A DNA stretch of 64,000 nucleotides from the NCBI GenBank assembly GCA_024640255.1, contig JAHEFI010000002.1:1-64000 (forward strand), in the 5' to 3' direction. The stretch is from Bacteroidota bacterium (GTDB lineage Bacteria; Bacteroidota; Bacteroidia; Chitinophagales; Chitinophagaceae). The notes below the pieces were generated by a model. It had not been told where the DNA came from and made no database searches. It worked only from the letters and a program-made list of their open reading frames with translations. The position numbers were made by a program, and so were the translations under genes. Positions 1-64,000 of this stretch are shown here, piece by piece (position 1 is the first letter of the stretch; each line of letters opens with the position of its first letter).

Positions 1-1064
1 ATAAATATGATACTGCTAAAACCTTAGACCTACCTGTTGTGTATTTTACCAAAGAAGGTTTTGCTAGCTTCTTTAAAGATGAAACAGGTACTTACGAAGT
101 AGAAGCGAATATTCAATTTGACCATCCAACAAGAACTGCGCATAATGTTGTAGCTTTTATTAATAACAATGCATCTACTACTGTTGTTTTGGGTGCACAC
201 TTGGATCATTTAGGATATAACGAAGACAAACATGGTTTGGATTTAAACAATGATATTCATAACGGTGCTGATGACAACGCTAGTGGTACTGCGGCTTTGA
301 TGGAATTAGCCAAAGGCCTTGCTAAAAAATCTCCTAAGAATAATAACTATTTAATTATTCATTTCTCTGGAGAAGAATTGGGTTTATTAGGTAGCAAATA
401 TTGGTTAGATCATCCTACCATGCAAGCCAATTTTAATTACATGATTAATATGGACATGGTTGGTAGATATGATACTGCGCGTAAATTAACCGTAGGTGGT
501 TATGGTACTTCTGCTAATTGGGCTAGTATTTTAAAAAATGTTTCTACCGATTTAATCACGCATTATGATAGTGCTGGTACTGGTCCAAGTGATCATGCTA
601 GTTTTTATAGAAAAGACATGCCTGTTTTATTTATGTTTACTGGAAGTCATGCTGATTATCATAAATCTACAGATGATGCCGATAAAATTAATTATGTAGG
701 AGAAGCCGCTGTAGTGCGTTATGTGCAAGAGATTGTAGAAGCAGGCGATGGCTTGGGTAAATTTGATTTCTTAAAAACCAGAGAGCAATCTATGGGCAAG
801 AGCACTAAGTTTTCTGTGAGCTTAGGAGTAATGCCTGACTATGCATTCACAGGCACAGGCGTTAGAATTGAAGGATCTAGTGCAGGTAAACTAGGAGAGA
901 AGCTTGGTTTAAAACAAGGAGATATTTTATTGCAAGTGGGCGATTATAAATTGATTGATGTGATGAGTTATATGCAAGCCTTGGGTAAATTTAAAAAAGG
1001 GGATAAGACTACATTAGTGATTAAAAGAGATAAAGAAGAAATAAAATTTGATATTCAATTTTAA
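1..1064 (+). CDS. M28 family metallopeptidase with C-terminal PDZ domain (5' truncated)
   Basis: Zinc-dependent aminopeptidase of family M28, probably exported. The reading frame is open to the window edge (frame starting at base 3), so the signal peptide and the N-terminal part lie outside; the GTG at 39 is only an internal codon. Co-catalytic zinc ligands are visible in order: GAHLDHLG (His), NGADDNASG (bridging Asp), HFSGEELG (Glu-Glu with the general base), NMDMVGR (Asp) and SHADYHKSTDD (His). The last ~80 residues look like a PDZ domain (SLGVMPDYAF, then GLKQGDILLQVGD), which in such peptidases binds C-terminal tails or regulates access. A second M28 peptidase without this PDZ region lies about 45 kb downstream on the other strand. 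Confidence 0.9.
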   Translation, partial: KYDTAKTLDLPVVYFTKEGFASFFKDETGTYEVEANIQFDHPTRTAHNVVAFINNNASTTVVLGAHLDHLGYNEDKHGLDLNNDIHNGADDNASGTAALMELAKGLAKKSPKNNNYLIIHFSGEELGLLGSKYWLDHPTMQANFNYMINMDMVGRYDTARKLTVGGYGTSANWASILKNVSTDLITHYDSAGTGPSDHASFYRKDMPVLFMFTGSHADYHKSTDDADKINYVGEAAVVRYVQEIVEAGDGLGKFDFLKTREQSMGKSTKFSVSLGVMPDYAFTGTGVRIEGSSAGKLGEKLGLKQGDILLQVGDYKLIDVMSYMQALGKFKKGDKTTLVIKRDKEEIKFDIQF

Positions 1065-1087
1065 TAGCTTTGAATAAATAGTAATCA

Positions 1088-1531
1088 ATGGGTGCAAAAT
1101 TAATTTTAGATCAGGATGCCATTAATGAAAGTGACTTCGAAGGGTCGCGTATTTTAGGTATTACTGCACCCATTAAAAATTATCAGTTTTGCATTTTACT
1201 CAATCAAATTATGGGCTTTGAATTTAGGTTTAATCCCAATCACGAAATTGCTTTAAAGAGAAAAAACAGAACTTATTATTTCTCTATGTATGAAGCTACA
1301 GAGCCCTCTACCAGCATTCAGCACTTTGTTTACCACAACCAATTTGATGGAGAATATTTATTGCCAGAATTAAAACATATGGATTTTATCTGGTGGATAA
1401 GAGGTGAGTGGATTGAAGACGAAAAAGTAAATGACATTTTACAAACCATTCGTACTATTAAGGGCGTGCAATTAGTAGCAGAGTTAACGCCTGATCAAAT
1501 TAAAAACAAGGGTCACCTTATTTTTGAATAA
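1088..1531 (+). CDS. IPExxxVDY family protein
   Basis: Small (147 aa) soluble protein of the Bacteroidota-restricted IPExxxVDY family; its function is not known. The N-terminal half carries the family core (ITAPIKNYQFCILLNQ, GFEFRFNP) and the family signature appears as LPELKHMDF. It starts 23 bases after the peptidase stop. Its 3' end overlaps the 3' end of the convergent selD by 14 bases with no terminator between them, so the two transcripts probably run into each other. Family recognition is from memory of the pattern; no biochemical role is implied. Confidence 0.8.
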   Translation: MGAKLILDQDAINESDFEGSRILGITAPIKNYQFCILLNQIMGFEFRFNPNHEIALKRKNRTYYFSMYEATEPSTSIQHFVYHNQFDGEYLLPELKHMDFIWWIRGEWIEDEKVNDILQTIRTIKGVQLVAELTPDQIKNKGHLIFE

Positions 1532-2570
1532 TAATTCTTTTTTCTGTTGCTGCTATACAAACACCAATTGGTTCTCTGTATTGTATTCCTAGATTTTCTA
1601 AAATAGTTTGCACTTCTTTTACTGCTTCTGGTGCAACGGCTATTAATAATCCTCCATTGGTTTGTGGATCGGGTAATAAAACACTTGCTTCTTTTTCATC
1701 TATCTCTGGCGCTAATACAATACCATCCTGCGTTGCATTCCAGTTTCTTGCTGTGGCCCCTGGGATGGCTTTTTGTGCAATGTATTCCCTTACTTCTGGT
1801 ATAATAGGTAATTTACTATAACTGATTTCTGCAGTTAAATTACTTCCTTGCATCATTTCTGTTAAGTGTCCAGCTAATCCAAATCCAGTAACATCTGTCA
1901 TCGCATGCACCGCACTTAATTTTCCTAATGCTTCTCCTGCTTTATTAATGGTGGTTAATTGCTTTACTAATTTTTCTAAATGTTGTTCTGTTAACAATCC
2001 TCTTTTTTGTGAAGTAGCTAAGATGCCTACGCCTAATGGTTTGGTTAAGATTAATACATCACCTTCTTTAGCGGTATCATTTCTTTTTAAGTTTTCTATT
2101 GCCACTATTCCATTCACTACCAATCCAAAAATAGGATCCTGACTATCTATACTATGTCCACCTGCTATCACGATACCCGCATCAGCACAGGTTTTGCGCG
2201 CACCTTCCATTACTTGTGCTGCAACACTTGCAGGTAATGTTGCTAAGGGCCATCCTAAAACAGCTAATGCAAAAATTGGTTTGCCTCCCATCGCATACAC
2301 ATCACTAATAGCATTGGCTGCTGCAATTTGTCCAAAGGCAAATGCATCGTCTACTATCGGCATAAAAAAGTCTGTGGTAGAAATGATGGCATTTTTTTCA
2401 TCTATCTGATACACTGCTGCATCATCTCTGCTATCGTTGCCTACTAATAATTGTGGTATATTATTTTTCGCGCCTACATTATGTGCTGCTAATATTTCTG
2501 ATAATACAGATGGTGCAATCTTACATCCACATCCTCCTCCTTTTGAATGCTGCGTTAATTTGATGTCCAT
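1518..2570 (-). CDS. selD: Selenide, water dikinase
   Basis: Makes selenophosphate from selenide and ATP for selenocysteine or 2-selenouridine synthesis. The N-terminus has the diagnostic glycine-rich catalytic loop HSKGGGCGCKIAP, with Cys at the position that is Sec or Cys in the family. AIR-synthase-like motifs follow (DDAAVYQID, TTDFFMPIVDD, ANAISDVYAMGG, TDVTGFGLAGH, DPQTNGGLL). The start ATG at 2570 gives the usual family N-terminus; the longer reading frame to 2618 adds 16 unlikely residues inside birA. The start overlaps the end of birA by 16 bases, so the two are probably cotranscribed. No selA, selB, selU or selenoprotein is in the window, and the glutathione peroxidase at 35.5 kb is a Cys form. 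Confidence 0.95.
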   Translation of the reverse strand: MDIKLTQHSKGGGCGCKIAPSVLSEILAAHNVGAKNNIPQLLVGNDSRDDAAVYQIDEKNAIISTTDFFMPIVDDAFAFGQIAAANAISDVYAMGGKPIFALAVLGWPLATLPASVAAQVMEGARKTCADAGIVIAGGHSIDSQDPIFGLVVNGIVAIENLKRNDTAKEGDVLILTKPLGVGILATSQKRGLLTEQHLEKLVKQLTTINKAGEALGKLSAVHAMTDVTGFGLAGHLTEMMQGSNLTAEISYSKLPIIPEVREYIAQKAIPGATARNWNATQDGIVLAPEIDEKEASVLLPDPQTNGGLLIAVAPEAVKEVQTILENLGIQYREPIGVCIAATEKRIIIQK

Positions 2571-3196
2571 AGTGGTTTCATGTTTTCTATTGTGGCTTCG
2601 TCTCCAACTTGTATCCAATGTTGTATACTCTCGCTCAATGCTTTACTTAATTCGGTCTGCAATCTAGCAATTTCCCATTGCCTTCCAGTGATTTGTCTCA
2701 ATGAAACTGGATTGGGTGCATCCCGACTAAAACTGGTTTGATTAATATTGAATCCTATTCCAATCACTGTCCAAGTCCATTCTGCTCCTCGAAGACTGTT
2801 TTCAATTAAAATGCCCCCTGCCTTTCTGTCACGCCAATAAATATCATTAGGCAATTTTATAAGGGTTTCGTCTCCAGCAATTGCTCCAAAAAAGGCTTTT
2901 GCCCCTATGGCCACTGCTGCTGAAAGGCCTTTTTGGTCCTCTGGTCCCCAATTTTTACCTGGATTTAAGCTTTTTAGCTCTAAAACATAGCTACAAAGTA
3001 GGTTTTGTCCCTTTTCGCTCTCCCAAACCCTACCATGTTGTCCTTTTCCATGGGTTTGAAAGGGGGTATTATAACAACTGCCAGATATGGCCTTTCCCGC
3101 TTTGATTTGCTCCATGGCATAGATATTGGTACTATCTATGAAAGGCAGTTCGATGAGCGGCGCTCCTATTGTGATAATTGGTGTGGCAGGTAACAA
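2555..3196 (-). CDS. birA: Biotin--[acetyl-CoA-carboxylase] ligase
   Basis: Activates biotin to biotinyl-AMP and attaches it to the carrier protein of biotin-dependent carboxylases. The catalytic domain is recognisable: DSTNIYAME near the N-terminus, the biotinyl-AMP loop as HGKGQHGRVWES (usual GRGRxxR), KLPNDIYW (usual KWPND) and KAGGILIE. At 213 aa it lacks the N-terminal helix-turn-helix, so it should be a monofunctional (group I) ligase and not a biotin-operon repressor. The start appears to be TTG at 3196; no ATG gives a complete N-terminus. It is divergent from rsfS with only 53 bases between the chosen starts, and it overlaps selD downstream. Confidence 0.93.
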   Translation of the reverse strand: MLPATPIITIGAPLIELPFIDSTNIYAMEQIKAGKAISGSCYNTPFQTHGKGQHGRVWESEKGQNLLCSYVLELKSLNPGKNWGPEDQKGLSAAVAIGAKAFFGAIAGDETLIKLPNDIYWRDRKAGGILIENSLRGAEWTWTVIGIGFNINQTSFSRDAPNPVSLRQITGRQWEIARLQTELSKALSESIQHWIQVGDEATIENMKPLWTSN

Positions 3197-3204
3197 AGAA
3201 TTGT

Positions 3205-3212
3205 TATTTTTG
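3205..3212 (+). promoter_or_regulatory. Bacteroidota -7 element for rsfS
   Basis: TATTTTTG fits the Bacteroidota -7 consensus TAnnTTTG. No TTG lies at the usual 19-20 base spacing upstream, so the -33 box is weak or absent. If used, transcription would begin around 3217. That is downstream of the upstream in-frame start of rsfS at 3178 and upstream of the TTG at 3250, so the element helps decide the start. Confidence 0.45.
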
Positions 3213-3249
3213 TAAAGTTAGGCATTCAACATTTAAATTATTAGAACTA

Positions 3250-3651
3250 TTGGAACCTCTTTCTTCTTTAAAAGATCGTAAAAAATCTCCGACTCAATTA
3301 ACACGTAGTAGTAAAATTTTCAAAACCATTATCGCGGCTATCCAAGATAAAAAAGGCGAGAATATTATCAGTTTAGACCTAAGAAAAGTGCACGAAGCTG
3401 TGGCTGATTTCTTTATTATTTGCGAAGCGAATAACGCCCCTCAATTAAAAGCGATTATTGATAATATCGATTATGAAGTAAAAACCAAATGCGATGAATT
3501 ACCTTATAAAACAGAAGGTAAGACGGCTGCACAATGGATTTTGATTGACTATATCAATATTGTAGTGCATGTGATGCATCCGGACGCTAGAAAATTCTAC
3601 CAATTGGAAGAAATGTGGAGTGACGCGGATAGCAAACTACACGATCTCTAA
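3250..3651 (+). CDS. rsfS: Ribosome silencing factor RsfS (DUF143)
   Basis: Binds ribosomal protein L14 and blocks subunit joining when nutrients are scarce. The conserved core is visible: SKIFKTIIAAIQDKKGENI, LDLRKVHEAVADFFIICEA, ELPYKTEGKTAAQWILIDY, then VVHVMHPDARKFYQLEEMW. I place the start at TTG 3250, giving 133 aa. The frame extends to 3178, but those 24 residues (Cys- and aromatic-rich) look untranslated and a -7 promoter element lies inside them. The next gene, ftsH, is 47 bases downstream in the same direction; the rsfS-ftsH pairing is common in Bacteroidota. Confidence 0.93.
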   Translation: MEPLSSLKDRKKSPTQLTRSSKIFKTIIAAIQDKKGENIISLDLRKVHEAVADFFIICEANNAPQLKAIIDNIDYEVKTKCDELPYKTEGKTAAQWILIDYINIVVHVMHPDARKFYQLEEMWSDADSKLHDL

Positions 3652-3698
3652 ACTTATTTATATTTTACTTGTTTATATAAGTACTTAAAGCATTATTA

Positions 3699-5762
3699 AT
3701 GATACCTGAAAATAAACCGAAAAGCGGCGGACCTAAATTACCCAAATTCAATATTTATTGGATTTATGGTTTAATCGCATTGTCTTTATTATCTGCGCGT
3801 TTCTTTCAAATCGCGCCAGATGTTTCTACTATCTCTCACAATGAATTTGTGAAGTTGATGGCGAGTGGTGATGTAGAAAAATTTGTTAAAATTGAGAACA
3901 AGAAAATTGTTCGTTTTTACATTAAACCAGACAGCGTTCAAAAAGAATTTTATGTTCAAAAGTTCAAACAAAAATTAGCCAAAGAAAAAGTAAAGGGCAA
4001 TTATTTATTTGAATACAAAGTGGATAGCTGGGATTCTTTCAATAAAGAATTAGAAGATATTTATACTAAGTATGCAGTGGTGAATATACCAGATAGTTCT
4101 GCAGTAGAAGAGAACGATTGGTTTGGTCCTATTGCTAATACTGTTTTCTCTTTAGTATTAATTGTAGTGGTTTGGGTTTTAGTGATGCGCAAAATGGGTG
4201 GTGGCGCTGGTGGTAGCGGTGGCCCAGGAGGTATTTTTAATGTTGGAAAATCTAAAGCTACTTTATTTGAAAAAGGTGGCACTAAAGTAAATATTACTTT
4301 CTCTGATGTGGCTGGATTAGAAGAAGCAAAAGAAGAAGTAATGGAGATTGTAGATTTCTTAAAGCAACCTAAAAAATATACTGCCTTAGGAGGTAAGATT
4401 CCTAAAGGTGCTTTGTTGATTGGTCCTCCAGGTACTGGTAAGACTTTATTAGCAAAAGCAATGGCAGGTGAAGCACAGGTTCCTTTCTTTAGTTTAAGTG
4501 GTTCTGACTTTGTGGAGATGTTTGTGGGTGTGGGTGCAAGCCGTGTGCGTGATTTGTTTAAGCAAGCTAGAGAGAAAGCACCATGTATTATTTTCATTGA
4601 TGAGATTGATGCGATTGGTCGTGCTCGTGGTAAAAACGCCATGATGAGTAACGACGAACGTGAAAATACATTGAACCAATTACTAGTAGAGATGGATGGA
4701 TTTGGTGGAGATACTGGTATTATTATTTTAGCTGCAACCAATCGTCCAGATGTATTGGATAGCGCTTTATTAAGACCTGGAAGATTTGACCGTCAAATTT
4801 CTATTGATCGTCCGGATGTAAAAGGTAGAGAAGAAATTTTCAAAGTGCATTTAGGACCTATCAAAGTTTCTGAAAGTTTAGATATTCATAAGTTGGCTGA
4901 ACAAACTCCAGGTTTTGCTGGTGCAGATATTGCGAATGTTTGTAACGAAGCTGCTTTGATTGCTGCACGTAAAGGAAAGTCTGGCGTAGAGATGAAAGAT
5001 TTCCAAGACGCAATTGATAGAGTGATTGGTGGATTAGAAAAGAAAAATAAAATTATTTCTAAGGACGAGAAAGAAGTAATTGCCTACCATGAAGCAGGTC
5101 ATGCTATTTGTGGCTGGTTCTTAGAACATGCTTATCCTTTATTAAAAGTAACTATTGTACCAAGAGGTACGGCTGCATTGGGTTATGCGCAATACACGCC
5201 TAAAGAACAATACTTATATACCATTGAACAATTAACAGATCAAATGTGTATGACTCTTGGTGGTCGTGCTGCTGAACAAATTTTCTTTGGTAAAATTTCT
5301 ACTGGCGCATCTAACGATTTACAACAGATTACTAGAATGGCTTACTCAATGGTAACCACTTATGGTATGAATGATAAAATTGGTAATGTAAGCTTCTACG
5401 ATCCTTCTCAAGAAAATGCTTTCCAAAAACCTTTTAGCGAAGAGACTGGAAAAATTATTGATGAGGAAGTTCGTAAAATGATTGACGCTGCTTATCAAAG
5501 AACTTTAGCTTTATTACAAGAAAGAAAAGCGGAAGTAGAAAAATTAGCACAAGCTTTATTAACAAGAGAAGTATTGCATAAATCAGATGTAGAAGAATTA
5601 ATTGGTAACAGACCTTTTGAAGAAAAAACAACTTTAGAAGTAGCTGAGACCGAAAGTTTTGCTCCTTCTGAAACAACTGTAGATAGCGCAAGCGCTGCTG
5701 ATATTATTGATACAGCGAATGCAACAATTGATGCAGCAGATGCTGCTGGTAATAATGAATAA
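3699..5762 (+). CDS. ftsH: ATP-dependent zinc metalloprotease FtsH
   Basis: Membrane-anchored AAA+ protease that extracts and degrades misassembled membrane proteins and short-lived regulators. Two membrane segments (about residues 19-38 and 145-163) flank a periplasmic domain of ~105 residues, followed by a Gly-rich linker. The AAA domain has Walker A GPPGTGKT (242-249), Walker B IIFIDEID (297-304) and the second region of homology [17 protein letters not shown]. The peptidase zinc site is HEAGH (464-468). The C-terminal tail is Ala/Asp/Glu-rich and low in complexity. At 687 aa it is of normal length. It is followed after 8 bases by the LUD gene, so it probably heads the ftsH-LUD-lpxH-mscS run. 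Confidence 0.98.
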
Positions 5763-5770
5763 TACTTACA

Positions 5771-6412
5771 ATGGAATCACAGGGTTCAAGAAGTAAAATA
5801 TTAAACAAGATTAAGCAGGCTTTAAAAGATCCTGTGCCAGTGCCATTTCCTGATCAAGTGGCTGATACGCCTATTTTTATTCCAACAGAAGAAGAATTAA
5901 CCATTGGCTTTGCTGAAAAATTCACTGAACTGCTTGGCAAATTTGTTTACTGTGCAGATGAAGCAGAATTGGTAGATCAATTAACCAAACTAATTCATTC
6001 ACAAAATTGGACCAAGGTTTATTCAAGAGAAGCGGGTTGGTTGGATGATATGAAAGAATACAATTTTGATCCAGTTAATACTGATGATATAGATAGCTGT
6101 GATGTGGCCATTACTTTATGCGATCATTTAATTGCAAGAACGGGCACCATTGTTTTAAGCACTAATCAATTGAGCGGAAGAACTGCTAGTGTGTATGCAC
6201 CTATTCACATTTGTATTGCTTATACACATCAATTAGTATTTGATATTTCGGATAGCCTTCAATTGTTCAAGAATGAGGAAGCTCATTTGCCAAGCATGAT
6301 TAGCTTTGCAACGGGCCCTAGTAGAACTGCCGATATTGAAAAAACTTTGGTAGTAGGGGTGCATGGTCCAAAAGAAGTATATTGCTTCTTAGTAGATAAG
6401 GCAACTGATTAA
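5771..6412 (+). CDS. LUD domain protein (LutC/YkgG-like)
   Basis: 213 aa protein of the LUD (lactate utilisation) superfamily. The characteristic stretch is DVAITLCDHLIARTGTIVL followed by SGRTASVYAPIHICIAYTHQL. LutC is a component of the LutABC L-lactate oxidation system, but neither lutA nor lutB is adjacent. The ftsH-LUD neighbourhood is common in Bacteroidota, so its role here may not be lactate oxidation. It sits 8 bases after ftsH and 18 bases before lpxH. No cysteine cluster or membrane segment is visible. Confidence 0.85.
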   Translation: MESQGSRSKILNKIKQALKDPVPVPFPDQVADTPIFIPTEEELTIGFAEKFTELLGKFVYCADEAELVDQLTKLIHSQNWTKVYSREAGWLDDMKEYNFDPVNTDDIDSCDVAITLCDHLIARTGTIVLSTNQLSGRTASVYAPIHICIAYTHQLVFDISDSLQLFKNEEAHLPSMISFATGPSRTADIEKTLVVGVHGPKEVYCFLVDKATD

Positions 6413-6430
6413 TTATTTTAAATCCAATTC

Positions 6431-7189
6431 ATGGAATTAGCTGCTGGCAAAAAAGTTTATTTTCTTTCTGATTTTCATTTAGGGGCACCTGATGAAAAAG
6501 CTAGCAGGGTTCGCGAAGCACAAATTGTTCAATTTTTACAAACGGCTAGACAAGATGCTGCTGCTATTTTTATAGTAGGAGATATTTTTGATTTTTGGTT
6601 TGAATACAATGAAGTAGTACCAAAAGGTTTTGTGCGTTTATTAGGTTGTTTAGCTTCTATTAATGATGCAGGTATTCCAATCCATATTTTTACGGGCAAC
6701 CATGATTTATGGATGCAAGATTATTTTACCAAGGAAATTGGCGCATCGGTTTATTTTTCTGCGAAGGAGTTTACTTTCTCTGGTAAACAATTTTTTGTTG
6801 CACATGGAGATGGTTTAGGCCCAGGGGATGAAGGCTATAAGTTTTTAAAGAAAATTTTTACCAATCCAATTTGTAAATTTTTATTCAGATGGTTACATCC
6901 AGATTTGGGAATTAAACTAGCTAATTTTTTCAGTAGTCAAAGTAGAATTAAAACTGGCAGCTCCGATGAAATATTTTTAGGAGAAGACAAAGAGTGGTTG
7001 ATTATATATTCTAAAGAACTGTCTCAAACCAATAAAGCCAACTACTTTATCTTTGGTCACAGACATTATGCTTTGGACTTAAAAATTTCAGAGAACGCTA
7101 GATATATTAATTTAGGTGATTGGATTAGATCTAATACTTACGCAGTTTTTGATGGTAATGACCTTCAACTTAAAAAATGGGAAGCATGA
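6431..7189 (+). CDS. lpxH: UDP-2,3-diacylglucosamine diphosphatase
   Basis: Calcineurin-like phosphoesterase that hydrolyses UDP-2,3-diacylglucosamine to lipid X in lipid A synthesis, peripheral to the inner membrane. Metal-binding motifs appear in order: LSDFHLGAP (D14, H16), VGDIFDFWFEY, TGNHDLWM, VAHGDGLGPGD and FGHRHYALDL. The FDFWFEY stretch after GDIFD is typical of LpxH and separates it from generic phosphoesterases. At 252 aa the length is normal. Its TGA stop overlaps the ATG of the MscS gene (ATGA), which implies translational coupling. Confidence 0.93.
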   Translation: MELAAGKKVYFLSDFHLGAPDEKASRVREAQIVQFLQTARQDAAAIFIVGDIFDFWFEYNEVVPKGFVRLLGCLASINDAGIPIHIFTGNHDLWMQDYFTKEIGASVYFSAKEFTFSGKQFFVAHGDGLGPGDEGYKFLKKIFTNPICKFLFRWLHPDLGIKLANFFSSQSRIKTGSSDEIFLGEDKEWLIIYSKELSQTNKANYFIFGHRHYALDLKISENARYINLGDWIRSNTYAVFDGNDLQLKKWEA

Positions 7190-8244
7190 ACCTAAACGAT
7201 ACCTTTTTAAGTAATAGCATTAAAAGCTATTTGATTGTGCTAGGCATTTTTGCTGTTGCATTTATTGTAAAAAGAATTGTCTCTCGTTTTTTTGCAGGAC
7301 TAATCTATACTTGGATTGTAAAAAACAATCATGCCGAATTAAAGAAAGCGCAATTGCATAGATTGGTTGTACCTATTGAACAATTCTTATTGTTCTTGGT
7401 GGCAGCAATTGCTATTTATGAATTACGTTTCCCAGAAGCATGGAACCTGCATTTATTTAAATTAAGTTTTCAGCAGGTTATAGAGTCTTCTACCAAATTG
7501 ATTTTTATCATTTTGCTTATTCGTGTTTGCTTAAGAACCTTAGAATTTATTGCGAAAATTTTAGAAGAGAAAGCAAAAGTTACTGCAGATCAAAGCGACG
7601 ATCAATTGGTATTGTTTTTTAGAGATTTCTTTAAGGTAATATTATATATCATTGGCGTCTTGCTGATTTTGCATTATGTTTTTAATGAAAATATTGGTAA
7701 CCTAGTAACCAGCTTAAGCATTGTGGGTGCGGCGATTGCCTTATCTATGCGTGAGAGCCTGGAAAATATTATTGCTTCTTTTATTATCTTTTTTGATAAA
7801 CCTTTTACGGTGGGTGATTTAGTGAAAGTGAATAATTTTACCGGTACCATTGAAAAAATTGGTTTAAGAAGTACCCGTATTCGAACACAGGATAAAACTT
7901 ATATTTCTGTTCCCAACAAACAAATGGTTGATACTATTGTTGATAATATTAGTTTAAGGACTGAGCGTAAATTTGAAATGGATATGCAGTTAAGTGTTCA
8001 TACACCAGCTACAACTATTAGCGCTTTCACAGATCACTTAAGAAATTTTATCAAGCAACAAGCTGGAGTAGTGAATACCATTGTTATTTTAACAGATGCG
8101 GGTAAACAAGCACATATTATTCATGCAGAAGTGTTTGTTAGTATGCATGTAGACATTAGTGCATTTCAAACTTTGAGAGAGAAAATTAATCTTGAAGCTA
8201 TTCAATATGCTAATCAGCATCAAATAGCATTTGCTGAATTGTAG
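7186..8244 (+). CDS. MscS family mechanosensitive ion channel
   Basis: Small-conductance mechanosensitive channel in the inner membrane that releases solutes on hypo-osmotic shock. About four or five hydrophobic segments precede the pore region GAAIALSMRESLENIIASF, which ends with the MscS-type PFTVGDLVKV beta domain and the LRSTRIRTQDKTYISVPN stretch. I chose the second ATG (7186, ATGA overlap with the lpxH stop); an in-frame ATG 9 bases earlier is also possible. At 352 aa it is longer than E. coli MscS, with an extra N-terminal membrane segment. It ends one base before the convergent MerR gene. Confidence 0.93.
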   Translation: MNLNDTFLSNSIKSYLIVLGIFAVAFIVKRIVSRFFAGLIYTWIVKNNHAELKKAQLHRLVVPIEQFLLFLVAAIAIYELRFPEAWNLHLFKLSFQQVIESSTKLIFIILLIRVCLRTLEFIAKILEEKAKVTADQSDDQLVLFFRDFFKVILYIIGVLLILHYVFNENIGNLVTSLSIVGAAIALSMRESLENIIASFIIFFDKPFTVGDLVKVNNFTGTIEKIGLRSTRIRTQDKTYISVPNKQMVDTIVDNISLRTERKFEMDMQLSVHTPATTISAFTDHLRNFIKQQAGVVNTIVILTDAGKQAHIIHAEVFVSMHVDISAFQTLREKINLEAIQYANQHQIAFAEL

Positions 8245-8245
8245 T

Positions 8246-8827
8246 TTACAAGCTTTCTTTCAAATGCGTTAAAAAGCTCTTGATATTTTTTAGGCTATTC
8301 AATAATGCCATATCCTTATCTGCTTTTTCCTTATTGTTTTTCAAATAAGTCTTAGCGCCATCAATAGAGTATTTCTTTTCTCTTAACAAGAAATAGATTT
8401 GTTTTAAGAATTCAATATCCTGAGATCTAAATAAACGATCGCCCTTTCTTGTTTTACGCGGTTGTAATTGTTTGAATTCTTTTTCCCAATATCTAATCAG
8501 TGAAGTATTTACATTAAACCAAGTAGCAACTTCACCTATGGGGTAATATAATTTTTGTGCTAATATTTCTGCACTAGGCACTTGCAATTTCTCCATATCG
8601 CCTTCCATAGAGGCGAAAGATTTTCTTCCTCTTTTTTGTAAACCAACATTAGATTTATAATGCATGCTGGTTCTAGAAACGCTTGGAAGGGGTTCTTCTA
8701 CCACCATTACTTTTGCAGGTGCTGGCTTCGATTTTTTGATGGTTTTGGTACTTGCTGGAGCAGCGATATGCACCGGTTGTGGTGTATCATTTCCAAATAA
8801 GTCTAACTGCTGCAAGTGTTTAGCCAT
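8246..8827 (-). CDS. MerR family transcriptional regulator
   Basis: 193 aa DNA-binding protein. A MerR-type winged helix-turn-helix lies in the C-terminal half: YPIGEVATWFNVNTSLIRYW, then a Lys/Arg-rich wing ending in GDRLFRSQDIEFLKQIYFLL. The first ~90 residues are a Lys/Pro/Ala-rich, probably disordered extension (SKPAPAK, KRGRKSF). No metal-binding cysteines follow the HTH, so it is not a classical metal sensor. Short-C-terminus MerR proteins of this form are common in Bacteroidota; the target is unknown. A TAACTTTG promoter element ends 4 bases before the ATG, so the mRNA may be leaderless. Confidence 0.88.
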   Translation of the reverse strand: MAKHLQQLDLFGNDTPQPVHIAAPASTKTIKKSKPAPAKVMVVEEPLPSVSRTSMHYKSNVGLQKRGRKSFASMEGDMEKLQVPSAEILAQKLYYPIGEVATWFNVNTSLIRYWEKEFKQLQPRKTRKGDRLFRSQDIEFLKQIYFLLREKKYSIDGAKTYLKNNKEKADKDMALLNSLKNIKSFLTHLKESL

Positions 8828-8831
8828 ATTT

Positions 8832-8839
8832 CAAAGTTA
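8832..8839 (-). promoter_or_regulatory. -7 element upstream of the MerR gene
   Basis: On the minus strand this reads TAACTTTG, a full match to TAnnTTTG. It ends four bases before the MerR start codon, so the start of transcription would nearly coincide with the ATG. No good -33 TTG is seen at the usual spacing. Confidence 0.5.
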
Positions 8840-8901
8840 CTATTCTATTCTTTGACAGATTAGCTTCTAAGAGATTGGTGGATAAATTGTTAAGTATAGC
8901 G

Positions 8902-8909
8902 TAATTTTG
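8902..8909 (+). promoter_or_regulatory. -7 element upstream of the gene at 8913
   Basis: TAATTTTG matches TAnnTTTG and is followed by three bases and then ATG. It mirrors the arrangement at the divergent MerR gene and again suggests a leaderless mRNA. Confidence 0.45.
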
Positions 8910-8912
8910 CCT

Positions 8913-9878
8913 ATGCGCATTTTTATTGTATCAAAAGCGGCTTGGAATATTCCTGCATTATTGGTGGATCAAACAGTGGCCGATTTAATAGCTACTGGTT
9001 TTCATTCTTCCATCACAGACATTGTGGTTGTAGCTGATGGATTTAGGGTGAATCTGCCTCCTGGCGCTACTTTAATGAATACCGAAGAAGCCACTACTTT
9101 ATTAGCTACTTCAAACAATGCGGCTATTATTCATTTTGGCACAAGTTTAAAAGGAGCAGAAAATCTGGAACAATATTTTATTGATTTATCTGCACCTAAA
9201 CATTTAGTGGATGGATGGTTGGCTAATATCATGGCGGGAAGCGTACATAAAAAATTGAAGCAAAAAGCAAAAAGGGTATTTACTTATTTAGATTTACCAG
9301 CACCTCATTTGACTACTTATGAATGGTCTGATTTGGCTATGGCTAAATCTCGCAATACCAATGGAGACGCCTATTTTATGGTATTTGCTTCAGTGTCTGA
9401 AATAGTAGGCATTTTAAAAGAGTTTTCTATTTTCAAAAAATGGCAGCAAACTAGTATGGCTATTTTATTTGTTTGTAAGGACGCCAAAGAAGTAGCAAAA
9501 GCTCAAGCCTTGGTGAGGGGTTATAAGTATAGAAATGCTGTATTTTTTAAATCATTGGATGAGCTTGAAATATTAGATTTTGCTGCAGCTTACTTGAGCG
9601 TTTGGAGTGTGTATCTACCTTATTATGCTCGTATGCTGCAATGGTCTGCAGGAGTAGGGTTGCCAATCTTATTAAATAGTAAAACCAATTGGCCCATAGC
9701 CTTTACAAAATCTGGGGAATGCTTTGATTTTACTGAATTACAGGGCCTTTCCAATCATTTCAAATTGTACTATAAAGACGAGGTATATAAGCAAACCAGA
9801 TCCAATTATGGTCATGCTTGGTTGAATCAAATGATGGCCGATGCGCTTACCATAAAAAATGGTATTTTTGCACCATAA
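8913..9878 (+). CDS. Conserved hypothetical protein, possibly glycosyltransferase-like
   Basis: I do not recognise this 321 aa protein with certainty. It is soluble, without signal peptide or membrane segments. It begins with a short beta-strand-like stretch (MRIFIVSKAAWNIPALLVD) and contains alternating strand/helix patterns (AIIHFGTSLKG, SMAILFVCKDAKEVAKAQ) that suggest a two-domain Rossmann-like fold, as in GT-B glycosyltransferases. No signature residues confirm catalysis. The ATG at 8913 is preferred over the TTG at 8907, which is part of the -7 element. gldC follows 8 bases downstream. Its role is unknown. Confidence 0.6.
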   Translation: MRIFIVSKAAWNIPALLVDQTVADLIATGFHSSITDIVVVADGFRVNLPPGATLMNTEEATTLLATSNNAAIIHFGTSLKGAENLEQYFIDLSAPKHLVDGWLANIMAGSVHKKLKQKAKRVFTYLDLPAPHLTTYEWSDLAMAKSRNTNGDAYFMVFASVSEIVGILKEFSIFKKWQQTSMAILFVCKDAKEVAKAQALVRGYKYRNAVFFKSLDELEILDFAAAYLSVWSVYLPYYARMLQWSAGVGLPILLNSKTNWPIAFTKSGECFDFTELQGLSNHFKLYYKDEVYKQTRSNYGHAWLNQMMADALTIKNGIFAP

Positions 9879-9886
9879 ATTTTAAT

Positions 9887-10237
9887 ATGCATCAATCTAA
9901 TATTAATGTCCAAATTAGTTTGGACGAACAAAAAATTCCACAACAAATACAATGGTCTGCCTCTGATAGTTCTGCAGAAGAAGCACAATCGGCAAGAGCC
10001 ATGATGTTAACTTTCTGGGATCCTACCGATAAAACTGCTTTACGTATAGATTTATGGACTAAAGAAATGATGGTGGATGAAATGGCCGATTTCTTTTATC
10101 AGAATATTATGGGAATGGGTGATACTTATATGAGAGCCACCCAAGACAAAGCATTGTCTGACGAATTTAAAAACTTTGCAAAAACATTTTTAGTGAAGTT
10201 TAAAGAGAGTCAATTAAAATTAAATAATACTAAATAA
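9887..10237 (+). CDS. gldC: Gliding motility protein GldC
   Basis: GldC is a small soluble protein associated with gliding motility and type IX secretion in Bacteroidota; its precise role is unsettled. The 116 aa product shows the family pattern: NVQISLDEQKIPQQIQWSA, MMLTFWDP, LRIDLWTKEMMVDEMADFF and MGDTYMRATQD. The start is set at ATG 9887; the open frame extends upstream into the end of the previous gene but the extra residues do not fit the family. A TATTTTTG element (9863-9870) could give it its own promoter. It lies 7 bases before yqeY. Confidence 0.88.
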   Translation: MHQSNINVQISLDEQKIPQQIQWSASDSSAEEAQSARAMMLTFWDPTDKTALRIDLWTKEMMVDEMADFFYQNIMGMGDTYMRATQDKALSDEFKNFAKTFLVKFKESQLKLNNTK

Positions 10238-10244
10238 GTAAGAT

Positions 10245-10697
10245 ATGAGTTTAGAAGAAAAAGTAATGTCTTTGATGAAAGATGCTATGAAAAGCAAGGA
10301 TGAAGCTACTTTGAGAGGATTAAGAGCTATTAAGGCAGAGATTATCAAAGCTAAAACTGATCCAGGGGCGAATGGTGCAATTAATGAAGATACAGAAATG
10401 AAATTGTTACAAAAATTAGTTAAGTCTCGTAAAGATTCTTTGACTATTTATGAACAACAAAATAGAGCTGACTTGGCTGCTAAAGAAATTGAAGAGATTG
10501 CAGTGATTGAAAAATTCTTACCAGCTCAAATGAGCGAAGAAGAAGTAACTGCTGCAGTGAAAGCAATTATTGAACAAGTTGGTGCAGCTGGTCCTCAAGA
10601 CTTAGGAAAAGTAATGGGAGTGGCTTCTAAACAATTAGCGGGTAAAGCAGCAGGTAATGTCATTTCTGCTGTAGCTAAAAATTTATTGACAGCTTAG
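10245..10697 (+). CDS. yqeY: GatB/YqeY domain-containing protein
   Basis: 150 aa stand-alone homologue of the C-terminal tRNA-binding (YqeY) domain of GatB, the amidotransferase subunit. Typical elements: MKDAMKSKDEATLRGLRAIK, IEEIAVIEKFLPAQMSEEE, then DLGKVMGVASKQLAGKAAG. It is highly helical and soluble. The stand-alone form probably binds tRNA, but its cellular job is not established. It is followed by a CvpA-like gene after one base, so the two are probably translated from one message. Confidence 0.93.
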   Translation: MSLEEKVMSLMKDAMKSKDEATLRGLRAIKAEIIKAKTDPGANGAINEDTEMKLLQKLVKSRKDSLTIYEQQNRADLAAKEIEEIAVIEKFLPAQMSEEEVTAAVKAIIEQVGAAGPQDLGKVMGVASKQLAGKAAGNVISAVAKNLLTA

Positions 10698-10698
10698 T

Positions 10699-11202
10699 AT
10701 GTGGATTGATATTTTATCTGGCACTATTTTGATCATTGCCATTTTGCAAGGGTATCGCAATGGATTGATCAAAGCCATCATTTCTTTTTTCTCTTTATTT
10801 ATTGGATTGATTCTGGCTTTTCAATTTGCTGGATATATTTCCAATATTTTAAAAGAGCATACTAAGATTGCTTCTCATTGGTTGCCATTTATTGCTTTTT
10901 TGGTTGTATTAATTGGAGTAATGATTTTATTAAAAATGATTACCGGTATTTTACAACAATCTGCCGAATGGCTACTATTAGGTTGGTTGAATAAATTACT
11001 AGGCATGGTTTTATATGCTTTAATTTATGGCACTATATTAAGCGCTTTCATTTATTTTATGATTTTATTGGGGGTGATTGACAAGGCCACTGTTAAGGAT
11101 AGTTTTAGCTTTTCTTACTTGGAATCTTGGTGGCCTTATTTTATGAAAAAGTTAAGTTTTTGGATTCCTTCTATTAAATCTAGTTTGACTAGCTTACTTT
11201 AA
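10699..11202 (+). CDS. CvpA family membrane protein
   Basis: 167 aa inner-membrane protein with four hydrophobic segments (about residues 5-22, 28-47, 62-82 and 100-125). The N-terminal pattern WIDILSGTILIIAILQGYRN and GLILAFQFAGYISNIL is characteristic of CvpA/colicin V production proteins. These are small envelope proteins connected in other bacteria with envelope stress tolerance and colicin V export; the molecular activity is unknown. It starts one base after the yqeY stop. Confidence 0.85.
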   Translation: MWIDILSGTILIIAILQGYRNGLIKAIISFFSLFIGLILAFQFAGYISNILKEHTKIASHWLPFIAFLVVLIGVMILLKMITGILQQSAEWLLLGWLNKLLGMVLYALIYGTILSAFIYFMILLGVIDKATVKDSFSFSYLESWWPYFMKKLSFWIPSIKSSLTSLL

Positions 11203-11235
11203 GGTTTTTTACTGCGAATCATTTATCTTTAAAGC

Positions 11236-11997
11236 ATGGACTACGAAATTAAAAAGGATGGCAAATTCGAATACCTAGAAGTAGGTGAGGGAGAGGTGTT
11301 GATGCTTTTGCATGGCCTTTTTGGAGCATTAAGTAATTTCTCTGACCTGATTGAGCGTTTTAGAACAACACATAAAGTGGTAGTACCCTTATTGCCGCTT
11401 TTTGATTTAGATATTTTACATACCAGTGTGACTGGTTTAGCCAAGCATGTGGATCAATTTATTGAACACAAAGGCTATGAGCATATTCATCTTTTAGGAA
11501 ACTCATTGGGAGGTCATGTGGGTTTGGTACATGTATTAAAACATCCTGAAAAAATTAAATCACTTACTTTAACAGGAAGTAGTGGTTTGTTTGAGAACGC
11601 GATGGGTGATTCTTATCCAAAGCGTGGTGATTATGATTATATCAAAAACAAAACGGCACAAACTTTTTACGATCCAGCAATGGCTACTAAAGAATTAGTG
11701 GATGAGGTTTTTGAGATTACTAAAAATAGATTGAAGGTTATTAAGATTATTGCGCTAGCTAAAAGTGCGATTAGAAATAATTTAGGAGAAGAGTTAAATC
11801 AAATTCAAATTCCTACTTTATTAATTTGGGGAAAGAACGATACTGTGACACCTCCTTTTGTTGCAGAAGAATTTCATAAGTTAATCCCACATAGTAAATT
11901 ATACTTCATTGATAAATGCGGTCACGCTCCTATGATGGAAGTGCCGGGTGAATTCAATGACTTGTTGGATAATTTTCTTCAATCATTGCCTAAATAA
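11236..11997 (+). CDS. Alpha/beta hydrolase
   Basis: 253 aa cytoplasmic alpha/beta-fold hydrolase. The oxyanion region is LLHGLFG, the nucleophile elbow is LLGNSLGGHVG (Ser), the acid lies in LLIWGKNDTVTPP and the catalytic His in KCGHAPMMEVP. The C-terminal spacing (PTLLIWG...GHAPMMEVP) matches the MhpC/esterase type of this superfamily; the substrate cannot be read from the sequence. A TATCTTTA element four bases before the ATG could be a weak promoter. The CBS-domain gene follows after 5 bases. Confidence 0.88.
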   Translation: MDYEIKKDGKFEYLEVGEGEVLMLLHGLFGALSNFSDLIERFRTTHKVVVPLLPLFDLDILHTSVTGLAKHVDQFIEHKGYEHIHLLGNSLGGHVGLVHVLKHPEKIKSLTLTGSSGLFENAMGDSYPKRGDYDYIKNKTAQTFYDPAMATKELVDEVFEITKNRLKVIKIIALAKSAIRNNLGEELNQIQIPTLLIWGKNDTVTPPFVAEEFHKLIPHSKLYFIDKCGHAPMMEVPGEFNDLLDNFLQSLPK

Positions 11998-12002
11998 ATT
12001 TC

Positions 12003-12662
12003 ATGATTGCCTCAAGCATTGCTGTACAAAGCTTTCCCATGATGCGCTTAGAAGATAAGGCAGGCTTTGTGTTGCAAAACATGGAAGACTTTGATGTGCA
12101 AGAATTAGTGGTGATTAAAGATGATTATTTTATTGGATTGGTACATAAAGTAGATTTATTAGACATCCCCAAAGAGCAAAGTATTGCTTCTATTGCAGAT
12201 GATTTTCAAAGAGTGGGTGTTTTAGGTACAGCACATATTACTGCAGTCTTGGATCATTTTGCAAAACATCATTTAAGTATTTTACCTGTTTTAAATGAAC
12301 AACAAGAATGCTTAGGAGTGGTGCCTCAAAAAAATCTGAATGAAATGTTGGCGCTGTATTTAGGCGTTGCACAACCTGGGGCTATTTTGGTTTTTTCTGT
12401 TTCTCCTTATCAATATTCTTTAGCAGAGATGAGTAGACTAGTGGAAACCAACAATGCACAAATTGTTCAATTGAATTCTATTTTTGACGAAGCTACCGGC
12501 GCTTATATTATTACGATAAAAATTAACAAAGAAGAAGCACAATCTATTGTCGCTACTTTTCAACGTTACGAATATCAGTTGTTGCATTATTTTGGTAATA
12601 CCCCTATCAATAATGATATTGAAGACCATTACCATCATCTAATGAACTATTTAGATGTTTAA
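12003..12662 (+). CDS. CBS domain-containing protein
   Basis: 219 aa protein with two N-terminal CBS-like repeats (about residues 10-60 and 75-125; see VQELVVIKDDYFIGLVHKVD and HHLSILPVLNEQQECLGVV). A C-terminal ~80 residues could be an ACT-like fold (PGAILVFSVSPYQYSLAEMS). CBS pairs usually bind adenine nucleotides and modulate a partner. There is no attached enzyme or membrane segment. It overlaps the next gene, a BamA-like outer-membrane protein, by 8 bases and lies upstream of nadK. The conserved placement suggests a regulatory link but does not prove one. Confidence 0.82.
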   Translation: MIASSIAVQSFPMMRLEDKAGFVLQNMEDFDVQELVVIKDDYFIGLVHKVDLLDIPKEQSIASIADDFQRVGVLGTAHITAVLDHFAKHHLSILPVLNEQQECLGVVPQKNLNEMLALYLGVAQPGAILVFSVSPYQYSLAEMSRLVETNNAQIVQLNSIFDEATGAYIITIKINKEEAQSIVATFQRYEYQLLHYFGNTPINNDIEDHYHHLMNYLDV

Positions 12663-14022
12663 ATCTTATGTTTTATTTTTCTTTCTAAGTATTGCTTTTG
12701 CTTTTTCTGCTCAAGCACAAATAACTATTAGATCTATTACCATCCAAGGCAATAACAAAACCAAGAATTATATTATTCAAAGAGAATTACCTTATCGTAT
12801 TGGATCTATTGTAGCTGCAGATTCTTTGGAAGTAATGAATACACTAGCACAACATCAATTGGTGAATACTAGTTTATTTAATGAAGCGAAAGTTGAATCT
12901 ATCATGGTAGATAGTACTACTGCCGATGTATTGATTCATGTGAAAGAGCGTTGGTATTTATTTCCTATTCCTTATTTCAGATGGGTGGATAGAAATTTTA
13001 GTCAATGGTGGAACCAACAAAATAGAAGTTTAGATAGAGTAAATTATGGGCTTAATTTTAGACAAAGTAATTTTACTGGAAACAATGATAGATTAGTTAT
13101 TGGTTTAATTACCGGCTATACACAACAAGTTATTGTGAGATACCAGATTCCTTTTATTGATAAAAAATTACAATGGGGTATCGGCGCGGGTATTCAATAT
13201 TATACGCAGAAAGAAATTAATTACAATACCATAGCTGATAAACAAGTTTTTTATAAGTCTAATCAAATTTTAAGAGATGGCTTTAGAGCCAATGCCAATC
13301 TAACTTATAGACCTAGTTTATTTGAGCGCTACAATTTTCAACTAGGAGTAGGGGAAGAAAATATTGCGAACGAAGCATTCTTAAAAGCACCTCAATTGCT
13401 TCCCAATTTTTCTACTTCAATGCGCTATGTAGATTTCACTATTGGGTATGCTAAAACTAAGTTTGATTATAATGCTTATCCCACAAAAGGAGCCAGTGTT
13501 GATTTTGCTTGGTACCAAAGATTGGCTAATAATGCTCCTTTAAGTTCTTTTCAATGGAGAAATATTTGGGCTCATTCTTTTAACAAGACTAATTTTATAT
13601 TTACTGAAACCAATACACAAATTAAATTTTTACCTAATCAAAATTACTTGGACCAAAAATTATTGGGCTATGGTAATTTACAAATGAATGGTTTAGAATA
13701 TTATGTGGTGGATGGTAATGCAGCTACTGTTGGCAAATTCGCTTTTCATCATAAAATAGGAACTATCACACTTCGCAATCCAGTGACCAAAAAATTCCTA
13801 CCAGAAGTGAAATATCATTTCTGGTTAAAACTATTTACGCAATTGGGCTATGTTTATAGCGAAAAGGCATTGAATCAGAATAAATTATCCAATACATTGC
13901 TTAGAACCGCTGGAATTGGGGTGGATATTATTAGTATTTATGATTTTGTATTTAAAATTGATTATAGTGTGAATCAGCTTGGAGACAAAGGTTTATATTT
14001 ACACGGCGGAATTAATTTTTAA
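12655..14022 (+). CDS. POTRA-domain outer-membrane beta-barrel protein (BamA/TamA family)
   Basis: 455 aa exported protein. The N-terminal signal peptide ends near FAFSAQAQ. One POTRA-like domain follows (ITIRSITIQGNNKTKNYIIQ, then ADVLIHVKERWYLFPIPYFR), then a ~330-residue region of alternating beta strands. The protein ends in a terminal Phe (YLHGGINF), a common outer-membrane insertion signature. With a single POTRA it is much smaller than BamA, which is encoded 2.6 kb downstream. It may be an accessory insertase or a lipid-related barrel of the same superfamily. It overlaps the CBS gene and precedes nadK. Confidence 0.82.
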   Translation: MFKSYVLFFFLSIAFAFSAQAQITIRSITIQGNNKTKNYIIQRELPYRIGSIVAADSLEVMNTLAQHQLVNTSLFNEAKVESIMVDSTTADVLIHVKERWYLFPIPYFRWVDRNFSQWWNQQNRSLDRVNYGLNFRQSNFTGNNDRLVIGLITGYTQQVIVRYQIPFIDKKLQWGIGAGIQYYTQKEINYNTIADKQVFYKSNQILRDGFRANANLTYRPSLFERYNFQLGVGEENIANEAFLKAPQLLPNFSTSMRYVDFTIGYAKTKFDYNAYPTKGASVDFAWYQRLANNAPLSSFQWRNIWAHSFNKTNFIFTETNTQIKFLPNQNYLDQKLLGYGNLQMNGLEYYVVDGNAATVGKFAFHHKIGTITLRNPVTKKFLPEVKYHFWLKLFTQLGYVYSEKALNQNKLSNTLLRTAGIGVDIISIYDFVFKIDYSVNQLGDKGLYLHGGINF

Positions 14023-14031
14023 TTTTGATCA

Positions 14032-14913
14032 ATGAAAGTAGCTATTTATAGTAGAGGGGTGGATATAGATCAACAGCAATCTTTGAATGCTTTGTTGACA
14101 GAACTATATCGTTATGATATTGACATTTTTGTTTTCGAAGACCTTATTCAAAAATTTGACTTAAAAGCAATTGCGGGTAAACCAGCTTTAATTCCTTTTA
14201 AAGATTCTCATGATTTACATAATGCCATTGATTGTTTAATTAGTGTGGGAGGAGATGGTACCGTTTTAGATGCCATTACTTTAGTAGGCGATACCAATAT
14301 TCCTATTTTAGGGGTGAACTATGGTAGACTTGGATTTTTAGCCTCTATTTCTAAAGACGAATTAAGTTTAATGGTAGATGCATTGGCGAATAGATCTTAT
14401 GTAATTGATAAAAGAACTTTAATTCATTTAGATGCAGACTTTCCCGTTTTTGGTGGAACGCCTTTTGCTTTAAATGAATTTGCTATTCATAAAAGAGACA
14501 CTTCTCCAATGATTAAAATTCACACTTATCTAAATGGTGAATTTTTAAATTCTTATTGGGCAGATGGATTAATTGTTGCTACTCCCACTGGTTCTACTGG
14601 GTATAATATGAGTTGTAATGGTCCTATTTTATTTCCAGAATCTGCCAGCTTTGTGATTACACCAGTAGCGCCCCATAATTTAAATGTGCGTTCTATTGTT
14701 GTTCCTGATACTTCTGTTATTTCTTTTGAAATTGAAGGTCGTACAGAAGAAATTATTTGTGCTTTAGATGCGCGTAAAGAAATTGTAGCTAAAAAAATTC
14801 AGTTGGCTGTTAAGAAAGAAAATTTCACTGTAAGTTTCATCAGACTGAATGAGAATAGCTATTTGAGCACTTTGAGAAACAAGCTTACATGGGGCTTAGA
14901 TAAAAGAAATTAG
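14032..14913 (+). CDS. nadK: NAD kinase
   Basis: Phosphorylates NAD to NADP. The motif VGGDGTVLDAI (GGDG at 73-76, containing the catalytic Asp) is followed by LGVNYGRLGFLA, LNEFAIHKRD, and the glycine-rich DGLIVATPTGSTGYNMSCNG, all diagnostic. At 293 aa the length is normal. It precedes the DUF6089 gene by only 3 bases. The order nadK, DUF6089/porG-like, uppS, bamA, ompH, ompH is widely conserved in Bacteroidota (known from comparison of family genomes). Confidence 0.97.
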   Translation: MKVAIYSRGVDIDQQQSLNALLTELYRYDIDIFVFEDLIQKFDLKAIAGKPALIPFKDSHDLHNAIDCLISVGGDGTVLDAITLVGDTNIPILGVNYGRLGFLASISKDELSLMVDALANRSYVIDKRTLIHLDADFPVFGGTPFALNEFAIHKRDTSPMIKIHTYLNGEFLNSYWADGLIVATPTGSTGYNMSCNGPILFPESASFVITPVAPHNLNVRSIVVPDTSVISFEIEGRTEEIICALDARKEIVAKKIQLAVKKENFTVSFIRLNENSYLSTLRNKLTWGLDKRN

Positions 14914-14916
14914 AGC

Positions 14917-15720
14917 ATGCGTTTTACTTTTATATTTTTATTTTTTGTTTTACTATCTAGTGTAACTATCAAAGCACAACATCTTCAATTAATCAATGAT
15001 AAGGGCGAAGTAGGTGCTTTTATGGGCTATGCTTCTTACAATGGTGATGTGGCTTCTGACGTTCAGTTTGTCAAAATGAATTATGGCGCATTTTATAAAA
15101 GACAACTTAACGGTTATATTGGCTTAAGGGTAAACTATGAAAAATTAAATATTGGTGCTAGTGATGCTAGTTCTTTAAATGCTTATGATCGTACAAGAGG
15201 ATTTTTATTTGAAAGAGACTTTCATGAAATAAGTGTTTTATCAGAATTATATTTTAATCGCTTTATTACCGATAGAAAAGATTTTCGCTTTTCACCTTAT
15301 TTAGGATTTGGTGCTGGTTATTTATTAAAAGGATCGGTTGATAACTCTAATTTTTCTGCAGCAGGTGCCAACAGAATTATTACCATGCCCATTAATCTTG
15401 GATTTAAATGGAATGTATTTAAACAGATTAATTTATTCGGTGAAGTAAAATATCGTTTCACTACTTCGGATAAATTGGATCATTTTGTAGATGATGTTCC
15501 AATGAAATTGAATATACCAACTTCAACTATTTATTATCAAGGTAGTAAATCTGGTAATGATCAAATTGTTTCTGCCTCTTTAGGGCTTTCTTATAATTTC
15601 AGAAAAATTTATGGACCTGAAATTTTCAAGCAACCTAAGCGCAAGAAAAATGATATTGAAGACCACTCCCCCAAAAAGAAATCTAAATGGCTTTTTTTTC
15701 TTCCTTTTAACCGCAAATAA
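14917..15720 (+). CDS. DUF6089 family outer-membrane protein, PorG-like
   Basis: 267 aa outer-membrane beta-barrel protein. A signal peptide is clear (hydrophobic run to TIKAQ). The mature part starts with GEVGAFMGYASYNGDVASD and contains regular amphipathic strands; GFGAGYLLKGS and NLGFKWNVFKQINLFGEVKY are typical. The C-terminus is Lys-rich and ends shortly after SKWLFFLPFNRK, with no terminal aromatic residue. The context is the same as that of porG, a type IX secretion outer-membrane component of Porphyromonas gingivalis located beside uppS, bamA and ompH. The PorG assignment is therefore by family and synteny, not by a catalytic motif. Confidence 0.78.
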   Translation: MRFTFIFLFFVLLSSVTIKAQHLQLINDKGEVGAFMGYASYNGDVASDVQFVKMNYGAFYKRQLNGYIGLRVNYEKLNIGASDASSLNAYDRTRGFLFERDFHEISVLSELYFNRFITDRKDFRFSPYLGFGAGYLLKGSVDNSNFSAAGANRIITMPINLGFKWNVFKQINLFGEVKYRFTTSDKLDHFVDDVPMKLNIPTSTIYYQGSKSGNDQIVSASLGLSYNFRKIYGPEIFKQPKRKKNDIEDHSPKKKSKWLFFLPFNRK

Positions 15721-15744
15721 GTTTCGGTTGCTTATTTTTACAAC

Positions 15745-16485
15745 ATGGAAAACCTGGATCTAAACAGACTCCCCCAACATATTGCTATCATCATGGATGG
15801 AAATGGTAGATGGGCTCAGGAACAAGGGCAGGATCGTTTATATGGGCATTACCATGGGGTGATTAGCGTGAGAAAAGTAGTGGAAGCCGCTGCGGAAATT
15901 GGTATCAAATACCTTACCATGTATGCTTTTAGTACCGAAAACTGGGACAGACCTACCGAGGAAGTGAATGGCCTGATGACCCTTTTTGTGGAAACCATTG
16001 CCAAAGAAGTACCAGATTTAAATAAAAATAATATCCAACTGCAGTTTATAGGGGATTTGTCGGCTTTGCCACCCCATGCTAGTGCTGCTTTGGCCCAAGC
16101 AACTGCCGATACGGCTCAAAATACCGGCCTAAAACTGATTGTTGCCCTTAGTTATAGTAGTAGATGGGAACTGGTCAATGCAGCCCAAAAAATTGCCGAA
16201 TTGGTTAAAAAGGGTAGCCTTGAACCTGCTCAAGTGGATGAAGCTATTTTTGCTCAAAACCTTACTACTAAAGGAATTCCTGACCCTGAATTGATGATTC
16301 GTACCAGTGGGGAACATCGTATTAGTAATTTCCTTTTATATCAATTAGCCTACGCAGAATTGTACTTTACCGACACCCGTTGGCCTGATTTTAGAAAAGA
16401 GCACCTTATCGAAGCTATTTTGGACTACCAGTCCCGTGAACGCAGATTTGGCAAAACAAGCGCCCAGATCCAGTCAAATGCATAA
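15745..16485 (+). CDS. uppS: Isoprenyl transferase (undecaprenyl diphosphate synthase)
   Basis: Condenses isopentenyl diphosphate units onto farnesyl diphosphate with cis geometry to give the C55 carrier lipid for peptidoglycan and O-antigen. Signatures: IAIIMDGNGRWAQEQG (catalytic Asp), YGHYHGVISVRKVVEAA, YLTMYAFSTENWDRP, and ELMIRTSGEHRISNFLLYQL near the C-terminus. At 246 aa it is of typical length. A stretch TATTTTTA between the two genes could be a weak -7 element. bamA follows after 100 bases. Confidence 0.97.
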   Translation: MENLDLNRLPQHIAIIMDGNGRWAQEQGQDRLYGHYHGVISVRKVVEAAAEIGIKYLTMYAFSTENWDRPTEEVNGLMTLFVETIAKEVPDLNKNNIQLQFIGDLSALPPHASAALAQATADTAQNTGLKLIVALSYSSRWELVNAAQKIAELVKKGSLEPAQVDEAIFAQNLTTKGIPDPELMIRTSGEHRISNFLLYQLAYAELYFTDTRWPDFRKEHLIEAILDYQSRERRFGKTSAQIQSNA

Positions 16486-16585
16486 AATAAATAATATGTT
16501 ATTTTCTGCTTTTTAACAAAGACTTTGAGATTTTACGAGTAATTTGCGACACTTTTAAGATTATAAATTATAGCCCCACCAGCAG

Positions 16586-19324
16586 ATGCAGAAATTGACC
16601 CGTTTTTTTATTGGATGTATATCGGTACTTGTATTGTCGTCGACTTGTTTTGCACAGGAAATTCCTGCTAAAGACTCGGTTTCTCAGATCAATGTTAAGT
16701 TACAAAACCTATTTAGTCAACGCTTGGTATCGAAATACAAAATCCGCTCTATTAAGGTGGTGGGTAATGAGTATTTTGACGAAAGCTTATTGTTGTCTTT
16801 ATCTACCCTAAATATTGGGGACGAGGTGCAGATTCCTGGAGGAGATAATTTCTCTAAAGCCATCCGCAAGTTGATGGATCAAAACTACTTTAGTGATGTA
16901 AGTATTTATATTACCGATTTGCAAGACAAGGAAATTGATGTAGAGATTAATGTAGTGGAGCGTCCTCGTTTATCTAGATTTAATTTTATTGGGGTTAAGA
17001 AAACAGAGAAAGATGAATTGTCTGGCAAAACTGGTTTAACACCTAACAGGGTTATTACAGAAAATATGAAGATCACTGCAATTGAAGGGATTAAAAAGTT
17101 TTATGCAGAGAAAGGTTTTCAAGATGCTTCTGTAGTGATCAAAGAACAAAAAGATGCTGCTAGAAAAAATAATTTATTATTAGATTTTGTGGTAGATCGT
17201 GGTCCTAAAGTGAGAATTAACAATATCAATTTTGGTGGCAATAAAATAGACGAGACCAAATTGAAGAAAAGTTTAAAAGAGATTCACGAAAAGTCTAGAA
17301 TGACTTTATATCCTTTGAACGACAAGCCTGTGATTGTTAAAACATCTCCTTATACTTTTGAAGAATACCTTCAAGAAAAAGGGTATTTAACTTTCACTAA
17401 GACTAGAAAAATATTAAACCCTTATTTACGTATTAAATTATCTGGTTCTAAGTTTAATCCTAAAAAATACGATGAAGCAAAAGATAATTTATTGAACTAT
17501 TACAACGCTTTAGGTTTTAGAGATGCGGTGATTGAAAAAGACACTGTGTATCATAATGCTGCAGGCAATTTGAATATTGACATGCAAATGAAAGAAGGTA
17601 AGAAATACTATTTTGGTAATTTAACCTGGAGAGGTAATACCAAGTATTCTGACTCATTGTTGTCAAGCATTTTGAATATTAAGAAAGGAGATATTTATAA
17701 TAGAGAAATTTTATACAATAAGTTAGGTAAGACACCTACTGCTGAAGGAGGAGATGTGAGTGGATTGTATCAAGATGATGGTTATTTGTTTTTCCGAATT
17801 GATCCAATCGAAACTGCCGTGTACAATGACACGATTGATTTTGAAATCAGGGTAATGGAAGGTCCGCAAGCAACTATTAAAACAGTTCGTATTGCAGGTA
17901 ACGAAAAAACAAAAGACTTTGTAATTCGTAGAGAGATTAGAACTATTCCTGGTGATAAGTTTAGCCGTACTTTATTAATTCGTTCTCAACGTGAGATTGC
18001 ACAGTTGAACTATTTTGATCAGGAGAAAATTAAAATGGATCCAATACCTAATGCAGAAGATGGCACAGTGGATATTAATTATGGCGTGGAAGAAAAATCT
18101 AGTGATCAGTTAGAGTTGAGTGCTGGATGGGGTGGATATATTGGTTTGACAGGTACACTAGGTGTTACTTTTAATAACTTCTCTTCTAAGAATTTATTTA
18201 ATAAAAAAGCATGGGATCCATTACCAATGGGGGATGGTCAAAAATTAAGTGTGCGTGTTCAAAGTAATGGTAAAGCATTTAGATCTACTAACTTCACATT
18301 CACTGAACCTTGGTTTGGTGGTATCAAAAGAAACTCTTTAACTTTTAGTGTATACAACACAAAGTATGGTCAGTCTTATGATTTGTTAACTGGAATGTAC
18401 AATCCAAATGCAGCAGATCAAAGATATATTTCAACAACAGGTGCGACTATTACTTTTGCTAGACAGTTAACATGGCCTGATGACTATTTCTCTTTTAGTA
18501 CTGGTATCAACTTTACAAGATATACTTTAAAGAACTATGCGATTGATCCATATAACTTGCCCAATTTTGATAATGGTAATGTAAATAACCTGAACCTAAG
18601 ATTGGCATTACAAAGAACTTCTATTGATCAACCATTGTTCCCAAGAACTGGTTCTACTTTCTTATTGAGTGCGCAATTAACTCCACCATATTCTTCTTTC
18701 GATCCTAATTTTTCTAAGAAAGCGAATCCATATGAATTATTAGAATACCATAAATGGAGATTTAATGGTGAATGGTATGTACCATTAGGTAAGCCAGCAG
18801 GTGAAGAGCATAACAAACAATTTGTATTGAAGTTTGCAGCTAAGTTTGGTTTCTTAGGTAGATATGATCAAAATTTAGGTATTTCTCCTTTTGAGCGTTT
18901 CCAATTGGGTGATGCGGGTCTAAGTAATCAGTTTGCTTTATTGGGTTATGATATCATTGCACAAAGAGGTTATCCAGTGTATGAATCTTCTAATCCAAAA
19001 ATCAATCCTGATCAACAATCTTCAAGACAGAAGTTCACCATGTTTAATAAATATGCAGTTGAATTAAGATATCCATTAAGCTTGGCTGCAAGTAGTACTA
19101 TTTATGCATTAACATTCTTCGAAGCTGCGAATGGTTGGTATAGTATGAAAGATTACAATCCATTTAACTTAAGAAGATCTGTGGGTGTAGGCATGCGTTT
19201 CTATTTACCAATGTTTGGTTTGTTAGGATTTGATTATGGTATTGGTATTGATAGAATTAACTCAACCAATACTTTGAAAGATGCGGGTAGATTTACCTTC
19301 ATGTTAGGATTTGAACCAGAATAG
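16586..19324 (+). CDS. bamA: Outer membrane protein assembly factor BamA
   Basis: Central outer-membrane beta-barrel insertase. A signal peptide (MQKLTRFFIGCISVLVLSS, cleavage near CFAQ) is followed by about five POTRA domains up to roughly residue 500 and then a 16-strand barrel. POTRA 1 begins at YKIRSIKVVGNEYFDESLLL and the last ends before SSDQLELSAGWGGYIGLTG. The late motif VGVGMRFYLPMFGLLGFDYG is typical of BamA. At 912 aa it is ~100 residues longer than the E. coli protein, mainly in the POTRA region, as is usual in Bacteroidota. The two OmpH/Skp chaperone genes follow at once. Confidence 0.97.
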   Translation: MQKLTRFFIGCISVLVLSSTCFAQEIPAKDSVSQINVKLQNLFSQRLVSKYKIRSIKVVGNEYFDESLLLSLSTLNIGDEVQIPGGDNFSKAIRKLMDQNYFSDVSIYITDLQDKEIDVEINVVERPRLSRFNFIGVKKTEKDELSGKTGLTPNRVITENMKITAIEGIKKFYAEKGFQDASVVIKEQKDAARKNNLLLDFVVDRGPKVRINNINFGGNKIDETKLKKSLKEIHEKSRMTLYPLNDKPVIVKTSPYTFEEYLQEKGYLTFTKTRKILNPYLRIKLSGSKFNPKKYDEAKDNLLNYYNALGFRDAVIEKDTVYHNAAGNLNIDMQMKEGKKYYFGNLTWRGNTKYSDSLLSSILNIKKGDIYNREILYNKLGKTPTAEGGDVSGLYQDDGYLFFRIDPIETAVYNDTIDFEIRVMEGPQATIKTVRIAGNEKTKDFVIRREIRTIPGDKFSRTLLIRSQREIAQLNYFDQEKIKMDPIPNAEDGTVDINYGVEEKSSDQLELSAGWGGYIGLTGTLGVTFNNFSSKNLFNKKAWDPLPMGDGQKLSVRVQSNGKAFRSTNFTFTEPWFGGIKRNSLTFSVYNTKYGQSYDLLTGMYNPNAADQRYISTTGATITFARQLTWPDDYFSFSTGINFTRYTLKNYAIDPYNLPNFDNGNVNNLNLRLALQRTSIDQPLFPRTGSTFLLSAQLTPPYSSFDPNFSKKANPYELLEYHKWRFNGEWYVPLGKPAGEEHNKQFVLKFAAKFGFLGRYDQNLGISPFERFQLGDAGLSNQFALLGYDIIAQRGYPVYESSNPKINPDQQSSRQKFTMFNKYAVELRYPLSLAASSTIYALTFFEAANGWYSMKDYNPFNLRRSVGVGMRFYLPMFGLLGFDYGIGIDRINSTNTLKDAGRFTFMLGFEPE

Positions 19325-19358
19325 ACATTGATTTATAATTCATTTTAAATTTTACAAA

Positions 19359-19883
19359 ATGCAATTCAAGAAATTTTATTTACTACTTGCTTTAAGTGTT
19401 TTCACTTTTTTAGGTGTTCAAGCACAAAGCCGTTATGCAGTAATAAACACCAAGTATATTCTAGACAAAATTCCAGAATACAAGGAAGCAGATAAAAAAT
19501 TAAAAGCATTGGGAGATCAGTGGCAGGCAGAAATTGACGAGAAGCAAATGGTATTGGACAAAATGTACAAAAACTATGAAGCAGAGCAATTTATGTTATC
19601 TGATGATTTGAAGAAAAAGCGTGAGGATGAACTATTTATAAAGGAAAAAGAGCTTAGAGATTTACAAAAAAAGCGCTTTGGCTATGAGGGTGATTTATTC
19701 AAAGAGCGCCAAAAACTAGTAAAACCTATTCAGGATAAGGTATATAATGTGGTTCAAAAAATGGCTATCGCTCGTTCATATGACTTCATTTTGGATAAAA
19801 GTGAAGGAATAACCATTATATTTGCTGACCCAAAACTGGATAAAAGCGACGACGTTTTAAAAGAATTGGGGATTAATAATTAA
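19359..19883 (+). CDS. OmpH/Skp family periplasmic chaperone (first copy)
   Basis: 174 aa exported protein that holds unfolded outer-membrane proteins on the way to BamA. A signal peptide (to about VQAQ) is followed by RYAVINTKYILDKIPEYKEA, the usual OmpH start, and then a long Lys/Glu-rich helical region (KKKREDELFIKEKELRDLQK) that should form the coiled-coil tentacles of the trimer. The end IARSYDFILDKSEGITIIFA matches the family. It lies 34 bases after bamA and 27 bases before a second copy. Confidence 0.92.
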   Translation: MQFKKFYLLLALSVFTFLGVQAQSRYAVINTKYILDKIPEYKEADKKLKALGDQWQAEIDEKQMVLDKMYKNYEAEQFMLSDDLKKKREDELFIKEKELRDLQKKRFGYEGDLFKERQKLVKPIQDKVYNVVQKMAIARSYDFILDKSEGITIIFADPKLDKSDDVLKELGINN

Positions 19884-19910
19884 GTATAACACAACACAAA
19901 ACATAGACAA

Positions 19911-20522
19911 ATGAAAAAAGGTTTCTTATTTGCAGCCATCATTTTATTAGCTGCTTCTTTCACTAACAGTGCTTCTGCACAAGTTAAAATTGGTTATTTT
20001 GATGACCAAAGCGTAATTGCTTTATTCCCTGGTATCCAAGAGAAATTAGATACAGTGTTGCAATCTTATGCAAAAGATACTTTACAAGACGAGTATAACT
20101 ACACATTAAAAAGTTATCAAGTAAAAGATAGTATCTACAGAAAAGATTCTTTAGAATTATCTAAAAGACCAAAAGCTTTACAATTATCAACTGATGAATT
20201 AAATCAGTTAAAGTATAAGTTAATCAACTGGCAACAATACCAACAAGAGATGATGCAACAAAAGCAAGAGTCTTTATTGTTACCTTACAGACAAAAGATT
20301 GCTGCTGCTTTAAGCGAAGTAGTTGCTGAAAATAAATACACAATGGTTTTAAAGGCTGAGTCTTTATCTCCATATGCTCAACCTTCTATTGCAGACAATT
20401 TAACCATTCGTGTTGCAATGAAGTTGAAGTTGGCTTTACCTAAAGAAGTAGAAGAAGCTTTCAAAGCGGCTACTGGTGGTGCTCCTGCTAAAGCTGCAGC
20501 AGCTCCAGCTAAGAAAGGATAA
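19911..20522 (+). CDS. OmpH/Skp family periplasmic chaperone (second copy)
   Basis: 203 aa paralogue of the preceding gene. Signal peptide to NSASAQ, then VKIGYFDDQSVIALFPGIQE. The coiled-coil section is Gln- and Lys-rich (LINWQQYQQEMMQQKQE). Unlike the first copy it carries a low-complexity tail, APAKAAAAPAKKG, after the folded part. A strong intrinsic terminator begins 23 bases after its stop, so it closes the bamA operon. Paired OmpH genes after bamA are usual in Bacteroidota. Confidence 0.92.
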   Translation: MKKGFLFAAIILLAASFTNSASAQVKIGYFDDQSVIALFPGIQEKLDTVLQSYAKDTLQDEYNYTLKSYQVKDSIYRKDSLELSKRPKALQLSTDELNQLKYKLINWQQYQQEMMQQKQESLLLPYRQKIAAALSEVVAENKYTMVLKAESLSPYAQPSIADNLTIRVAMKLKLALPKEVEEAFKAATGGAPAKAAAAPAKKG

Positions 20523-20545
20523 TTTAGTACAACAATATTTTTAGT

Positions 20546-20584
20546 AAGAACCTCGTTGTTATGCAACGAGGTTCTTAGTTTTAC
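20546..20584 (+). terminator. Rho-independent terminator after the bamA/ompH operon
   Basis: A perfect 13 bp stem (AAGAACCTCGTTG pairing with CAACGAGGTTCTT) with a 5-base loop is followed by AGTTTTAC. It falls between the second ompH gene and murI. Confidence 0.85.
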
Positions 20585-20600
20585 AAAACGAAACATTTTT

Positions 20601-21422
20601 ATGGCTGCACCCATTGGCGTTTTTGATAGTGGTTATGGTGGATTAACCATTTTAAAAGCTTTACAAAAGCAATTGCCTGAGTATGATTATATCTATTTAG
20701 GAGATAATGCGCGTGCACCCTATGGTACTAGATCTTTTGAAACAGTTTATGAATATACCCTTGAAGCTGTGAAATGGTTTTTTGATCAAGGTTGTGAATT
20801 AGTCATTTTAGCATGTAATACTGCTTCTGCAAAAGCACTTAGAAATATTCAGCAATTAGATTTACCTACTTTGGCTCCTAACAAAAGAGTATTAGGTGTG
20901 ATTAGACCTAGTAGTGAAGTTTTGGGTAACTATTCAAGTAGCAAACAAGTGGGCGTGATGGGGACATCTGGTACTGTGCAGAGTGAAAGTTATCTATTAG
21001 AAATGGCTAAGTTCTTCCCTGAGGTAAAAGTGTTTCAACAAGCTTGCCCAATGTGGGTACCCATTATTGAAAATGGAGAGTTTGATGGAGAGGGTGCAGA
21101 TTTCTTTGTAAAAAAGTACTTAGACCAGCTTTTTGCTCAGTCTAGTCAGATTGATGCCGTTTTATTAGCATGTACTCATTATCCTTTGTTGGAGGCTAAG
21201 ATTAAGGCCTATGCCCCCAAAGGAGTGAAGTTTATAGCCCAAGGAGATATTGTTGCTCAAAGTTTGGCCCTTTACCTTGAAAATCACCCTGAAATAGCTC
21301 AAAAATGCAGTAAAAATGGCCAAATCAGCTTTTTTACTACCGATAATGAGCAGGTTTTCGAACAGCAGGGTAGTTTGTTCTTTGGCCAAAAAATTGCCGC
21401 AAAACATACAGATTTAGCTTAA
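20601..21422 (+). CDS. murI: Glutamate racemase
   Basis: Supplies D-glutamate for peptidoglycan. Motifs: IGVFDSGYGGLTILKAL, YLGDNARAPYGTRS, first catalytic Cys in ILACNTASAKALR (C72), GVMGTSGTVQSESYL, and the second Cys in VLLACTHYPLLEAKI. I choose the ATG at 20601, giving 273 aa; the frame is open to 20556 but this overlaps the terminator hairpin. It stands between the bamA-operon terminator and the rpmH promoter, so it is probably expressed alone. Confidence 0.96.
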   Translation: MAAPIGVFDSGYGGLTILKALQKQLPEYDYIYLGDNARAPYGTRSFETVYEYTLEAVKWFFDQGCELVILACNTASAKALRNIQQLDLPTLAPNKRVLGVIRPSSEVLGNYSSSKQVGVMGTSGTVQSESYLLEMAKFFPEVKVFQQACPMWVPIIENGEFDGEGADFFVKKYLDQLFAQSSQIDAVLLACTHYPLLEAKIKAYAPKGVKFIAQGDIVAQSLALYLENHPEIAQKCSKNGQISFFTTDNEQVFEQQGSLFFGQKIAAKHTDLA

Positions 21423-21439
21423 AAATTCAAAAAATACCC

Positions 21440-21562
21440 TATTTTTGCCGTCCTTTCACGGGTAGTGGTATGGTGACTGCTATTAGAAACGGATTTAGAA
21501 CTAAAGTATTAACATCAAGGGCGATAGGAATATTCCTAATAACCCGATAAAAAAAGTAGAAT
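21440..21562 (+). promoter_or_regulatory. rpmH promoter (-7 element) and ~110-base leader
   Basis: TATTTTTG (21440-21447) fits TAnnTTTG. The leader from about 21453 to the rpmH start is long for a ribosomal-protein gene here and can form local helices: a closing CGGGT (21459-21463) with ACCCG (21542-21546), and a perfect palindrome TAGGAATATTCCTA (21525-21538). A regulatory role is only a possibility. Confidence 0.4.
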
Positions 21563-21718
21563 ATGAAACGTACATTCCAACCTCATAAACGTCGTCGTAA
21601 ATCAGTGCATGGTTTCCGTAAGCGTATGGAATCAGCAAATGGTCGTAAAGTATTAGCTAGTCGCCGTAAGAAAGGACGTAAGAAATTGACTGTATCAAGC
21701 GAGAAGGGTTTAAAATAA
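21563..21718 (+). CDS. rpmH: 50S ribosomal protein L34
   Basis: 51-residue, highly basic ribosomal protein. It begins [20 protein letters not shown] and continues [20 protein letters not shown], which matches L34 over its length; the short tail [11 protein letters not shown] is the typical Bacteroidota extension. It has its own promoter-like element upstream and a terminator downstream, followed by rnpA and yidD in the conserved rpmH-rnpA-yidD order. Confidence 0.98.
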
Positions 21719-21750
21719 TTTAACACCTAACGCTGAAAATTGATAATTTT

Positions 21751-21785
21751 AAAGTCCTCTCGATATTTCGGGAGGACTTTTTTAA
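21751..21785 (+). terminator. Rho-independent terminator after rpmH
   Basis: AAAGTCCTC pairs with GAGGACTTT, extended inward by a few pairs, and is followed by a run of T. It would separate most rpmH transcripts from rnpA. Confidence 0.8.
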
Positions 21786-21796
21786 TGCCTTAAACA

Positions 21797-22216
21797 TTGC
21801 CCTTGTCTGCCCAATTTACTTATCAAAAAAAAGATAAACTTAAAAGTAGAAAGCAAACGCAGTTCTTGTTTGCTAAGGGGCAATCTATGAATGCTTTCCC
21901 TATTAAATTAATTTATACCATTGAAGCCAATGAGCCTGGTAGCTTGCAAGCGGGGGTAGGAGCACCTAGTAGAACTTTTAGAAAAGCAGTTGCGCGTAAT
22001 AGAGTGAAGCGTTTATTAAGAGAAGGATATAGATTAGAAAAACCTGCTTTTGTAGAAGCTACTTCAATAGAGCATCTTCGCATTAATTTATTTTTTTTGT
22101 ATACCGATGTTACTGTGATTGCACAAAAAGAAATTCAAGAAAAAATAAAACAACTTTTAACAAGGTTGTCTGAAAAAATTAAAACAAGTAGTATACTTCA
22201 CAATGGAACTATTTAA
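21797..22216 (+). CDS. rnpA: Ribonuclease P protein component
   Basis: Protein subunit of RNase P, which matures tRNA 5' ends. The conserved basic motif [19 protein letters not shown] is present, preceded by [17 protein letters not shown]. No ATG fits: an ATG 12 bases upstream in the same frame hits a stop at once, so translation must begin at one of two in-frame TTG codons (21797 or 21803). The end overlaps yidD by 14 bases. About 139 aa, of normal length. Confidence 0.93.
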
Positions 22217-22436
22217 AAAAATAATAGCTTTCCCCTTTGTGCTATTGATTAAATTTTATCAATACGTTCTTTCTCCTTATTTGGGTGGAAGTAAGTGTAG
22301 GTATACGCCTTCTTGTTCTCAGTATACCATGGATGCTATAAAAAAGTATGGCCCCATAAAAGGTATCTTTCTAGGGGCCAAACGTATAAGTAGATGTCAT
22401 CCAGGCGGTGGTCATGGTTACGACCCCGTGCCTTAA
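22203..22436 (+). CDS. yidD: Membrane protein insertion efficiency factor YidD
   Basis: 77 aa inner-membrane-associated protein that assists YidC. Signature: [20 protein letters not shown], then [14 protein letters not shown] and [17 protein letters not shown] with three conserved Cys. It overlaps the rnpA end by 14 bases. It ends two bases before the convergent superoxide dismutase gene, with no terminator between them. Confidence 0.96.
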
Positions 22437-22438
22437 TT

Positions 22439-23044
22439 TTATTTTGCTGCAGCGAATCTCTCTGCTACTACTGTCCAGTTTACTACATTCCAGAATGCTG
22501 CTAAATAATCAGCTCTTCTGTTTTGATATTTTAAATAGTAAGCGTGTTCCCAAACATCAGCACCTAATAATGGAGTGCCTTTTACTTCAGCAACATCCAT
22601 TAAAGGATTATCTTGATTTGGGGTAGAGCTTACTTCTAATTTTCCGTCTTTTACAATTAACCAAGCCCAACCAGACCCAAATCTAGTCATACCTGCGTTC
22701 GCAAATTTTTCTTTGAATGCATCCAAGCTTCCGAAAGCTGCATTGATTGCATCAGCTAAAGCACCAGTAGGTGCGCCACCTGCATTAGGTGCTAAGCTAT
22801 TCCAGAAGAATGTATGGTTCCAATGACCACCACCGTTATTTCTAACAGCAGGGCTAATTGTACCAGCAACTGCTACTAATTCTTCCAAGCTCTTGCCTTC
22901 GTTAGGTGTTCCAGCAACTGCCTTGTTTAAATTATCTACATATGCTTGATGATGCTTGCCATGATGAATTTGCATGGTTAAAGTATCAAAATGTGGTTCT
23001 AATGCTTCGTGTGCGTATGGTAACGCTGGTAAAGTAAATGACAT
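22439..23044 (-). CDS. Superoxide dismutase (Mn/Fe type)
   Basis: 201 aa dismutase that detoxifies superoxide in the cytoplasm. Metal ligands are visible: His in [10 protein letters not shown] (H27), His in [10 protein letters not shown], and Asp/His in [18 protein letters not shown]. The NNGGGHWNH plus PNQDNP pattern resembles Mn-type enzymes more than Fe-type ones, but metal choice in Bacteroidota can be cambialistic. Its start is preceded by a TAATTTTG promoter element inside a 6 bp inverted repeat. tadA lies 95 bases upstream on the same strand. Confidence 0.95.
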
Positions 23045-23071
23045 ATTTTTCTGATTTTTTGTTTAATAATT

Positions 23072-23090
23072 AGATGTCAAAATTACATCT
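23072..23090 (-). promoter_or_regulatory. sod promoter with overlapping inverted repeat
   Basis: The minus strand reads TAATTTTG at 23085-23078, matching TAnnTTTG. It is overlapped by the arms AGATGT and ACATCT (23072-23077 and 23085-23090), separated by 7 bases. Such symmetry over the -7 box suits an operator, though it could also arise by chance. Confidence 0.45.
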
Positions 23091-23139
23091 GTTTATGCGC
23101 ATTTGCTCCATCTTCAAATATTATTTCCCAAAATAGATA

Positions 23140-23580
23140 TTATCTTTTTGCTTTAAAAAAATCAGACATTAAAGCAGAGCACTCGGCGGCGAGTATACCA
23201 CCAGTGAGGGTGGTGGAGGGATGGAAGGGATTCTTTTCGCTAACTCTGCGGTAGCTGTTTTTTTCATCTGAAGCGCCAAATACGATATGGCCTATTTTGT
23301 TCCAATACAATGCACCTGCACACATTAAACAGGGTTCGAGTGTGACATATAAGGTGGCTTCTGTTAAATACTTTTCTTGTAATTGTTCGCAGGCACTGGT
23401 GATGGCTAATATTTCTGCGTGTGCAGTAACGTCTTTTAGTAATTGAACCTGATTGTATGCTTTAGCAATAATCTTTCCATGCATTACTACCACTGCTCCA
23501 ACAGGCACTTCATCAACGTCAAAGGCCCTCTGTGCTTGCACGAGGGCCTGACGCATGAATGATTCATGATCTACTATCAT
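23140..23580 (-). CDS. tadA: tRNA adenosine(34) deaminase
   Basis: Zinc-dependent deaminase that makes inosine at the wobble base of tRNA-Arg. Zinc and catalytic motif: HAE (54-56) and EPCLMCAGALYW (C84, C87). MRQALVQAQRAFDVDEVPVG at the N-terminus is typical of TadA. At 146 aa it is of normal length. A broader nucleoside-deaminase role (for example guanine deaminase) is less likely given the FGASDEKN region. It lies 6 bases after the DUF1080 gene, which suggests co-transcription without an obvious functional link. Confidence 0.9.
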   Translation of the reverse strand: MIVDHESFMRQALVQAQRAFDVDEVPVGAVVVMHGKIIAKAYNQVQLLKDVTAHAEILAITSACEQLQEKYLTEATLYVTLEPCLMCAGALYWNKIGHIVFGASDEKNSYRRVSEKNPFHPSTTLTGGILAAECSALMSDFFKAKR

Positions 23581-23586
23581 GTAAAA

Positions 23587-24285
23587 TTATAATCTTTGGA
23601 TACGGATATTTCTATACCATACTTGGTTGCCATGATCTTGCAATCCAATATGTCCAGTGAAAACTTTTCCGAAATCTGGTGATTCACCTTTAGAGAACTT
23701 ACTGTTCTTGATTAACTCTTTCCAAGAATCATCTCCTAAAGTTGTGGTAACTGTTGTGATGCCATTTAATTTTAAAGTCAATGTGCCTTTTTCATTAATG
23801 ATATCTACTAAATTCCATTCGCCTACTGGCTTTACTGCACCTTCTACACCAGCTACTAAATCGTATAAATTACCAGCTCTGTGTTTAATGATTTTACCAT
23901 CAGCATGTCCATCGTTATCTAGCACTTGCATTTCAGGTCCAGTATACCAAATGTAATTGTATTTTTTAGGTTCATCTTGTACAAAGAAAATAATACCACT
24001 ATTACCGTTGGTAGAAATTTTCCATTCTAATTGCAAATGAAAATCTCCATAACTTTCGTTTGAAACAATATCTCCACCACCTTTAATTTGCCATCCTTGC
24101 TTGTTAGAAGGATCCAACATTAAAGTTCCGTCTACTACTTTCCAAGCTTCTCCTACAGCATCTTTGCCATAAGTATGCCAACCTGAAGTTGTTTTTCCAT
24201 CAAATAAAGAAGTCCATTCTTTTTTTTGTGCGTTGATTTGCGTACAAGCAAATAATAACACTAGAGCAAGCAATCGTTTTTGCAT
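23587..24285 (-). CDS. DUF1080 (3-keto-disaccharide hydrolase-like) exported protein
   Basis: 232 aa single-domain beta-jellyroll protein of the DUF1080 family, members of which act on 3-keto-glycosides. Signal sequence MQKRLLALVLLFACTQINAQ; the LFAC could act as a lipobox, otherwise cleavage is near NAQ. Typical stretches are WTSLFDGKTTSGWHTYGKD, GDFHLQLEWKISTNGNSGI and TGHIGLQDHGNQVWYRNIRI at the end. It follows the cytochrome c gene by 29 bases in the sugar cluster. The substrate is not deducible. Together with the GMC dehydrogenase it suggests cleavage of oxidised glycosides. Confidence 0.88.
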   Translation of the reverse strand: MQKRLLALVLLFACTQINAQKKEWTSLFDGKTTSGWHTYGKDAVGEAWKVVDGTLMLDPSNKQGWQIKGGGDIVSNESYGDFHLQLEWKISTNGNSGIIFFVQDEPKKYNYIWYTGPEMQVLDNDGHADGKIIKHRAGNLYDLVAGVEGAVKPVGEWNLVDIINEKGTLTLKLNGITTVTTTLGDDSWKELIKNSKFSKGESPDFGKVFTGHIGLQDHGNQVWYRNIRIQRL

Positions 24286-24314
24286 GGTGTTGATTTTTAT
24301 GAGTAACTAAGCTA

Positions 24315-24707
24315 CTACTTTTTTAATAACAATACGTATTTAACCATCGCTTCAGCATCTTCTTCACTGATTTGTGGATGTGGTGTCATTGGCACGGCAC
24401 CCCATACACCGCTACCGCCTTTAATTACTTTAGCAGCTAACATTTTTACATTTTCTTCTGTGTTTTCATATTTTGCAGCTACATCTTTATACGCTGGTCC
24501 AATATTTTTTTCAGATGTTTTGTGACATGTTAAACAGTCGCTACCCGCTACCAAGGCTAAACCTTTTGTGTAATCTGGGTTAGATGATAAATCGTTGCTT
24601 GCAGTGGCTGCAGGAGCTGCTGCTGTTTCTTCTGTTTTCTTTGTTTCTGATCCACCACATGCTGCTAAAAATATTACTGCAGCCATTGTTCCTAAAACCT
24701 TTTTCAT
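24315..24707 (-). CDS. Lipoprotein monohaem cytochrome c
   Basis: 130 aa class I-like cytochrome. The lipobox is FLAAC (C17) after a short hydrophobic stretch, and a Thr/Ala-rich linker tethers the domain. Haem is bound at CLTCH (C58, C61, H62); the axial Met is probably M107 in AVPMTPHP. The last helix is EEDAEAMVKYVLLLKK. It should be anchored on the periplasmic face of a membrane. It lies between a sugar isomerase gene and the DUF1080 gene, opposite a GMC/small-subunit dehydrogenase pair, so it is a plausible electron acceptor for that enzyme (inference). Confidence 0.92.
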   Translation of the reverse strand: MKKVLGTMAAVIFLAACGGSETKKTEETAAAPAATASNDLSSNPDYTKGLALVAGSDCLTCHKTSEKNIGPAYKDVAAKYENTEENVKMLAAKVIKGGSGVWGAVPMTPHPQISEEDAEAMVKYVLLLKK

Positions 24708-24725
24708 AATCGTTGTTTTTATTTA

Positions 24726-25778
24726 TTAAATACCTAATATTTTTTTATTGAATGCTTCATCAGATCCAGTGCTGGCAAAATCATCAAATGCTTTTTCTGT
24801 TACTTTGATAATATTGTTTTGAATAAACACGGCTCCTTCTGCAGCTCCTACTTCTGGATGCTTTAAGCAACATTCCCATTCCATTACTGCCCATCCTTTA
24901 TAATCGTAGGCAGCTAATTTACTGAAGATACTTTTGAAATCTACTTGTCCATCCCCTAAAGATCTAAATCTTCCAGCACGATCTATCCAGTTTTGATAAC
25001 CACCATATACACCTTGCTTTGCTGATGGATTAAATTCGGCATCTTTTACATGGAACATTTTGATACGCTCATGAAATGCATCTATATATCCTAAGTAATC
25101 CATGCACTGTAATACAAAGTGAGAAGGATCGTATAATAAACAAGCTCTCTTGTGTTGATTCACTTTGTCTAAAAACATTTCATAAGAAACGCCATCATGT
25201 AAATCTTCACCAGGATGTATTTCATAACATAGGTCTACACCATGTTGATCAAACTCGTTCAAGATAGGCATCCATCTTTTAGCTAATTCTGTAAATCCAG
25301 TTTCTACTAAACCTGCTGGTCTTTGTGGCCAAGGATATACGGTATGCCATAATAATGAACCGCTAAAAGTAGCGTGTGCATTTAATCCTAAATTTTGTGA
25401 AGCTTTCGCTGCATATTTTAATTGTTGCACAGCCCATTCTGTTCTTGCTTTTGCATTGCCACGAACTTCTGCTGGCGCGAAGCCATCGAACTGCGCATCA
25501 TATGCTGGGTGTACTGCAACTAACTGTCCTTGTAAATGAGTAGATAATTCTGTGATTTCTAATCCTGCAGCATGTACAATTCCTTTAATTTCATCAGCAT
25601 AAGTTTTACTCTCTGCAGCTTTTTGTAAATCGATACATCTAGCATCCCAACTTGGAATTTGCACTCCTTTAAAACCCAATGATGCCGCCCATTTACAAAT
25701 ACTTTCTAAAGTATTGAAAGGTGCCACATCTCCCATAAACTGCGCTAAAAATATTGCGGGTCCTTTTACTGTTGTCAT
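24726..25778 (-). CDS. Sugar phosphate isomerase/epimerase (AP-endonuclease-2-like TIM barrel)
   Basis: 350 aa TIM-barrel protein with the xylose isomerase-like fold. Metal-binding features include CYEIHPGEDLHDG, LLYDPSHFVLQCMDY, MFHVKDAEFNP and AVMEWECCLKHPE. It has no signal peptide, so it acts in the cytoplasm, unlike the two Tat-signal relatives of the divergent arm. It lies 21 bases after the Gfo/Idh/MocA gene and 18 before the cytochrome. Sugar epimerisation or isomerisation of the product of the oxidoreductase is the likely role; the specific substrate is unknown. Confidence 0.88.
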   Translation of the reverse strand: MTTVKGPAIFLAQFMGDVAPFNTLESICKWAASLGFKGVQIPSWDARCIDLQKAAESKTYADEIKGIVHAAGLEITELSTHLQGQLVAVHPAYDAQFDGFAPAEVRGNAKARTEWAVQQLKYAAKASQNLGLNAHATFSGSLLWHTVYPWPQRPAGLVETGFTELAKRWMPILNEFDQHGVDLCYEIHPGEDLHDGVSYEMFLDKVNQHKRACLLYDPSHFVLQCMDYLGYIDAFHERIKMFHVKDAEFNPSAKQGVYGGYQNWIDRAGRFRSLGDGQVDFKSIFSKLAAYDYKGWAVMEWECCLKHPEVGAAEGAVFIQNNIIKVTEKAFDDFASTGSDEAFNKKILGI

Positions 25779-25799
25779 TGTTTATTTTTTATCCTGCTA

Positions 25800-26966
25800 T
25801 TAAATTACATAAGGTGTCCACTTCTTATCTGATTGAGAAGAAGCAACTACATTATCAATAAAGGCCATACCTCTCAATCCATCTTCGATGCCAGGGAAAT
25901 CCAACATTTCTGGAGTAGGAGTTTTGCCATCCATCTTGCATCCTAAGGTTAAAGCAAAATTGCGATAGATATTTGCAAATGCTTCTAAGTATCCTTCTGG
26001 ATGTCCTGCTGGAGTGCGACAATTATGTGTTGCCATTGGAGATAAGTAATGTCCATTGTTTCCACCTGCTCTATAAATCTGAGTAGGCTTATCCAACCAT
26101 TTTACTAATAAAGTATTAGGCTCATGTTGATACCATTCTACACCACCATGTTCTCCATACACTCTAATTCTAATACCGTTTTCTTCACCAGCTGCTACCT
26201 GAGATGCCATTAAAACCCCTTTAGCGCCGTTGTCAAATTTCAACATCACTGCACCGTCATCATCTAATACACGACCTTCTACCATGGTATTTAATTCGGC
26301 ACAGATATCAGTGATTTTAGAACCTGTTACATACTCTGCTAAATGTGCAGCGTGTGTTCCAATATCTCCCATTACCGAGCTCTTTCCTGATTTTTTTGGA
26401 TCGGTTCTCCAAGCTGCTTGTGCGTTTCCTTCTCTTTCAGAAAGCTTACTCAACCATCCTTGTGGATACTCCACCCAAACCTTTCTGATTTTGCCTAATT
26501 GTCCGTCTTTGATCATCGCTTTGATTTGTTTTACCAAAGGATATCCAGAATAAGTATGTGTTAAACAAAGCGTTAAGCCCGTTTTATCTAAGATTTGTTT
26601 TAACTCTTTCGCTTCTTCCAAAGAAAAGGTAATTGGCTTTTCAATAACTACATGAAAACCATGTTCTAAAGCCATTTTTGCTGGTGCAAAATGTGCAAAG
26701 TTGGGTGTTACAATAGTCACGAAATCCATACGCTTATCGGCAGGCAAAGCTGCTTCTGCTTTGATCATCTCTTCGAAAGTAGTGTAGGTTCTATCTTTTG
26801 GAAGAAACAAGGCTTCTCCTGAAGCCATTGCTATCTCTGGATTAATACTTAATGCGCCACAACATAATTCGATCAAACCGTCCATGTTGGCAGCTAATCT
26901 ATGGATGGCTCCGATGAAGGCATCCTTACCTCCACCCACCATACCCATGCGTAATTTTCTATTCAT
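25800..26966 (-). CDS. Gfo/Idh/MocA family oxidoreductase
   Basis: 388 aa NAD(P)-dependent sugar oxidoreductase. The Rossmann start is RMGMVGGGKDAFIGAIHRLA, the usual EKPITFSLEEAKELK motif contains the catalytic Lys, and the C-terminal domain has ICAELNTMVEGRVLDDDGAV. It lacks a signal peptide. It starts the minus arm of the sugar cluster, directly beside the 175-base divergent promoter region. Relatives interconvert 3-keto sugars and sugars or inositols; the position next to DUF1080 and GMC genes favours a 3-keto-sugar reductase, unproven. Confidence 0.9.
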   Translation of the reverse strand: MNRKLRMGMVGGGKDAFIGAIHRLAANMDGLIELCCGALSINPEIAMASGEALFLPKDRTYTTFEEMIKAEAALPADKRMDFVTIVTPNFAHFAPAKMALEHGFHVVIEKPITFSLEEAKELKQILDKTGLTLCLTHTYSGYPLVKQIKAMIKDGQLGKIRKVWVEYPQGWLSKLSEREGNAQAAWRTDPKKSGKSSVMGDIGTHAAHLAEYVTGSKITDICAELNTMVEGRVLDDDGAVMLKFDNGAKGVLMASQVAAGEENGIRIRVYGEHGGVEWYQHEPNTLLVKWLDKPTQIYRAGGNNGHYLSPMATHNCRTPAGHPEGYLEAFANIYRNFALTLGCKMDGKTPTPEMLDFPGIEDGLRGMAFIDNVVASSQSDKKWTPYVI

Positions 26967-27141
26967 TGGTAATTGTTTTTATTGTACAATCGTTTTTTCA
27001 TTGTGTCATAATAACACTTTATTATATTCACTATAGCAATTTCCTTATAATTTCTTAAAAACAGCCTTTTTTGGTAGAAAATATTATAAAAGATTGCAAA
27101 TAAATTTTTACATTTATAGACTCTAACAAAGTTGCTTCGCT
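26967..27141. promoter_or_regulatory. Divergent promoter region of the sugar cluster
   Basis: This is the only non-coding space between the two arms, so both promoters must lie here. It is strongly AT-rich. A TACATTTA element (near 27109) resembles a -7 box for the plus arm. No clean operator repeat and no riboswitch-like fold was recognised. Confidence 0.5.
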
Positions 27142-28041
27142 ATGCCAAATCAAGTTAACAGACGTAAGCTTATTAAGCAGGTAATTACTGGCTCTGCTGC
27201 CCTAGCTGCAGGGGTGAGTTTACCTACTCCATTATTAGCTGCTACTGAAAAAAATAGTAGTGCTGACCTTTCTTTAAAAGGAAATATCAATCACTCTGTT
27301 TGTTATTGGTGTTATGGCAATATGTCTTTGGAACAATTGTGTTTGGAAGTAAAAAAAATTGGCTTTGGCGCCATTGATTTATTAAAACCTAGCGAATGGC
27401 CCATTGTTAAAAAACATGGATTGCATTGTTCTATGTGTTACACTGCTGGTGAAACAAGTTTAACAAAGGGTTGGAATGATAAAGCCAATCACGCTTGGTT
27501 AATTAAAGATTATTTAGAAGCCATACCATTGGTAGCAGAAGCTGGTTATACGAACTTAATTTGTTTTGCTGGAAATAGAAATGGTATGGATGATGAAACC
27601 GGTTTACAAAACTGTGTTGAAGGACTAAAACAAATTATGCCATTAGCTGAAAAGCATGGTGTGATTATACAAATTGAATTATTTAATTCTAGAATAGATC
27701 ACAAAGATTATATGGGAGATAAATCTGCATGGGGTATTGAACTTTGCAAGCGTTTAGGCTCTCCTAATTTTAAAATCTTGTTTGATATTTATCATATGCA
27801 AATTGATGAAGGTGATATCATTCGTTCAATTCAAGACAATCATCAATACTTTGGACACTATCACACAGCGGGTGTGCCGGGTAGACACGAGATTGATGAG
27901 CGTCAAGAATTATATTATCCTGCAATCATGCGTGCAATTGCTGCAACTGGATACAAAGGACATGTAGCGCAGGAATTTATTCCAAAAGATAAAGATGCAA
28001 TGGCTTCTTTGAAAAAAGCTATTGAGATCTGTGACATTTAA
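27142..28041 (+). CDS. Exported TIM-barrel sugar isomerase/hydroxypyruvate isomerase-like protein
   Basis: 299 aa. The N-terminus has a twin-arginine stretch (NRRKLIKQVI) and a hydrophobic run to LLAATEK, so it is probably Tat-exported. The body is a xylose isomerase-like TIM barrel: IGFGAIDLLKPSEWPIVK, IIQIELFNSRIDHKDYMG, FKILFDIYHMQIDEGD and FGHYHTAGVPGRHEIDE are characteristic of the hydroxypyruvate isomerase-like branch. It is the first gene of the plus arm, 37 bases before the GMC gene. The substrate is unknown. Confidence 0.87.
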   Translation: MPNQVNRRKLIKQVITGSAALAAGVSLPTPLLAATEKNSSADLSLKGNINHSVCYWCYGNMSLEQLCLEVKKIGFGAIDLLKPSEWPIVKKHGLHCSMCYTAGETSLTKGWNDKANHAWLIKDYLEAIPLVAEAGYTNLICFAGNRNGMDDETGLQNCVEGLKQIMPLAEKHGVIIQIELFNSRIDHKDYMGDKSAWGIELCKRLGSPNFKILFDIYHMQIDEGDIIRSIQDNHQYFGHYHTAGVPGRHEIDERQELYYPAIMRAIAATGYKGHVAQEFIPKDKDAMASLKKAIEICDI

Positions 28042-28078
28042 ATTTATTTTTTTAGTATAACAATTCAAATTTTAAGCA

Positions 28079-29758
28079 ATGGCGGATCAACAGTATGACG
28101 CAATCGTAGTAGGCTCTGGAATTAGCGGTGGATGGGCTGCTAAAGAGTTAACTCAAAAAGGATTAAAAGTGTTGATGTTAGAGCGCGGTAGAAATATCGA
28201 GCACATCAAAGATTATGTAAATGCTAATAAGGAAGCTTGGGATCATCCACACAGAGGTGGAAGAACACAAAAGATGATCGAAGACTATCCAGTATTGAAA
28301 CGTGATTATCCTTTGAACGAAACCAACTTAGATTACTGGGCGGTAGATAAAGAAAGTCCTTATGTTGAAACAAAACGTTTCGATTGGTTTAGAGGATACC
28401 ATGTAGGTGGTCGTTCTTTAATGTGGGGCAGACAATCTTATCGTTGGTCTGATTTAGACTTTGATGCGAATGCAAAAGAAGGTGTTGGTGTAGATTGGCC
28501 AGTGCGTTATAAAGAAATTGCTCCTTGGTATGATTATGTAGAAAAATTTGCAGGTATTTCTGGTAACAGAGATGGCTTGGATGTTTTACCTGATGGTCAA
28601 TTCTTACCTCCAATGGATTTAACCTGCGTAGAGAAAGATGTGGCTGCTAGAATTAAAGAAGCTTTCAAAGGAGAGCGTCATTTAATTATTGGCCGTACTG
28701 CTAATATTACTGTACCTCACGAAGGAAGACCTGGTTGTCAATTTAGAAATAAATGTTGGTTGGGTTGTCCATTTGGTGGATACTTTAGTACACAATCTTC
28801 TACTTTACCTGCGGCTATGGCAACTGGTAATTTAACTTTAAGACCTTTTAGTATTGTTACAGAAGTATTGTACGATAAAGATAAAAAGCGTGCTACTGGT
28901 GTTATGGTATTAGATGCTGAAACTAATAAAACTATTGAGTACAAAGCAAAAATTATTTTCTTAAACGCTTCTACTTTAAATAGTACTTGGTTGTTGATGA
29001 ACTCTGCAACTGATGTATGGGAAGGTGGTTTAGGTAGCAGTTCTGATGCATTGGGTAAAAACTTAATGGATCACCATTTAGGTATTGGTGCTGGTGGTTA
29101 TGTAGAAGGATATGAAGACAAATACACTTTTGGTAGAAGAGCTAATGGTTTCTATATTCCTCGTTTCAGAAACGTAGGTAACGATAAGCGTGATTATTTA
29201 CGTGGATTTGGTTATCAAGGTTCTGGTAATCGTCAAGGATGGAGACATGATGTTGCTGAATTTAGCATTGGTGGTGAATTTAAAGATGCAATGACTGAGC
29301 CAGGTATCTGGACTGTGGGTATGGGTGGATTTGGTGAGATGTTACCTGATCCAACTAATAAAGTAACATTAGATAAAAATGTGAAAGATAAGTGGGGATT
29401 AAACGTATTGAATATCGATTGTGAATTAAAAGACAACGAGAAAAAAATGCGTAAAGATATCTTAGCGGATGCCCAAGAAATTTTAGAAAAAGCAGGCGTG
29501 AAAGGTGTTCAAGCACATGATGGCGATGGTACTCCAGGTAGAGGTATTCATGAAATGGGTACTGCTAGAATGGGTAGAGATCCAAAGACTTCTGTATTGA
29601 ATGGCAATAACCAAGTATGGGATGCACCAAACGTATTTGTAACTGATGGATCATTCATGACAAGTGCTTCTTGTGTGAATCCTTCTTTAACTTATATGGC
29701 ATTCACAGCAAGAGCTGCTGAGTTTGCAGTAAGTGAATTGAAAAAAGGTAATTTATAA
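28079..29758 (+). CDS. GMC family FAD-dependent oxidoreductase (glycoside 3-dehydrogenase-like large subunit)
   Basis: 559 aa flavoprotein. FAD-binding GxGxxG is in DAIVVGSGISGGWAAKEL near the N-terminus. The GMC C-terminal catalytic pair is His in IHEMGTARMG (about H491) and Asn in CVNPSLTYMAF (about N534). A three-Cys motif, CQFRNKCWLGC (C220, C226, C230), resembles the iron-sulfur-type Cys cluster found in FAD glucose dehydrogenases. It has no signal peptide, but the adjacent small subunit has a Tat signal, as in known two-subunit dehydrogenases where the large subunit hitchhikes. Sugar 3-dehydrogenation is inferred from the context. Confidence 0.9.
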   Translation: MADQQYDAIVVGSGISGGWAAKELTQKGLKVLMLERGRNIEHIKDYVNANKEAWDHPHRGGRTQKMIEDYPVLKRDYPLNETNLDYWAVDKESPYVETKRFDWFRGYHVGGRSLMWGRQSYRWSDLDFDANAKEGVGVDWPVRYKEIAPWYDYVEKFAGISGNRDGLDVLPDGQFLPPMDLTCVEKDVAARIKEAFKGERHLIIGRTANITVPHEGRPGCQFRNKCWLGCPFGGYFSTQSSTLPAAMATGNLTLRPFSIVTEVLYDKDKKRATGVMVLDAETNKTIEYKAKIIFLNASTLNSTWLLMNSATDVWEGGLGSSSDALGKNLMDHHLGIGAGGYVEGYEDKYTFGRRANGFYIPRFRNVGNDKRDYLRGFGYQGSGNRQGWRHDVAEFSIGGEFKDAMTEPGIWTVGMGGFGEMLPDPTNKVTLDKNVKDKWGLNVLNIDCELKDNEKKMRKDILADAQEILEKAGVKGVQAHDGDGTPGRGIHEMGTARMGRDPKTSVLNGNNQVWDAPNVFVTDGSFMTSASCVNPSLTYMAFTARAAEFAVSELKKGNL

Positions 29759-29784
29759 TTTTAAACGATTTAAATAATATTGTT

Positions 29785-30351
29785 ATGATGAATAGAAGAG
29801 AAGCCTTATCAAGAGTTGCCATCATTATGGGTGGAACTGTATTAGGTGCAGAAGCTTTTTTATCTGGTTGCAAAACAGCCAGCACTGGAATTAGTTTTTC
29901 TGCTTCAGATATTTCTTTCTTAGACGAAGTTGCTGAAACTATTTTACCAGCAACGAATACACCTGGCGCTAAAGAAGCTAAAGTGGGTGAGTTTATGAAA
30001 GTAATGGTAACAGATTGTTACGAAGCAAAAGACCAAACCATCTTTATGGATGGCATCAAGAAATTAGATGAAGCTTCTAAAAAAGCAAATGGTAAAACTT
30101 TCATGGAAAGCGATGCGAAGCAACGCCATGAATTATTAGTGTCTTTAGATAAAGAAGCGAAGGAGTATCAAAAGGCTGCAAAGCCAGAAGATCCTAAGCA
30201 TTATTTTACTATGATGAAAGAATTGACTTTAACAGGATTCTTTACATCTGAAGTAGGTGCAACTAAAGCTTTAAGATATGTAGCAGTGCCTGGTAAATTT
30301 GAAGGTTCTGTTCCTTATACTAAAGGAGAAAAAGCATGGGCTACTTCATAA
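29785..30351 (+). CDS. Gluconate 2-dehydrogenase subunit 3 family protein (Tat lipoprotein small subunit)
   Basis: 188 aa partner of the GMC flavoprotein. It has a twin-arginine leader (NRREALSRVAIIMGG) that ends in a lipobox-like LSGC (C29), so it should be Tat-exported and lipid-anchored. The mature part has DISFLDEVAETILPATNTPG and MKELTLTGFFTSEVGATKAL, both typical of this family. An ATG-ATG doublet allows a start at 29785 or 29788. It lies 26 bases after the GMC gene. In relatives this subunit is needed for export and cofactor loading of the large subunit. Confidence 0.92.
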   Translation: MMNRREALSRVAIIMGGTVLGAEAFLSGCKTASTGISFSASDISFLDEVAETILPATNTPGAKEAKVGEFMKVMVTDCYEAKDQTIFMDGIKKLDEASKKANGKTFMESDAKQRHELLVSLDKEAKEYQKAAKPEDPKHYFTMMKELTLTGFFTSEVGATKALRYVAVPGKFEGSVPYTKGEKAWATS

Positions 30352-30368
30352 TCCATTAAATCAATTTT

Positions 30369-31226
30369 ATGCAAAATTCAAGAAGAGACTTTCTACGCAA
30401 TACTGCCTTAGCTGGTTTAGCAATGAGTGTTCCATTTAAAAAGGAACTATTTGCTATGGCTAATCAGCAAAATGCTTTTGGTATTCAATTGTGGACAGTG
30501 AAAGAAGCTTTGGCAAAAGACCCATTAGCTGTTTTAAAACATTTGTCTGCAAGTGGCTATAAGCAAATCGAAAGTTTTGAAGGAGATAAAGGTATTTTTT
30601 GGGGCATGAAACATACTGCCTTCAAAAAAACCATGGATGATTTAGGTATGAAGATAGTTTCTGCGCATTGTGACAATACTAAAGACTTTGAACGCAAAGC
30701 AGCAGAAGCTGGTGAGATTGGTATGAAGTACTTAATTTGTCCTTACAAAGGTCCTCAAAAATCGATTGATCAATTCAAGCGTTTTGCAGATGAGTTTAAT
30801 GCATGTGGTGAGATTGCTAAGAAAAACGGCATTCGTTTTGCTTACCATAATCACGACTATTCATTTGTTCCAATGGATGGTGTGGTGCCACAGGATGTGA
30901 TGATGAATTTAACTAATCCTGCTACAGTAGATTTTGAAATGGATATGTATTGGACAGTTGCTGCAGGAGTTGACCCAATCGCATACATGAAAAAATTCCC
31001 TAATCGTTTCAAATTAGTTCACGTAAAAGATTTAGTGAAATTACCTAAGGGCGAACATGAATCTTGTGTTATTGGAAAGGGCACGATAGATTATAAAGCA
31101 CTATTACCTCAAGCCAGCAAACAAGGTGTTCAATATTTTATTGTTGAACAAGAAGCTTATACAGGCACTAATGAATTAGATGCTGCAAAAGCAGATGCAG
31201 CTTATGTGAAAACATTACATTGGTAA
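30369..31226 (+). CDS. Tat-exported sugar phosphate isomerase/epimerase-like protein
   Basis: 285 aa. A canonical twin-arginine motif (NSRRDFLRNTALAG) opens the protein. The TIM-barrel core has KQIESFEGDKGIFWGM, IVSAHCDNTKDFERKA, FAYHNHDYSFVPMDG, VDFEMDMYWTVAAGVDP and FKLVHVKDLVKL, with the His/Glu/Asp metal ligands of xylose isomerase-like enzymes. It ends the plus arm; two tandem terminators follow. It is the third protein of this fold in the cluster, and one of two with a Tat leader. Confidence 0.88.
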   Translation: MQNSRRDFLRNTALAGLAMSVPFKKELFAMANQQNAFGIQLWTVKEALAKDPLAVLKHLSASGYKQIESFEGDKGIFWGMKHTAFKKTMDDLGMKIVSAHCDNTKDFERKAAEAGEIGMKYLICPYKGPQKSIDQFKRFADEFNACGEIAKKNGIRFAYHNHDYSFVPMDGVVPQDVMMNLTNPATVDFEMDMYWTVAAGVDPIAYMKKFPNRFKLVHVKDLVKLPKGEHESCVIGKGTIDYKALLPQASKQGVQYFIVEQEAYTGTNELDAAKADAAYVKTLHW

Positions 31227-31229
31227 ATA

Positions 31230-31258
31230 AAAAGGAGTCTCTTGTAGACTCCTTTTGA
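31230..31258 (+). terminator. First of two tandem terminators
   Basis: AAAAGGAGTCT pairs with AGACTCCTTTT (11 bp) around a CTTGT loop. It lies directly after the TIM-barrel gene. Confidence 0.75.
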
Positions 31259-31267
31259 AATTCATTT

Positions 31268-31303
31268 AAAAGGGAGTCTCCCAAAGGGGACTCCCTTTTT
31301 TTA
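31268..31303. terminator. Second tandem terminator, likely bidirectional
   Basis: AAAAGGGAGT pairs with ACTCCCTTTT, extended by CTCC/GGGG, with T-runs on both strands. Its stem resembles that of the first hairpin. It separates the plus-strand sugar operon from the convergent aminotransferase gene. Confidence 0.8.
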
Positions 31304-32464
31304 TAGTAATACTCCTTCTTTTTTTATTTCTACTAACGCATTGTACAAAGTGTCTAATTGTGCTTCGCTATTAAATGCATTGATAGAATAACGCATATAC
31401 ACGTCTTTGTCTTGACGCATAATAGGTATTTCAATTTTGTATTCGGTAAATAATTTTCTTTGTAGTTGTTCTGGTTCTTTTGTTTTAATTGGAATGCTTA
31501 CCATTTGCCCAATCCACTCTGATGTTAATGGACTAATTGGACTTGTACCAAGAAGTTCATAAAATCTTGGAGCATTCTTTAGTACCAATTCGTGACATGC
31601 TTTGGAAACTTTTTTCCAATCATTTTTTTCCATGAATGCTATGGCTTCTTCCACACATAAGAAAGCAGAAAAATCTCTGGTTCCAATCATTTGGTTATAG
31701 TCTAAGAAGTTGGAATGAGAAGGCTTTAATGCTTTATAGCCCCAGCTTACCACTAATGGATCGCATAGATGTTGTACTTTTTTATGGGCGTATAAAAAGC
31801 TACAACCTTTTGGAGCCATCATCCATTTATGACATGCACCTGTATAAAAATCTGCTTGTAATTCATCTAAGTTTACTTCTACTTGTGCTGGTCCGTGTGC
31901 ACCATCTACAAAAGTAATTAATCCTTTTTCTTTGGCTATTGCACAAATTTCTTTTACCGGAAAAATTAAAGCTGTAGCAGAAGTAATATGACTAATAAAA
32001 ATAGCTTTTGTTTTGGGCGTTACTCCTTTAAAGAAATCTTCAATAAATTGTTCTTTTGTGGTAATAGGAAGGCTAATATGTTGTCTTACATATTTTGCTC
32101 CCGCTTTATTACAATAATAATCCCAGGTTCTATCACAGGCACCATATTCAATATCAGTGGCTAAAATTTCATCACCTTTTTCTAAAGGAAAATTTTTAGC
32201 TACTAAATTCACCGCAAAACTTGGATTGGTTACATATACTAAATCATCTTTGTCTGAGCAATGCAAAAATTTTGCTAAAGCTTCTCTTGATTTGGCTAAA
32301 TAATTGGGGCCATCAAATGCAATAAACTGTACAGGCTCTGCTTCTAATACCCTTTGCCACTCCTGGTATTTTTCAAATACCGGTTTAGGACTTGCACCAA
32401 ATGATCCAAAGTTTAAAAAAGTAATTTTTGGGTCTATTAAAAATTGATCTTGTAAATGAGTCAT
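31301..32464 (-). CDS. Aminotransferase class V (isopenicillin-N epimerase-like)
   Basis: 387 aa PLP enzyme. The PLP Lys is in FYTGACHKWMMAPKG and the family pattern ITFVDGAHGPAQVEVNLDEL precedes it. The N-terminus ITFLNFGSFGASPKPV is typical of the CefD-like branch of class V, which includes epimerases, desulfurases and transaminases. There is no signal peptide. The substrate cannot be read from the sequence. It is bounded by terminators on both sides, so it appears to be a single-gene unit. Confidence 0.88.
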   Translation of the reverse strand: MTHLQDQFLIDPKITFLNFGSFGASPKPVFEKYQEWQRVLEAEPVQFIAFDGPNYLAKSREALAKFLHCSDKDDLVYVTNPSFAVNLVAKNFPLEKGDEILATDIEYGACDRTWDYYCNKAGAKYVRQHISLPITTKEQFIEDFFKGVTPKTKAIFISHITSATALIFPVKEICAIAKEKGLITFVDGAHGPAQVEVNLDELQADFYTGACHKWMMAPKGCSFLYAHKKVQHLCDPLVVSWGYKALKPSHSNFLDYNQMIGTRDFSAFLCVEEAIAFMEKNDWKKVSKACHELVLKNAPRFYELLGTSPISPLTSEWIGQMVSIPIKTKEPEQLQRKLFTEYKIEIPIMRQDKDVYMRYSINAFNSEAQLDTLYNALVEIKKEGVLL

Positions 32465-32500
32465 TGCTTTTACTTATTTAATTTGAGGAATTGAAGATAA

Positions 32501-32535
32501 AAAATAATCCCTCCCGAAAATCGAGAGGGATTATT
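32501..32535 (-). terminator. Terminator after the Gfo/Idh/MocA gene
   Basis: A 13 bp stem (AAAATAATCCCTC with GAGGGATTATTTT) is followed on the minus strand by ATTTTTTATC. It lies 20 bases downstream of the minus-strand oxidoreductase gene and upstream of the aminotransferase start. Confidence 0.8.
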
Positions 32536-32555
32536 TTATTGTTCCTTTAAATGTA

Positions 32556-34010
32556 TTAAACACCTAATGACCAACCATCTCTGTAAGTTCTCTTTACAAA
32601 CTGATTAGCTGGATCAAAATTGGTAATCTTCATATTTGGCCCATCCCATAATAATTGGATATTTCTACCAGGATAAGTAGTTAATCCTTTTTTATCAGAA
32701 CCTTTGTAATCAAAACTTCTAATAGCTAAATTACCCATTAATACAGATTCTGTTAATGGACCTGCAATATCAAAATGAGAACTTAACATCTTATGCTCTC
32801 TACTTCCTGGACCAGCGATACAAGCTTCAACCCATGCAGCATAGTGTCCACCTTCTCCACCTTTCACACGTTCAATTGTTTCAGGTACTTTAGTAGTTTT
32901 TGTTAAATTAGTTGGTAATAATTGTGGGTTTACACCATATGTTCCTGCCATCATTTTTCCTTTAGTACCTTCAAAGATTACACCATTTCCGCCATCACCC
33001 ATCACTTCATTAGGTCCTAATTCAGCTGGTCTTTCTGGTTGTATACCACCATCCATCCAATGTAACTTCACATCTGGTTTACCATTTTGTCCTTTGAAAG
33101 TTAAAATGATATGTGATGCTGCTGGTGGACTATCTGGTGAGTAAACTCTTTGCCATGGGGCAGTATATCTTGTTGCAACACTACATTCTGCAGCTACAGG
33201 ATATCCTAATCCTAATACTGCGAATGCTGGTGCCATAATATGACAAGCCATATCTCCTAAAGCGCCGGTACCGTAATCCCACCAGCCTCTCCAGTTAAAT
33301 GGTAATAATCCTTCGAAATAATCTTTTTGTGGTGCAGTACCTAACCATAAGTTGAAATCTAATTCTGCAGGGATGGCAGAAGAAGTAGTTGGTCTTACAA
33401 CCCCTTGTGGCCATACTGGTCTGTCTGTATAACAATAAATTGTATGTACATCTCCGATTAATCCAGCATTGTACCAATCTTGTAACATACGAACACCATC
33501 TCCTGATGAACCTTGGTTACCCATTTGAGTCACTAAATTATTTGCTTTAGCTACTTGCGTCATCATTCTTGCTTCGTAGATATCATGCGCCATTGGCTTT
33601 TGTACATAAACATGCTTTTTTAATTGCATGGCAGCCATTGCTTGTACACCGTGCATATGATCTGGTGTTGATACAGAAACAGCATCAATATGCATGTGCT
33701 CTTTATCTAACATCTCACGGTAATCTTTATAATACTTTGCATTTGGATAGCGCTTTCTACTGGTTACTGATTGACGATCGTCTACATCACATAAGAAAGC
33801 GATGTCTGCTTTACCACTTTGGTAGAATGACCATAAGTCACCTTCTCCTTTACCTCCAGCACCAATACCTGCAATCTGTAATTTATCACTAGGTGCAGTA
33901 AATCCTTTACCACCTAATACGTGTCTTGGTAGGATATAAAATCCTCCCATCGCCAATGAGGCATTTCTAATAAAATCTCTTCTAGAGTTATTTGATTTTC
34001 TCTTAGACAT
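32556..34010 (-). CDS. Tat-exported Gfo/Idh/MocA family oxidoreductase
   Basis: 484 aa. A strong twin-arginine signal (NNSRRDFIRNASLAMGGFY) precedes the Rossmann core KLQIAGIGAGGKGEGDLWSF. The VSVSTPDHMHGVQAMAAM and YVQKPMAHDIYEARMMTQ motifs mark the family, with the catalytic Lys in the second. FNWRGWWDYGTGALGDMACH is typical of the long exported branch. Known members act on N-acetylgalactosamine-type glycosides using tightly bound NAD, which suits a periplasmic enzyme, but the substrate here is unknown. The start is near two direct repeats. Confidence 0.9.
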   Translation of the reverse strand: MSKRKSNNSRRDFIRNASLAMGGFYILPRHVLGGKGFTAPSDKLQIAGIGAGGKGEGDLWSFYQSGKADIAFLCDVDDRQSVTSRKRYPNAKYYKDYREMLDKEHMHIDAVSVSTPDHMHGVQAMAAMQLKKHVYVQKPMAHDIYEARMMTQVAKANNLVTQMGNQGSSGDGVRMLQDWYNAGLIGDVHTIYCYTDRPVWPQGVVRPTTSSAIPAELDFNLWLGTAPQKDYFEGLLPFNWRGWWDYGTGALGDMACHIMAPAFAVLGLGYPVAAECSVATRYTAPWQRVYSPDSPPAASHIILTFKGQNGKPDVKLHWMDGGIQPERPAELGPNEVMGDGGNGVIFEGTKGKMMAGTYGVNPQLLPTNLTKTTKVPETIERVKGGEGGHYAAWVEACIAGPGSREHKMLSSHFDIAGPLTESVLMGNLAIRSFDYKGSDKKGLTTYPGRNIQLLWDGPNMKITNFDPANQFVKRTYRDGWSLGV

Positions 34011-34158
34011 AGCAATTCGTTAAAATGTGAATAATCGTTAAAATGACTAGGTTAAATTATGTAAAAAATGGCAATTTGGCCAATTATTTTTATGAATGAA
34101 CCAATTCCGCCCGCTTTCGTTATAATAGAGTAAATTGCTATACTATAAAAGTCAAGTT
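34011..34158. promoter_or_regulatory. Divergent region with a direct repeat and a near-palindrome
   Basis: Two copies of CGTTAAAATG (34018-34027 and 34036-34045, 18 bases apart) lie just before the start of the exported oxidoreductase. A near-palindrome around TTTGGCCAATT lies near 34075. The plus-strand aldehyde dehydrogenase would be read from the same space. No -7 element matches the consensus fully. Confidence 0.35.
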
Positions 34159-35526
34159 ATGCTAACTAAATTGGAAGGGTTAAAGCAGTATTTTCAGTCT
34201 GGAGCAACCCAAAGCTATGCTTTTAGAATCTTACAATTAAAGAGATTAAAGCAAATTGTATTAGAACACGAAAAGGAATTATACCAAGCCTTACATACCG
34301 ATTTAAAAAAATCTGACGAAGAATCTTGGGCTACGGAAATTGGTTTTTTCTTGAATGAACTCAATTATACCATTGATCATTTGAAAGAGTGGATGCAGCC
34401 TAGTTCGGTGCCTACTAATTTATTAAATCAGCCTTCTAGTTGTTATACCGTTAGAGAACCATTAGGTGTGGTTTGTATTATTGCTCCATGGAATTATCCT
34501 TTCCAATTATTGTTCACTCCCATGATTGGTGCAATTGCTGGCGGTAACTGTGTGGTTTTAAAACCAAGTGAGTTTGCTCCTGCCACTGCTACTGTGATGG
34601 CTAAAATATGTAAAGCTTTATTTCCTGAAAATTATGTTTTATATGTAGAAGGCGAGGGTGCACAAGTCTTACCTGCTATGTTTACTAATTTTAGATTTGA
34701 TCATATTTTTTATACGGGTAGTACAGTGGTGGGTAGAATTATTTACCAACAAGCTGCTGATAAATTAGTACCAGTGACTTTAGAATTGGGAGGTAAAAGT
34801 CCGGCAGTTGTTGCACCTGATGCGAACATGCGTGTTGCTGCCAGAAGAATTGCTAATTCTAAATTTTCTAATGCAGGCCAGATGTGTGTTGCTCCTGATT
34901 ATGTTTTAGTACCTACAGCTTTTAAAGAAATTTTAATAGAAGAATTAATTAAAGCCATTCAACAATTTTACGGAGTTGATACGGAAGCTTCTAATGGTTA
35001 TGGTAAAATTATTAATGAAAAGCAATGGCAAAGATTGGTTAGTTATTTAGCAGATGGTAAAATTGTTTATGGTGGTAAATCTAATGCTGCTAGCTTACAT
35101 ATCGAACCAACTATTTTAACAGAAGTTTCAGTAGATAGTAAAGTAATGCAGGATGAAATTTTTGGACCTATACTTCCTGTATTAACTTATGATAGTAATG
35201 AAGAAGCCTTAGCTATTATCAGAAGAAATCCTAATCCTTTAGCATTTTATGTATTCACTAATGATAACGCTACTGAACAGTATTGGTTAACCAATGTGCC
35301 TTCTGGTGGAGCTTGTGTAAATAATACTAGCTGGCATTTAACCAATCACGCGCTTCCTTTTGGTGGCCGTGGTTTTAGCGGTTTGGGTGGATATCATGGT
35401 AAATTGAGCTTTGATACATTTACACATTTAAAATCTGTAATGAAAACGCCTACATGGATTGATCCAGATTTGAAATATCCGCCGTATAAAGGCAAGGGTT
35501 GGTTATTGAAGAAATTAATTGGTTAA
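34159..35526 (+). CDS. Aldehyde dehydrogenase (ALDH3-like)
   Basis: NAD(P)-dependent oxidation of aldehydes to acids. The catalytic Cys lies in NAGQMCVAPDY (about C243) and the general-base Glu in LELGGKSPAVV (E209); IIAPWNYPFQLLFTPMIGAI and the C-terminal GGRGFSGLGGYHGKLSFDT support the ALDH3 branch, which has a shorter N-terminus. The start is the ATG at 34159 (455 aa); the frame opens at TTG 34135, which would add eight residues. It is closely followed by the glutathione peroxidase gene, 2 bases after its stop. Confidence 0.92.
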   Translation: MLTKLEGLKQYFQSGATQSYAFRILQLKRLKQIVLEHEKELYQALHTDLKKSDEESWATEIGFFLNELNYTIDHLKEWMQPSSVPTNLLNQPSSCYTVREPLGVVCIIAPWNYPFQLLFTPMIGAIAGGNCVVLKPSEFAPATATVMAKICKALFPENYVLYVEGEGAQVLPAMFTNFRFDHIFYTGSTVVGRIIYQQAADKLVPVTLELGGKSPAVVAPDANMRVAARRIANSKFSNAGQMCVAPDYVLVPTAFKEILIEELIKAIQQFYGVDTEASNGYGKIINEKQWQRLVSYLADGKIVYGGKSNAASLHIEPTILTEVSVDSKVMQDEIFGPILPVLTYDSNEEALAIIRRNPNPLAFYVFTNDNATEQYWLTNVPSGGACVNNTSWHLTNHALPFGGRGFSGLGGYHGKLSFDTFTHLKSVMKTPTWIDPDLKYPPYKGKGWLLKKLIG

Positions 35527-35528
35527 TA

Positions 35529-36197
35529 ATGATTAAAAAATCGATCATGATAAAAATTGGAATTGCTATTGGCATTTTAGTGGCAGCGGCTATGCTGATG
35601 AAAAAGAAAGACATGTCTTATAGACAATCTATTTTGAAAACCATGTATCCTGTAATTATGTGGTCGAGTAAGGCTGCTGGTAAAAAGCAAACTCTTTTTA
35701 ATAAAGATCAAGTAAAGCCAACTACTTCTTTTTATTCATTGCATGCTACTGATATCAATGGTGCAAATTTTGATTTTGCATCTTTAAAAGGTAAAAAAGT
35801 ATTGATTGTAAACACTGCAAGTGATTGTGGTTTTACTGGACAATATGAAGCCTTAGAAAAATTGTCTAAACAATTTGAAGGCAAATTAGTAGTGATTGGC
35901 TTTCCTGCCAATGACTTTAAAGAACAAGAAAAAGCAGATGAAAAAAATATTGCTAGTTTCTGTCAAAAAAATTATGGTGTAACTTTTCCTTTGATGTCTA
36001 AATCTATTGTGATTAAGAAAAATCATCAGAACGAAGTTTACAAGTGGTTGACTGATTTATCTTTAAATGGTTGGTGTAGTCAAGAACCTGCTTGGAATTT
36101 TTGTAAATATTTGATTAACGAAGAGGGCGTGTTAACACATTATTTCCCAATGACAGTGGATCCTTTGGATCAGTCAGTAATCAATGCGATTAATTAA
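35529..36197 (+). CDS. Membrane-anchored glutathione peroxidase family protein
   Basis: 222 aa thiol peroxidase. An N-terminal hydrophobic segment (KIGIAIGILVAAAMLM) could anchor it in the inner membrane. The peroxidatic residue is Cys, not Sec, in NTASDCGFTGQYE (C100); VIGFPANDFKEQE and PAWNFCKYLI are the other family motifs, with Asp at the position where the catalytic Gln is usual. It starts right after the aldehyde dehydrogenase. Its 3' end overlaps the dus gene on the other strand by 8 bases. Confidence 0.9.
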   Translation: MIKKSIMIKIGIAIGILVAAAMLMKKKDMSYRQSILKTMYPVIMWSSKAAGKKQTLFNKDQVKPTTSFYSLHATDINGANFDFASLKGKKVLIVNTASDCGFTGQYEALEKLSKQFEGKLVVIGFPANDFKEQEKADEKNIASFCQKNYGVTFPLMSKSIVIKKNHQNEVYKWLTDLSLNGWCSQEPAWNFCKYLINEEGVLTHYFPMTVDPLDQSVINAIN

Positions 36198-37230
36198 TAG
36201 GGCAGTGCTCGTGGTAGTTTTCTAAAACTATTTTACCAGACTCAATCACCATGTCTTTATAAGTGGTTTTGATCTCATCTAATACCGCTTCAATCTCTGC
36301 TTGTTCTGTCATGCGTACTAATTTTGCACGATAGTCTTTAATATTTGGTAAGCCTCTTAAATAGTTGGCATAATGTCTTCTCATTTCATTGATCCCTGCA
36401 ATAGGCCCCTTCCATGCCAATGATCCAATTAAATGTTTTCTTGCTACTTCTACTCTTTCTTCAATTGTAGGTCCAGCCATATGTTCGCCTGTTGCAATAA
36501 AATGTTTGATTTCTCTAAAGATCCATGGGTAACCAATCGCTGCTCTTCCAATCATGATTCCGTCCACTCCATATTTATTTTTATATTCAACTGCTTTTTC
36601 TGGAGAATTAATATCGCCATTCCCAAAAATTGGAATATGAATTCTAGGATCGTTTTTAACTTCTCCAATCATGGTCCAATCTGCTTCACCTTTATACATT
36701 TGCATTCTTGTTCTACCATGAATGGCTAATGCTTTGATTCCTACATCTTGTAATCTTAAAGCAACTTCATGAATATTTTTAGTGCTTTCATCCCAACCCA
36801 ATCTTGTTTTTACTGTTACTGGTAAATTGGTACTTTTTACTACAGACTCGGTTAGTCTTACCATTAGGTCCAAGTCTTTTAGCACTCCTGCACCGGCACC
36901 CTTCATGGCTACTTTTTTTACTGGGCAACCAAAATTGATATCAATTAAATCTGGGTTAACAGTATCTACTATTTTGGTACAAAGTGCTAAAGCTTCCTCG
37001 TCTCCTCCAAAAATTTGAATACCTATAGGTCTTTCATAATCATATATATCCAGCTTTTGCTTGCTCTTAATGGCATCTCTAATAAGCCCCTCACTACTAA
37101 TAAATTCGGTATACATTAGGTCGGCACCATTGTCTTTACACACTGCTCTAAAGGGGGGATCGCTAACATCCTCCATTGGAGCGAGTAATAAGGGGAAATC
37201 CGGTAATTGTATATTGCCTATAGAAACCAT
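36190..37230 (-). CDS. dusB: tRNA-dihydrouridine synthase
   Basis: Flavin-dependent reduction of uridines in the tRNA D-loop. Motifs: LLAPMEDVSDPPFRAVCKDN, INFGCPVKKVAMKGAGAGVL (the active-site Cys), TVKTRLGWDESTKN and IHGRTRMQMYKGEADW. The end MRRHYANYLRGLPNIKDYR is typical of the DusB branch. At 346 aa it is normal. It is transcribed convergently with the peroxidase and overlaps it at the 3' end; the upstream gene on the other strand is a CPBP protease. Confidence 0.93.
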   Translation of the reverse strand: MVSIGNIQLPDFPLLLAPMEDVSDPPFRAVCKDNGADLMYTEFISSEGLIRDAIKSKQKLDIYDYERPIGIQIFGGDEEALALCTKIVDTVNPDLIDINFGCPVKKVAMKGAGAGVLKDLDLMVRLTESVVKSTNLPVTVKTRLGWDESTKNIHEVALRLQDVGIKALAIHGRTRMQMYKGEADWTMIGEVKNDPRIHIPIFGNGDINSPEKAVEYKNKYGVDGIMIGRAAIGYPWIFREIKHFIATGEHMAGPTIEERVEVARKHLIGSLAWKGPIAGINEMRRHYANYLRGLPNIKDYRAKLVRMTEQAEIEAVLDEIKTTYKDMVIESGKIVLENYHEHCPIN

Positions 37231-37291
37231 ATGAATTCATTATCTTGCATCTAATCGATACGGTTGCAAAGGTACCAATAAATTATTTTAC

Positions 37292-38185
37292 ATGGAATCT
37301 GGTTCTAATTCAATTTTTGCTATGTCTGGGCCAATGAGATTGGCCTTGTTTATGGCTATTACTGGAATTTGTATGATTGCCGGTGCTTTTATTAGCTTTT
37401 CCATTGTCGCAGCTTTATTGAATGTACGATTTGCCGAAATGCAAACCATTTTGCTTTTACCTGAGCATGCTCAAATGGCTCAGTTGGCCAATGCTTTGGC
37501 CTCGGTTATTGCTTTTGGTTTGCCAAGTATTGCTATTGCTTTTTTTGCAAAAGGGTATTGGTTACGCAATTTGGGATTTAATGGCATTGGAAATACCACA
37601 CAAGTAGGCTTGGTTATTGTTTTAGCTATTGCTGGTTTATTCTTGAGTGGTTCTTTGGGAGACTTGACTGAAAAAATTCCTTTACCCTCTTCATTGGAGT
37701 CTTGGGCTAAAGGCATGGAGGATCAGTATAAAAAAGCCTTGCTCGCTATGACGCAAATGAAATCTTTTCTAGATTTATTTTTTGCATTAGTGACGGTGGC
37801 TTTATTACCTGCCATTGTAGAAGAGCTTTTTTTTAGAGCAAGTTTGCAAAGTATATTCATGGATTGGTTTGGTAAACCTTATTGGGCCATAGTTATTACA
37901 GCTATTATTTTTAGCGCTATCCATTTTTCTTATTATGGTTTCTTGTCTAGAATGTCTTTAGGTATTGTATTGGGTTATATTTATTACTATACTAAAACTA
38001 TATGGTTACCCATGTTAATGCATTTTATCAATAATGCTATTGGTGTGACTACCTTGTATTTTGTTAGGGATAATCCACAAAAAGTGGAAGCTGTGGTAAA
38101 TGGTAATCTAACCTATTATTGGGTTTTTATTGCTATTATTGTAGTGTATCTATTATTAAAAAAATTAAAAGAGTATGGCGCTTAA
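37292..38185 (+). CDS. CPBP family intramembrane metalloprotease (Abi/CAAX-type)
   Basis: 297 aa integral membrane protein with about seven to eight hydrophobic segments. The signature appears as EELFFRASLQ (E177, E178) with a later IFSAIHFSYYGFLS and an Asn-containing MLMHFINN, which together form the active site of this family. The mammalian relatives cleave prenylated proteins; bacterial ones act in other processing roles. The substrate is unknown. It overlaps cdsA by 11 bases, so the two are probably translationally coupled. Confidence 0.9.
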   Translation: MESGSNSIFAMSGPMRLALFMAITGICMIAGAFISFSIVAALLNVRFAEMQTILLLPEHAQMAQLANALASVIAFGLPSIAIAFFAKGYWLRNLGFNGIGNTTQVGLVIVLAIAGLFLSGSLGDLTEKIPLPSSLESWAKGMEDQYKKALLAMTQMKSFLDLFFALVTVALLPAIVEELFFRASLQSIFMDWFGKPYWAIVITAIIFSAIHFSYYGFLSRMSLGIVLGYIYYYTKTIWLPMLMHFINNAIGVTTLYFVRDNPQKVEAVVNGNLTYYWVFIAIIVVYLLLKKLKEYGA

Positions 38186-39035
38186 TGTATCTGTTTTTAA
38201 AACAAGAACTATTTCTGCAATTGTTTTTGCCATTATTATGATTGCTGGTTTAGTGATTAACCAATGGTCATTTTTTATCTTGTTTACTATTATTCAATTA
38301 GGTTGCTTGAATGAGTATATTAAGTTAATGGGTTTGATTTATCCAGAGTATCACTCTTTAGCACCCACTCATCGTTGGGGATTATTATTAGTAGGGGTTG
38401 TGATGATGATGGTTTTAGCGCCTAATTCTCTAGGAGTTAATGGATATAGTATTAAATATATTGGAAGTAAAATTTTACCTGTATTATTAGTAATGATGGT
38501 AGCAGGCGAATTGTATTATAAGAAATCCAATTTGCAGAATGTAGCTATTTCTTTCTTTGGATTGATTTATATCCCTATGTGTTTGAGTTTAATGTTTCAG
38601 TTAAGAAATTTTATGGTGAATACCTTTTTTCTTAACTGGGCTTTCTCTATTCCATTATTAGTGATTGCAACTATTTGGATTAATGATACTATGGCTTATA
38701 TAGTAGGTTCTTTTATTGGTAAAAGACAATTGTCTCCAGTGTCACCCAATAAAACATGGGAAGGTACCATTGCTGGTATTGTTATTTCAGTTTTAGTGGT
38801 TTCTAAAATATTGGGTATTTGGATTCCTATTCAAGAGAAATACATTTTTTTAATTAGCACTGTTGCGGCCATTGCCGGTACTTTTGGTGATTTATTTGAA
38901 AGTAAATTAAAGAGATTGGCTGGCGTGAAAGATAGTGGTAGCATGATGCCTGGCCATGGCGGATTCTTAGATAGATTTGATTCTATTCTATTTGCCGTTC
39001 CATTTGTTTGGCTAGTATTACAAATGCTGTTTTAA
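38175..39035 (+). CDS. cdsA: Phosphatidate cytidylyltransferase
   Basis: Makes CDP-diacylglycerol, the precursor of bacterial phospholipids. Eight or so membrane segments. The signature SVSPNKTWEGTIAGI and the C-terminal SKLKRLAGVKDSGSMMPGHG with GGFLDRFDS are diagnostic. At 286 aa it is of normal length. It is the middle gene of a CPBP-cdsA-psd run, and psd follows after 32 bases with its own -7 element. Confidence 0.96.
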   Translation: MALNVSVFKTRTISAIVFAIIMIAGLVINQWSFFILFTIIQLGCLNEYIKLMGLIYPEYHSLAPTHRWGLLLVGVVMMMVLAPNSLGVNGYSIKYIGSKILPVLLVMMVAGELYYKKSNLQNVAISFFGLIYIPMCLSLMFQLRNFMVNTFFLNWAFSIPLLVIATIWINDTMAYIVGSFIGKRQLSPVSPNKTWEGTIAGIVISVLVVSKILGIWIPIQEKYIFLISTVAAIAGTFGDLFESKLKRLAGVKDSGSMMPGHGGFLDRFDSILFAVPFVWLVLQMLF

Positions 39036-39042
39036 TTTTTCG

Positions 39043-39050
39043 TAAGTTTG
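39043..39050 (+). promoter_or_regulatory. -7 element upstream of psd
   Basis: TAAGTTTG matches TAnnTTTG and lies 17 bases before the ATG of psd. No obvious -33 TTG at the usual distance, so psd may have a weak promoter of its own besides readthrough from cdsA. Confidence 0.4.
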
Positions 39051-39067
39051 CGCTTTAATAGAATTAT

Positions 39068-39724
39068 ATGACAATTCATAGAGAAGGTACCGCTACAATA
39101 TCATTGGTGGCATTAGTAGTAGGTTTATTAAATATTGCTAATTTTTCTTACTTATTTCCAATCAGTGAAATAGCTGCTTGGGCGGTATTTATTATCTTAT
39201 TAGGATTCTTTTTATTTATTGTTTCTTTTTTTAGAATGCCTAAGAGAAAGCATACTATTGATAATAGTGCCATTGTTTCTCCTGCGGATGGTAAAGTAGT
39301 AGTGATTGAAGAAGTGGAGCCAGATGAATATTATAAAGAGAAAAGAGTTCAAATTAGTGTTTTCATGAGTCCTGCAAATGTGCATGTGAATAGAATGCCT
39401 ATTGCTGGAAATATTATCTATAATCAATACCATCCTGGTAAATACTTAGTAGCATGGCATCCTAAATCTTCTACTGATAATGAAAGATGGTCTGTGGTGG
39501 TAGAAAATGAAAAGGGTAGCATTTTGTGTAAACAAATTGCAGGTGCTTTGGCTAGAAGAATTTGTAATTATGCTGGTGTTGGAACTAAGTACCAACAATG
39601 CGACGAATATGGCTTTATTAAATTTGGTAGCAGGGTAGATTTACTATTACCAGTGAGCGCTCAGATTGAGTGTAAAATTGGGGATACAGTAAAAGGAGGT
39701 GTTTCTGTTTTAGCTAAATGGTAA
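39068..39724 (+). CDS. psd: Phosphatidylserine decarboxylase family protein
   Basis: Converts phosphatidylserine to phosphatidylethanolamine using a self-generated pyruvoyl group. A hydrophobic N-terminal anchor of two segments is followed by the catalytic domain; SVFMSPANVHVNRMPIAG is typical. The autocleavage site is GFIKFGSRVDLLLP, with cleavage expected between G187 and S188. At 218 aa it belongs to the short archaetidylserine-decarboxylase-like branch. Its stop abuts the stop of the convergent phosphatase gene with no spacer. Confidence 0.93.
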   Translation: MTIHREGTATISLVALVVGLLNIANFSYLFPISEIAAWAVFIILLGFFLFIVSFFRMPKRKHTIDNSAIVSPADGKVVVIEEVEPDEYYKEKRVQISVFMSPANVHVNRMPIAGNIIYNQYHPGKYLVAWHPKSSTDNERWSVVVENEKGSILCKQIAGALARRICNYAGVGTKYQQCDEYGFIKFGSRVDLLLPVSAQIECKIGDTVKGGVSVLAKW

Positions 39725-40420
39725 TTACAAAAAGCTTTCCAATTCTTTTAAGTGTGTAATAGTGTAAGTTGCTGGAATAGTAGGCACTACTTCTAAATGA
39801 TTTACAAATACGGTATCCATACCTATATTAATTCCTCCCTGTATATCTGCTGCTTCATTGTCTCCAATCATTAAACTAGTTTTAACTTCTGCGTTAGAAG
39901 CTTTTAAAGCATACTCAAATATTTCTCTATGAGGTTTTAAACTATTACTAGCTTCTGAAGTGATCACTTCTATAAAATATTTAGCTAAATCGGAATTTTG
40001 TATTTTCTTGAACTGTACTGCTTGAAAGCCATTGGTGATCAAATGCATTTTATACCCTTTGTTTTGTAAGTATTCCAAAATTTCATGGGTGTATGGAAAT
40101 AGATTGGTTTTATCTGGCAGTATATCCAAATAATCATGTGACATAGATTTAGATAATGTCTCATCTGCAATTTTAAAATCCAACAAGCTTAAATAAATAC
40201 GCTTCCATCTTAATTCTTCTTGTTTAATAAAGCCTTTAGTATATCTATCCCAAAGACGATGATTGTGCTCGCTATATATCGCATAAAATCCCTCAAAATC
40301 GTTGATGCCCTTATCGGCCAATTCGTATTTATGGTGAAGGTCTAAAAGGGTTTCTTTGGAGTTTAACTCAAAGTCCCAAATGGTATGATCTAAATCAAAA
40401 AAGAGGTCTTTATATTTCAT
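39725..40420 (-). CDS. YjjG family noncanonical pyrimidine nucleotidase (HAD superfamily)
   Basis: 231 aa phosphatase of the HAD superfamily that dephosphorylates damaged or noncanonical pyrimidine nucleotides in homologues. The nucleophile motif is LFFDLDHTIWDF (D9, D11); LITNGFQAVQFKKI is motif II and MIGDNEAADIQGGINIGMD contains the motif IV acids. The cap domain lies between residues ~15 and 85. There is no signal peptide. It is divergent from the SDR gene with a 69-base spacer, and its 3' end abuts psd. Confidence 0.9.
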   Translation of the reverse strand: MKYKDLFFDLDHTIWDFELNSKETLLDLHHKYELADKGINDFEGFYAIYSEHNHRLWDRYTKGFIKQEELRWKRIYLSLLDFKIADETLSKSMSHDYLDILPDKTNLFPYTHEILEYLQNKGYKMHLITNGFQAVQFKKIQNSDLAKYFIEVITSEASNSLKPHREIFEYALKASNAEVKTSLMIGDNEAADIQGGINIGMDTVFVNHLEVVPTIPATYTITHLKELESFL

Positions 40421-40489
40421 TTATAGCTGTATATGTAGCGAATTTACAATATTGCTCCTATCTTTATTCAATATTAGTATTGTATTTAT

Positions 40490-41188
40490 ATGAACATTGT
40501 TATTACTGGAGCATCTAAAGGAATTGGGTTTGCCATTGCAAAAAAATTTGCATCACATGGACACCATCTTTTCTTAACAAGTAAAACCCCTGCTGATCTA
40601 GTGAAAGCAGTGGAAGAATTAAAGCAATTATTTCCTTCTTGTACAATTGAGGGGATTCATGCCGATTTATCTATTGAAGGTCAGGTGCATTGTTTTACTG
40701 AATGGTGCTTATTGCATACAAAGCCTGATATTCTTGTAAATAATGCTGGCTATTTCTTACCAGGTAAAATTTCGGAAGAAGCGCCTGGTACTTTGGAAGC
40801 ACAATTAAATGCCAACTTATTATCTGCTTATTATACCACTAAAGATTTATTACCTGCTATGTTGCAAAAAGGCAAGGGACATATTTTTAATATTTGTTCA
40901 ATTGCCTCTTTGGATGCTTATGAAAATGGCGGCTCTTATAGCATTACTAAATTTGCTTTATTAGGGTTTTCAAAAAATCTTAGATTGGAATTAAAAGATA
41001 AGGGTATTAAAGTTACCTCTGTTTGCCCAGGTGCCGTGTATACCAATAGCTGGAAGGGTTCTGGGGTTGATCCAAAAAGAATTATGGAAGCAGCGGATAT
41101 TGCTGATATGATCTATGCTGCTAGCCAATTAAGTCCTCAAGCAGTTGTTGAAGATATTGTGATGAGACCTCAATTGGGAGATTTATAA
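40490..41188 (+). CDS. Short-chain dehydrogenase/reductase
   Basis: 232 aa SDR oxidoreductase. The NAD(P)-binding motif TGASKGIGFAIAKK starts at residue ~6, followed by NNAGYFLPGK; the catalytic Ser is in NICSIASLD and the Tyr-Lys in YSITKFALLG (Y150, K154). GVDPKRIMEAADIADMIYA near the C-terminus is usual for the family. The substrate is not predictable. Its 3' end overlaps the convergent small gene by 6 bases. Confidence 0.92.
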   Translation: MNIVITGASKGIGFAIAKKFASHGHHLFLTSKTPADLVKAVEELKQLFPSCTIEGIHADLSIEGQVHCFTEWCLLHTKPDILVNNAGYFLPGKISEEAPGTLEAQLNANLLSAYYTTKDLLPAMLQKGKGHIFNICSIASLDAYENGGSYSITKFALLGFSKNLRLELKDKGIKVTSVCPGAVYTNSWKGSGVDPKRIMEAADIADMIYAASQLSPQAVVEDIVMRPQLGDL

Positions 41189-41467
41189 TTTTTCTTCATC
41201 ATCAATTGAATCATCTGCTTTTGGCGTAGAGAACATTTCTCTAGCTTTTTTTGTTGCTGCTAACCTTTCTATTACCACCTCTGCAATTAACTTTCCTGCA
41301 TCTTCATTAGGATGTGTTTGTAAAATATACTTAAGCTTGGCTTCTGATACATCAATACGATAAAGCAATTGCACTAATTTGGAGAAATCATTTTTAATGA
41401 GTTCGTTAATAGCGTTGGCTAAATGTTCTGGGCTTAATTTTTCTAAAGCTTGAATGCTTAATTCCAT
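41183..41467 (-). CDS. Conserved hypothetical protein (94 aa)
   Basis: Small acidic protein without recognised domain. It appears all-helical, for example LEKLSPEHLANAINELIK and IAEVVIERLAATKKAREMF, and ends in an Asp/Glu-rich tail. It begins one base after the stop of the TIGR02757 gene, which argues that it is translated. Its 3' end overlaps the convergent SDR gene. I know of no function. Confidence 0.7.
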   Translation of the reverse strand: MELSIQALEKLSPEHLANAINELIKNDFSKLVQLLYRIDVSEAKLKYILQTHPNEDAGKLIAEVVIERLAATKKAREMFSTPKADDSIDDEEKL

Positions 41468-41468
41468 C

Positions 41469-42248
41469 TTATATTATTTTTTCAATGACGCCTAAGCTAA
41501 ACAAAGCAAAATCATATTTCACTGGATCTTTACGATCTAAAGTTCTGCAATAATTGGTTAATTCCAATGCAGCTTGCCAATCAGTTTGTGGTCTTGTTAA
41601 TATACCTAAGGTTCGGGCTATTCTAGCTACATGTACATCAATGGGAATAATCAATTCGCTAGGTTTTATAGTATCCCAAATGCCAAAATCCACCCCCGCA
41701 TTGTCTTTTCTTACCATCCATCTTAAAAACATATTCAGCCTCTTACAAGTGGAACCTGCTATTGGACTGGATATATGCTTTTTGGTTCTTGTAGGCGCAT
41801 CTTCTAAGCTCATGAAATATTGTTGAAAATGAATCAAGGCCTCTGTTACATTATTTATTTTTTTACCCGTAGTTTGATGAGTGAAAAAGGCAGATTCCAA
41901 ACTTTCATGTTGCTGATAATGCTCTTTTAAAAAAGCAATACAATATAAAAGATCGGTATCATTAAATGTGCGATGCTTGAATCCAAATAGTTTCTTCAAA
42001 TCCTTGGGTTCATGAGACAAGCAAAATACATGTGGCGCATTGTCCATTTTTTGCATTAACTCTTTGGACTTATTGATGATAGTTGTTCTATTACCCCAGG
42101 CAAATAGGGCAGCAAAAAAAGCAGCAATTTCGATGTCTTGCTGCTTTTGAAATAAATGCGGTATACAAATGGGATCTTTGGGTATAAAGCTTACTTGATT
42201 GTATTGCTTTACTTTTTGATCTATTATCTTTTTAATTGCTTCGCTCAT
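41469..42248 (-). CDS. TIGR02757 family protein (DUF2400)
   Basis: 259 aa conserved soluble protein of unknown function. The family motifs are PKDPICIPHLFQKQQDIEIA, RTFNDTDLLYCIAFL, LNMFLRWMVRKDNAGVDFG and IPIDVHVARIARTLGIL, with helix-rich segments that recall DNA-glycosylase-like folds. The start overlaps the stop of the upstream PLP enzyme (TAATG), which indicates coupling. No catalytic role should be inferred. Confidence 0.85.
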   Translation of the reverse strand: MSEAIKKIIDQKVKQYNQVSFIPKDPICIPHLFQKQQDIEIAAFFAALFAWGNRTTIINKSKELMQKMDNAPHVFCLSHEPKDLKKLFGFKHRTFNDTDLLYCIAFLKEHYQQHESLESAFFTHQTTGKKINNVTEALIHFQQYFMSLEDAPTRTKKHISSPIAGSTCKRLNMFLRWMVRKDNAGVDFGIWDTIKPSELIIPIDVHVARIARTLGILTRPQTDWQAALELTNYCRTLDRKDPVKYDFALFSLGVIEKII

Positions 42249-43399
42249 TATCCAATGGCTTGTGCCAAATCTTCTATGATATCTTCTGCATCTTCAATGC
42301 CTACACTTAATCTTATTAATCCATCACTTAATCCATTCGCAATTCTTCTGTCTCTTGGTATACTTGCATGTGTCATGCTGGCTGGATGATTGATTAGCGA
42401 TTCAACACCACCCAAGCTTTCTGCTAAAGAGAATATTTTAGTGGAAGAAAGTACTTTAGTGGCAGCTTCAACCGTATCGTCTTTCAAAGTAAAGCTAATC
42501 ATACCTCCAAATCCTCTCATTTGTTTTTTTGCGATATCGTGGTTATGATGATCTTCAAATCCACACCAAAACACTTTTCCTACCTTGGGATGTTGTCTTA
42601 AATAATGAGCCACTTTAATACCATTCTCACAATGTCTTTGCATTCTTACATGCAATGTTTTTATACCTCTTAATACCAAGAAACAATCCTGTGGTCCCGG
42701 AACAGCTCCTGTACTTTTTTGGATAAAATATAATTGATCTCTTAAGCTTTCATCATTCATCATTAAAGCTCCTTGTATGACATCACTATGACCGCCTAAG
42801 TATTTGGTGGCAGAATGCATTACAATACTAGCACCTTGGTCTAATGGATTTTGTAAATAAGGTGAAGCAAATGTATTGTCTACACAAACGATACAATTAT
42901 TCTTTTTACCAATGTTTGAAACTGCTTCTATATCTGTGATATTCATTAATGGATTAGTAGGCGTCTCAATCCAAATAAGTTTTGTTTTTGGGGTAATCGC
43001 TTTGGCAACATTTTCTGCATTGGCTGTGTCTACATAATTGAAAACGATGCCCATTTTTTCATACACTTTGGAGAACAATCTATAAGTGCCTCCATACATG
43101 TCATGCGCTGCAACCACTTCGTCTCCAGGTACCAATAAGCGCATCACTGCATCTGTTGCCGCTACACCACTACTAAAAGCCAATCCGAATTGGGCATTTT
43201 CAATTACTGCAAATGCTTCTTCTAAGGCAAATCTGGTAGGGTTTTGAGATCTCGCATATTCATATCCTTTATGCACTCCAGGAGAGGCTTGCACAAATGT
43301 AGAAGTTTGGTATATAGGAGTCATAATCGCACCAGTACTTGGATCTGGATGTGCGCCTGCATGTATGTATTTAGTACCTAAGTTTTTTGAACTGCTCAT
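42248..43399 (-). CDS. metB: Cystathionine gamma-synthase/lyase family PLP enzyme
   Basis: 383 aa Cys/Met-metabolism enzyme. The PLP Lys is in MHSATKYLGGHSDVIQGA and the typical SLGGVESLINHPASMTHASI lies near the C-terminus; YEYARSQNPTRFALEEAFA at the start is also characteristic. The family includes cystathionine gamma-synthase, gamma-lyase and O-acetylhomoserine thiolase, which cannot be told apart from motifs alone. Conserved gene order and the start IHAGAHPDPSTGAIM fit a synthase or lyase; the symbol is therefore tentative. It is upstream of TIGR02757 and part of a three-gene operon. Confidence 0.85.
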   Translation of the reverse strand: MSSSKNLGTKYIHAGAHPDPSTGAIMTPIYQTSTFVQASPGVHKGYEYARSQNPTRFALEEAFAVIENAQFGLAFSSGVAATDAVMRLLVPGDEVVAAHDMYGGTYRLFSKVYEKMGIVFNYVDTANAENVAKAITPKTKLIWIETPTNPLMNITDIEAVSNIGKKNNCIVCVDNTFASPYLQNPLDQGASIVMHSATKYLGGHSDVIQGALMMNDESLRDQLYFIQKSTGAVPGPQDCFLVLRGIKTLHVRMQRHCENGIKVAHYLRQHPKVGKVFWCGFEDHHNHDIAKKQMRGFGGMISFTLKDDTVEAATKVLSSTKIFSLAESLGGVESLINHPASMTHASIPRDRRIANGLSDGLIRLSVGIEDAEDIIEDLAQAIG

Positions 43400-43419
43400 A
43401 TTATAATATAATCGATGAA

Positions 43420-44079
43420 TTAAATTTTGTTGCCCCTGATATACATTCTATAAGAGAATATAGTAGGTATGATCACCATTACTGCTGTAGCCACCATAAA
43501 ACAAATGAATGCATATTTGCCTTCGAAAATTAAAGTAGTGATTACTTGAAACAATCCGCCATAGATCCATAATTTTCCTGCAATCTTATGTGTCTCGTTC
43601 CAGTTATCTGTGTTCTCTAGTGTCCATGGTAATTTAAAGCCAGCAAAATAGTTTTGATGAATTTTTGGCATCATCCATCCAATCACTGCAAAGAATAGTC
43701 CAATAGCTGGTAGTATTAATTTAGTTACATTAATGGATGGGCTACTTGCAGAAATAGTAATGACTAATCCTAATAAACTTAAAAATCCTACAAGTAATAA
43801 AGCAAATTTTTTGAACATGCCATCGTCTTCTTCCTTTACTCTTTTAGGATCAAAGTTTTTGATATTGGATAACAAGAAAAAAGTAAATAAGCTTACTGCC
43901 CCTAAAATTCCGGGACCTAGAAATATACTATCCTTGCCTCCAAATCCGTCTGCCTCTCCTTTAAAGTTAAAGTGTGTCGGTATAGTAGCTGGCAAACTAT
44001 TATAGATATAGGCTGCATATCCAAAAGGAATGGCTATTAATACTAAAGCTAATAATAGGTTGGGGGTAGACTTTTTCAT
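43420..44079 (-). CDS. DUF1648/SdpI family membrane protein
   Basis: 219 aa inner-membrane protein with about five to six hydrophobic segments. The N-terminal segment with YAAYIYNSLPATIPTHFNFK is the DUF1648 signature, and the later NYFAGFKLPWTLENTDNWNE is the SdpI/YhfL-type motif. SdpI is an immunity protein to a toxin in Bacillus; no toxin gene is nearby, so immunity is not implied. It is divergent from the deoxyhypusine-synthase-like gene. Confidence 0.85.
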   Translation of the reverse strand: MKKSTPNLLLALVLIAIPFGYAAYIYNSLPATIPTHFNFKGEADGFGGKDSIFLGPGILGAVSLFTFFLLSNIKNFDPKRVKEEDDGMFKKFALLLVGFLSLLGLVITISASSPSINVTKLILPAIGLFFAVIGWMMPKIHQNYFAGFKLPWTLENTDNWNETHKIAGKLWIYGGLFQVITTLIFEGKYAFICFMVATAVMVIIPTIFSYRMYIRGNKI

Positions 44080-44143
44080 AATCTATTGGTTTTGTTCGTA
44101 TTCTGTAATCCTACACAAGTTACTATTTATGGCTAAAAAAAAT

Positions 44144-44151
44144 TACTTTTG
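44144..44151 (+). promoter_or_regulatory. -7 element upstream of the deoxyhypusine-synthase-like gene
   Basis: TACTTTTG matches TAnnTTTG and lies 16 bases before the chosen ATG. It falls within the upstream open extension of the frame, which supports the internal start at 44168. Confidence 0.45.
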
Positions 44152-44167
44152 CATCAAATCTGAAAAA

Positions 44168-45142
44168 ATGAGCAAGGGACCTGTTTCGCAATTTATTGAG
44201 CATCATTATAGACATTTTAATGCTGCCGCTTTAGTAGATGCTGCTAAAGGATATGAAACCCATTTATTAGAGGGTGGTAAAATGTTAGTGAGTTTGGCTG
44301 GTGCAATGAGTACTGCCGAATTAGGTATCAGTTTGGCTGAAATGATCCGCCAAGATAAAATTGCCATCATTAGTTGTACAGGTGCAAACCTAGAAGAAGA
44401 TGTGATGAACTTAGTGGCACATAGTCATTATAAGCGTGTACCTAACTATCGTGATTTAACTCCTCAAGACGAGTGGGATTTATTAGAGAATCATTATAAC
44501 CGTGTTACAGATACTTGTATTCCTGAAGAGGAAGCATTTAGACGTTTACAAAAGCACTTAGTGAAGGTTTGGAAAGATGCTGAAGCTGCTGGTGAAAGAT
44601 ATTTCCCTCATGAGTTTTTATACAAAGTGGTTTTAAGTGGAGACTTAGAACAATACTATGAAATAGATCCAAAGAATAGCTGGATTGTAGCAGCTGCTAA
44701 AAAGAATATTCCTATTATCGTTCCAGGTTGGGAAGACAGTACTACTGGTAATATTTTTGCTAGTTATGTTATTAAAAATGAATTGAAAGCATCTACTGTT
44801 AAAAACGGTATTGAGTATATGGTGATGTTAACAGAGTGGTATAGAGCGAATAGTGGTGGTAAGGGTGTGGGCTTCTTCCAAGTAGGTGGTGGTATTGCCG
44901 GAGATTTCCCTATCTGCGTTGTACCAATGATGTACCAAGATTTAGAATGGCATGATGTTCCATTCTGGAGTTATTTCTGTCAAGTAAGTGATAGTACTAC
45001 TTCTTATGGGTCTTACTCTGGTGCAGTTCCAAACGAAAAAATTACCTGGGGTAAATTAGATATTCATACGCCTAAGTTCATCGTAGAAAGTGATGCAACT
45101 ATCGTAGTTCCATTAATCTTTGCTTATATCCTTGGACAATAA
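44168..45142 (+). CDS. Deoxyhypusine synthase family protein (bacterial, function uncertain)
   Basis: 324 aa NAD-binding protein of the deoxyhypusine/homospermidine synthase superfamily. The catalytic Lys is retained in the motif NEKITWGKLDIH (about K296), matching the active-site Lys of the human enzyme. The region that in eukaryotes carries the substrate-binding His (KHHIANA) reads GGGIAGDFPICVVP and lacks it. Bacteria lack eIF5A, so the reaction is probably on another amine, such as homospermidine formation. It ends with SDATIVVPLIFAYILGQ, typical of the fold. I choose the ATG at 44168, since the longer frame overlaps the promoter. Confidence 0.85.
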   Translation: MSKGPVSQFIEHHYRHFNAAALVDAAKGYETHLLEGGKMLVSLAGAMSTAELGISLAEMIRQDKIAIISCTGANLEEDVMNLVAHSHYKRVPNYRDLTPQDEWDLLENHYNRVTDTCIPEEEAFRRLQKHLVKVWKDAEAAGERYFPHEFLYKVVLSGDLEQYYEIDPKNSWIVAAAKKNIPIIVPGWEDSTTGNIFASYVIKNELKASTVKNGIEYMVMLTEWYRANSGGKGVGFFQVGGGIAGDFPICVVPMMYQDLEWHDVPFWSYFCQVSDSTTSYGSYSGAVPNEKITWGKLDIHTPKFIVESDATIVVPLIFAYILGQ

Positions 45143-45145
45143 AGC

Positions 45146-45188
45146 TAAAAAAATCGCCACCCTCGTTTATGGGGGGTGGCGAAAAAAT
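45146..45188 (+). terminator. Terminator after the deoxyhypusine-synthase-like gene
   Basis: TCGCCACCC pairs with GGGTGGCGA (9 bp, extended by a T/G pair) and is followed by AAAAAATT; upstream lies an A-run. It is better as a terminator for the plus strand but may act on both strands. Confidence 0.75.
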
Positions 45189-45199
45189 TATAAGAGAAA

Positions 45200-45240
45200 A
45201 AATAAATAAGCCCTTAAATTATCTAAGGGCTTATTTATTT
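45200..45240 (-). terminator. Terminator of the M28 peptidase gene
   Basis: A 16 bp perfect stem (AAATAAATAAGCCCTT with AAGGGCTTATTTATTT) overlaps the stop codon of the minus-strand peptidase gene. T-runs occur on both sides. Confidence 0.8.
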
Positions 45241-46759
45241 ATCTAGCAGGCATGTTAAGCTTTAAATCGCGTTTCAACATGTCATCTCTGTTAGCAATCT
45301 CTGCTGCTGTGTAGTAAATCATTTTTACTCTCTTTTGCATTAGCTCAAAATTGATTTTCTCAATAGTGTCTGTTGGCTTATGATAATCTGCTAATAACAT
45401 ACCATCATAGAAGAATAAAACGGGTACACCTTTTTTAGCAAAATTGTAATGATCGCTTCTATAGTAAATCATGTTTTTATCTGCAGGATCATCGTATTTA
45501 TAATCCAAAGTTAAATTGCTTGATTCTTTGTTAGCTGCTTCGTTAATTACAGGTAAATCTGTACTTAATTTATCGTGTCCGATTACATAAACATAGTTTA
45601 ATGAATCAGCTGATTGTCTTTCTGTATCAACTCTTCCAACCATATCAGTATTTAAATCAGCAGTAGTTTTATCCAATGGAAACAATGGATGCTCTGAATA
45701 GTAATCAGATCCCCATAATCCTTTCTCTTCACCACTTACAATAACAAAAACCAATGTTCTTCTTGGGCTTTTTCCTTTTTTAGCAGCTTGTGCAAAAGCT
45801 TCTGCCATTTGCATAACACTTACTGTACCAGAACCATCATCATCTGCACCATACCAAATCACATCTCCTTTTTTACCTAAGTGATCGTAGTGAGCAGATA
45901 ATACTAAGTATTCCTCTTTTTTATCTGTACCAGGAATTACACCTACTACATTGCTACTTTCTAAATTATCTGTACTCTTAGTTGCTACTAAATTAATTTG
46001 TGTTGCAACAGCTCCTTTAGTATAGTTACTTGTTCCAAGAATAGCATTAGCCACTTCTTTTGAAATACTTAACATAGCAAACCCTTTTGCAGTGTTTGCT
46101 TTTGTATACATATTACCTTTTGTTGGTGTAGCCATTTTCTTTGGAAAATCTGCACTAATAATGCATAAACCAGCAGCACCTTTTGCCATTGCATTACGCA
46201 TCTTAGCCATTGGAGAAGCAGGATTAGCATTAAATGCTCTATTTCCGCCTTGTCCCATACTTGGTGTTCCTGCAGCAGACCCCTCTGATACAATCACTAA
46301 TTTACCTTGTACATCTAAGTTTTCATAATCATTGACACCATTAGCCGCATCAACAATTCCGTAACCTGCATATACTACATTGGTATAATTAAAATTACCA
46401 GAGCTGATTGTTTGCAAAGAGAAAGAATAATCTTTATCCCACTCATATGCTTTTCCATTTACGGTTAAACTTTTTTCAGTTAAAGCATCTTGGTATACTG
46501 GGTATACTTGTTGGTAGCTTTCACCATTACCTGGCTGTAATCCCCATTTTTTAAATTGAGTCTCAATGAAGGCTGCTGCTTTCTTTTGTCCTGGAGTAGC
46601 TGTTTCACGGCCTTCCATTTCTGCGCTAGCAATAATAGTTAATTTTTCTTTTAAGCCTTCTTGTGTAATAAGCTTACCGAATTTTTTTAAGTCTTCTGCT
46701 TTTTGAGCAAAAGTAGTTGTGCTAATAAAAGCAATTAAAATCCAAATCCCTTTTTTCAT
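45239..46759 (-). CDS. M28 family peptidase with PA domain
   Basis: 506 aa exported metallopeptidase. A signal peptide (MKKGIWILIAFISTTTFAQ) precedes a PA-like insertion (residues ~100-240, with YAGYGIVDAANGVNDYENLD) and the M28 domain. Zinc ligands: SAHYDHLGKKGDV (His), YGADDDGSGTVS (Asp), VIVSGEEKGLWGS (Glu-Glu), NTDMVGRVD (Asp), LLADYHKPTDT (His). I use ATG 46759 as start, because the in-frame extension to 46780 overlaps rpiB. It is a paralogue of the truncated peptidase at the left edge and lacks its PDZ domain. It lies 14 bases after rpiB. Confidence 0.92.
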   Translation of the reverse strand: MKKGIWILIAFISTTTFAQKAEDLKKFGKLITQEGLKEKLTIIASAEMEGRETATPGQKKAAAFIETQFKKWGLQPGNGESYQQVYPVYQDALTEKSLTVNGKAYEWDKDYSFSLQTISSGNFNYTNVVYAGYGIVDAANGVNDYENLDVQGKLVIVSEGSAAGTPSMGQGGNRAFNANPASPMAKMRNAMAKGAAGLCIISADFPKKMATPTKGNMYTKANTAKGFAMLSISKEVANAILGTSNYTKGAVATQINLVATKSTDNLESSNVVGVIPGTDKKEEYLVLSAHYDHLGKKGDVIWYGADDDGSGTVSVMQMAEAFAQAAKKGKSPRRTLVFVIVSGEEKGLWGSDYYSEHPLFPLDKTTADLNTDMVGRVDTERQSADSLNYVYVIGHDKLSTDLPVINEAANKESSNLTLDYKYDDPADKNMIYYRSDHYNFAKKGVPVLFFYDGMLLADYHKPTDTIEKINFELMQKRVKMIYYTAAEIANRDDMLKRDLKLNMPAR

Positions 46760-46773
46760 AGTTGATGTTTTAA

Positions 46774-47226
46774 TTAACAAGCAATTTTGTTGACTCTATT
46801 TTGGTGTCTACCGCCTTCGTAATTTGTTTCCATGAAAGTTGTAATCATTTCTTTTGCTTTTTCGATACTTACATATCTAGCTGGAATACAAATCATATTG
46901 GCATCATTGTGTAAACGCGTTAATTCTGCAATTTCTTTTTCCCAACATAATCCCGCACGAATACCTGCGTGTTTATTGGCTGTCATGGCAACTCCATTGG
47001 CACTTCCGCAAAATAAAATTCCAAAAGCGGCTTCACCTGTTTCTACGCTACTTGCTGTAGGATGTGCAAAATCTGGATAATCTACCGAGTCTTTCCCATG
47101 AGTGCCAAAATCTTTTACAGTATATCCTTGAGATTCTAGCCAAGTTTTTACTTGATCTTTATACTCTACTCCTGCATGGTCTGCGCCCATTGCAATGGGT
47201 TTGCTTGCATCAAAAACAAATGCCAT
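46774..47226 (-). CDS. rpiB: Ribose 5-phosphate isomerase B
   Basis: 150 aa isomerase of the pentose phosphate pathway. The family pattern is present: IAMGADHAGVEYKD at the start, GILFCGSANGVAMTANKHAG containing the active-site Cys region, RLHNDANMICIPARYVS, and the C-terminal GGRHQNRVNKI. The residues NGV replace the usual GIG in the Cys loop. It lies between tatC and the M28 peptidase with short spacers, so it is probably in a tatC-rpiB-peptidase operon. Confidence 0.9.
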   Translation of the reverse strand: MAFVFDASKPIAMGADHAGVEYKDQVKTWLESQGYTVKDFGTHGKDSVDYPDFAHPTASSVETGEAAFGILFCGSANGVAMTANKHAGIRAGLCWEKEIAELTRLHNDANMICIPARYVSIEKAKEMITTFMETNYEGGRHQNRVNKIAC

Positions 47227-47253
47227 AGTTTAAATTTTAAAGTGAACTATTGA

Positions 47254-48105
47254 TTAATCCCATTCTTCATCTGCTTTTTGCACTGCTTTATAAGCCCATG
47301 CGGAAACGATGATACTGAATTCAAATAATGAATATAATGGAATGAATACAATTGTTTGGCTATACCAGTCTGGACTTGGTGTAATAAATGCTGCCACCAC
47401 CAAGATCACTATCACTGCATACTTACGCGTAGCTCTTAAGAATTTAGGTGTTACAATTCCAATCTTAGTTAATAAAAATACAATGACTGGTAATTCAAAT
47501 GCTATACCACAACCCAAGATTAAATTAGTTAGGTTATCTATATAATCTGCAAATGTTGGTATAGTAGTTACTGCTCCTCTTGTACCTAATTGGAATCCAG
47601 CTAAGAAGTTAAAAGTAAATGGTCCAAGTACAAAAAATCCAAATGCCGCACCTAAAAAGAAAAAGAAGGATACGAAGAAGATCATGAATCTAGTATTCTT
47701 TAATTCGTTTTCTTTTAATGCTGGTTTTACAAAAGACCAAAACTGCCAAAATATAAAAGGGAAGGCTACAATGATTGCTCCAATAAATGCCATGCTTATG
47801 GCACTTAAAAATTGTCCTCCAAAAGTGGTACTCTGTAAAGTCACTTTTACAGGGGGCATACAAAGGGAGTCTCCTAAATGTAAATAATGGCTTAAATCAC
47901 AAAATGCTCTATAAGTAATAAAATCTGGGTACAATGGCCCCATAATAATATGGTCCATGATCCAGTCTCTATAAATGAATAGCACTACAAATGCTATTAA
48001 TATGGAAAATAATGAACGAACTATTGTGCCTCTTAATACTTCAAGATGATCTATAAAAGACATCTCTGAGTTCTCGTCGGATTTGAATCTATCGAATATT
48101 GCCAT
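47254..48105 (-). CDS. tatC: Sec-independent protein translocase TatC
   Basis: Multi-pass receptor for twin-arginine signals. Six membrane segments are visible. The N-terminal MSFIDHLEVLRGTIVRSLFS has the conserved HLxELR-type motif, and FWQFWSFVKPALKENELK is the conserved cytoplasmic loop. The first periplasmic loop is longer than in E. coli and has two Cys (YRAFCDLSHYLHLGDSLC). Proteins with Tat leaders are encoded at 27-34 kb. No tatA is adjacent. Confidence 0.95.
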   Translation of the reverse strand: MAIFDRFKSDENSEMSFIDHLEVLRGTIVRSLFSILIAFVVLFIYRDWIMDHIIMGPLYPDFITYRAFCDLSHYLHLGDSLCMPPVKVTLQSTTFGGQFLSAISMAFIGAIIVAFPFIFWQFWSFVKPALKENELKNTRFMIFFVSFFFFLGAAFGFFVLGPFTFNFLAGFQLGTRGAVTTIPTFADYIDNLTNLILGCGIAFELPVIVFLLTKIGIVTPKFLRATRKYAVIVILVVAAFITPSPDWYSQTIVFIPLYSLFEFSIIVSAWAYKAVQKADEEWD

Positions 48106-48176
48106 GCGAAAAATGAATGAGGTCTAAAGTTACTGTTTATGGAGGAAAACTAGGCCTTCAGACCTTAAAATTTACA

Positions 48177-49412
48177 CTAGCGGATCTTTATTTTCACCTT
48201 CTCAATCCTGGTGTCGCTTACCGACAATATCTCGGCGTCAAAATGGGCTAGTTGTATGGTAGTTCTAACCTTTGGAATAGACTCGTATTTATGAATTAGA
48301 TACCCACTTAGGGTCTCTGCATTGTCAGCAGAAAAATCTATACCATATTTTTCATATAAGTAATCTAATTCCAATCTACCACTGAAGATAAACTCTGTAT
48401 CAGATAATTTCTTTTCTACCAATTCTTGTTCATCATATTCATCATCAATCTCTCCAAATATTTCTTCTAACACATCTTCCATGGTGACAATACCCGCTGT
48501 TCCACCAAACTCATCTACTACCCAGGCAATACTTTTTCTTTTTTTAGAAAACAAACTGATTAAATCTGCAGCACTCATACTCTCTGGTACCAATGGTATA
48601 GAATGTAGTACAGTGGCTAGTTTGGAAGGCTTTTTGAACAGGTCTAATTGGTGTACATATCCAACAATACTATCCAAACTTTCATCGTATACAATAAGTT
48701 TACTCAATTTGGTTTCTTCAAAAATTTTCTGAAGCTCATCAATAGATGTATTTATATCTACGCCAATAATTTCGGTTCTTGGTACCAAACATTCTCTAAT
48801 CTTAATATCTGGTAAGCTTAATGCGTTCTCAAATAAATCGGTATTTAAATCTTGTTGGTTTTGTTCATCTTTGGTTTGTTGTACAAAATGCGCCAAATCT
48901 ACTTTTGTAAAAGCCTCTTTTTTATTAGTCACTTTTACATTGAATAAATTTCTTAATACCCATTGTGCTAGACTAACTAATATAATGGTTAATGGCTTAA
49001 ACAATAAATGAAAAAAGTTAGCAATAGGAGCGAAGCTGGTGATCATAGATGCAGCTCTTGCCTTGAAGATAGCTTTAGGCACTAATTCTCCAATTAATAA
49101 AATAACCAAAGTAGATACTATCGTGTTTCCCAATAATATCGCATAAGGTCCTAAATTAAAAGCAGACCATATATAAGTATGCAAGGCTTCTTCAAATAAA
49201 ATACCAAATATTACTAAAGAGATATTTAGTCCTATTAAACATGTTCCAATAAATTGGGTAGGGGCTTCTAAGAATTTTGCTAAAATATTACCCGCACGAC
49301 TTCCTTGCTTTTTCTTTAACTCCAAGCTTAATCTGTTGGCGCTTACAAAACCAATTTCATAGCCCGAAAAAAAGCCAATTAATAATAAGGATGCGATAAT
49401 AGCGAAAATCAT
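48177..49412 (-). CDS. CNNM/CorC family transporter (hemolysin-like, DUF21-CBS)
   Basis: 411 aa inner-membrane protein. A DUF21/CNNM transmembrane region of about four segments (to residue ~170) is followed by a CBS pair (with VDINTSIDELQKIFEE and YDESLDSIVGYVHQLD) and a CorC/HlyC-like C-terminal domain (VDEFGGTAGIVTMEDVLEEI). Related proteins export or tune Mg2+ and Co2+; the hemolysin name is historical. In Bacteroidota relatives commonly sit next to lptC, as here (one gene lies between). Confidence 0.9.
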   Translation of the reverse strand: MIFAIIASLLLIGFFSGYEIGFVSANRLSLELKKKQGSRAGNILAKFLEAPTQFIGTCLIGLNISLVIFGILFEEALHTYIWSAFNLGPYAILLGNTIVSTLVILLIGELVPKAIFKARAASMITSFAPIANFFHLLFKPLTIILVSLAQWVLRNLFNVKVTNKKEAFTKVDLAHFVQQTKDEQNQQDLNTDLFENALSLPDIKIRECLVPRTEIIGVDINTSIDELQKIFEETKLSKLIVYDESLDSIVGYVHQLDLFKKPSKLATVLHSIPLVPESMSAADLISLFSKKRKSIAWVVDEFGGTAGIVTMEDVLEEIFGEIDDEYDEQELVEKKLSDTEFIFSGRLELDYLYEKYGIDFSADNAETLSGYLIHKYESIPKVRTTIQLAHFDAEILSVSDTRIEKVKIKIR

Positions 49413-49428
49413 ATTCTTTCTTTATTGC

Positions 49429-50418
49429 TTACCACTCTGGGAAAGCAGGTTTTGTTTCGATGATGCCTTCTATTTGCTCCATGATTTCAGGCGTTAATAA
49501 AGCGGCTGTATCTATGGCAGTTAAATTATCTTTTAATTGTGCTTCACTAGTAGCACCTAAGATAGCGGTACTTACATTGGGGTTTTTAATACACCATGCA
49601 ATACTTAAAGAAGCGGTACTTACTTTTAATGCTTTTGCTAAAGCACTTAGTTGTTGCACTTTTCTAATTTTATCTTGCATTAACCATCTGTCTCTTAACC
49701 ACTCAAATCCTTCTAATTGAAATCTTGATCCTTCTGGGATATCGTCATTGTACTTGCCTGTTAAAAGTCCTGCTGCTAAAGGACTCCAGATAGTAGTACC
49801 TAGTCCAACATTTTTATAAATCTCATTGTATTCTACTTCTACTTTTTGACGCTCAAACATATTGTATTGAGGTTGCTCCATACTTGGCCCAATTAATCTA
49901 TATTTTTCTGCCACTCTATGCGCTTCCATTATTTCCACACCACTCCATTCGCTGGTTCCCCAATATAAAATCTTTCCTTGTTGAATTAATGTATTCATGG
50001 TATGAACCACTTCTTCAATAGGAGTTGTTTTATCTGGTCTATGACAAAAATATAAATCCAAATAATCAGTTTGCATTCTTTGTAAAGCTTCGTGACATGC
50101 TTCTGTTAAATGCTTTCTACTTAATCCTGTTTGATTAGGTTTATTCTCTTTGCCTCTCCAACCAAAATAGGCTTTGGAAGAAAGTACATAGCTAGTTCTA
50201 TCCCATTTTTTCTTTGCTAATACACGGCCCATCATTTTTTCACTTTCCCCTGCCGCATACACTTCAGCATTATCGAAAAAATTTACACCTGCATCATAGG
50301 CCATGCCCATTAAAGTGTCTGCAATGCCATCATTGATTTGTTTGTGAAAAGTTACCCAGCTTCCAAAGCTCAAAGTGCTTAATTGAAGCCCTGTTTTTCC
50401 CATCTTTCTATATTCCAT
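49429..50418 (-). CDS. Aldo/keto reductase
   Basis: 329 aa NADPH-dependent reductase of the voltage-gated potassium channel beta-subunit/YghZ type. Catalytic residues are in the pattern FFDNAEVYAAGESEKMMG (Asp, Tyr), SKAYFGWRG (Lys) and YFCHRPDKTTPIEEVV (His); the cofactor-binding AWCIKNPNVSTAILGATSEA lies near the C-terminus. Substrate unknown. It is between lptC and the CNNM gene, on the same strand with short spacers. Confidence 0.9.
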   Translation of the reverse strand: MEYRKMGKTGLQLSTLSFGSWVTFHKQINDGIADTLMGMAYDAGVNFFDNAEVYAAGESEKMMGRVLAKKKWDRTSYVLSSKAYFGWRGKENKPNQTGLSRKHLTEACHEALQRMQTDYLDLYFCHRPDKTTPIEEVVHTMNTLIQQGKILYWGTSEWSGVEIMEAHRVAEKYRLIGPSMEQPQYNMFERQKVEVEYNEIYKNVGLGTTIWSPLAAGLLTGKYNDDIPEGSRFQLEGFEWLRDRWLMQDKIRKVQQLSALAKALKVSTASLSIAWCIKNPNVSTAILGATSEAQLKDNLTAIDTAALLTPEIMEQIEGIIETKPAFPEW

Positions 50419-50429
50419 AATATTTGTAT

Positions 50430-51020
50430 TTAAGGATGTATTGTACTACTGTCGTTTATAATCGCGTAACTATTGGGTTGTATCTGAAAGATACGAATAT
50501 CTGTTAAGTCTTGATTGGCTTCAAAGCCTTTTCCAAAGGTTTTAACCAAAGGGTTATGTTGTTTTACAATTACATCTTTGTCGGTATGAAATTTACCCGT
50601 TTCTTGGTCCCAAAACATTTCTTGACACCATAAAGTATCTCCTTGTAAATTAAACACCACTACATTTCCTTGTAAAAATATTTTATTCTCTGTTTCTTTA
50701 TAGTTGGCATAATTCGCTCTTAGCTTGCTATCTACTTTAGCACTGTCTTTAAAAAAATTTACATAAATATTATTGGGAAACTCTACCATCTTGCTACTGT
50801 CTTGCAAATACCTATTCATTATAGGACCCATTATTTTTGCAGACATCTTACCGCCGCTACTCATATATATTTCTACATTCTTTCCTATATCTACTCCACC
50901 GTTCTTCTTTCCTAAATTTTTAACATCATTTACATTGTTCTCGCAAGAGGCCATAAAAAAGCAGCTACTGATTCCAGCAACTGCTATATTCATTATTTTC
51001 TTTAATCTATGATTAATCAT
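50430..51020 (-). CDS. lptC: LPS export ABC transporter periplasmic protein LptC
   Basis: Part of the Lpt bridge that moves LPS from the inner to the outer membrane. The 196 aa product has a short N-terminal hydrophobic part and a lipobox, FMASC (C26), unlike the membrane-anchored E. coli form. The jelly-roll region has IYVNFFKDSAKVDSKLRANY, NKIFLQGNVVVFNLQGDTLW and a C-terminal RIFQIQPNS. The start is set at ATG 51020, just inside the upstream gene (8-base overlap). The nearby outer-membrane protein gene belongs to the same block. Confidence 0.88.
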   Translation of the reverse strand: MINHRLKKIMNIAVAGISSCFFMASCENNVNDVKNLGKKNGGVDIGKNVEIYMSSGGKMSAKIMGPIMNRYLQDSSKMVEFPNNIYVNFFKDSAKVDSKLRANYANYKETENKIFLQGNVVVFNLQGDTLWCQEMFWDQETGKFHTDKDVIVKQHNPLVKTFGKGFEANQDLTDIRIFQIQPNSYAIINDSSTIHP

Positions 51021-52395
51021 ATTTGCGTTTATTAAACCAAACATCACTCAAGCTATATCCAAGAGTGAATTGTAAATAACTTTCTTTGAAATTATTTACA
51101 CTACTTCCTCTTTGTCCAATTTGCAATGCCAAATTAAGAATAGTGAATTGATAATCATAAGAGCGATATTTTCTAATTGGCATTCCTAATCCAAAAGTAA
51201 AGCCAGTTACTTTTAATCCGTTATTATCTATGTTCACATAATCTTTTCCATGAAAAAATCCAGCTCTATAAATAACAGTTGACCAATAATTTTCAAAAGC
51301 ATAAGGGTCAGGATTGTATTGAACACCACCTCTAATCATATAAGAATTGGATAAAGGATCTCTTTTTCCATAAAAAGAATAACTATCGTTCCATGCAGCT
51401 TGATTCATCTCGATACCATATACCCATTGATCATAGCTACCTCTTGCTACTATTTGTTTCTTGTGTAAAGCAATACCAAAAGACATAGTACTTGGGATAT
51501 TGATTCTACCACTTAAATTGGCATTTAACTGAGCTGTATCAACACCAAATTCGTTGTTGGCAGTATAGGTTCCAATGGCTCTAGTAATATCCTGTTTTGC
51601 TTTTAAGCTTTGATCCAAAGAGTAAGTTGCTCCATAGCTAATTGCATATTGCGTCTTCTCTTTTGTATTTGGATGATCTATTGTATGAATTGGGAATTCT
51701 CCTTGCACCCCTATTTTTAAGAAAGCGCCACCGAAATTAGTTTTTGTACTAGATTTTGATTGATAGAAGAATGAAGAATCTGGATTGTATAAAATTGTTT
51801 TAATGGTCTCTATATCTTTTCTTCCAAAATTATATCCAGTATTAAATCCGAGACTCATGTATTTCCATGATTTACCTAATCCAACAAATACTTGGTTTAA
51901 TCCACCATCTCCTTTGTAATTATTAATCAAAGTATCTTTTGCATTCACATAAGCTAATTCATTCACTGAGTAATGAATACTTGTTATGGGTTGTAATCCA
52001 AATGCAAATCCAATTTTTTTGTCTTTACTAATTGGCACACCAATGGCTAAATAATTAGGAACTAAATAAGCTGATTTTTCTCTTCCAGCAGGTTCGGCTC
52101 TTTTTAGCGTGGTTTGATTTAAACTCATTGCTATATCAAAAGTAGTCATGTAGATACTACCATAACTTGCTGGATTATTGAAATTAATACTCTGACCATA
52201 ACTACCATTCATAGTTGAATTGAATGCAGTAGAAAATCCGCCCATTCCTTGGCTGGCTGCATTTTGTCCATTCATCACTTCATTGCCTAATCCGTATCTT
52301 GAAAATGGAGAGTTGATTTGCGCCTTTGTAGGGGTTAAATAACAAACTAAAACTAAGAAAATGGTTACTCTACTGATTTGTTTCGCTAATAGCAT
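51013..52395 (-). CDS. Putative outer-membrane beta-barrel protein
   Basis: 460 aa exported protein. A signal peptide (to about LTPTKAQ) is followed by SPFSRYGLGNEVMNGQNAAS and many short alternating beta strands, as in FadL-like transport barrels; the C-terminus reads FTLGYSLSDVWFNKRKYD. I cannot assign a precise family. It overlaps coaX upstream by 26 bases and lptC downstream by 8. The conserved coaX-barrel-lptC order in Bacteroidota suggests a link to envelope assembly. Confidence 0.7.
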   Translation of the reverse strand: MLLAKQISRVTIFLVLVCYLTPTKAQINSPFSRYGLGNEVMNGQNAASQGMGGFSTAFNSTMNGSYGQSINFNNPASYGSIYMTTFDIAMSLNQTTLKRAEPAGREKSAYLVPNYLAIGVPISKDKKIGFAFGLQPITSIHYSVNELAYVNAKDTLINNYKGDGGLNQVFVGLGKSWKYMSLGFNTGYNFGRKDIETIKTILYNPDSSFFYQSKSSTKTNFGGAFLKIGVQGEFPIHTIDHPNTKEKTQYAISYGATYSLDQSLKAKQDITRAIGTYTANNEFGVDTAQLNANLSGRINIPSTMSFGIALHKKQIVARGSYDQWVYGIEMNQAAWNDSYSFYGKRDPLSNSYMIRGGVQYNPDPYAFENYWSTVIYRAGFFHGKDYVNIDNNGLKVTGFTFGLGMPIRKYRSYDYQFTILNLALQIGQRGSSVNNFKESYLQFTLGYSLSDVWFNKRKYD

Positions 52396-53095
52396 ATAAT
52401 CCTTTGAATATTAAATTTGGGTCCGCAAATATCCTCTTTTTTAAGCGAGGTACAAAATAACTAAGGTCGCCCCCGGTTAATTGCACGTTAAAGTTGCTGT
52501 ATTTGGCTTCATATGCCTCTATGATTCCATTAATTTCGGCCGCCATACCCCAAACCACGCCACTTAATAGGTTGGTTTTGGTATCATAGCCCACCAATGG
52601 AAAATCCTTTGTGAGGGTAATTAAGGGCAATAGAGCCGTTTGTTCATGCATGGATTTGAAGCGCATTTGCATGCCTGGAGAGATGCTTCCCCCTAAAAAT
52701 TCATGGTTATTGCTGATAAAATTATAGGTAATACAGGTCCCAAGAGATATGGCCAGGTTATGTTGATGGGGGTTTAGATGCACCGCAGCTGCACAAAGTG
52801 CTATTCTATCTGCACCAATGGTTTCGGGTTTCCCTACAGGAGTTGTAAAATTGAGTTTTGTAGTAGGCCCAATTAAGTGAAAGGGCGCCCTATCTGCTAA
52901 AAAGCTTTCAATGGCTTTATCGTGATGAATCACAGAAGACAAAATGGACTTAGTGGGCTTCCATTTTTCTACCAGCAATTGAAGGGTTGGAATACTAGCG
53001 TCTTCCAGCACAACAATTTCTTCCAATTGACTGCCTTTAAAAATGGCTGCCTTAAATCTTGAATTGCCAAAATCAAAACAAATTGTTGTGCTCAT
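52370..53095 (-). CDS. coaX: Type III pantothenate kinase
   Basis: Phosphorylates pantothenate, the first step of CoA synthesis. Motifs: ICFDFGNSRFKAAIF (phosphate loop), GADRIALCAAAV, AISLGTCITYNFI and GGSISPGMQMRFKSMHEQT. At 241 aa it is of normal length for the family. It is the first gene of the coaX-barrel-lptC run, and a TAATTTTG element upstream (53112-53119, minus strand) may be its promoter. Confidence 0.95.
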   Translation of the reverse strand: MSTTICFDFGNSRFKAAIFKGSQLEEIVVLEDASIPTLQLLVEKWKPTKSILSSVIHHDKAIESFLADRAPFHLIGPTTKLNFTTPVGKPETIGADRIALCAAAVHLNPHQHNLAISLGTCITYNFISNNHEFLGGSISPGMQMRFKSMHEQTALLPLITLTKDFPLVGYDTKTNLLSGVVWGMAAEINGIIEAYEAKYSNFNVQLTGGDLSYFVPRLKKRIFADPNLIFKGLYAISETNQ

Positions 53096-53170
53096 AATCT
53101 TACTTGAACTTCAAAATTAATGGCTTTTTGCAAAAGATTTCGGTTATTTGAACTTTAAAACATCCCCTTC
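53096..53170. promoter_or_regulatory. Divergent promoter region with direct repeats
   Basis: TTGAACTTCAAAA (53104-53116) and TTGAACTTTAAAA (53148-53160) differ at one base and are 44 bases apart. The first overlaps a TAATTTTG element for coaX on the minus strand. They may be operator half-sites for a shared regulator, or chance in AT-rich DNA. Confidence 0.3.
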
Positions 53171-54070
53171 ATGAAATTAGCTGGTTTCACTTATGTTAGA
53201 AATGGATTTGACTATGGGGTTCCTTTCTTGGAATCCATTCAATCTGTTCTGCCAATATGTGAAGAATTGATCGTGGCGGTTGGAGATTCTACTGATGGTA
53301 CTAGAGAAGCGATTGTAAATTTAAATTCTCCTAAAATTAAAATTATTGACACTGTTTGGGATATGCAATTGAGAGAGGGAGGAAAGGTTTTTGCGCAACA
53401 GGCCAATATTGCTTTAGATCATGTTAAAGCAGATTGGTGTTTGCATATTCAATCTGATGAAGTGTTACACGAAAAAGAATTAGCTTATATACAATCACAG
53501 ATTGATGTAAATGATGCAGATAAAAATGTGGAAGGTTTTATTTTACCCTTTGTACATTTTTGGGGTGGCTATGATCATATTAGAAATACCAGAAGGGTAC
53601 ATAATTTTGAAATAAGAATTTTCAGGAATCATTTGGGTGTAAGAGCTTATAGAGATTCACAGGGGTTTAGAAAATACCAATCTTTTGAAGCTTATGAAAA
53701 TGGTACAGAAAAAGGAGAGAAGTTACGCGTAAAAAAATTAGATGCTACTGTGTATCACTATACTGGTATTAGGTCTCCAGATGCCTATGCTAAAAAAGTA
53801 GCCATGTTTCAATCTTATTATTCTACTCCAGAAGCTTTGGAAAAAAAATTAGCTAGTCACGATTATCAAATGCATTCAGTGGATAGAACCATTCCTTTTA
53901 AAGGAGAACATCCAGCAGTCATGCATGCAAAAGTGGCTTCACAAGATTGGGAGTATAGTTATAAAAAAGAATTATCTGTTTGGCATAAGAAAGATAAATT
54001 CTTACAACCCATTGAAGATTTTTTGGGATTTAAATTAGGAGAGTATAAAAATTACAAGCTGATTAAATAA
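53171..54070 (+). CDS. Glycosyltransferase family 2-like protein
   Basis: 299 aa GT-A fold glycosyltransferase. The N-terminus MKLAGFTYVRNGFDYGVPFL leads to the nucleotide-binding region EELIVAVGDSTDGTREA and the metal-binding acidic motif WCLHIQSDEVLHEKEL. There is no membrane segment. The substrate is unknown. It is 4 bases before meaB, with no obvious functional tie, and divergent from coaX. Confidence 0.85.
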   Translation: MKLAGFTYVRNGFDYGVPFLESIQSVLPICEELIVAVGDSTDGTREAIVNLNSPKIKIIDTVWDMQLREGGKVFAQQANIALDHVKADWCLHIQSDEVLHEKELAYIQSQIDVNDADKNVEGFILPFVHFWGGYDHIRNTRRVHNFEIRIFRNHLGVRAYRDSQGFRKYQSFEAYENGTEKGEKLRVKKLDATVYHYTGIRSPDAYAKKVAMFQSYYSTPEALEKKLASHDYQMHSVDRTIPFKGEHPAVMHAKVASQDWEYSYKKELSVWHKKDKFLQPIEDFLGFKLGEYKNYKLIK

Positions 54071-54074
54071 GAAG

Positions 54075-54974
54075 ATGCAATCTATAGAACAAATAAAACA
54101 AGGGGTGGAGGCAGGTAATTTTTTAGCCTTGGCTAAAACCATTTCTGCTATTGAAAACGATGCCAACAAGGCCACCGATTTTTTAGAAAGCCTTAGACCT
54201 TCTTTAGCTCCTATTATAGGCATTACAGGCCCTCCAGGGGCTGGTAAGAGCACTTTGATTGCATCATTAATACAAGCTTGGGTGGAAGAGGGAAAACGCA
54301 TTGCGGTGCTTTCTGTGGATCCTTCTTCTCCTTTTCATCAAGGAGCTATTTTGGGAGATAGAATTAGAATGAGAGAATGGTATTTGCATCCTCAAGTGTT
54401 TATTAGATCATTGGCTTCGAGAGGACATTTGGGAGGATTAAATGCAACAACCATAGAGTTAACTACTTTATTACAATCTGCAGGATTTGATATCATTATT
54501 TTGGAAACAGTAGGTGTGGGTCAATCTGAAGTGGAAGTGGCAGCATTAGCAGATACTACTTTAGTGGTTTTGGTTCCTGAAGCTGGTGATGATATTCAGA
54601 TGATGAAATCTGGCTTGATGGAAGTAGCTGATATTTTTGTAGTGAATAAATCTGACAGACCGGACGCGAATGCTTTTGCGTCTCATATCCAACAAATGCT
54701 TATTGAAAATCATGCCACTGAAAAAGCTTCAGTGGTTCAAACAATTGCTTCTCAAAAAGAGGGTATTGAAACATTGGTTGCAGCTATCAAACATCATCAA
54801 GCATTGGCCAATCATGTAAGCTCTAAGAAAAAATTATTGTTATCTAAAACCATGCAGTTAATTGTTGCTAAAAAAATGCAGCAATTAAATTATACAGAAA
54901 TTGAAGAAGCCCTTTCAGAAGCTATGCAAACTTCTTCTTTTAATATTTTTGAATTCGCTAAAAAGTTTTTCTAA
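54075..54974 (+). CDS. meaB: Methylmalonyl-CoA mutase-associated GTPase MeaB
   Basis: 299 aa G3E GTPase that protects and loads the B12-dependent methylmalonyl-CoA mutase. Walker A is GITGPPGAGKSTLIASLI; further G3E motifs are VLSVDPSSPFHQGAILGDR, ETVGVGQSEVEVAALAD and FVVNKSDRPDANAFA. The mutase genes are not in the window. B12 use by the organism is supported independently by the B12-dependent MetH at 59-63 kb. The gene ends three bases before the convergent small gene. Confidence 0.95.
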   Translation: MQSIEQIKQGVEAGNFLALAKTISAIENDANKATDFLESLRPSLAPIIGITGPPGAGKSTLIASLIQAWVEEGKRIAVLSVDPSSPFHQGAILGDRIRMREWYLHPQVFIRSLASRGHLGGLNATTIELTTLLQSAGFDIIILETVGVGQSEVEVAALADTTLVVLVPEAGDDIQMMKSGLMEVADIFVVNKSDRPDANAFASHIQQMLIENHATEKASVVQTIASQKEGIETLVAAIKHHQALANHVSSKKKLLLSKTMQLIVAKKMQQLNYTEIEEALSEAMQTSSFNIFEFAKKFF

Positions 54975-54977
54975 AGA

Positions 54978-55196
54978 CTATTTTTGATTCTCGCTCTTCC
55001 ACCATCTGAAAGCGATATAGCCCATGATGCCAAATGGCATTGCCGCTAAATAAATAATTCCGGCATTAAATCCCTTACCCGCTTCTTCTCCAATTTGACT
55101 TGCGGTTTTTGTACAGATAGAGCATTGTGCAAAGCTCATTACTCCATTCAATAAAAATGGAATAGCAATGGCCAGCATTTTGATAATTTTTTTCAT
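54978..55196 (-). CDS. Small conserved membrane protein with CxxC motif
   Basis: 72 aa. The N-terminus is a signal sequence or membrane anchor (KMLAIAIPFLLNGVMSFAQ), followed by CSICTKTASQIGEEAGKGFN and a second hydrophobic segment IIYLAAMPFGIMGYIAF with a basic end (WWKSENQK). The CSIC pair could bind a metal or form a disulfide. Homologues of this shape are common in Bacteroidota. I do not know a function. Confidence 0.65.
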   Translation of the reverse strand: MKKIIKMLAIAIPFLLNGVMSFAQCSICTKTASQIGEEAGKGFNAGIIYLAAMPFGIMGYIAFRWWKSENQK

Positions 55197-55221
55197 ATCG
55201 ATTGGTATGAAATGATAGTAT

Positions 55222-55250
55222 AAAAAAACCCCGAGCTTTCGGGGATCTTT
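55222..55250 (-). terminator. Terminator after the THX gene
   Basis: On the minus strand CCCCGA pairs with TCGGGG around AAGC, followed by seven T. It is the natural end of the thx message. Confidence 0.8.
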
Positions 55251-55258
55251 ATACGCCT

Positions 55259-55402
55259 TTAAGCTTTTGCTTTAGTTGTTTTCTTTGCAGTTGTTGCAGC
55301 TGCTGCTTTTGGTGCGGTAGTAGCTGTTTTGTGTGGTCTGCTTACACCGAAAGATCCCATGAATCTTTTACCTTTTGCTGTTTTTTTATCTCCTCTTCCC
55401 AT
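55259..55402 (-). CDS. 30S ribosomal protein THX
   Basis: 47 aa basic protein that is too short for routine gene calls. It starts MGRGDKKTAKGKRFMGSFGV and continues SRPHK, matching the short THX (Thx) protein of bacterial 30S subunits; the first 25 residues align with the ~26-residue Thermus protein. The remaining ~22 residues are Ala/Thr/Lys-rich (PKAAAATTAKKTTKAKA) and are probably a lineage extension. It has its own terminator and lies between a membrane-protein gene and HU on the same strand. Confidence 0.9.
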   Translation of the reverse strand: MGRGDKKTAKGKRFMGSFGVSRPHKTATTAPKAAAATTAKKTTKAKA

Positions 55403-55442
55403 TTTGATAATTGTTTTAAATGAATGATTGGACTGCAAAAAT

Positions 55443-55485
55443 AAAAAAACCCCTTGAATATATGGATATCCAAGGGGTTTTATTT
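55443..55485 (-). terminator. Terminator after the HU gene
   Basis: AAAACCCCTTG pairs with CAAGGGGTTTT with an AT-rich loop; on the minus strand a run of T follows. It lies 18 bases after the HU stop. Confidence 0.8.
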
Positions 55486-55503
55486 CAAATTAGTTTTTTA
55501 CGA

Positions 55504-55773
55504 CTATAATTTCGCGCTTAATTCTTTACCAGCCTTGAATTTAGCAACTTTTTTAGCTTTGATCTTGATTGTAGCACCAGTTTGTGGGTTACGACCAGTT
55601 CTAGCAGCACGCTTTGTTACTGAGAAAGTACCAAAACCTACTAAAGTTACTTTATCACCTTTTTTCAAAGATTTAGTTACTGCTTCGATGAAAGCATCTA
55701 AAGCTGCGTTTGCTGATGTTTTTGGTAAATCAGCGCTGTCCGCGATGTGTGCGATTAATTCTGCTTTGTTCAT
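55504..55773 (-). CDS. HU family DNA-binding protein
   Basis: 89 aa nucleoid protein that bends and compacts [23 protein letters not shown] starts the helical part, and the arm motif [20 protein letters not shown] with [20 protein letters not shown] is diagnostic. Pro in the RNPQ loop is the intercalating residue. It is preceded by TAAATTTG (-7 type) and followed by a terminator, so it is likely a strongly expressed single gene. Confidence 0.97.
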
Positions 55774-55805
55774 AGATGTGTTTTTTATAGTTTTAAACGA
55801 TAGAA

Positions 55806-55813
55806 CAAATTTA
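55806..55813 (-). promoter_or_regulatory. -7 element of the HU gene
   Basis: On the minus strand this is TAAATTTG, a full TAnnTTTG match, about 33 bases before the HU start codon. No matching -33 TTG was found at the usual spacing. Confidence 0.45.
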
Positions 55814-55867
55814 TTGGGTTTTATGAAACGAAAAAATATTTTGGGATAAATTTTTGTTTTTATTTTT

Positions 55868-55971
55868 CCACTAAAACCCTTAAATAGTAAGGTTTTCGTG
55901 GGAAATGACCTATATCATAGAAAGTTTAACTGGAACCGCTTATTACGTAAACCCTTGATTTTAATGGGTTT
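55868..55971. other. Gene-free region with two imperfect inverted repeats
   Basis: In the 258 bases between HU and DUF4286, CCAC-AAAACC-TTA pairs with TAA-GGTTTT-GTGG (55868-55901) with single mismatches, and AAACCC (55949-55954) pairs with GGGTTT (55966-55971). Neither is followed by a T-run, so terminator function is unlikely. I found no ORF or tRNA here. The role is open. Confidence 0.4.
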
Positions 55972-56031
55972 CAGCCAATATTTGCTGTAATCTAGGCCTA
56001 TCAAGGATTTCAAAGGATTAACTATCCACAA

Positions 56032-56334
56032 TCAATTCACAATTTGCATAAAACTGCTAAAATGAAAACATTGTTCACCCCAGGTGTGGTGTAGCATGTA
56101 AAGTAGGTCTGCAGCGTGTTTGCCACGATATTGCTCCATACTGTCTTTAGAACTTGCAAATAATTGCAGGGTATAAGTAGGTGCTTGAGTTGGTTCAACT
56201 TCTAATTCATAAAAACGAAAATCATTAAAGCAATCGGTTTGCATACAAGAAGGAATAAACTGCTCTTGCATCCATGCTTTCCAAATGGTTTCAGCATTGG
56301 GTTCTATTTGAAAACTAATATTACAAACTTGCAT
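56032..56334 (-). CDS. DUF4286 family protein
   Basis: 100 aa soluble protein of a Bacteroidota family of unknown function, with a dimeric alpha/beta-barrel (ferredoxin-like) appearance. Family pattern: ISFQIEPNAETIWKAWMQEQ, FRFYELEVE and YTLQLFASSKDSMEQYRGKH. It starts two bases after the stop of the exonuclease gene, so it is probably cotranscribed with it. No catalytic residues are evident. Confidence 0.8.
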   Translation of the reverse strand: MQVCNISFQIEPNAETIWKAWMQEQFIPSCMQTDCFNDFRFYELEVEPTQAPTYTLQLFASSKDSMEQYRGKHAADLLYMLHHTWGEQCFHFSSFMQIVN

Positions 56335-56336
56335 GT

Positions 56337-57107
56337 TTATTTTTTTAACTCAACTAAGATAGGACAATGATCACTATGTTTTACATCAGGAAGAATAGCC
56401 GCATTTTTAATTTTCTTTGCAAGTGTTTCTGTTGTGCAGAGATAATCAATTCTCCATCCCTTATTATTTAAACGTACTGAAGGAAATCTTTGACTCCACC
56501 AACTGTAGGCACCTGTTGCTTCTGGATGTATTTGTCTAAAACTATCCACCCATCCATTTTCTGTAAACTGGTCCATCCAAGCTCTTTCTTCTGGTAAAAA
56601 TCCAGAAGATTTTTTATTGCCTTTTGGGTCGTGAATATCTACTTCTTTATGGGCAATATTATAATCACCTGCTACAATAATGGAAGGCCTTTCTTTTTTT
56701 AAATCTTGTATGTAGGTATAAAATTCATTTAACCATTGGTATTTATATGTTTGTCTTTCTTCCCCACTTGTGCCAGAGGGGAAATAAGCATTCACTATAG
56801 TGAGGTCTCCAATATCAACTCTTACTACTCTTCCTTCTGCATCACTCATTTCATAACCATTACCATATACAATATTGTCTGGCTTTTTTTTACTAAAAAT
56901 AGCCACGCCACTATATCCTTTTTTTTGAGCTGGATACCACGCAACATGATACCCCAATGAAGTGAAAATGCTAATATCAATATCTTCAGGACTAGCTTTT
57001 GTTTCCTGTACACATAAAACATCTACTGCGGCATTTTCTAGCCATTCGATGAGTCCTTTTTTAATGGCAGCTCTAATACCATTTACATTATAACTTACAA
57101 TTTGCAT
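56337..57107 (-). CDS. xth: Exodeoxyribonuclease III
   Basis: AP endonuclease and 3'-5' exonuclease of base-excision repair. Motifs: YNVNGIRAAIKKGLIEW, LCVQETKASPEDI (metal-binding Glu), VAGDYNIAHKEVDIHDPKG, SWWSQRFPSVRLNNKGWRID and the end KHSDHCPILVEL with the catalytic His/Asp. At 256 aa it is a normal ExoA-type enzyme. Its start overlaps the stop of the upstream unknown gene by one base. Confidence 0.96.
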   Translation of the reverse strand: MQIVSYNVNGIRAAIKKGLIEWLENAAVDVLCVQETKASPEDIDISIFTSLGYHVAWYPAQKKGYSGVAIFSKKKPDNIVYGNGYEMSDAEGRVVRVDIGDLTIVNAYFPSGTSGEERQTYKYQWLNEFYTYIQDLKKERPSIIVAGDYNIAHKEVDIHDPKGNKKSSGFLPEERAWMDQFTENGWVDSFRQIHPEATGAYSWWSQRFPSVRLNNKGWRIDYLCTTETLAKKIKNAAILPDVKHSDHCPILVELKK

Positions 57108-58531
57108 TATTCTTCTATTGGATTGGATGTATGAGAGATTCCAGAAATGGATATTTCTGGTTTAGGCATTTGAAATAGTTCTGAATAGGCAAATAGTAAA
57201 ACGAAATTCAAAAATTCATCTGATACATTATTCTGAACGATTACCATATGTGTAGGTAAATTATCTCCATGAGTAATTAATGCTAATTGTTGATCCACAT
57301 AAATGGTTTTAACATTCGCATCGTAGTTAATTAAAATTGTAAAAGGACTGTTTTTATATACACCTTTAATTTGTTTATTAGCAATAATATTTTGTTTTTT
57401 AAAGCTAGTATTTAAATCAACTTTCTCTGTTGAATCATATCCATTGTATAATTCATTTGGGTCTACCCATGCATCAGCTTGTAAGACATTATCCGAAACA
57501 CTAAATTTTCCAATTAATTCTTGGTGTAAAAATATCTTATTCAAACTATCATTTAAAAAACTAATGGGACTTACTGGATTCACTTCATATCCTACATTAG
57601 GGTTGAATACCAGGAAAGAAGAGATAGTGTAATCGGTATTATTTTTTACATCTCTTAAAGGTTGTTCTATTTGATACAGCTCTTTGCTCTTATTCCATTT
57701 GCTAGCTTTTAAATTGGCTAATAAACCCGCATAAGGGTTATCCAATTCAGTGGCATTGGTATTTATTTTCTGCATAGCAGCAGTAGGTACTCTTAGGATT
57801 TGTCTATTAGTATTTCTCGTGTAAATGATAAATCCTTTAGTAGTATCTACAAATGTTCTTGGACTTTGGTGAACATAGGGCATCCATATATTATCAACTG
57901 CATATAAGCTGGGCACTTTGGCTTCAATAAAACTTAGATCTATAAAATCTGGATTAATTTGTTCAATACCTTTTGCAATAGCTTTTGACAAGTTGGAAGG
58001 GCTAGTTAATGCAAATAGGGTAGGATACCCAATGCCAATTGTGTTTTGTGGTTGGAAGCTCATCAAAAGCGTCTTCTTAAAAACTACCTGCTTTTCTTGA
58101 TTGATCACAGAACAAGTAATAAACCAAATGGAACGAATACTATCTTTTTTGCTATCTGGTATATCTAATAAATTATTTCTGTAAGCAAGGCTTGGTTCCA
58201 ATTCATATAATTCTACATAAGCATGTAAAGGAATACCTGCAGTTTGTTCCCAATTAATTTGAATCTTTCCTAATTGGCTTGACTTATTTAAAGCCACCAT
58301 ATTAGTTGGATAGTTTTTATTTAATTGAAGTGATAGCGATTTGAATAAATTATTTTCTAGTACATCTCTAATTTGCAAACCCGCTTTCTTATCCAACTTC
58401 CAATAATCGGCATTAGGTAAAATGGTGGAATAAGTTTGAATTTGTTCCAATACCACTTGTGTCTGAGCATTACTTTGATTGGATAGAAAAATATTAATGA
58501 ATACAATTATACCTAGTATGCGTAGTTTCAT
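57107..58531 (-). CDS. Unknown exported protein
   Basis: 474 aa protein. A signal peptide (KLRILGIIVFINIFL, cleavage near SNAQ) is followed by a mixture of beta-rich segments and Asn/Lys-rich stretches (for example QIEQPLRDVKNNTDY). A second half seems to form repeated short strands. No motif of a known family was recognised. The start is set at ATG 58531; a longer frame to 58555 adds eight residues before the hydrophobic run. It is upstream of xth and probably shares its message. Confidence 0.65.
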   Translation of the reverse strand: MKLRILGIIVFINIFLSNQSNAQTQVVLEQIQTYSTILPNADYWKLDKKAGLQIRDVLENNLFKSLSLQLNKNYPTNMVALNKSSQLGKIQINWEQTAGIPLHAYVELYELEPSLAYRNNLLDIPDSKKDSIRSIWFITCSVINQEKQVVFKKTLLMSFQPQNTIGIGYPTLFALTSPSNLSKAIAKGIEQINPDFIDLSFIEAKVPSLYAVDNIWMPYVHQSPRTFVDTTKGFIIYTRNTNRQILRVPTAAMQKINTNATELDNPYAGLLANLKASKWNKSKELYQIEQPLRDVKNNTDYTISSFLVFNPNVGYEVNPVSPISFLNDSLNKIFLHQELIGKFSVSDNVLQADAWVDPNELYNGYDSTEKVDLNTSFKKQNIIANKQIKGVYKNSPFTILINYDANVKTIYVDQQLALITHGDNLPTHMVIVQNNVSDEFLNFVLLFAYSELFQMPKPEISISGISHTSNPIEE

Positions 58532-58606
58532 GGGGCGCTTCAATTTCAATGTCAAATTTAACTATTTTAAGCTTCCCCCTTTAGATTATTTATTTAACTT
58601 CAATGT

Positions 58607-59344
58607 ATGAATCAACATTCAAAGAAGAAGATAATACCAGCTTATGCAGGTTTTCAATTAGAAGGTCCGAAGCCCAGAATTAATGAGTTTAAATTTGCTT
58701 TGCAAATCTTTTTTGAATTTATTAAAGGATTTAGAACCCTGCATTTTGTTGGACCCTGTGTGACTGTATTTGGATCAGCAAGATTTAAGGAAGATCATAC
58801 TTATTATAAACAAGCCAGAGAAATTGGCAAGCGTATTGCTGAATTAGGGTTGGTTACGATGACAGGAGGTGGTCCGGGTATAATGGAAGCTGCTAATAGA
58901 GGGGCTTTTGAAGCAGGAGGGAAGTCTGTGGGTTGTAATATCAAATTGCCTTTTGAACAAACCCCCAATCCTTATGTGCAAACCAGTATTACTTTTAGTT
59001 TTTTCTTTATCAGAAAAGTGCTCTTGGTTAAATATTCTTATGCTTTTATAATTATGCCAGGGGGCTTTGGTACACAGGATGAGTTTTTTGAAACTTTAAC
59101 CCTAGCACAAACCAAAGTAATTAATGATTTTCCCATTGTAGTTATGGGCCGTTCTTATTATCAACCTTTCCAACATTGGATGGATCATATGATTCAAGCA
59201 GGCACCATTTCTCCGGAAGACAAGAAATTTGTTCTATTTACGGATAGTGTGGATGAAGCCATTAACCATATTAGTTCTTATGTAAGAACCAATTATAAAG
59301 TAACTCCACGTAAACGCTTGTGGTGGTTGTTCGAAAAAGTATAA
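58607..59344 (+). CDS. LOG family protein (TIGR00730 Rossmann-fold)
   Basis: 245 aa protein similar to lonely-guy phosphoribohydrolases, which cleave nucleoside 5'-monophosphates. Signature GGGPGIMEAANRGAFEAGG and PGGFGTQDEFFETLTLAQT are both present, with VTVFGSARFKEDHTYYKQAR before them. It starts 75 bases after the divergent unknown gene and ends a single base before the convergent metH. The bacterial function may concern nucleotide or cytokinin-like metabolism. Confidence 0.9.
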   Translation: MNQHSKKKIIPAYAGFQLEGPKPRINEFKFALQIFFEFIKGFRTLHFVGPCVTVFGSARFKEDHTYYKQAREIGKRIAELGLVTMTGGGPGIMEAANRGAFEAGGKSVGCNIKLPFEQTPNPYVQTSITFSFFFIRKVLLVKYSYAFIIMPGGFGTQDEFFETLTLAQTKVINDFPIVVMGRSYYQPFQHWMDHMIQAGTISPEDKKFVLFTDSVDEAINHISSYVRTNYKVTPRKRLWWLFEKV

Positions 59345-59345
59345 A

Positions 59346-62078
59346 CTATTCTATCACTGGTTGTAACCATCTAGTGATATATTCTAAAGATTGATTTTTT
59401 CTTTTTGAATAATCTTCTACTTGATCTTGTTGAATTTTACCTAATCCAAAGTACTGGCTTTGTGGATTTGCAAAGTACCATCCGCAAACACTAGACGCTG
59501 GATACATCGCCAAGCTTTCTGTTAAACTAATACCAGTATGCTCTTGACCATTTAATAATTCAAATAAAGTATACTTCTCGGTATGATCTGGACATGCAGG
59601 ATATCCTGGTGCAGGTCTGATACCAACATATTGTTCTTTGATCAATGATTCATTATCTAATTGCTCGTCTTTTGCATAGCCCCAATAGTGTGTTCTGGTT
59701 TGCGCATGCAAGTATTCTGCAAAAGCTTCAGCTAATCTATCTGCTAAAGCTTGTAAGATAATTTTATTGTAGTCGTCGTGATTTTCTTCAAAGGCTTTGA
59801 TATGTTTTTCAATGCCATGAATAGTTACAGCAAACGCACCTAAATAATCTTCTTTATTTTCTGAAGCTGGACAAATAAAATCTGCTAAAGAGAAATTAGG
59901 CTGACCTGCTGCTTTTTTAGATTGCTGTCTTAAAAAATGCAATGAAACTTCTTTGCCATTATTATTTAAAATAACATCGTCTTCTTTGGCAGTTGCTGGC
60001 CAAAATCCAATGGCTCCTTTTGCTGTTAACCATTTTTCTTTGATAATGGTATTTAAAAGGGTAGTAGCGTCTTGGTATAATTTACTCGCTACTTCACCTA
60101 CTTTTTCATCTGTTAAAATAGCAGGGAAATTTCCGTGTAATTCCCAAGCAATAAAGAATGGCTTCCAATCTATATAAGGAACCAATACAGATAAATCATC
60201 TATTGTAATGGCTTTGTTACCCGTAAAACTTGGAGGGGTTACTTTGAAATTACTCCAGTCTATTACCATTTTGTTTTGTAAAGCTTCTTTGTAAGGTAAA
60301 CTTTGCTTTACTGTTTTCTTATTATCAAAATCTGCTTTCAGTTGCGTATAAGTGGTATCTAATTCTGATAAGAAGGTTTTTTTCTGTTCTTTGTTTAATA
60401 AAGATCCAGCCACTGTTACACTTCTTGATGCGTCTAATACATGAATTACACCATTTTCATATTCAGGAGCAATCTTCACCGCGGTATGCATTCTGGAAGT
60501 AGTTGCACCACCAATCATTAAAGGAATATTCATTCCTCTTCTCTTCATCTCTTTGGCAATATGCACCATCTCATCTAATGAAGGAGTAATCAATCCACTC
60601 AATCCAATAATATCCACCTGATGTTTTTCTGCTTCTGCTAATATTTTATCAGCAGGCACCATTACACCAATATCTATAATTTCATATCCATTACAACCTA
60701 ATACTACACCCACAATATTTTTACCAATATCATGCACATCCCCTTTTACAGTAGCTAATAATATTTTAGCGGGTCCTTTGGTTTCGCCATTAGGAGTAGT
60801 AGAAGCTAATTTGATTCTTTCTTTTTCAGCTTCAATGTATGGAGTTAATACTGCCACACTTTTTTTCATTACACGAGCGCTCTTTACTACCTGAGGTAAA
60901 AACATTTTACCTGCACCAAATAAATCACCAACTTGGTTCATTCCTGCCATCAAAGGACCTTCGATCACTTCTAATGGTGCACTATATTGTAACCTTGCTT
61001 CTTCTGTATCTTCTTCGATAAAATCTGTGATACCATTGATTAATGAGTGAGCCAATCTTTTCTCTACTGTGTCATTTCTCCAAGCTAATTTTATTTTATT
61101 GGCTTCTTCTGAAGATTGACCTGCATTTTCTCCACTTGCTTTTAAATTATCTGCATATTGAATTAATGCTTCTGTTGCTTGGTTATTATCGTTGTTTTTA
61201 TTTAGGATAACATCTTCGCAAAGATTTCTTAATACTGGATCAATTTCATCGTATACTGCTAACTGTCCTGCATTTACAATACCCATATCCATTCCAGCAT
61301 TTACTGCATGGTATAAGAATACTGCATGTATCGCTTCTCTTACTGCTTCGTTTCCTCTAAAAGAAAAAGATACATTCGAAACACCACCACTTACTTTTGC
61401 TAATGGCATTTTTTGCTTAATGATTCTAGTAGCTTCAATAAAATCTACCGCATAGTTATTATGTTCTTCTATACCAGTTGCTACTGCAAAAATATTAGGG
61501 TCAAAAATGATATCCTGTGGATCAAATCCAACCTTCTCTACTAATATCTTATAAGCTCTTTCACAAATTTCTACTTTACGATCTTTTGTATCAGCTTGCC
61601 CTACTTCATCAAATGCCATAACAATTACCGCTGCACCATAAGCTTTACAAATATGTGCTTGTTCTATGAATTTTTCTTCTCCCTCTTTCATAGAGATAGA
61701 GTTCACAATACATTTTCCTTGTACACATTTTAAACCTGCTTCGATGATTTCAAATTTAGAGCTATCAATCATCACTGGTATACGAGCAATATCTGGTTCA
61801 CTTTGTAATAAATTCAAATAAGTGGTCATGGCTTTCACACCTTCTAATAAGGCATCGTCCATGTTCACGTCAATAATTTGTGCACCACTCTCTACTTGTT
61901 GACGAGCAACTGATAAAGCTTCTTCGTATTTATTTTCTTTAATGAGTCTTGCAAATTTTTTGGAACCTGTTACATTGGTTCTCTCACCCACATTCACAAA
62001 ATTGGTTTCTGGACGAATCACCAAAGGTTCTAATCCAGCTAATCTTAAATAAGGCTTAATAATTATCGTTTCGCTCAT
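59346..62078 (-). CDS. metH: Methionine synthase, folate/B12/activation part of a two-gene MetH
   Basis: 910 aa. Carries the pterin-binding domain ([20 protein letters not shown]), the cap/B12 region with [20 protein letters not shown] (the cobalamin-ligating DxHxxG) and the AdoMet-binding activation domain ([18 protein letters not shown], then [17 protein letters not shown]). The homocysteine-binding domain is encoded by the upstream gene; four bases separate its stop from this ATG. A frameshift is unlikely because both open frames are clean and the two-gene form is known in Bacteroidota. Product: transfers the methyl group of methyltetrahydrofolate through B12 to homocysteine. Confidence 0.95.
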
Positions 62079-62082
62079 AATA

Positions 62083-63096
62083 TTATATTGTTGTATCAAG
62101 AACAGGCAAACTTCTTGGAGTTAAATTTCTAACATTGTCTGCCATTTGTTTAATATGATCGGGTGTTGTACCACAACATCCACCAACTATATTTACAAAT
62201 TTATTCTTTGCCCATTCTTCAATAAAATGTCCTGTCTGATGTGGTGCTTCATCGTATTGTCCCATTGCGTTAGGTAATCCAGCATTAGGATAAGCCGAAG
62301 TATAACATGAAGCAATTTGAGAAAGCTCTTCAATATGTGATCTCATTTCTTGCGCACCTAATGCACAGTTTAAGCCTACACTTAGCGGCTTGGCATGTTC
62401 AACAGAAGTATAGAATGCTTCTAATGTTTGTCCACTTAAAGTTCTACCAGATGCATCTGTGATAGTACCACTAATCATTATAGGTAATTCTGCTTTACCT
62501 ATTTTTCTATAATATTCCTTGATTGCAAAAATTGCAGCTTTTGCATTTAAGGTATCAAAAATGGTTTCTACTAATAATACATCTACACCTGCTTCGTCTA
62601 ATCCTTTGATTTGTTCTGTATAAGCTACTACTACTTCATCAAAAGTAACTGCTCTATATCCTGGATTATTTACATCAGGAGACAAGCTCAATGTTTTATT
62701 CAAAGGTCCAATAGATCCAGCTATATATTTCTCTGAAGTATTGGGATGTTTTGATTTGTATTGATTAATCGCTTCTCTTACGCATTTTACTGCAGCAACA
62801 TTTAACTCGTAAGCTAATTCTTGCATATCGTAATCTGCCATGGCAATAGAAGTACTACTGAAAGTATTGGTTTCAATTATATCTGCACCTGCTTCTAAAT
62901 ATTGTAAATGTATACCTGTAATAATTTCAGGCTGTGTAATACATAATAAATCGTTATTACCTTTTACATCCGTATGCCAGTTGGCAAAACGCTTTCCACG
63001 ATAATCTTCTTCAGTTAATTTATGACGCTGTACCATGGTACCCATGGCGCCATCAATTACTAAAATTCTTTTTTTAAGTTCCTCTCTTATTGACAT
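62083..63096 (-). CDS. metH: Homocysteine S-methyltransferase domain protein (N-terminal part of MetH)
   Basis: 337 aa. Zinc-binding homocysteine domain of methionine synthase. [17 protein letters not shown] opens it, with [20 protein letters not shown], the zinc Cys in [14 protein letters not shown] and the Cys pair in [12 protein letters not shown]. It ends in [18 protein letters not shown] and the folate/B12 half starts four bases after. An S-methylmethionine-dependent alternative is less likely because the large MetH half follows. It is preceded by a structured leader and a strong promoter. Confidence 0.94.
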
Positions 63097-63110
63097 ACCT
63101 ATATTTTTTA

Positions 63111-63225
63111 TGCAGCTGCCTAAGGAGAGATTTTAATAAAGGGGAGTCGATTGGTGTATCGTTTATTAGTTCTTTTCTCCTTACGGATGGCAGGTTGAAC
63201 AATAAACAAATCCCACCTGCAGTTG
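63111..63225 (-). promoter_or_regulatory. Structured leader of the metH operon, candidate riboswitch
   Basis: The message starts with ~130 untranslated bases that can form an H-type pseudoknot: GCAGGT (63220-63215) with ACCTGC (63195-63190), and GTTTATTGTTC (63207-63197) with GAACTAATAAAC (63172-63161, one bulge). It can instead form a competing hairpin: CTGCC plus TAAGGAGA (63193-63189, 63183-63176) with TCTCCTTA plus GGCAG (63128-63116). The two folds share bases 63190-63193. A ligand such as S-adenosylmethionine or cobalamin is plausible for metH, but no known riboswitch core (SAM-I box, B12 box) was recognised. Confidence 0.55.
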
Positions 63226-63230
63226 CGGAG

Positions 63231-63262
63231 CAAAGTTAGTATAGAACTAGTTTGTAGCCAAA
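63231..63262 (-). promoter_or_regulatory. metH operon promoter (-33/-7)
   Basis: The minus strand has TTTG at 63262-63259, 20 bases of spacer, then TAACTTTG at 63238-63231, a good match to the Bacteroidota consensus. Transcription would start at about 63225, leaving ~130 bases of leader. Confidence 0.7.
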
Positions 63263-63264
63263 TA

Positions 63265-63795
63265 CTATTGGTAAGCAGCAGTTACTTCAACATTGATCTT
63301 ATCGGCCACCATTTTGATTAAAAGGCCACCAATTCCAAAATCTTTCAAAGTCACGGTAAATTTAGCAGTAGCTATTGGATTACCACCTTTGATTTCTATT
63401 GTACCATTGGTCTGCATTGCTTTATTGACACCATGAACCTGCATATTACCTTTTACGGTGATTGGGTAAACGCCATCTTTCTTGAAATTAACACTAGAAA
63501 TATTAATGATTTTGCCATTAAAGAAGGCTCTTGGAAACTTATCACTCTCTACATATTCTTCATTAAAATGCTCTTGCATTTTATCCATATCAAAAGTAAA
63601 ATCTTTCATAAGCATGATGAAACTCAAGTCACCATTAGCTTGTAGACGACTCACTGCTTTTTTGTTGGTTGCATCAATATCATTATCATCCACTGCAATA
63701 AATCTTACTACTGCTGTTGAAGTACTATAATTTTTTTGAGCAGCTACGGTTCCGCTGATCATTAAAAGGCTTAAAGCAACTACTAGGTTTTTCAT
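63265..63795 (-). CDS. YceI family protein
   Basis: 176 aa exported lipocalin-like protein that binds polyisoprenoids in homologues. Signal peptide KNLVVALSLLMISGTVAAQ is followed by SRLQANGDLSFIMLMKDFTF, ESDKFPRAFFNGKIINISSV and KGNMQVHGVNKAMQTNGTI, typical of YceI. I use the ATG at 63795; the extra N-terminal residues from 63816 are outside the signal. It lies 3 bases from the metH promoter box and 66 bases after the recR stop. Confidence 0.9.
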   Translation of the reverse strand: MKNLVVALSLLMISGTVAAQKNYSTSTAVVRFIAVDDNDIDATNKKAVSRLQANGDLSFIMLMKDFTFDMDKMQEHFNEEYVESDKFPRAFFNGKIINISSVNFKKDGVYPITVKGNMQVHGVNKAMQTNGTIEIKGGNPIATAKFTVTLKDFGIGGLLIKMVADKINVEVTAAYQ

Positions 63796-63861
63796 ATCAA
63801 TATGTTTAAATACCAAAATCGATGTTTGAACATCAAAATTAGTGTTTTTAATAATAACAAT

Positions 63862-64000
63862 CTATTTTATGTATTGTTGAACGGGTTGACGGTTGGAAAT
63901 GCTCTTTCCAAGGGTCATTTCGTCGGCATATTCTAATTCACCTCCAAAAGCAATGCCCCTTGCAATGGTAGTAATGCGACATGTACTATCCGCCAGCTTT
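63862..64000 (-). CDS. recR: Recombination protein RecR (3' end only)
   Basis: The last 45 residues before the stop at 63862 are readable: TTIARGIAFGGELEYADEMT is the Toprim-domain end of RecR, and LGKSISNRQPVQQYIK is the tail. The 5' part lies beyond the window. RecR acts with RecF and RecO in recombinational repair. YceI follows in the same direction. Confidence 0.93.
   Translation of the reverse strand, partial: KLADSTCRITTIARGIAFGGELEYADEMTLGKSISNRQPVQQYIK

Follow-up and report, generated by a model that had tools for sequence, protein, structure and literature searches.

The leader of the methionine synthase gene metH in the window, i.e. the whole stretch of 64,000 nucleotides that was analysed, contains an H-type pseudoknot and a mutually exclusive alternative fold. 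That the pseudoknot is a conserved cis-acting element with such an alternative is considered virtually certain, and that it is a riboswitch, at present a candidate, very probable; it is treated here as a candidate class, one that varies the SAM-II/V type. Comparison of related leaders supports, at the level of sequence, the two helices of the pseudoknot (P1 and P2), the link to metH and, in close relatives, the co-variation of both alternative hairpins. A new or divergent metH-associated riboswitch had been suggested by the first-pass annotation, and the proposal is strengthened by the lack of any Rfam match, by the covarying helices, by the linkage to metH and by the conserved, co-varying competing hairpin. 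The pseudoknot presumably binds a metabolite; the reading to which we lean, with some reserve, is a cis-acting translational OFF riboswitch for metH, with S-adenosylmethionine (SAM) as the most likely ligand.

The leader (63097-63230, minus strand, like all the features below) is located between an ORF for a YceI-like protein (PF04264) and a split metH. The latter, at 59346-63096, is made up of two overlapping ORFs: metH-N (62083..63096), the presumed regulated gene, encodes the homocysteine methyltransferase domain (PF02574, NCBIfam methionine synthase), and the next ORF, metH-C (59346..62099), the pterin, B12-binding and activation domains (PF00809, PF02607, PF02310, PF02965; TIGR02082). Upstream of the leader, a TTTG element (63259-63262) and the box TAACTTTG (63231..63238) form a promoter-like arrangement, TTTG-N20-TAACTTTG, which we take to be a promoter, with TAACTTTG as its -7 box, by its agreement with the consensus.

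P1 begins 10 nt past this box and pairs GCAGGU (63215..63220) with ACCUGC (63190..63195) over 6 bp. It is followed by AUUU (63208..63211), a putative third strand in the P2 groove, kept in relatives and assigned this role by analogy with U8-U10 of SAM-V. P2 joins GUUUAUUGUUC (63197..63207) to GAAC-U-AAUAAAC (63161..63172) in 11 bp, with U63168 bulged. A small hairpin, P3, reads UCC-GUAA-GGA in the window (63178..63187); its length and sequence vary among relatives, and in some it is absent. Further downstream, UUUAUUA (63134..63140), the P4 strand, can pair with 63162-63168 as an alternative to P2, over 7 bp only in the window and more strongly in many relatives. The 3' strand of the competing 13-bp hairpin, or anti-sequestor (63116..63128), pairs with 63189-63193 and 63176-63183 in blocks of 5 and 8 bp, shares four bases with the P1 3' strand and stops 20 nt short of the AUG (63096-63094). 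P1, P2 with its bulged U and the 13-bp hairpin had all been described in the first-pass annotation and were found again as stated, including the four shared bases and the distance of about 20 bases from the start codon. A start-codon hairpin, or sequestor (63082..63129), contains the AUG; it co-varies among relatives, and in the window alone it is not significant, folding no better than shuffles (z 0.26, 113/200). Nor does the folding energy of the single leader reach significance (z -1.42; 17 of 200 shuffles are equally stable), so that the case for structure rests on comparison.

The distribution of the element was evaluated starting from 212 relatives, from whose GTDB genomes 80 metH loci were kept. 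The core pattern was found upstream of metH in 75 of these; among the others, one leader (L065) was matched later with a longer spacer, one (L020) is truncated by the contig end, and L071, L075 and L076 gave no motif match. A model built from 34 sequences (R1) detected the motif in 147 of 195 sampled Chitinophagaceae genomes, once in each except G192, where two matches at contig ends look like one split locus. Six matches, all in Chitinophagaceae, were obtained in a class-wide sample of 295 genomes, and 84 of 298 genomes of an order-wide sample matched at E <= 0.01, nine of them belonging to the sister families f107 and f111. In 143 of 145 matches metH-N starts less than 400 nt further downstream and in the same orientation; the 145 include at least three places with two entries each (window/L105, L064/L197 and L080/L164), and the two exceptions are a match at a contig end (L138) and one with metH 460 nt away (L180). 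At L294 and L303 the motif stands ahead of metH-C alone, as judged by eye against the window protein. The motif was found only before metH parts. The members were collected by core-derived patterns or by the model, and related genomes are not independent events; the invariance of the core is thus partly a matter of ascertainment, since patterns and model were made from that core.

Two side observations concern individual records. In G638 the motif occurs twice ahead of metH, in copies that are not identical (L297 and L298), one of them at a contig end, reflecting either a second metH or mixed strains. L016, from a record titled Comamonas sp., has a metH-N 91% identical to that of the window, and the title looks wrong.

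A putative promoter ahead of the pseudoknot, noted in the first-pass annotation, is a recurrent feature of the leaders: 133 of 142 have a TAnnTT(T/C)G box, again identified by its consensus, no more than 32 nt ahead of the motif, against 3.2% of shuffles, at a median distance of 6 nt from the model start, and TTTG is found 17-23 nt before the box in 55 of the 142. If the box is a promoter, its position directly upstream of the motif would place the aptamer at the 5' end of the mRNA.

The alignment of related leaders, suggested for Chitinophagaceae along with the original proposal, revealed that P1 covaries and that P2 carries compensatory changes at 4 of its 11 pairs. An alignment of 98 distinct rows (A2) contains, over the whole structure, 70 cells in which both partners have changed, against 17.1 on average in shuffles, and its covariation score is 0.121, against 0.048 in shuffles; neither value was reached in 500 shuffles. 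Sliding the partners reduced pairing from 96.9% to 25-46%, and changes on both sides were seen at 4 of the 6 P1 pairs. A second alignment, of 42 distinct rows (A3), agrees (35 cells versus 9.6). The counts for P1 lean in its favour, because the alignments were fitted to it.

P2 was never part of the model used for alignment. Its row set was derived from 179 loci, reduced to 170 distinct ones, three spurious A6 rows and L105 (the window itself) being dropped; L216 could not be parsed, leaving 169 readable rows (168 for pair 14-60). The compensatory changes affect pair 14-60 in L201, pair 15-59, which is A-U in L219 and C-G in four f107 leaders, pair 17-57 in L224, and pair 24-49, which is U-A in seven leaders (five f111, two f107). 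Pairs 18-56 to 23-50 and the bulged U are invariant. Mismatches were found at pair 24-49 in 11 rows, at 14-60 in 4 of 168 and at 16-58 in one.

Membership of a known family was evaluated by covariance model searches, and none was recognised; the first-pass annotation, too, had seen neither the SAM-I core nor the B12 box. No Rfam family reached its gathering score in the window with the whole Rfam 15 library, no riboswitch of Rfam 15 (SAM-I, SAH, cobalamin, THF etc.) matched the leader (62950-63400) at E <= 10, and the SAM-II (RF00521, RF01726) and SAM-V (RF01826) models matched none of ten relatives at E <= 5, nor L079 and L189. A known riboswitch family, as defined by model, was ruled out by the lack of matches in window, leader and relatives. 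RF01726 is absent from 195 Chitinophagaceae genomes, in a search that detected its positive control; RF00521 and RF01826 were each found in 0 of 117 genomes, results that prove little, as the positive controls were silent too. A dedicated model of 20 Bacteroidia SAM-II RNAs (R2), used with filters off and no positive control, missed the motif in 38 of 38 loci. As homology to SAM-II is not supported by covariance model, its link with SAM-II/V is based on the topology and on about 12 core bases, and as R2 misses the motif and RF01726 is absent from the family, the motif was not filed as SAM-II or SAM-V. No published description of it was found in the portions available of the literature on SAM-II and SAM-V, on Bacteroidetes and Chitinophagaceae riboswitches and on metH; the same holds for the excerpts of PMC2864571, PMC6429828, PMC11109978, PMC8632094, PMC2704228, PMC2258182, PMC10853860 and PMC9373788.

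In the mechanism proposed, P1 and P2, with AUUU in the P2 groove, would fold the 5' end of the mRNA into a compact H-type pseudoknot, which a ligand, most likely SAM, would stabilise. With ligand bound, P1, P2 and P3 would stay formed, and the strand upstream of the start codon would fold back over the AUG, so that no methionine synthase is made. Without ligand, the P1 3' strand and P3 would pair with that upstream strand in the 13-bp hairpin, the P2 3' strand could pair downstream in P4, and the start codon would open. Presumptive in this scheme are the small-molecule ligand and its identity as SAM, as well as the triplex in the groove and the direction in which control works; the OFF logic, taken by itself, is held with good confidence.

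The two alternative hairpins were evaluated in 52 distinct close relatives by comparing native strand pairs with pairs swapped among leaders and with shuffled ones. For the anti-sequestor the energies are -15.2 (native), -13.7 (swapped) and -7.2 (shuffled) kcal/mol, the native pair being better than its own swaps in 46 of 52; for the sequestor they are -11.9, -10.5 and -7.7 kcal/mol, with the native pair better in 40 of 52. A control strand pair beats its own swaps in 16 of 52 only. Judged from these sequence comparisons, the 13-bp hairpin is not a coincidence in close relatives, and the co-variation of competing and start-codon hairpins suggests that ligand means OFF. An opening-energy gap calculated earlier proved length-biased and was replaced by a comparison with shuffled aptamers. 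The start region is cheaper to open when the real rather than a shuffled aptamer is freed in 47 of 47 close relatives and in 81 of 107 other leaders (the window, as L105, included), the remaining 26 going the opposite way; the mean gains in accessibility are small (0.413 to 0.429 and 0.463 to 0.502). In the 11 shortest leaders the opening-energy gap is opposite (median -0.88 kcal/mol), and there the start would be covered by P2 itself. Five f111 leaders, and also L189, L203 and L224, have a P2 3' strand that extends into the AUG, and in L141 and L163 the AUG is inside a copy of that strand; these designs favour repression on binding.

The P4 strand is the element on which an opposite logic could be built. 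In 123 of 131 leaders its first base lies 30-62 nt past that of the P2 3' strand; it scores 18.5 on average against 13.1 in shuffles, is equalled by at most one of 30 shuffles in 82 of 131, and changes along with the P2 strand in L208, L154 and L219. In long-leader lineages P4 might act as an intrinsic terminator, prevented by the ligand-bound pseudoknot, which would then turn the gene ON. Among 98 long leaders, 18 have a strong U-run (6 of 7) after this frequent P4 strand, compared with 13 of 260 control windows, and 45 have a weaker one (5 of 7), compared with 42 of the 260, so that the 18 leaders could terminate instead, which counts against a simple OFF reading. The ON logic is nevertheless judged improbable, as the strong U-run is missing from 80 of the 98, the window's lineage and the short leaders are without one, several U-runs, by inspection, adjoin sequence dispersed in 6 of 8 genomes searched, and the start-codon designs of other leaders favour OFF. 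Mimicry of the start codon in the P4 strand shows only weak enrichment (scores >= 18 in 10.6% of 123, against 4.8% in shuffles); neither this mimicry nor a terminator role of P4 was accepted as general, each holding in some leaders only. The dispersed sequence is an intergenic repeat containing GTTGCGTCGCACACTT, often located between pseudoknot and metH (e.g. in L206 and L231). It is dispersed in G126, G195, G242, G314, G091 and G301; exact copies of GTTGCGTCGCACACTT number 74 in G126 and 34 in G195, with none in G000 and G229 and none for the reversed control.

Evidence on the ligand was sought in the distribution of SAM-I (RF00162), which was found in 93 of 117 Chitinophagaceae genomes and coexists with the motif in 70; none was found in the window's own genome, which is 87% complete. 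A clear ORF follows SAM-I at 7 of 10 loci inspected, and these seven ORFs are presumably metY/metB-like or homoserine dehydrogenase genes. Among the 48 Chitinophagaceae genomes lacking the motif, 27 were inspected for metH, and metH-N is present in 26. SAM-I lies directly upstream of metH in two of them, at about 142 nt in G017 and about 72 nt in G253 (L269/L270 loci); the other 24 leaders, two of them shorter than 30 nt, contain no Rfam match at gathering score. This replacement points to SAM and is the best evidence that the motif reports it. On the whole, SAM is regarded as the likely ligand.

The same pseudoknot might have been turned to another methionine-cycle ligand (SAH, decarboxylated SAM, homocysteine, methyl-folate or cobalamin), a replaced contact having changed its specificity. 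In such a case a Chitinophagales class would have arisen on the SAM-II/V pseudoknot, with the end of the pocket rebuilt by an A-U pair in place of A-A and with no turn before P2, to sense a metabolite other than SAM; working beside SAM-I in the same cells, it would set methionine synthase apart from homocysteine supply. The U which replaces A50 of SAM-V in every sequence read, the absence of the turn, the 70 genomes in which SAM is already sensed by SAM-I and the restriction of the motif to metH parts are in keeping with it, but the adenine and sulfonium contacts still have their counterparts, the same U is present in two of 20 RF01726 RNAs, located before metK, and in two genomes SAM-I stands in for the motif ahead of metH; both the change of ligand and this fuller scenario are regarded as rather unlikely. 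Recognition of the pseudoknot by a protein, e.g. MetH itself in an autoregulatory leader or an RNA-binding protein, would agree with the single target, but fits poorly with a compact pseudoknot of near-invariant interior and SAM-II/V-like core, and with its replacement by SAM-I in two genomes, and is considered quite improbable. The P2 arms also form an imperfect inverted repeat (GUUUAUU-GUUC / GAAC-U-AAUAAAC), the symmetry expected of a DNA operator; this explanation, to which hardly any weight is given, was rejected because the spacing between the arms varies by tens of bases, and in addition the element follows the promoter box and P1, which is interleaved with the arms, covaries.

If SAM is bound, the translational OFF riboswitch favoured here would add to the pseudoknot classes for this widely sensed metabolite one in which a residue of a known ligand contact is altered, and could serve as a natural experiment on which elements of the SAM-II/V pocket are indispensable. 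If the ligand is another, it would exemplify ligand switching on a known scaffold, like the spermidine variants of SAM-I described in the excerpted text of PMC10853860. In either case the candidate is a frequent regulator of metH in Chitinophagaceae, unrecognised by Rfam.

Compared with known systems, SAM-I likely responds to the same signal and holds the metH leader in G017 and G253, but its fold is unrelated and it precedes other genes at the loci inspected in the family. SAM-II (RF00521, RF01726) has the same topology as the motif: the H-type pseudoknot of P1 and P2 is present, as indicated by covariation, and the element precedes a gene of SAM and methionine metabolism, metH-N or, at L294 and L303, metH-C. 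The SAM-II RNAs with long loops listed for Bacteroidetes, in the part of PMC2864571 available, correspond to RF01726. This family was found in 20 of 148 genomes of other Bacteroidia, 19 of them above cut-off, and its RNAs read AUUUG-aaCUG-AUUGC-AACC..GCUAAAgCAG, sharing with the motif AUUUG followed by AUUG, AACC at the P1 3' strand and CUAA with the bulged U. Downstream of all 20 (L081-L100) lies a gene which, from its N-terminus, we take to be metK. In three of the RNAs (L094, L097 and L099) AUUUG and AUUG are separated by a long insert. Two of these, L094 and L097, carry U at the aminoacyl contact, so that this U need not exclude SAM.

SAM-V (RF01826), according to the excerpts of PMC6061858 and PMC2704228, is likewise an H-type pseudoknot with a UUU third strand, and shares translational control, proposed for the motif, and methionine genes. 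In both, as far as the excerpts allow, A-U-U-G-n-n-C pairs with G-n-n-C-U-A-A to give a 4-bp lower P2 with a bulged U. In the SAM-V structure, as excerpted from PMC6061858, U8-U10 form the third strand, the adenine is held by U47 with U8, U20:A48.U9 lies beside the sulfonium, and the aminoacyl end is held by A50 with A18. The contacts U8-U10, A18-G21 and C46-A49 have counterparts in the motif in the same order, and those of the adenine and sulfonium appear, from the sequence, to be kept: the U bulged between C and AA is read in 169 of 169 rows, and AUUU precedes P2 in all of them but a few variants. The first-pass annotation, in which no SAM-II or SAM-V core had been recognised, is to be corrected on this point: part of that core, the AUUU strand and UUG/C-U-AA with the bulged U, is present, and in another part U takes the place of A50. 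This U is found in 169 of 169 rows, in a parse that required CTAAT, also present in the left-out row L216. SAM-V occurs in different bacteria. It has a small P3 of 3 bp after P1, to which UCC-GUAA-GGA of the window may correspond; P3 of the motif is variable or absent in relatives. SAM-V has a 3-nt turn where the upper P2 of the motif continues as 4-5 Watson-Crick pairs, the 3 nt between AUUUG and AUUG being themselves paired.
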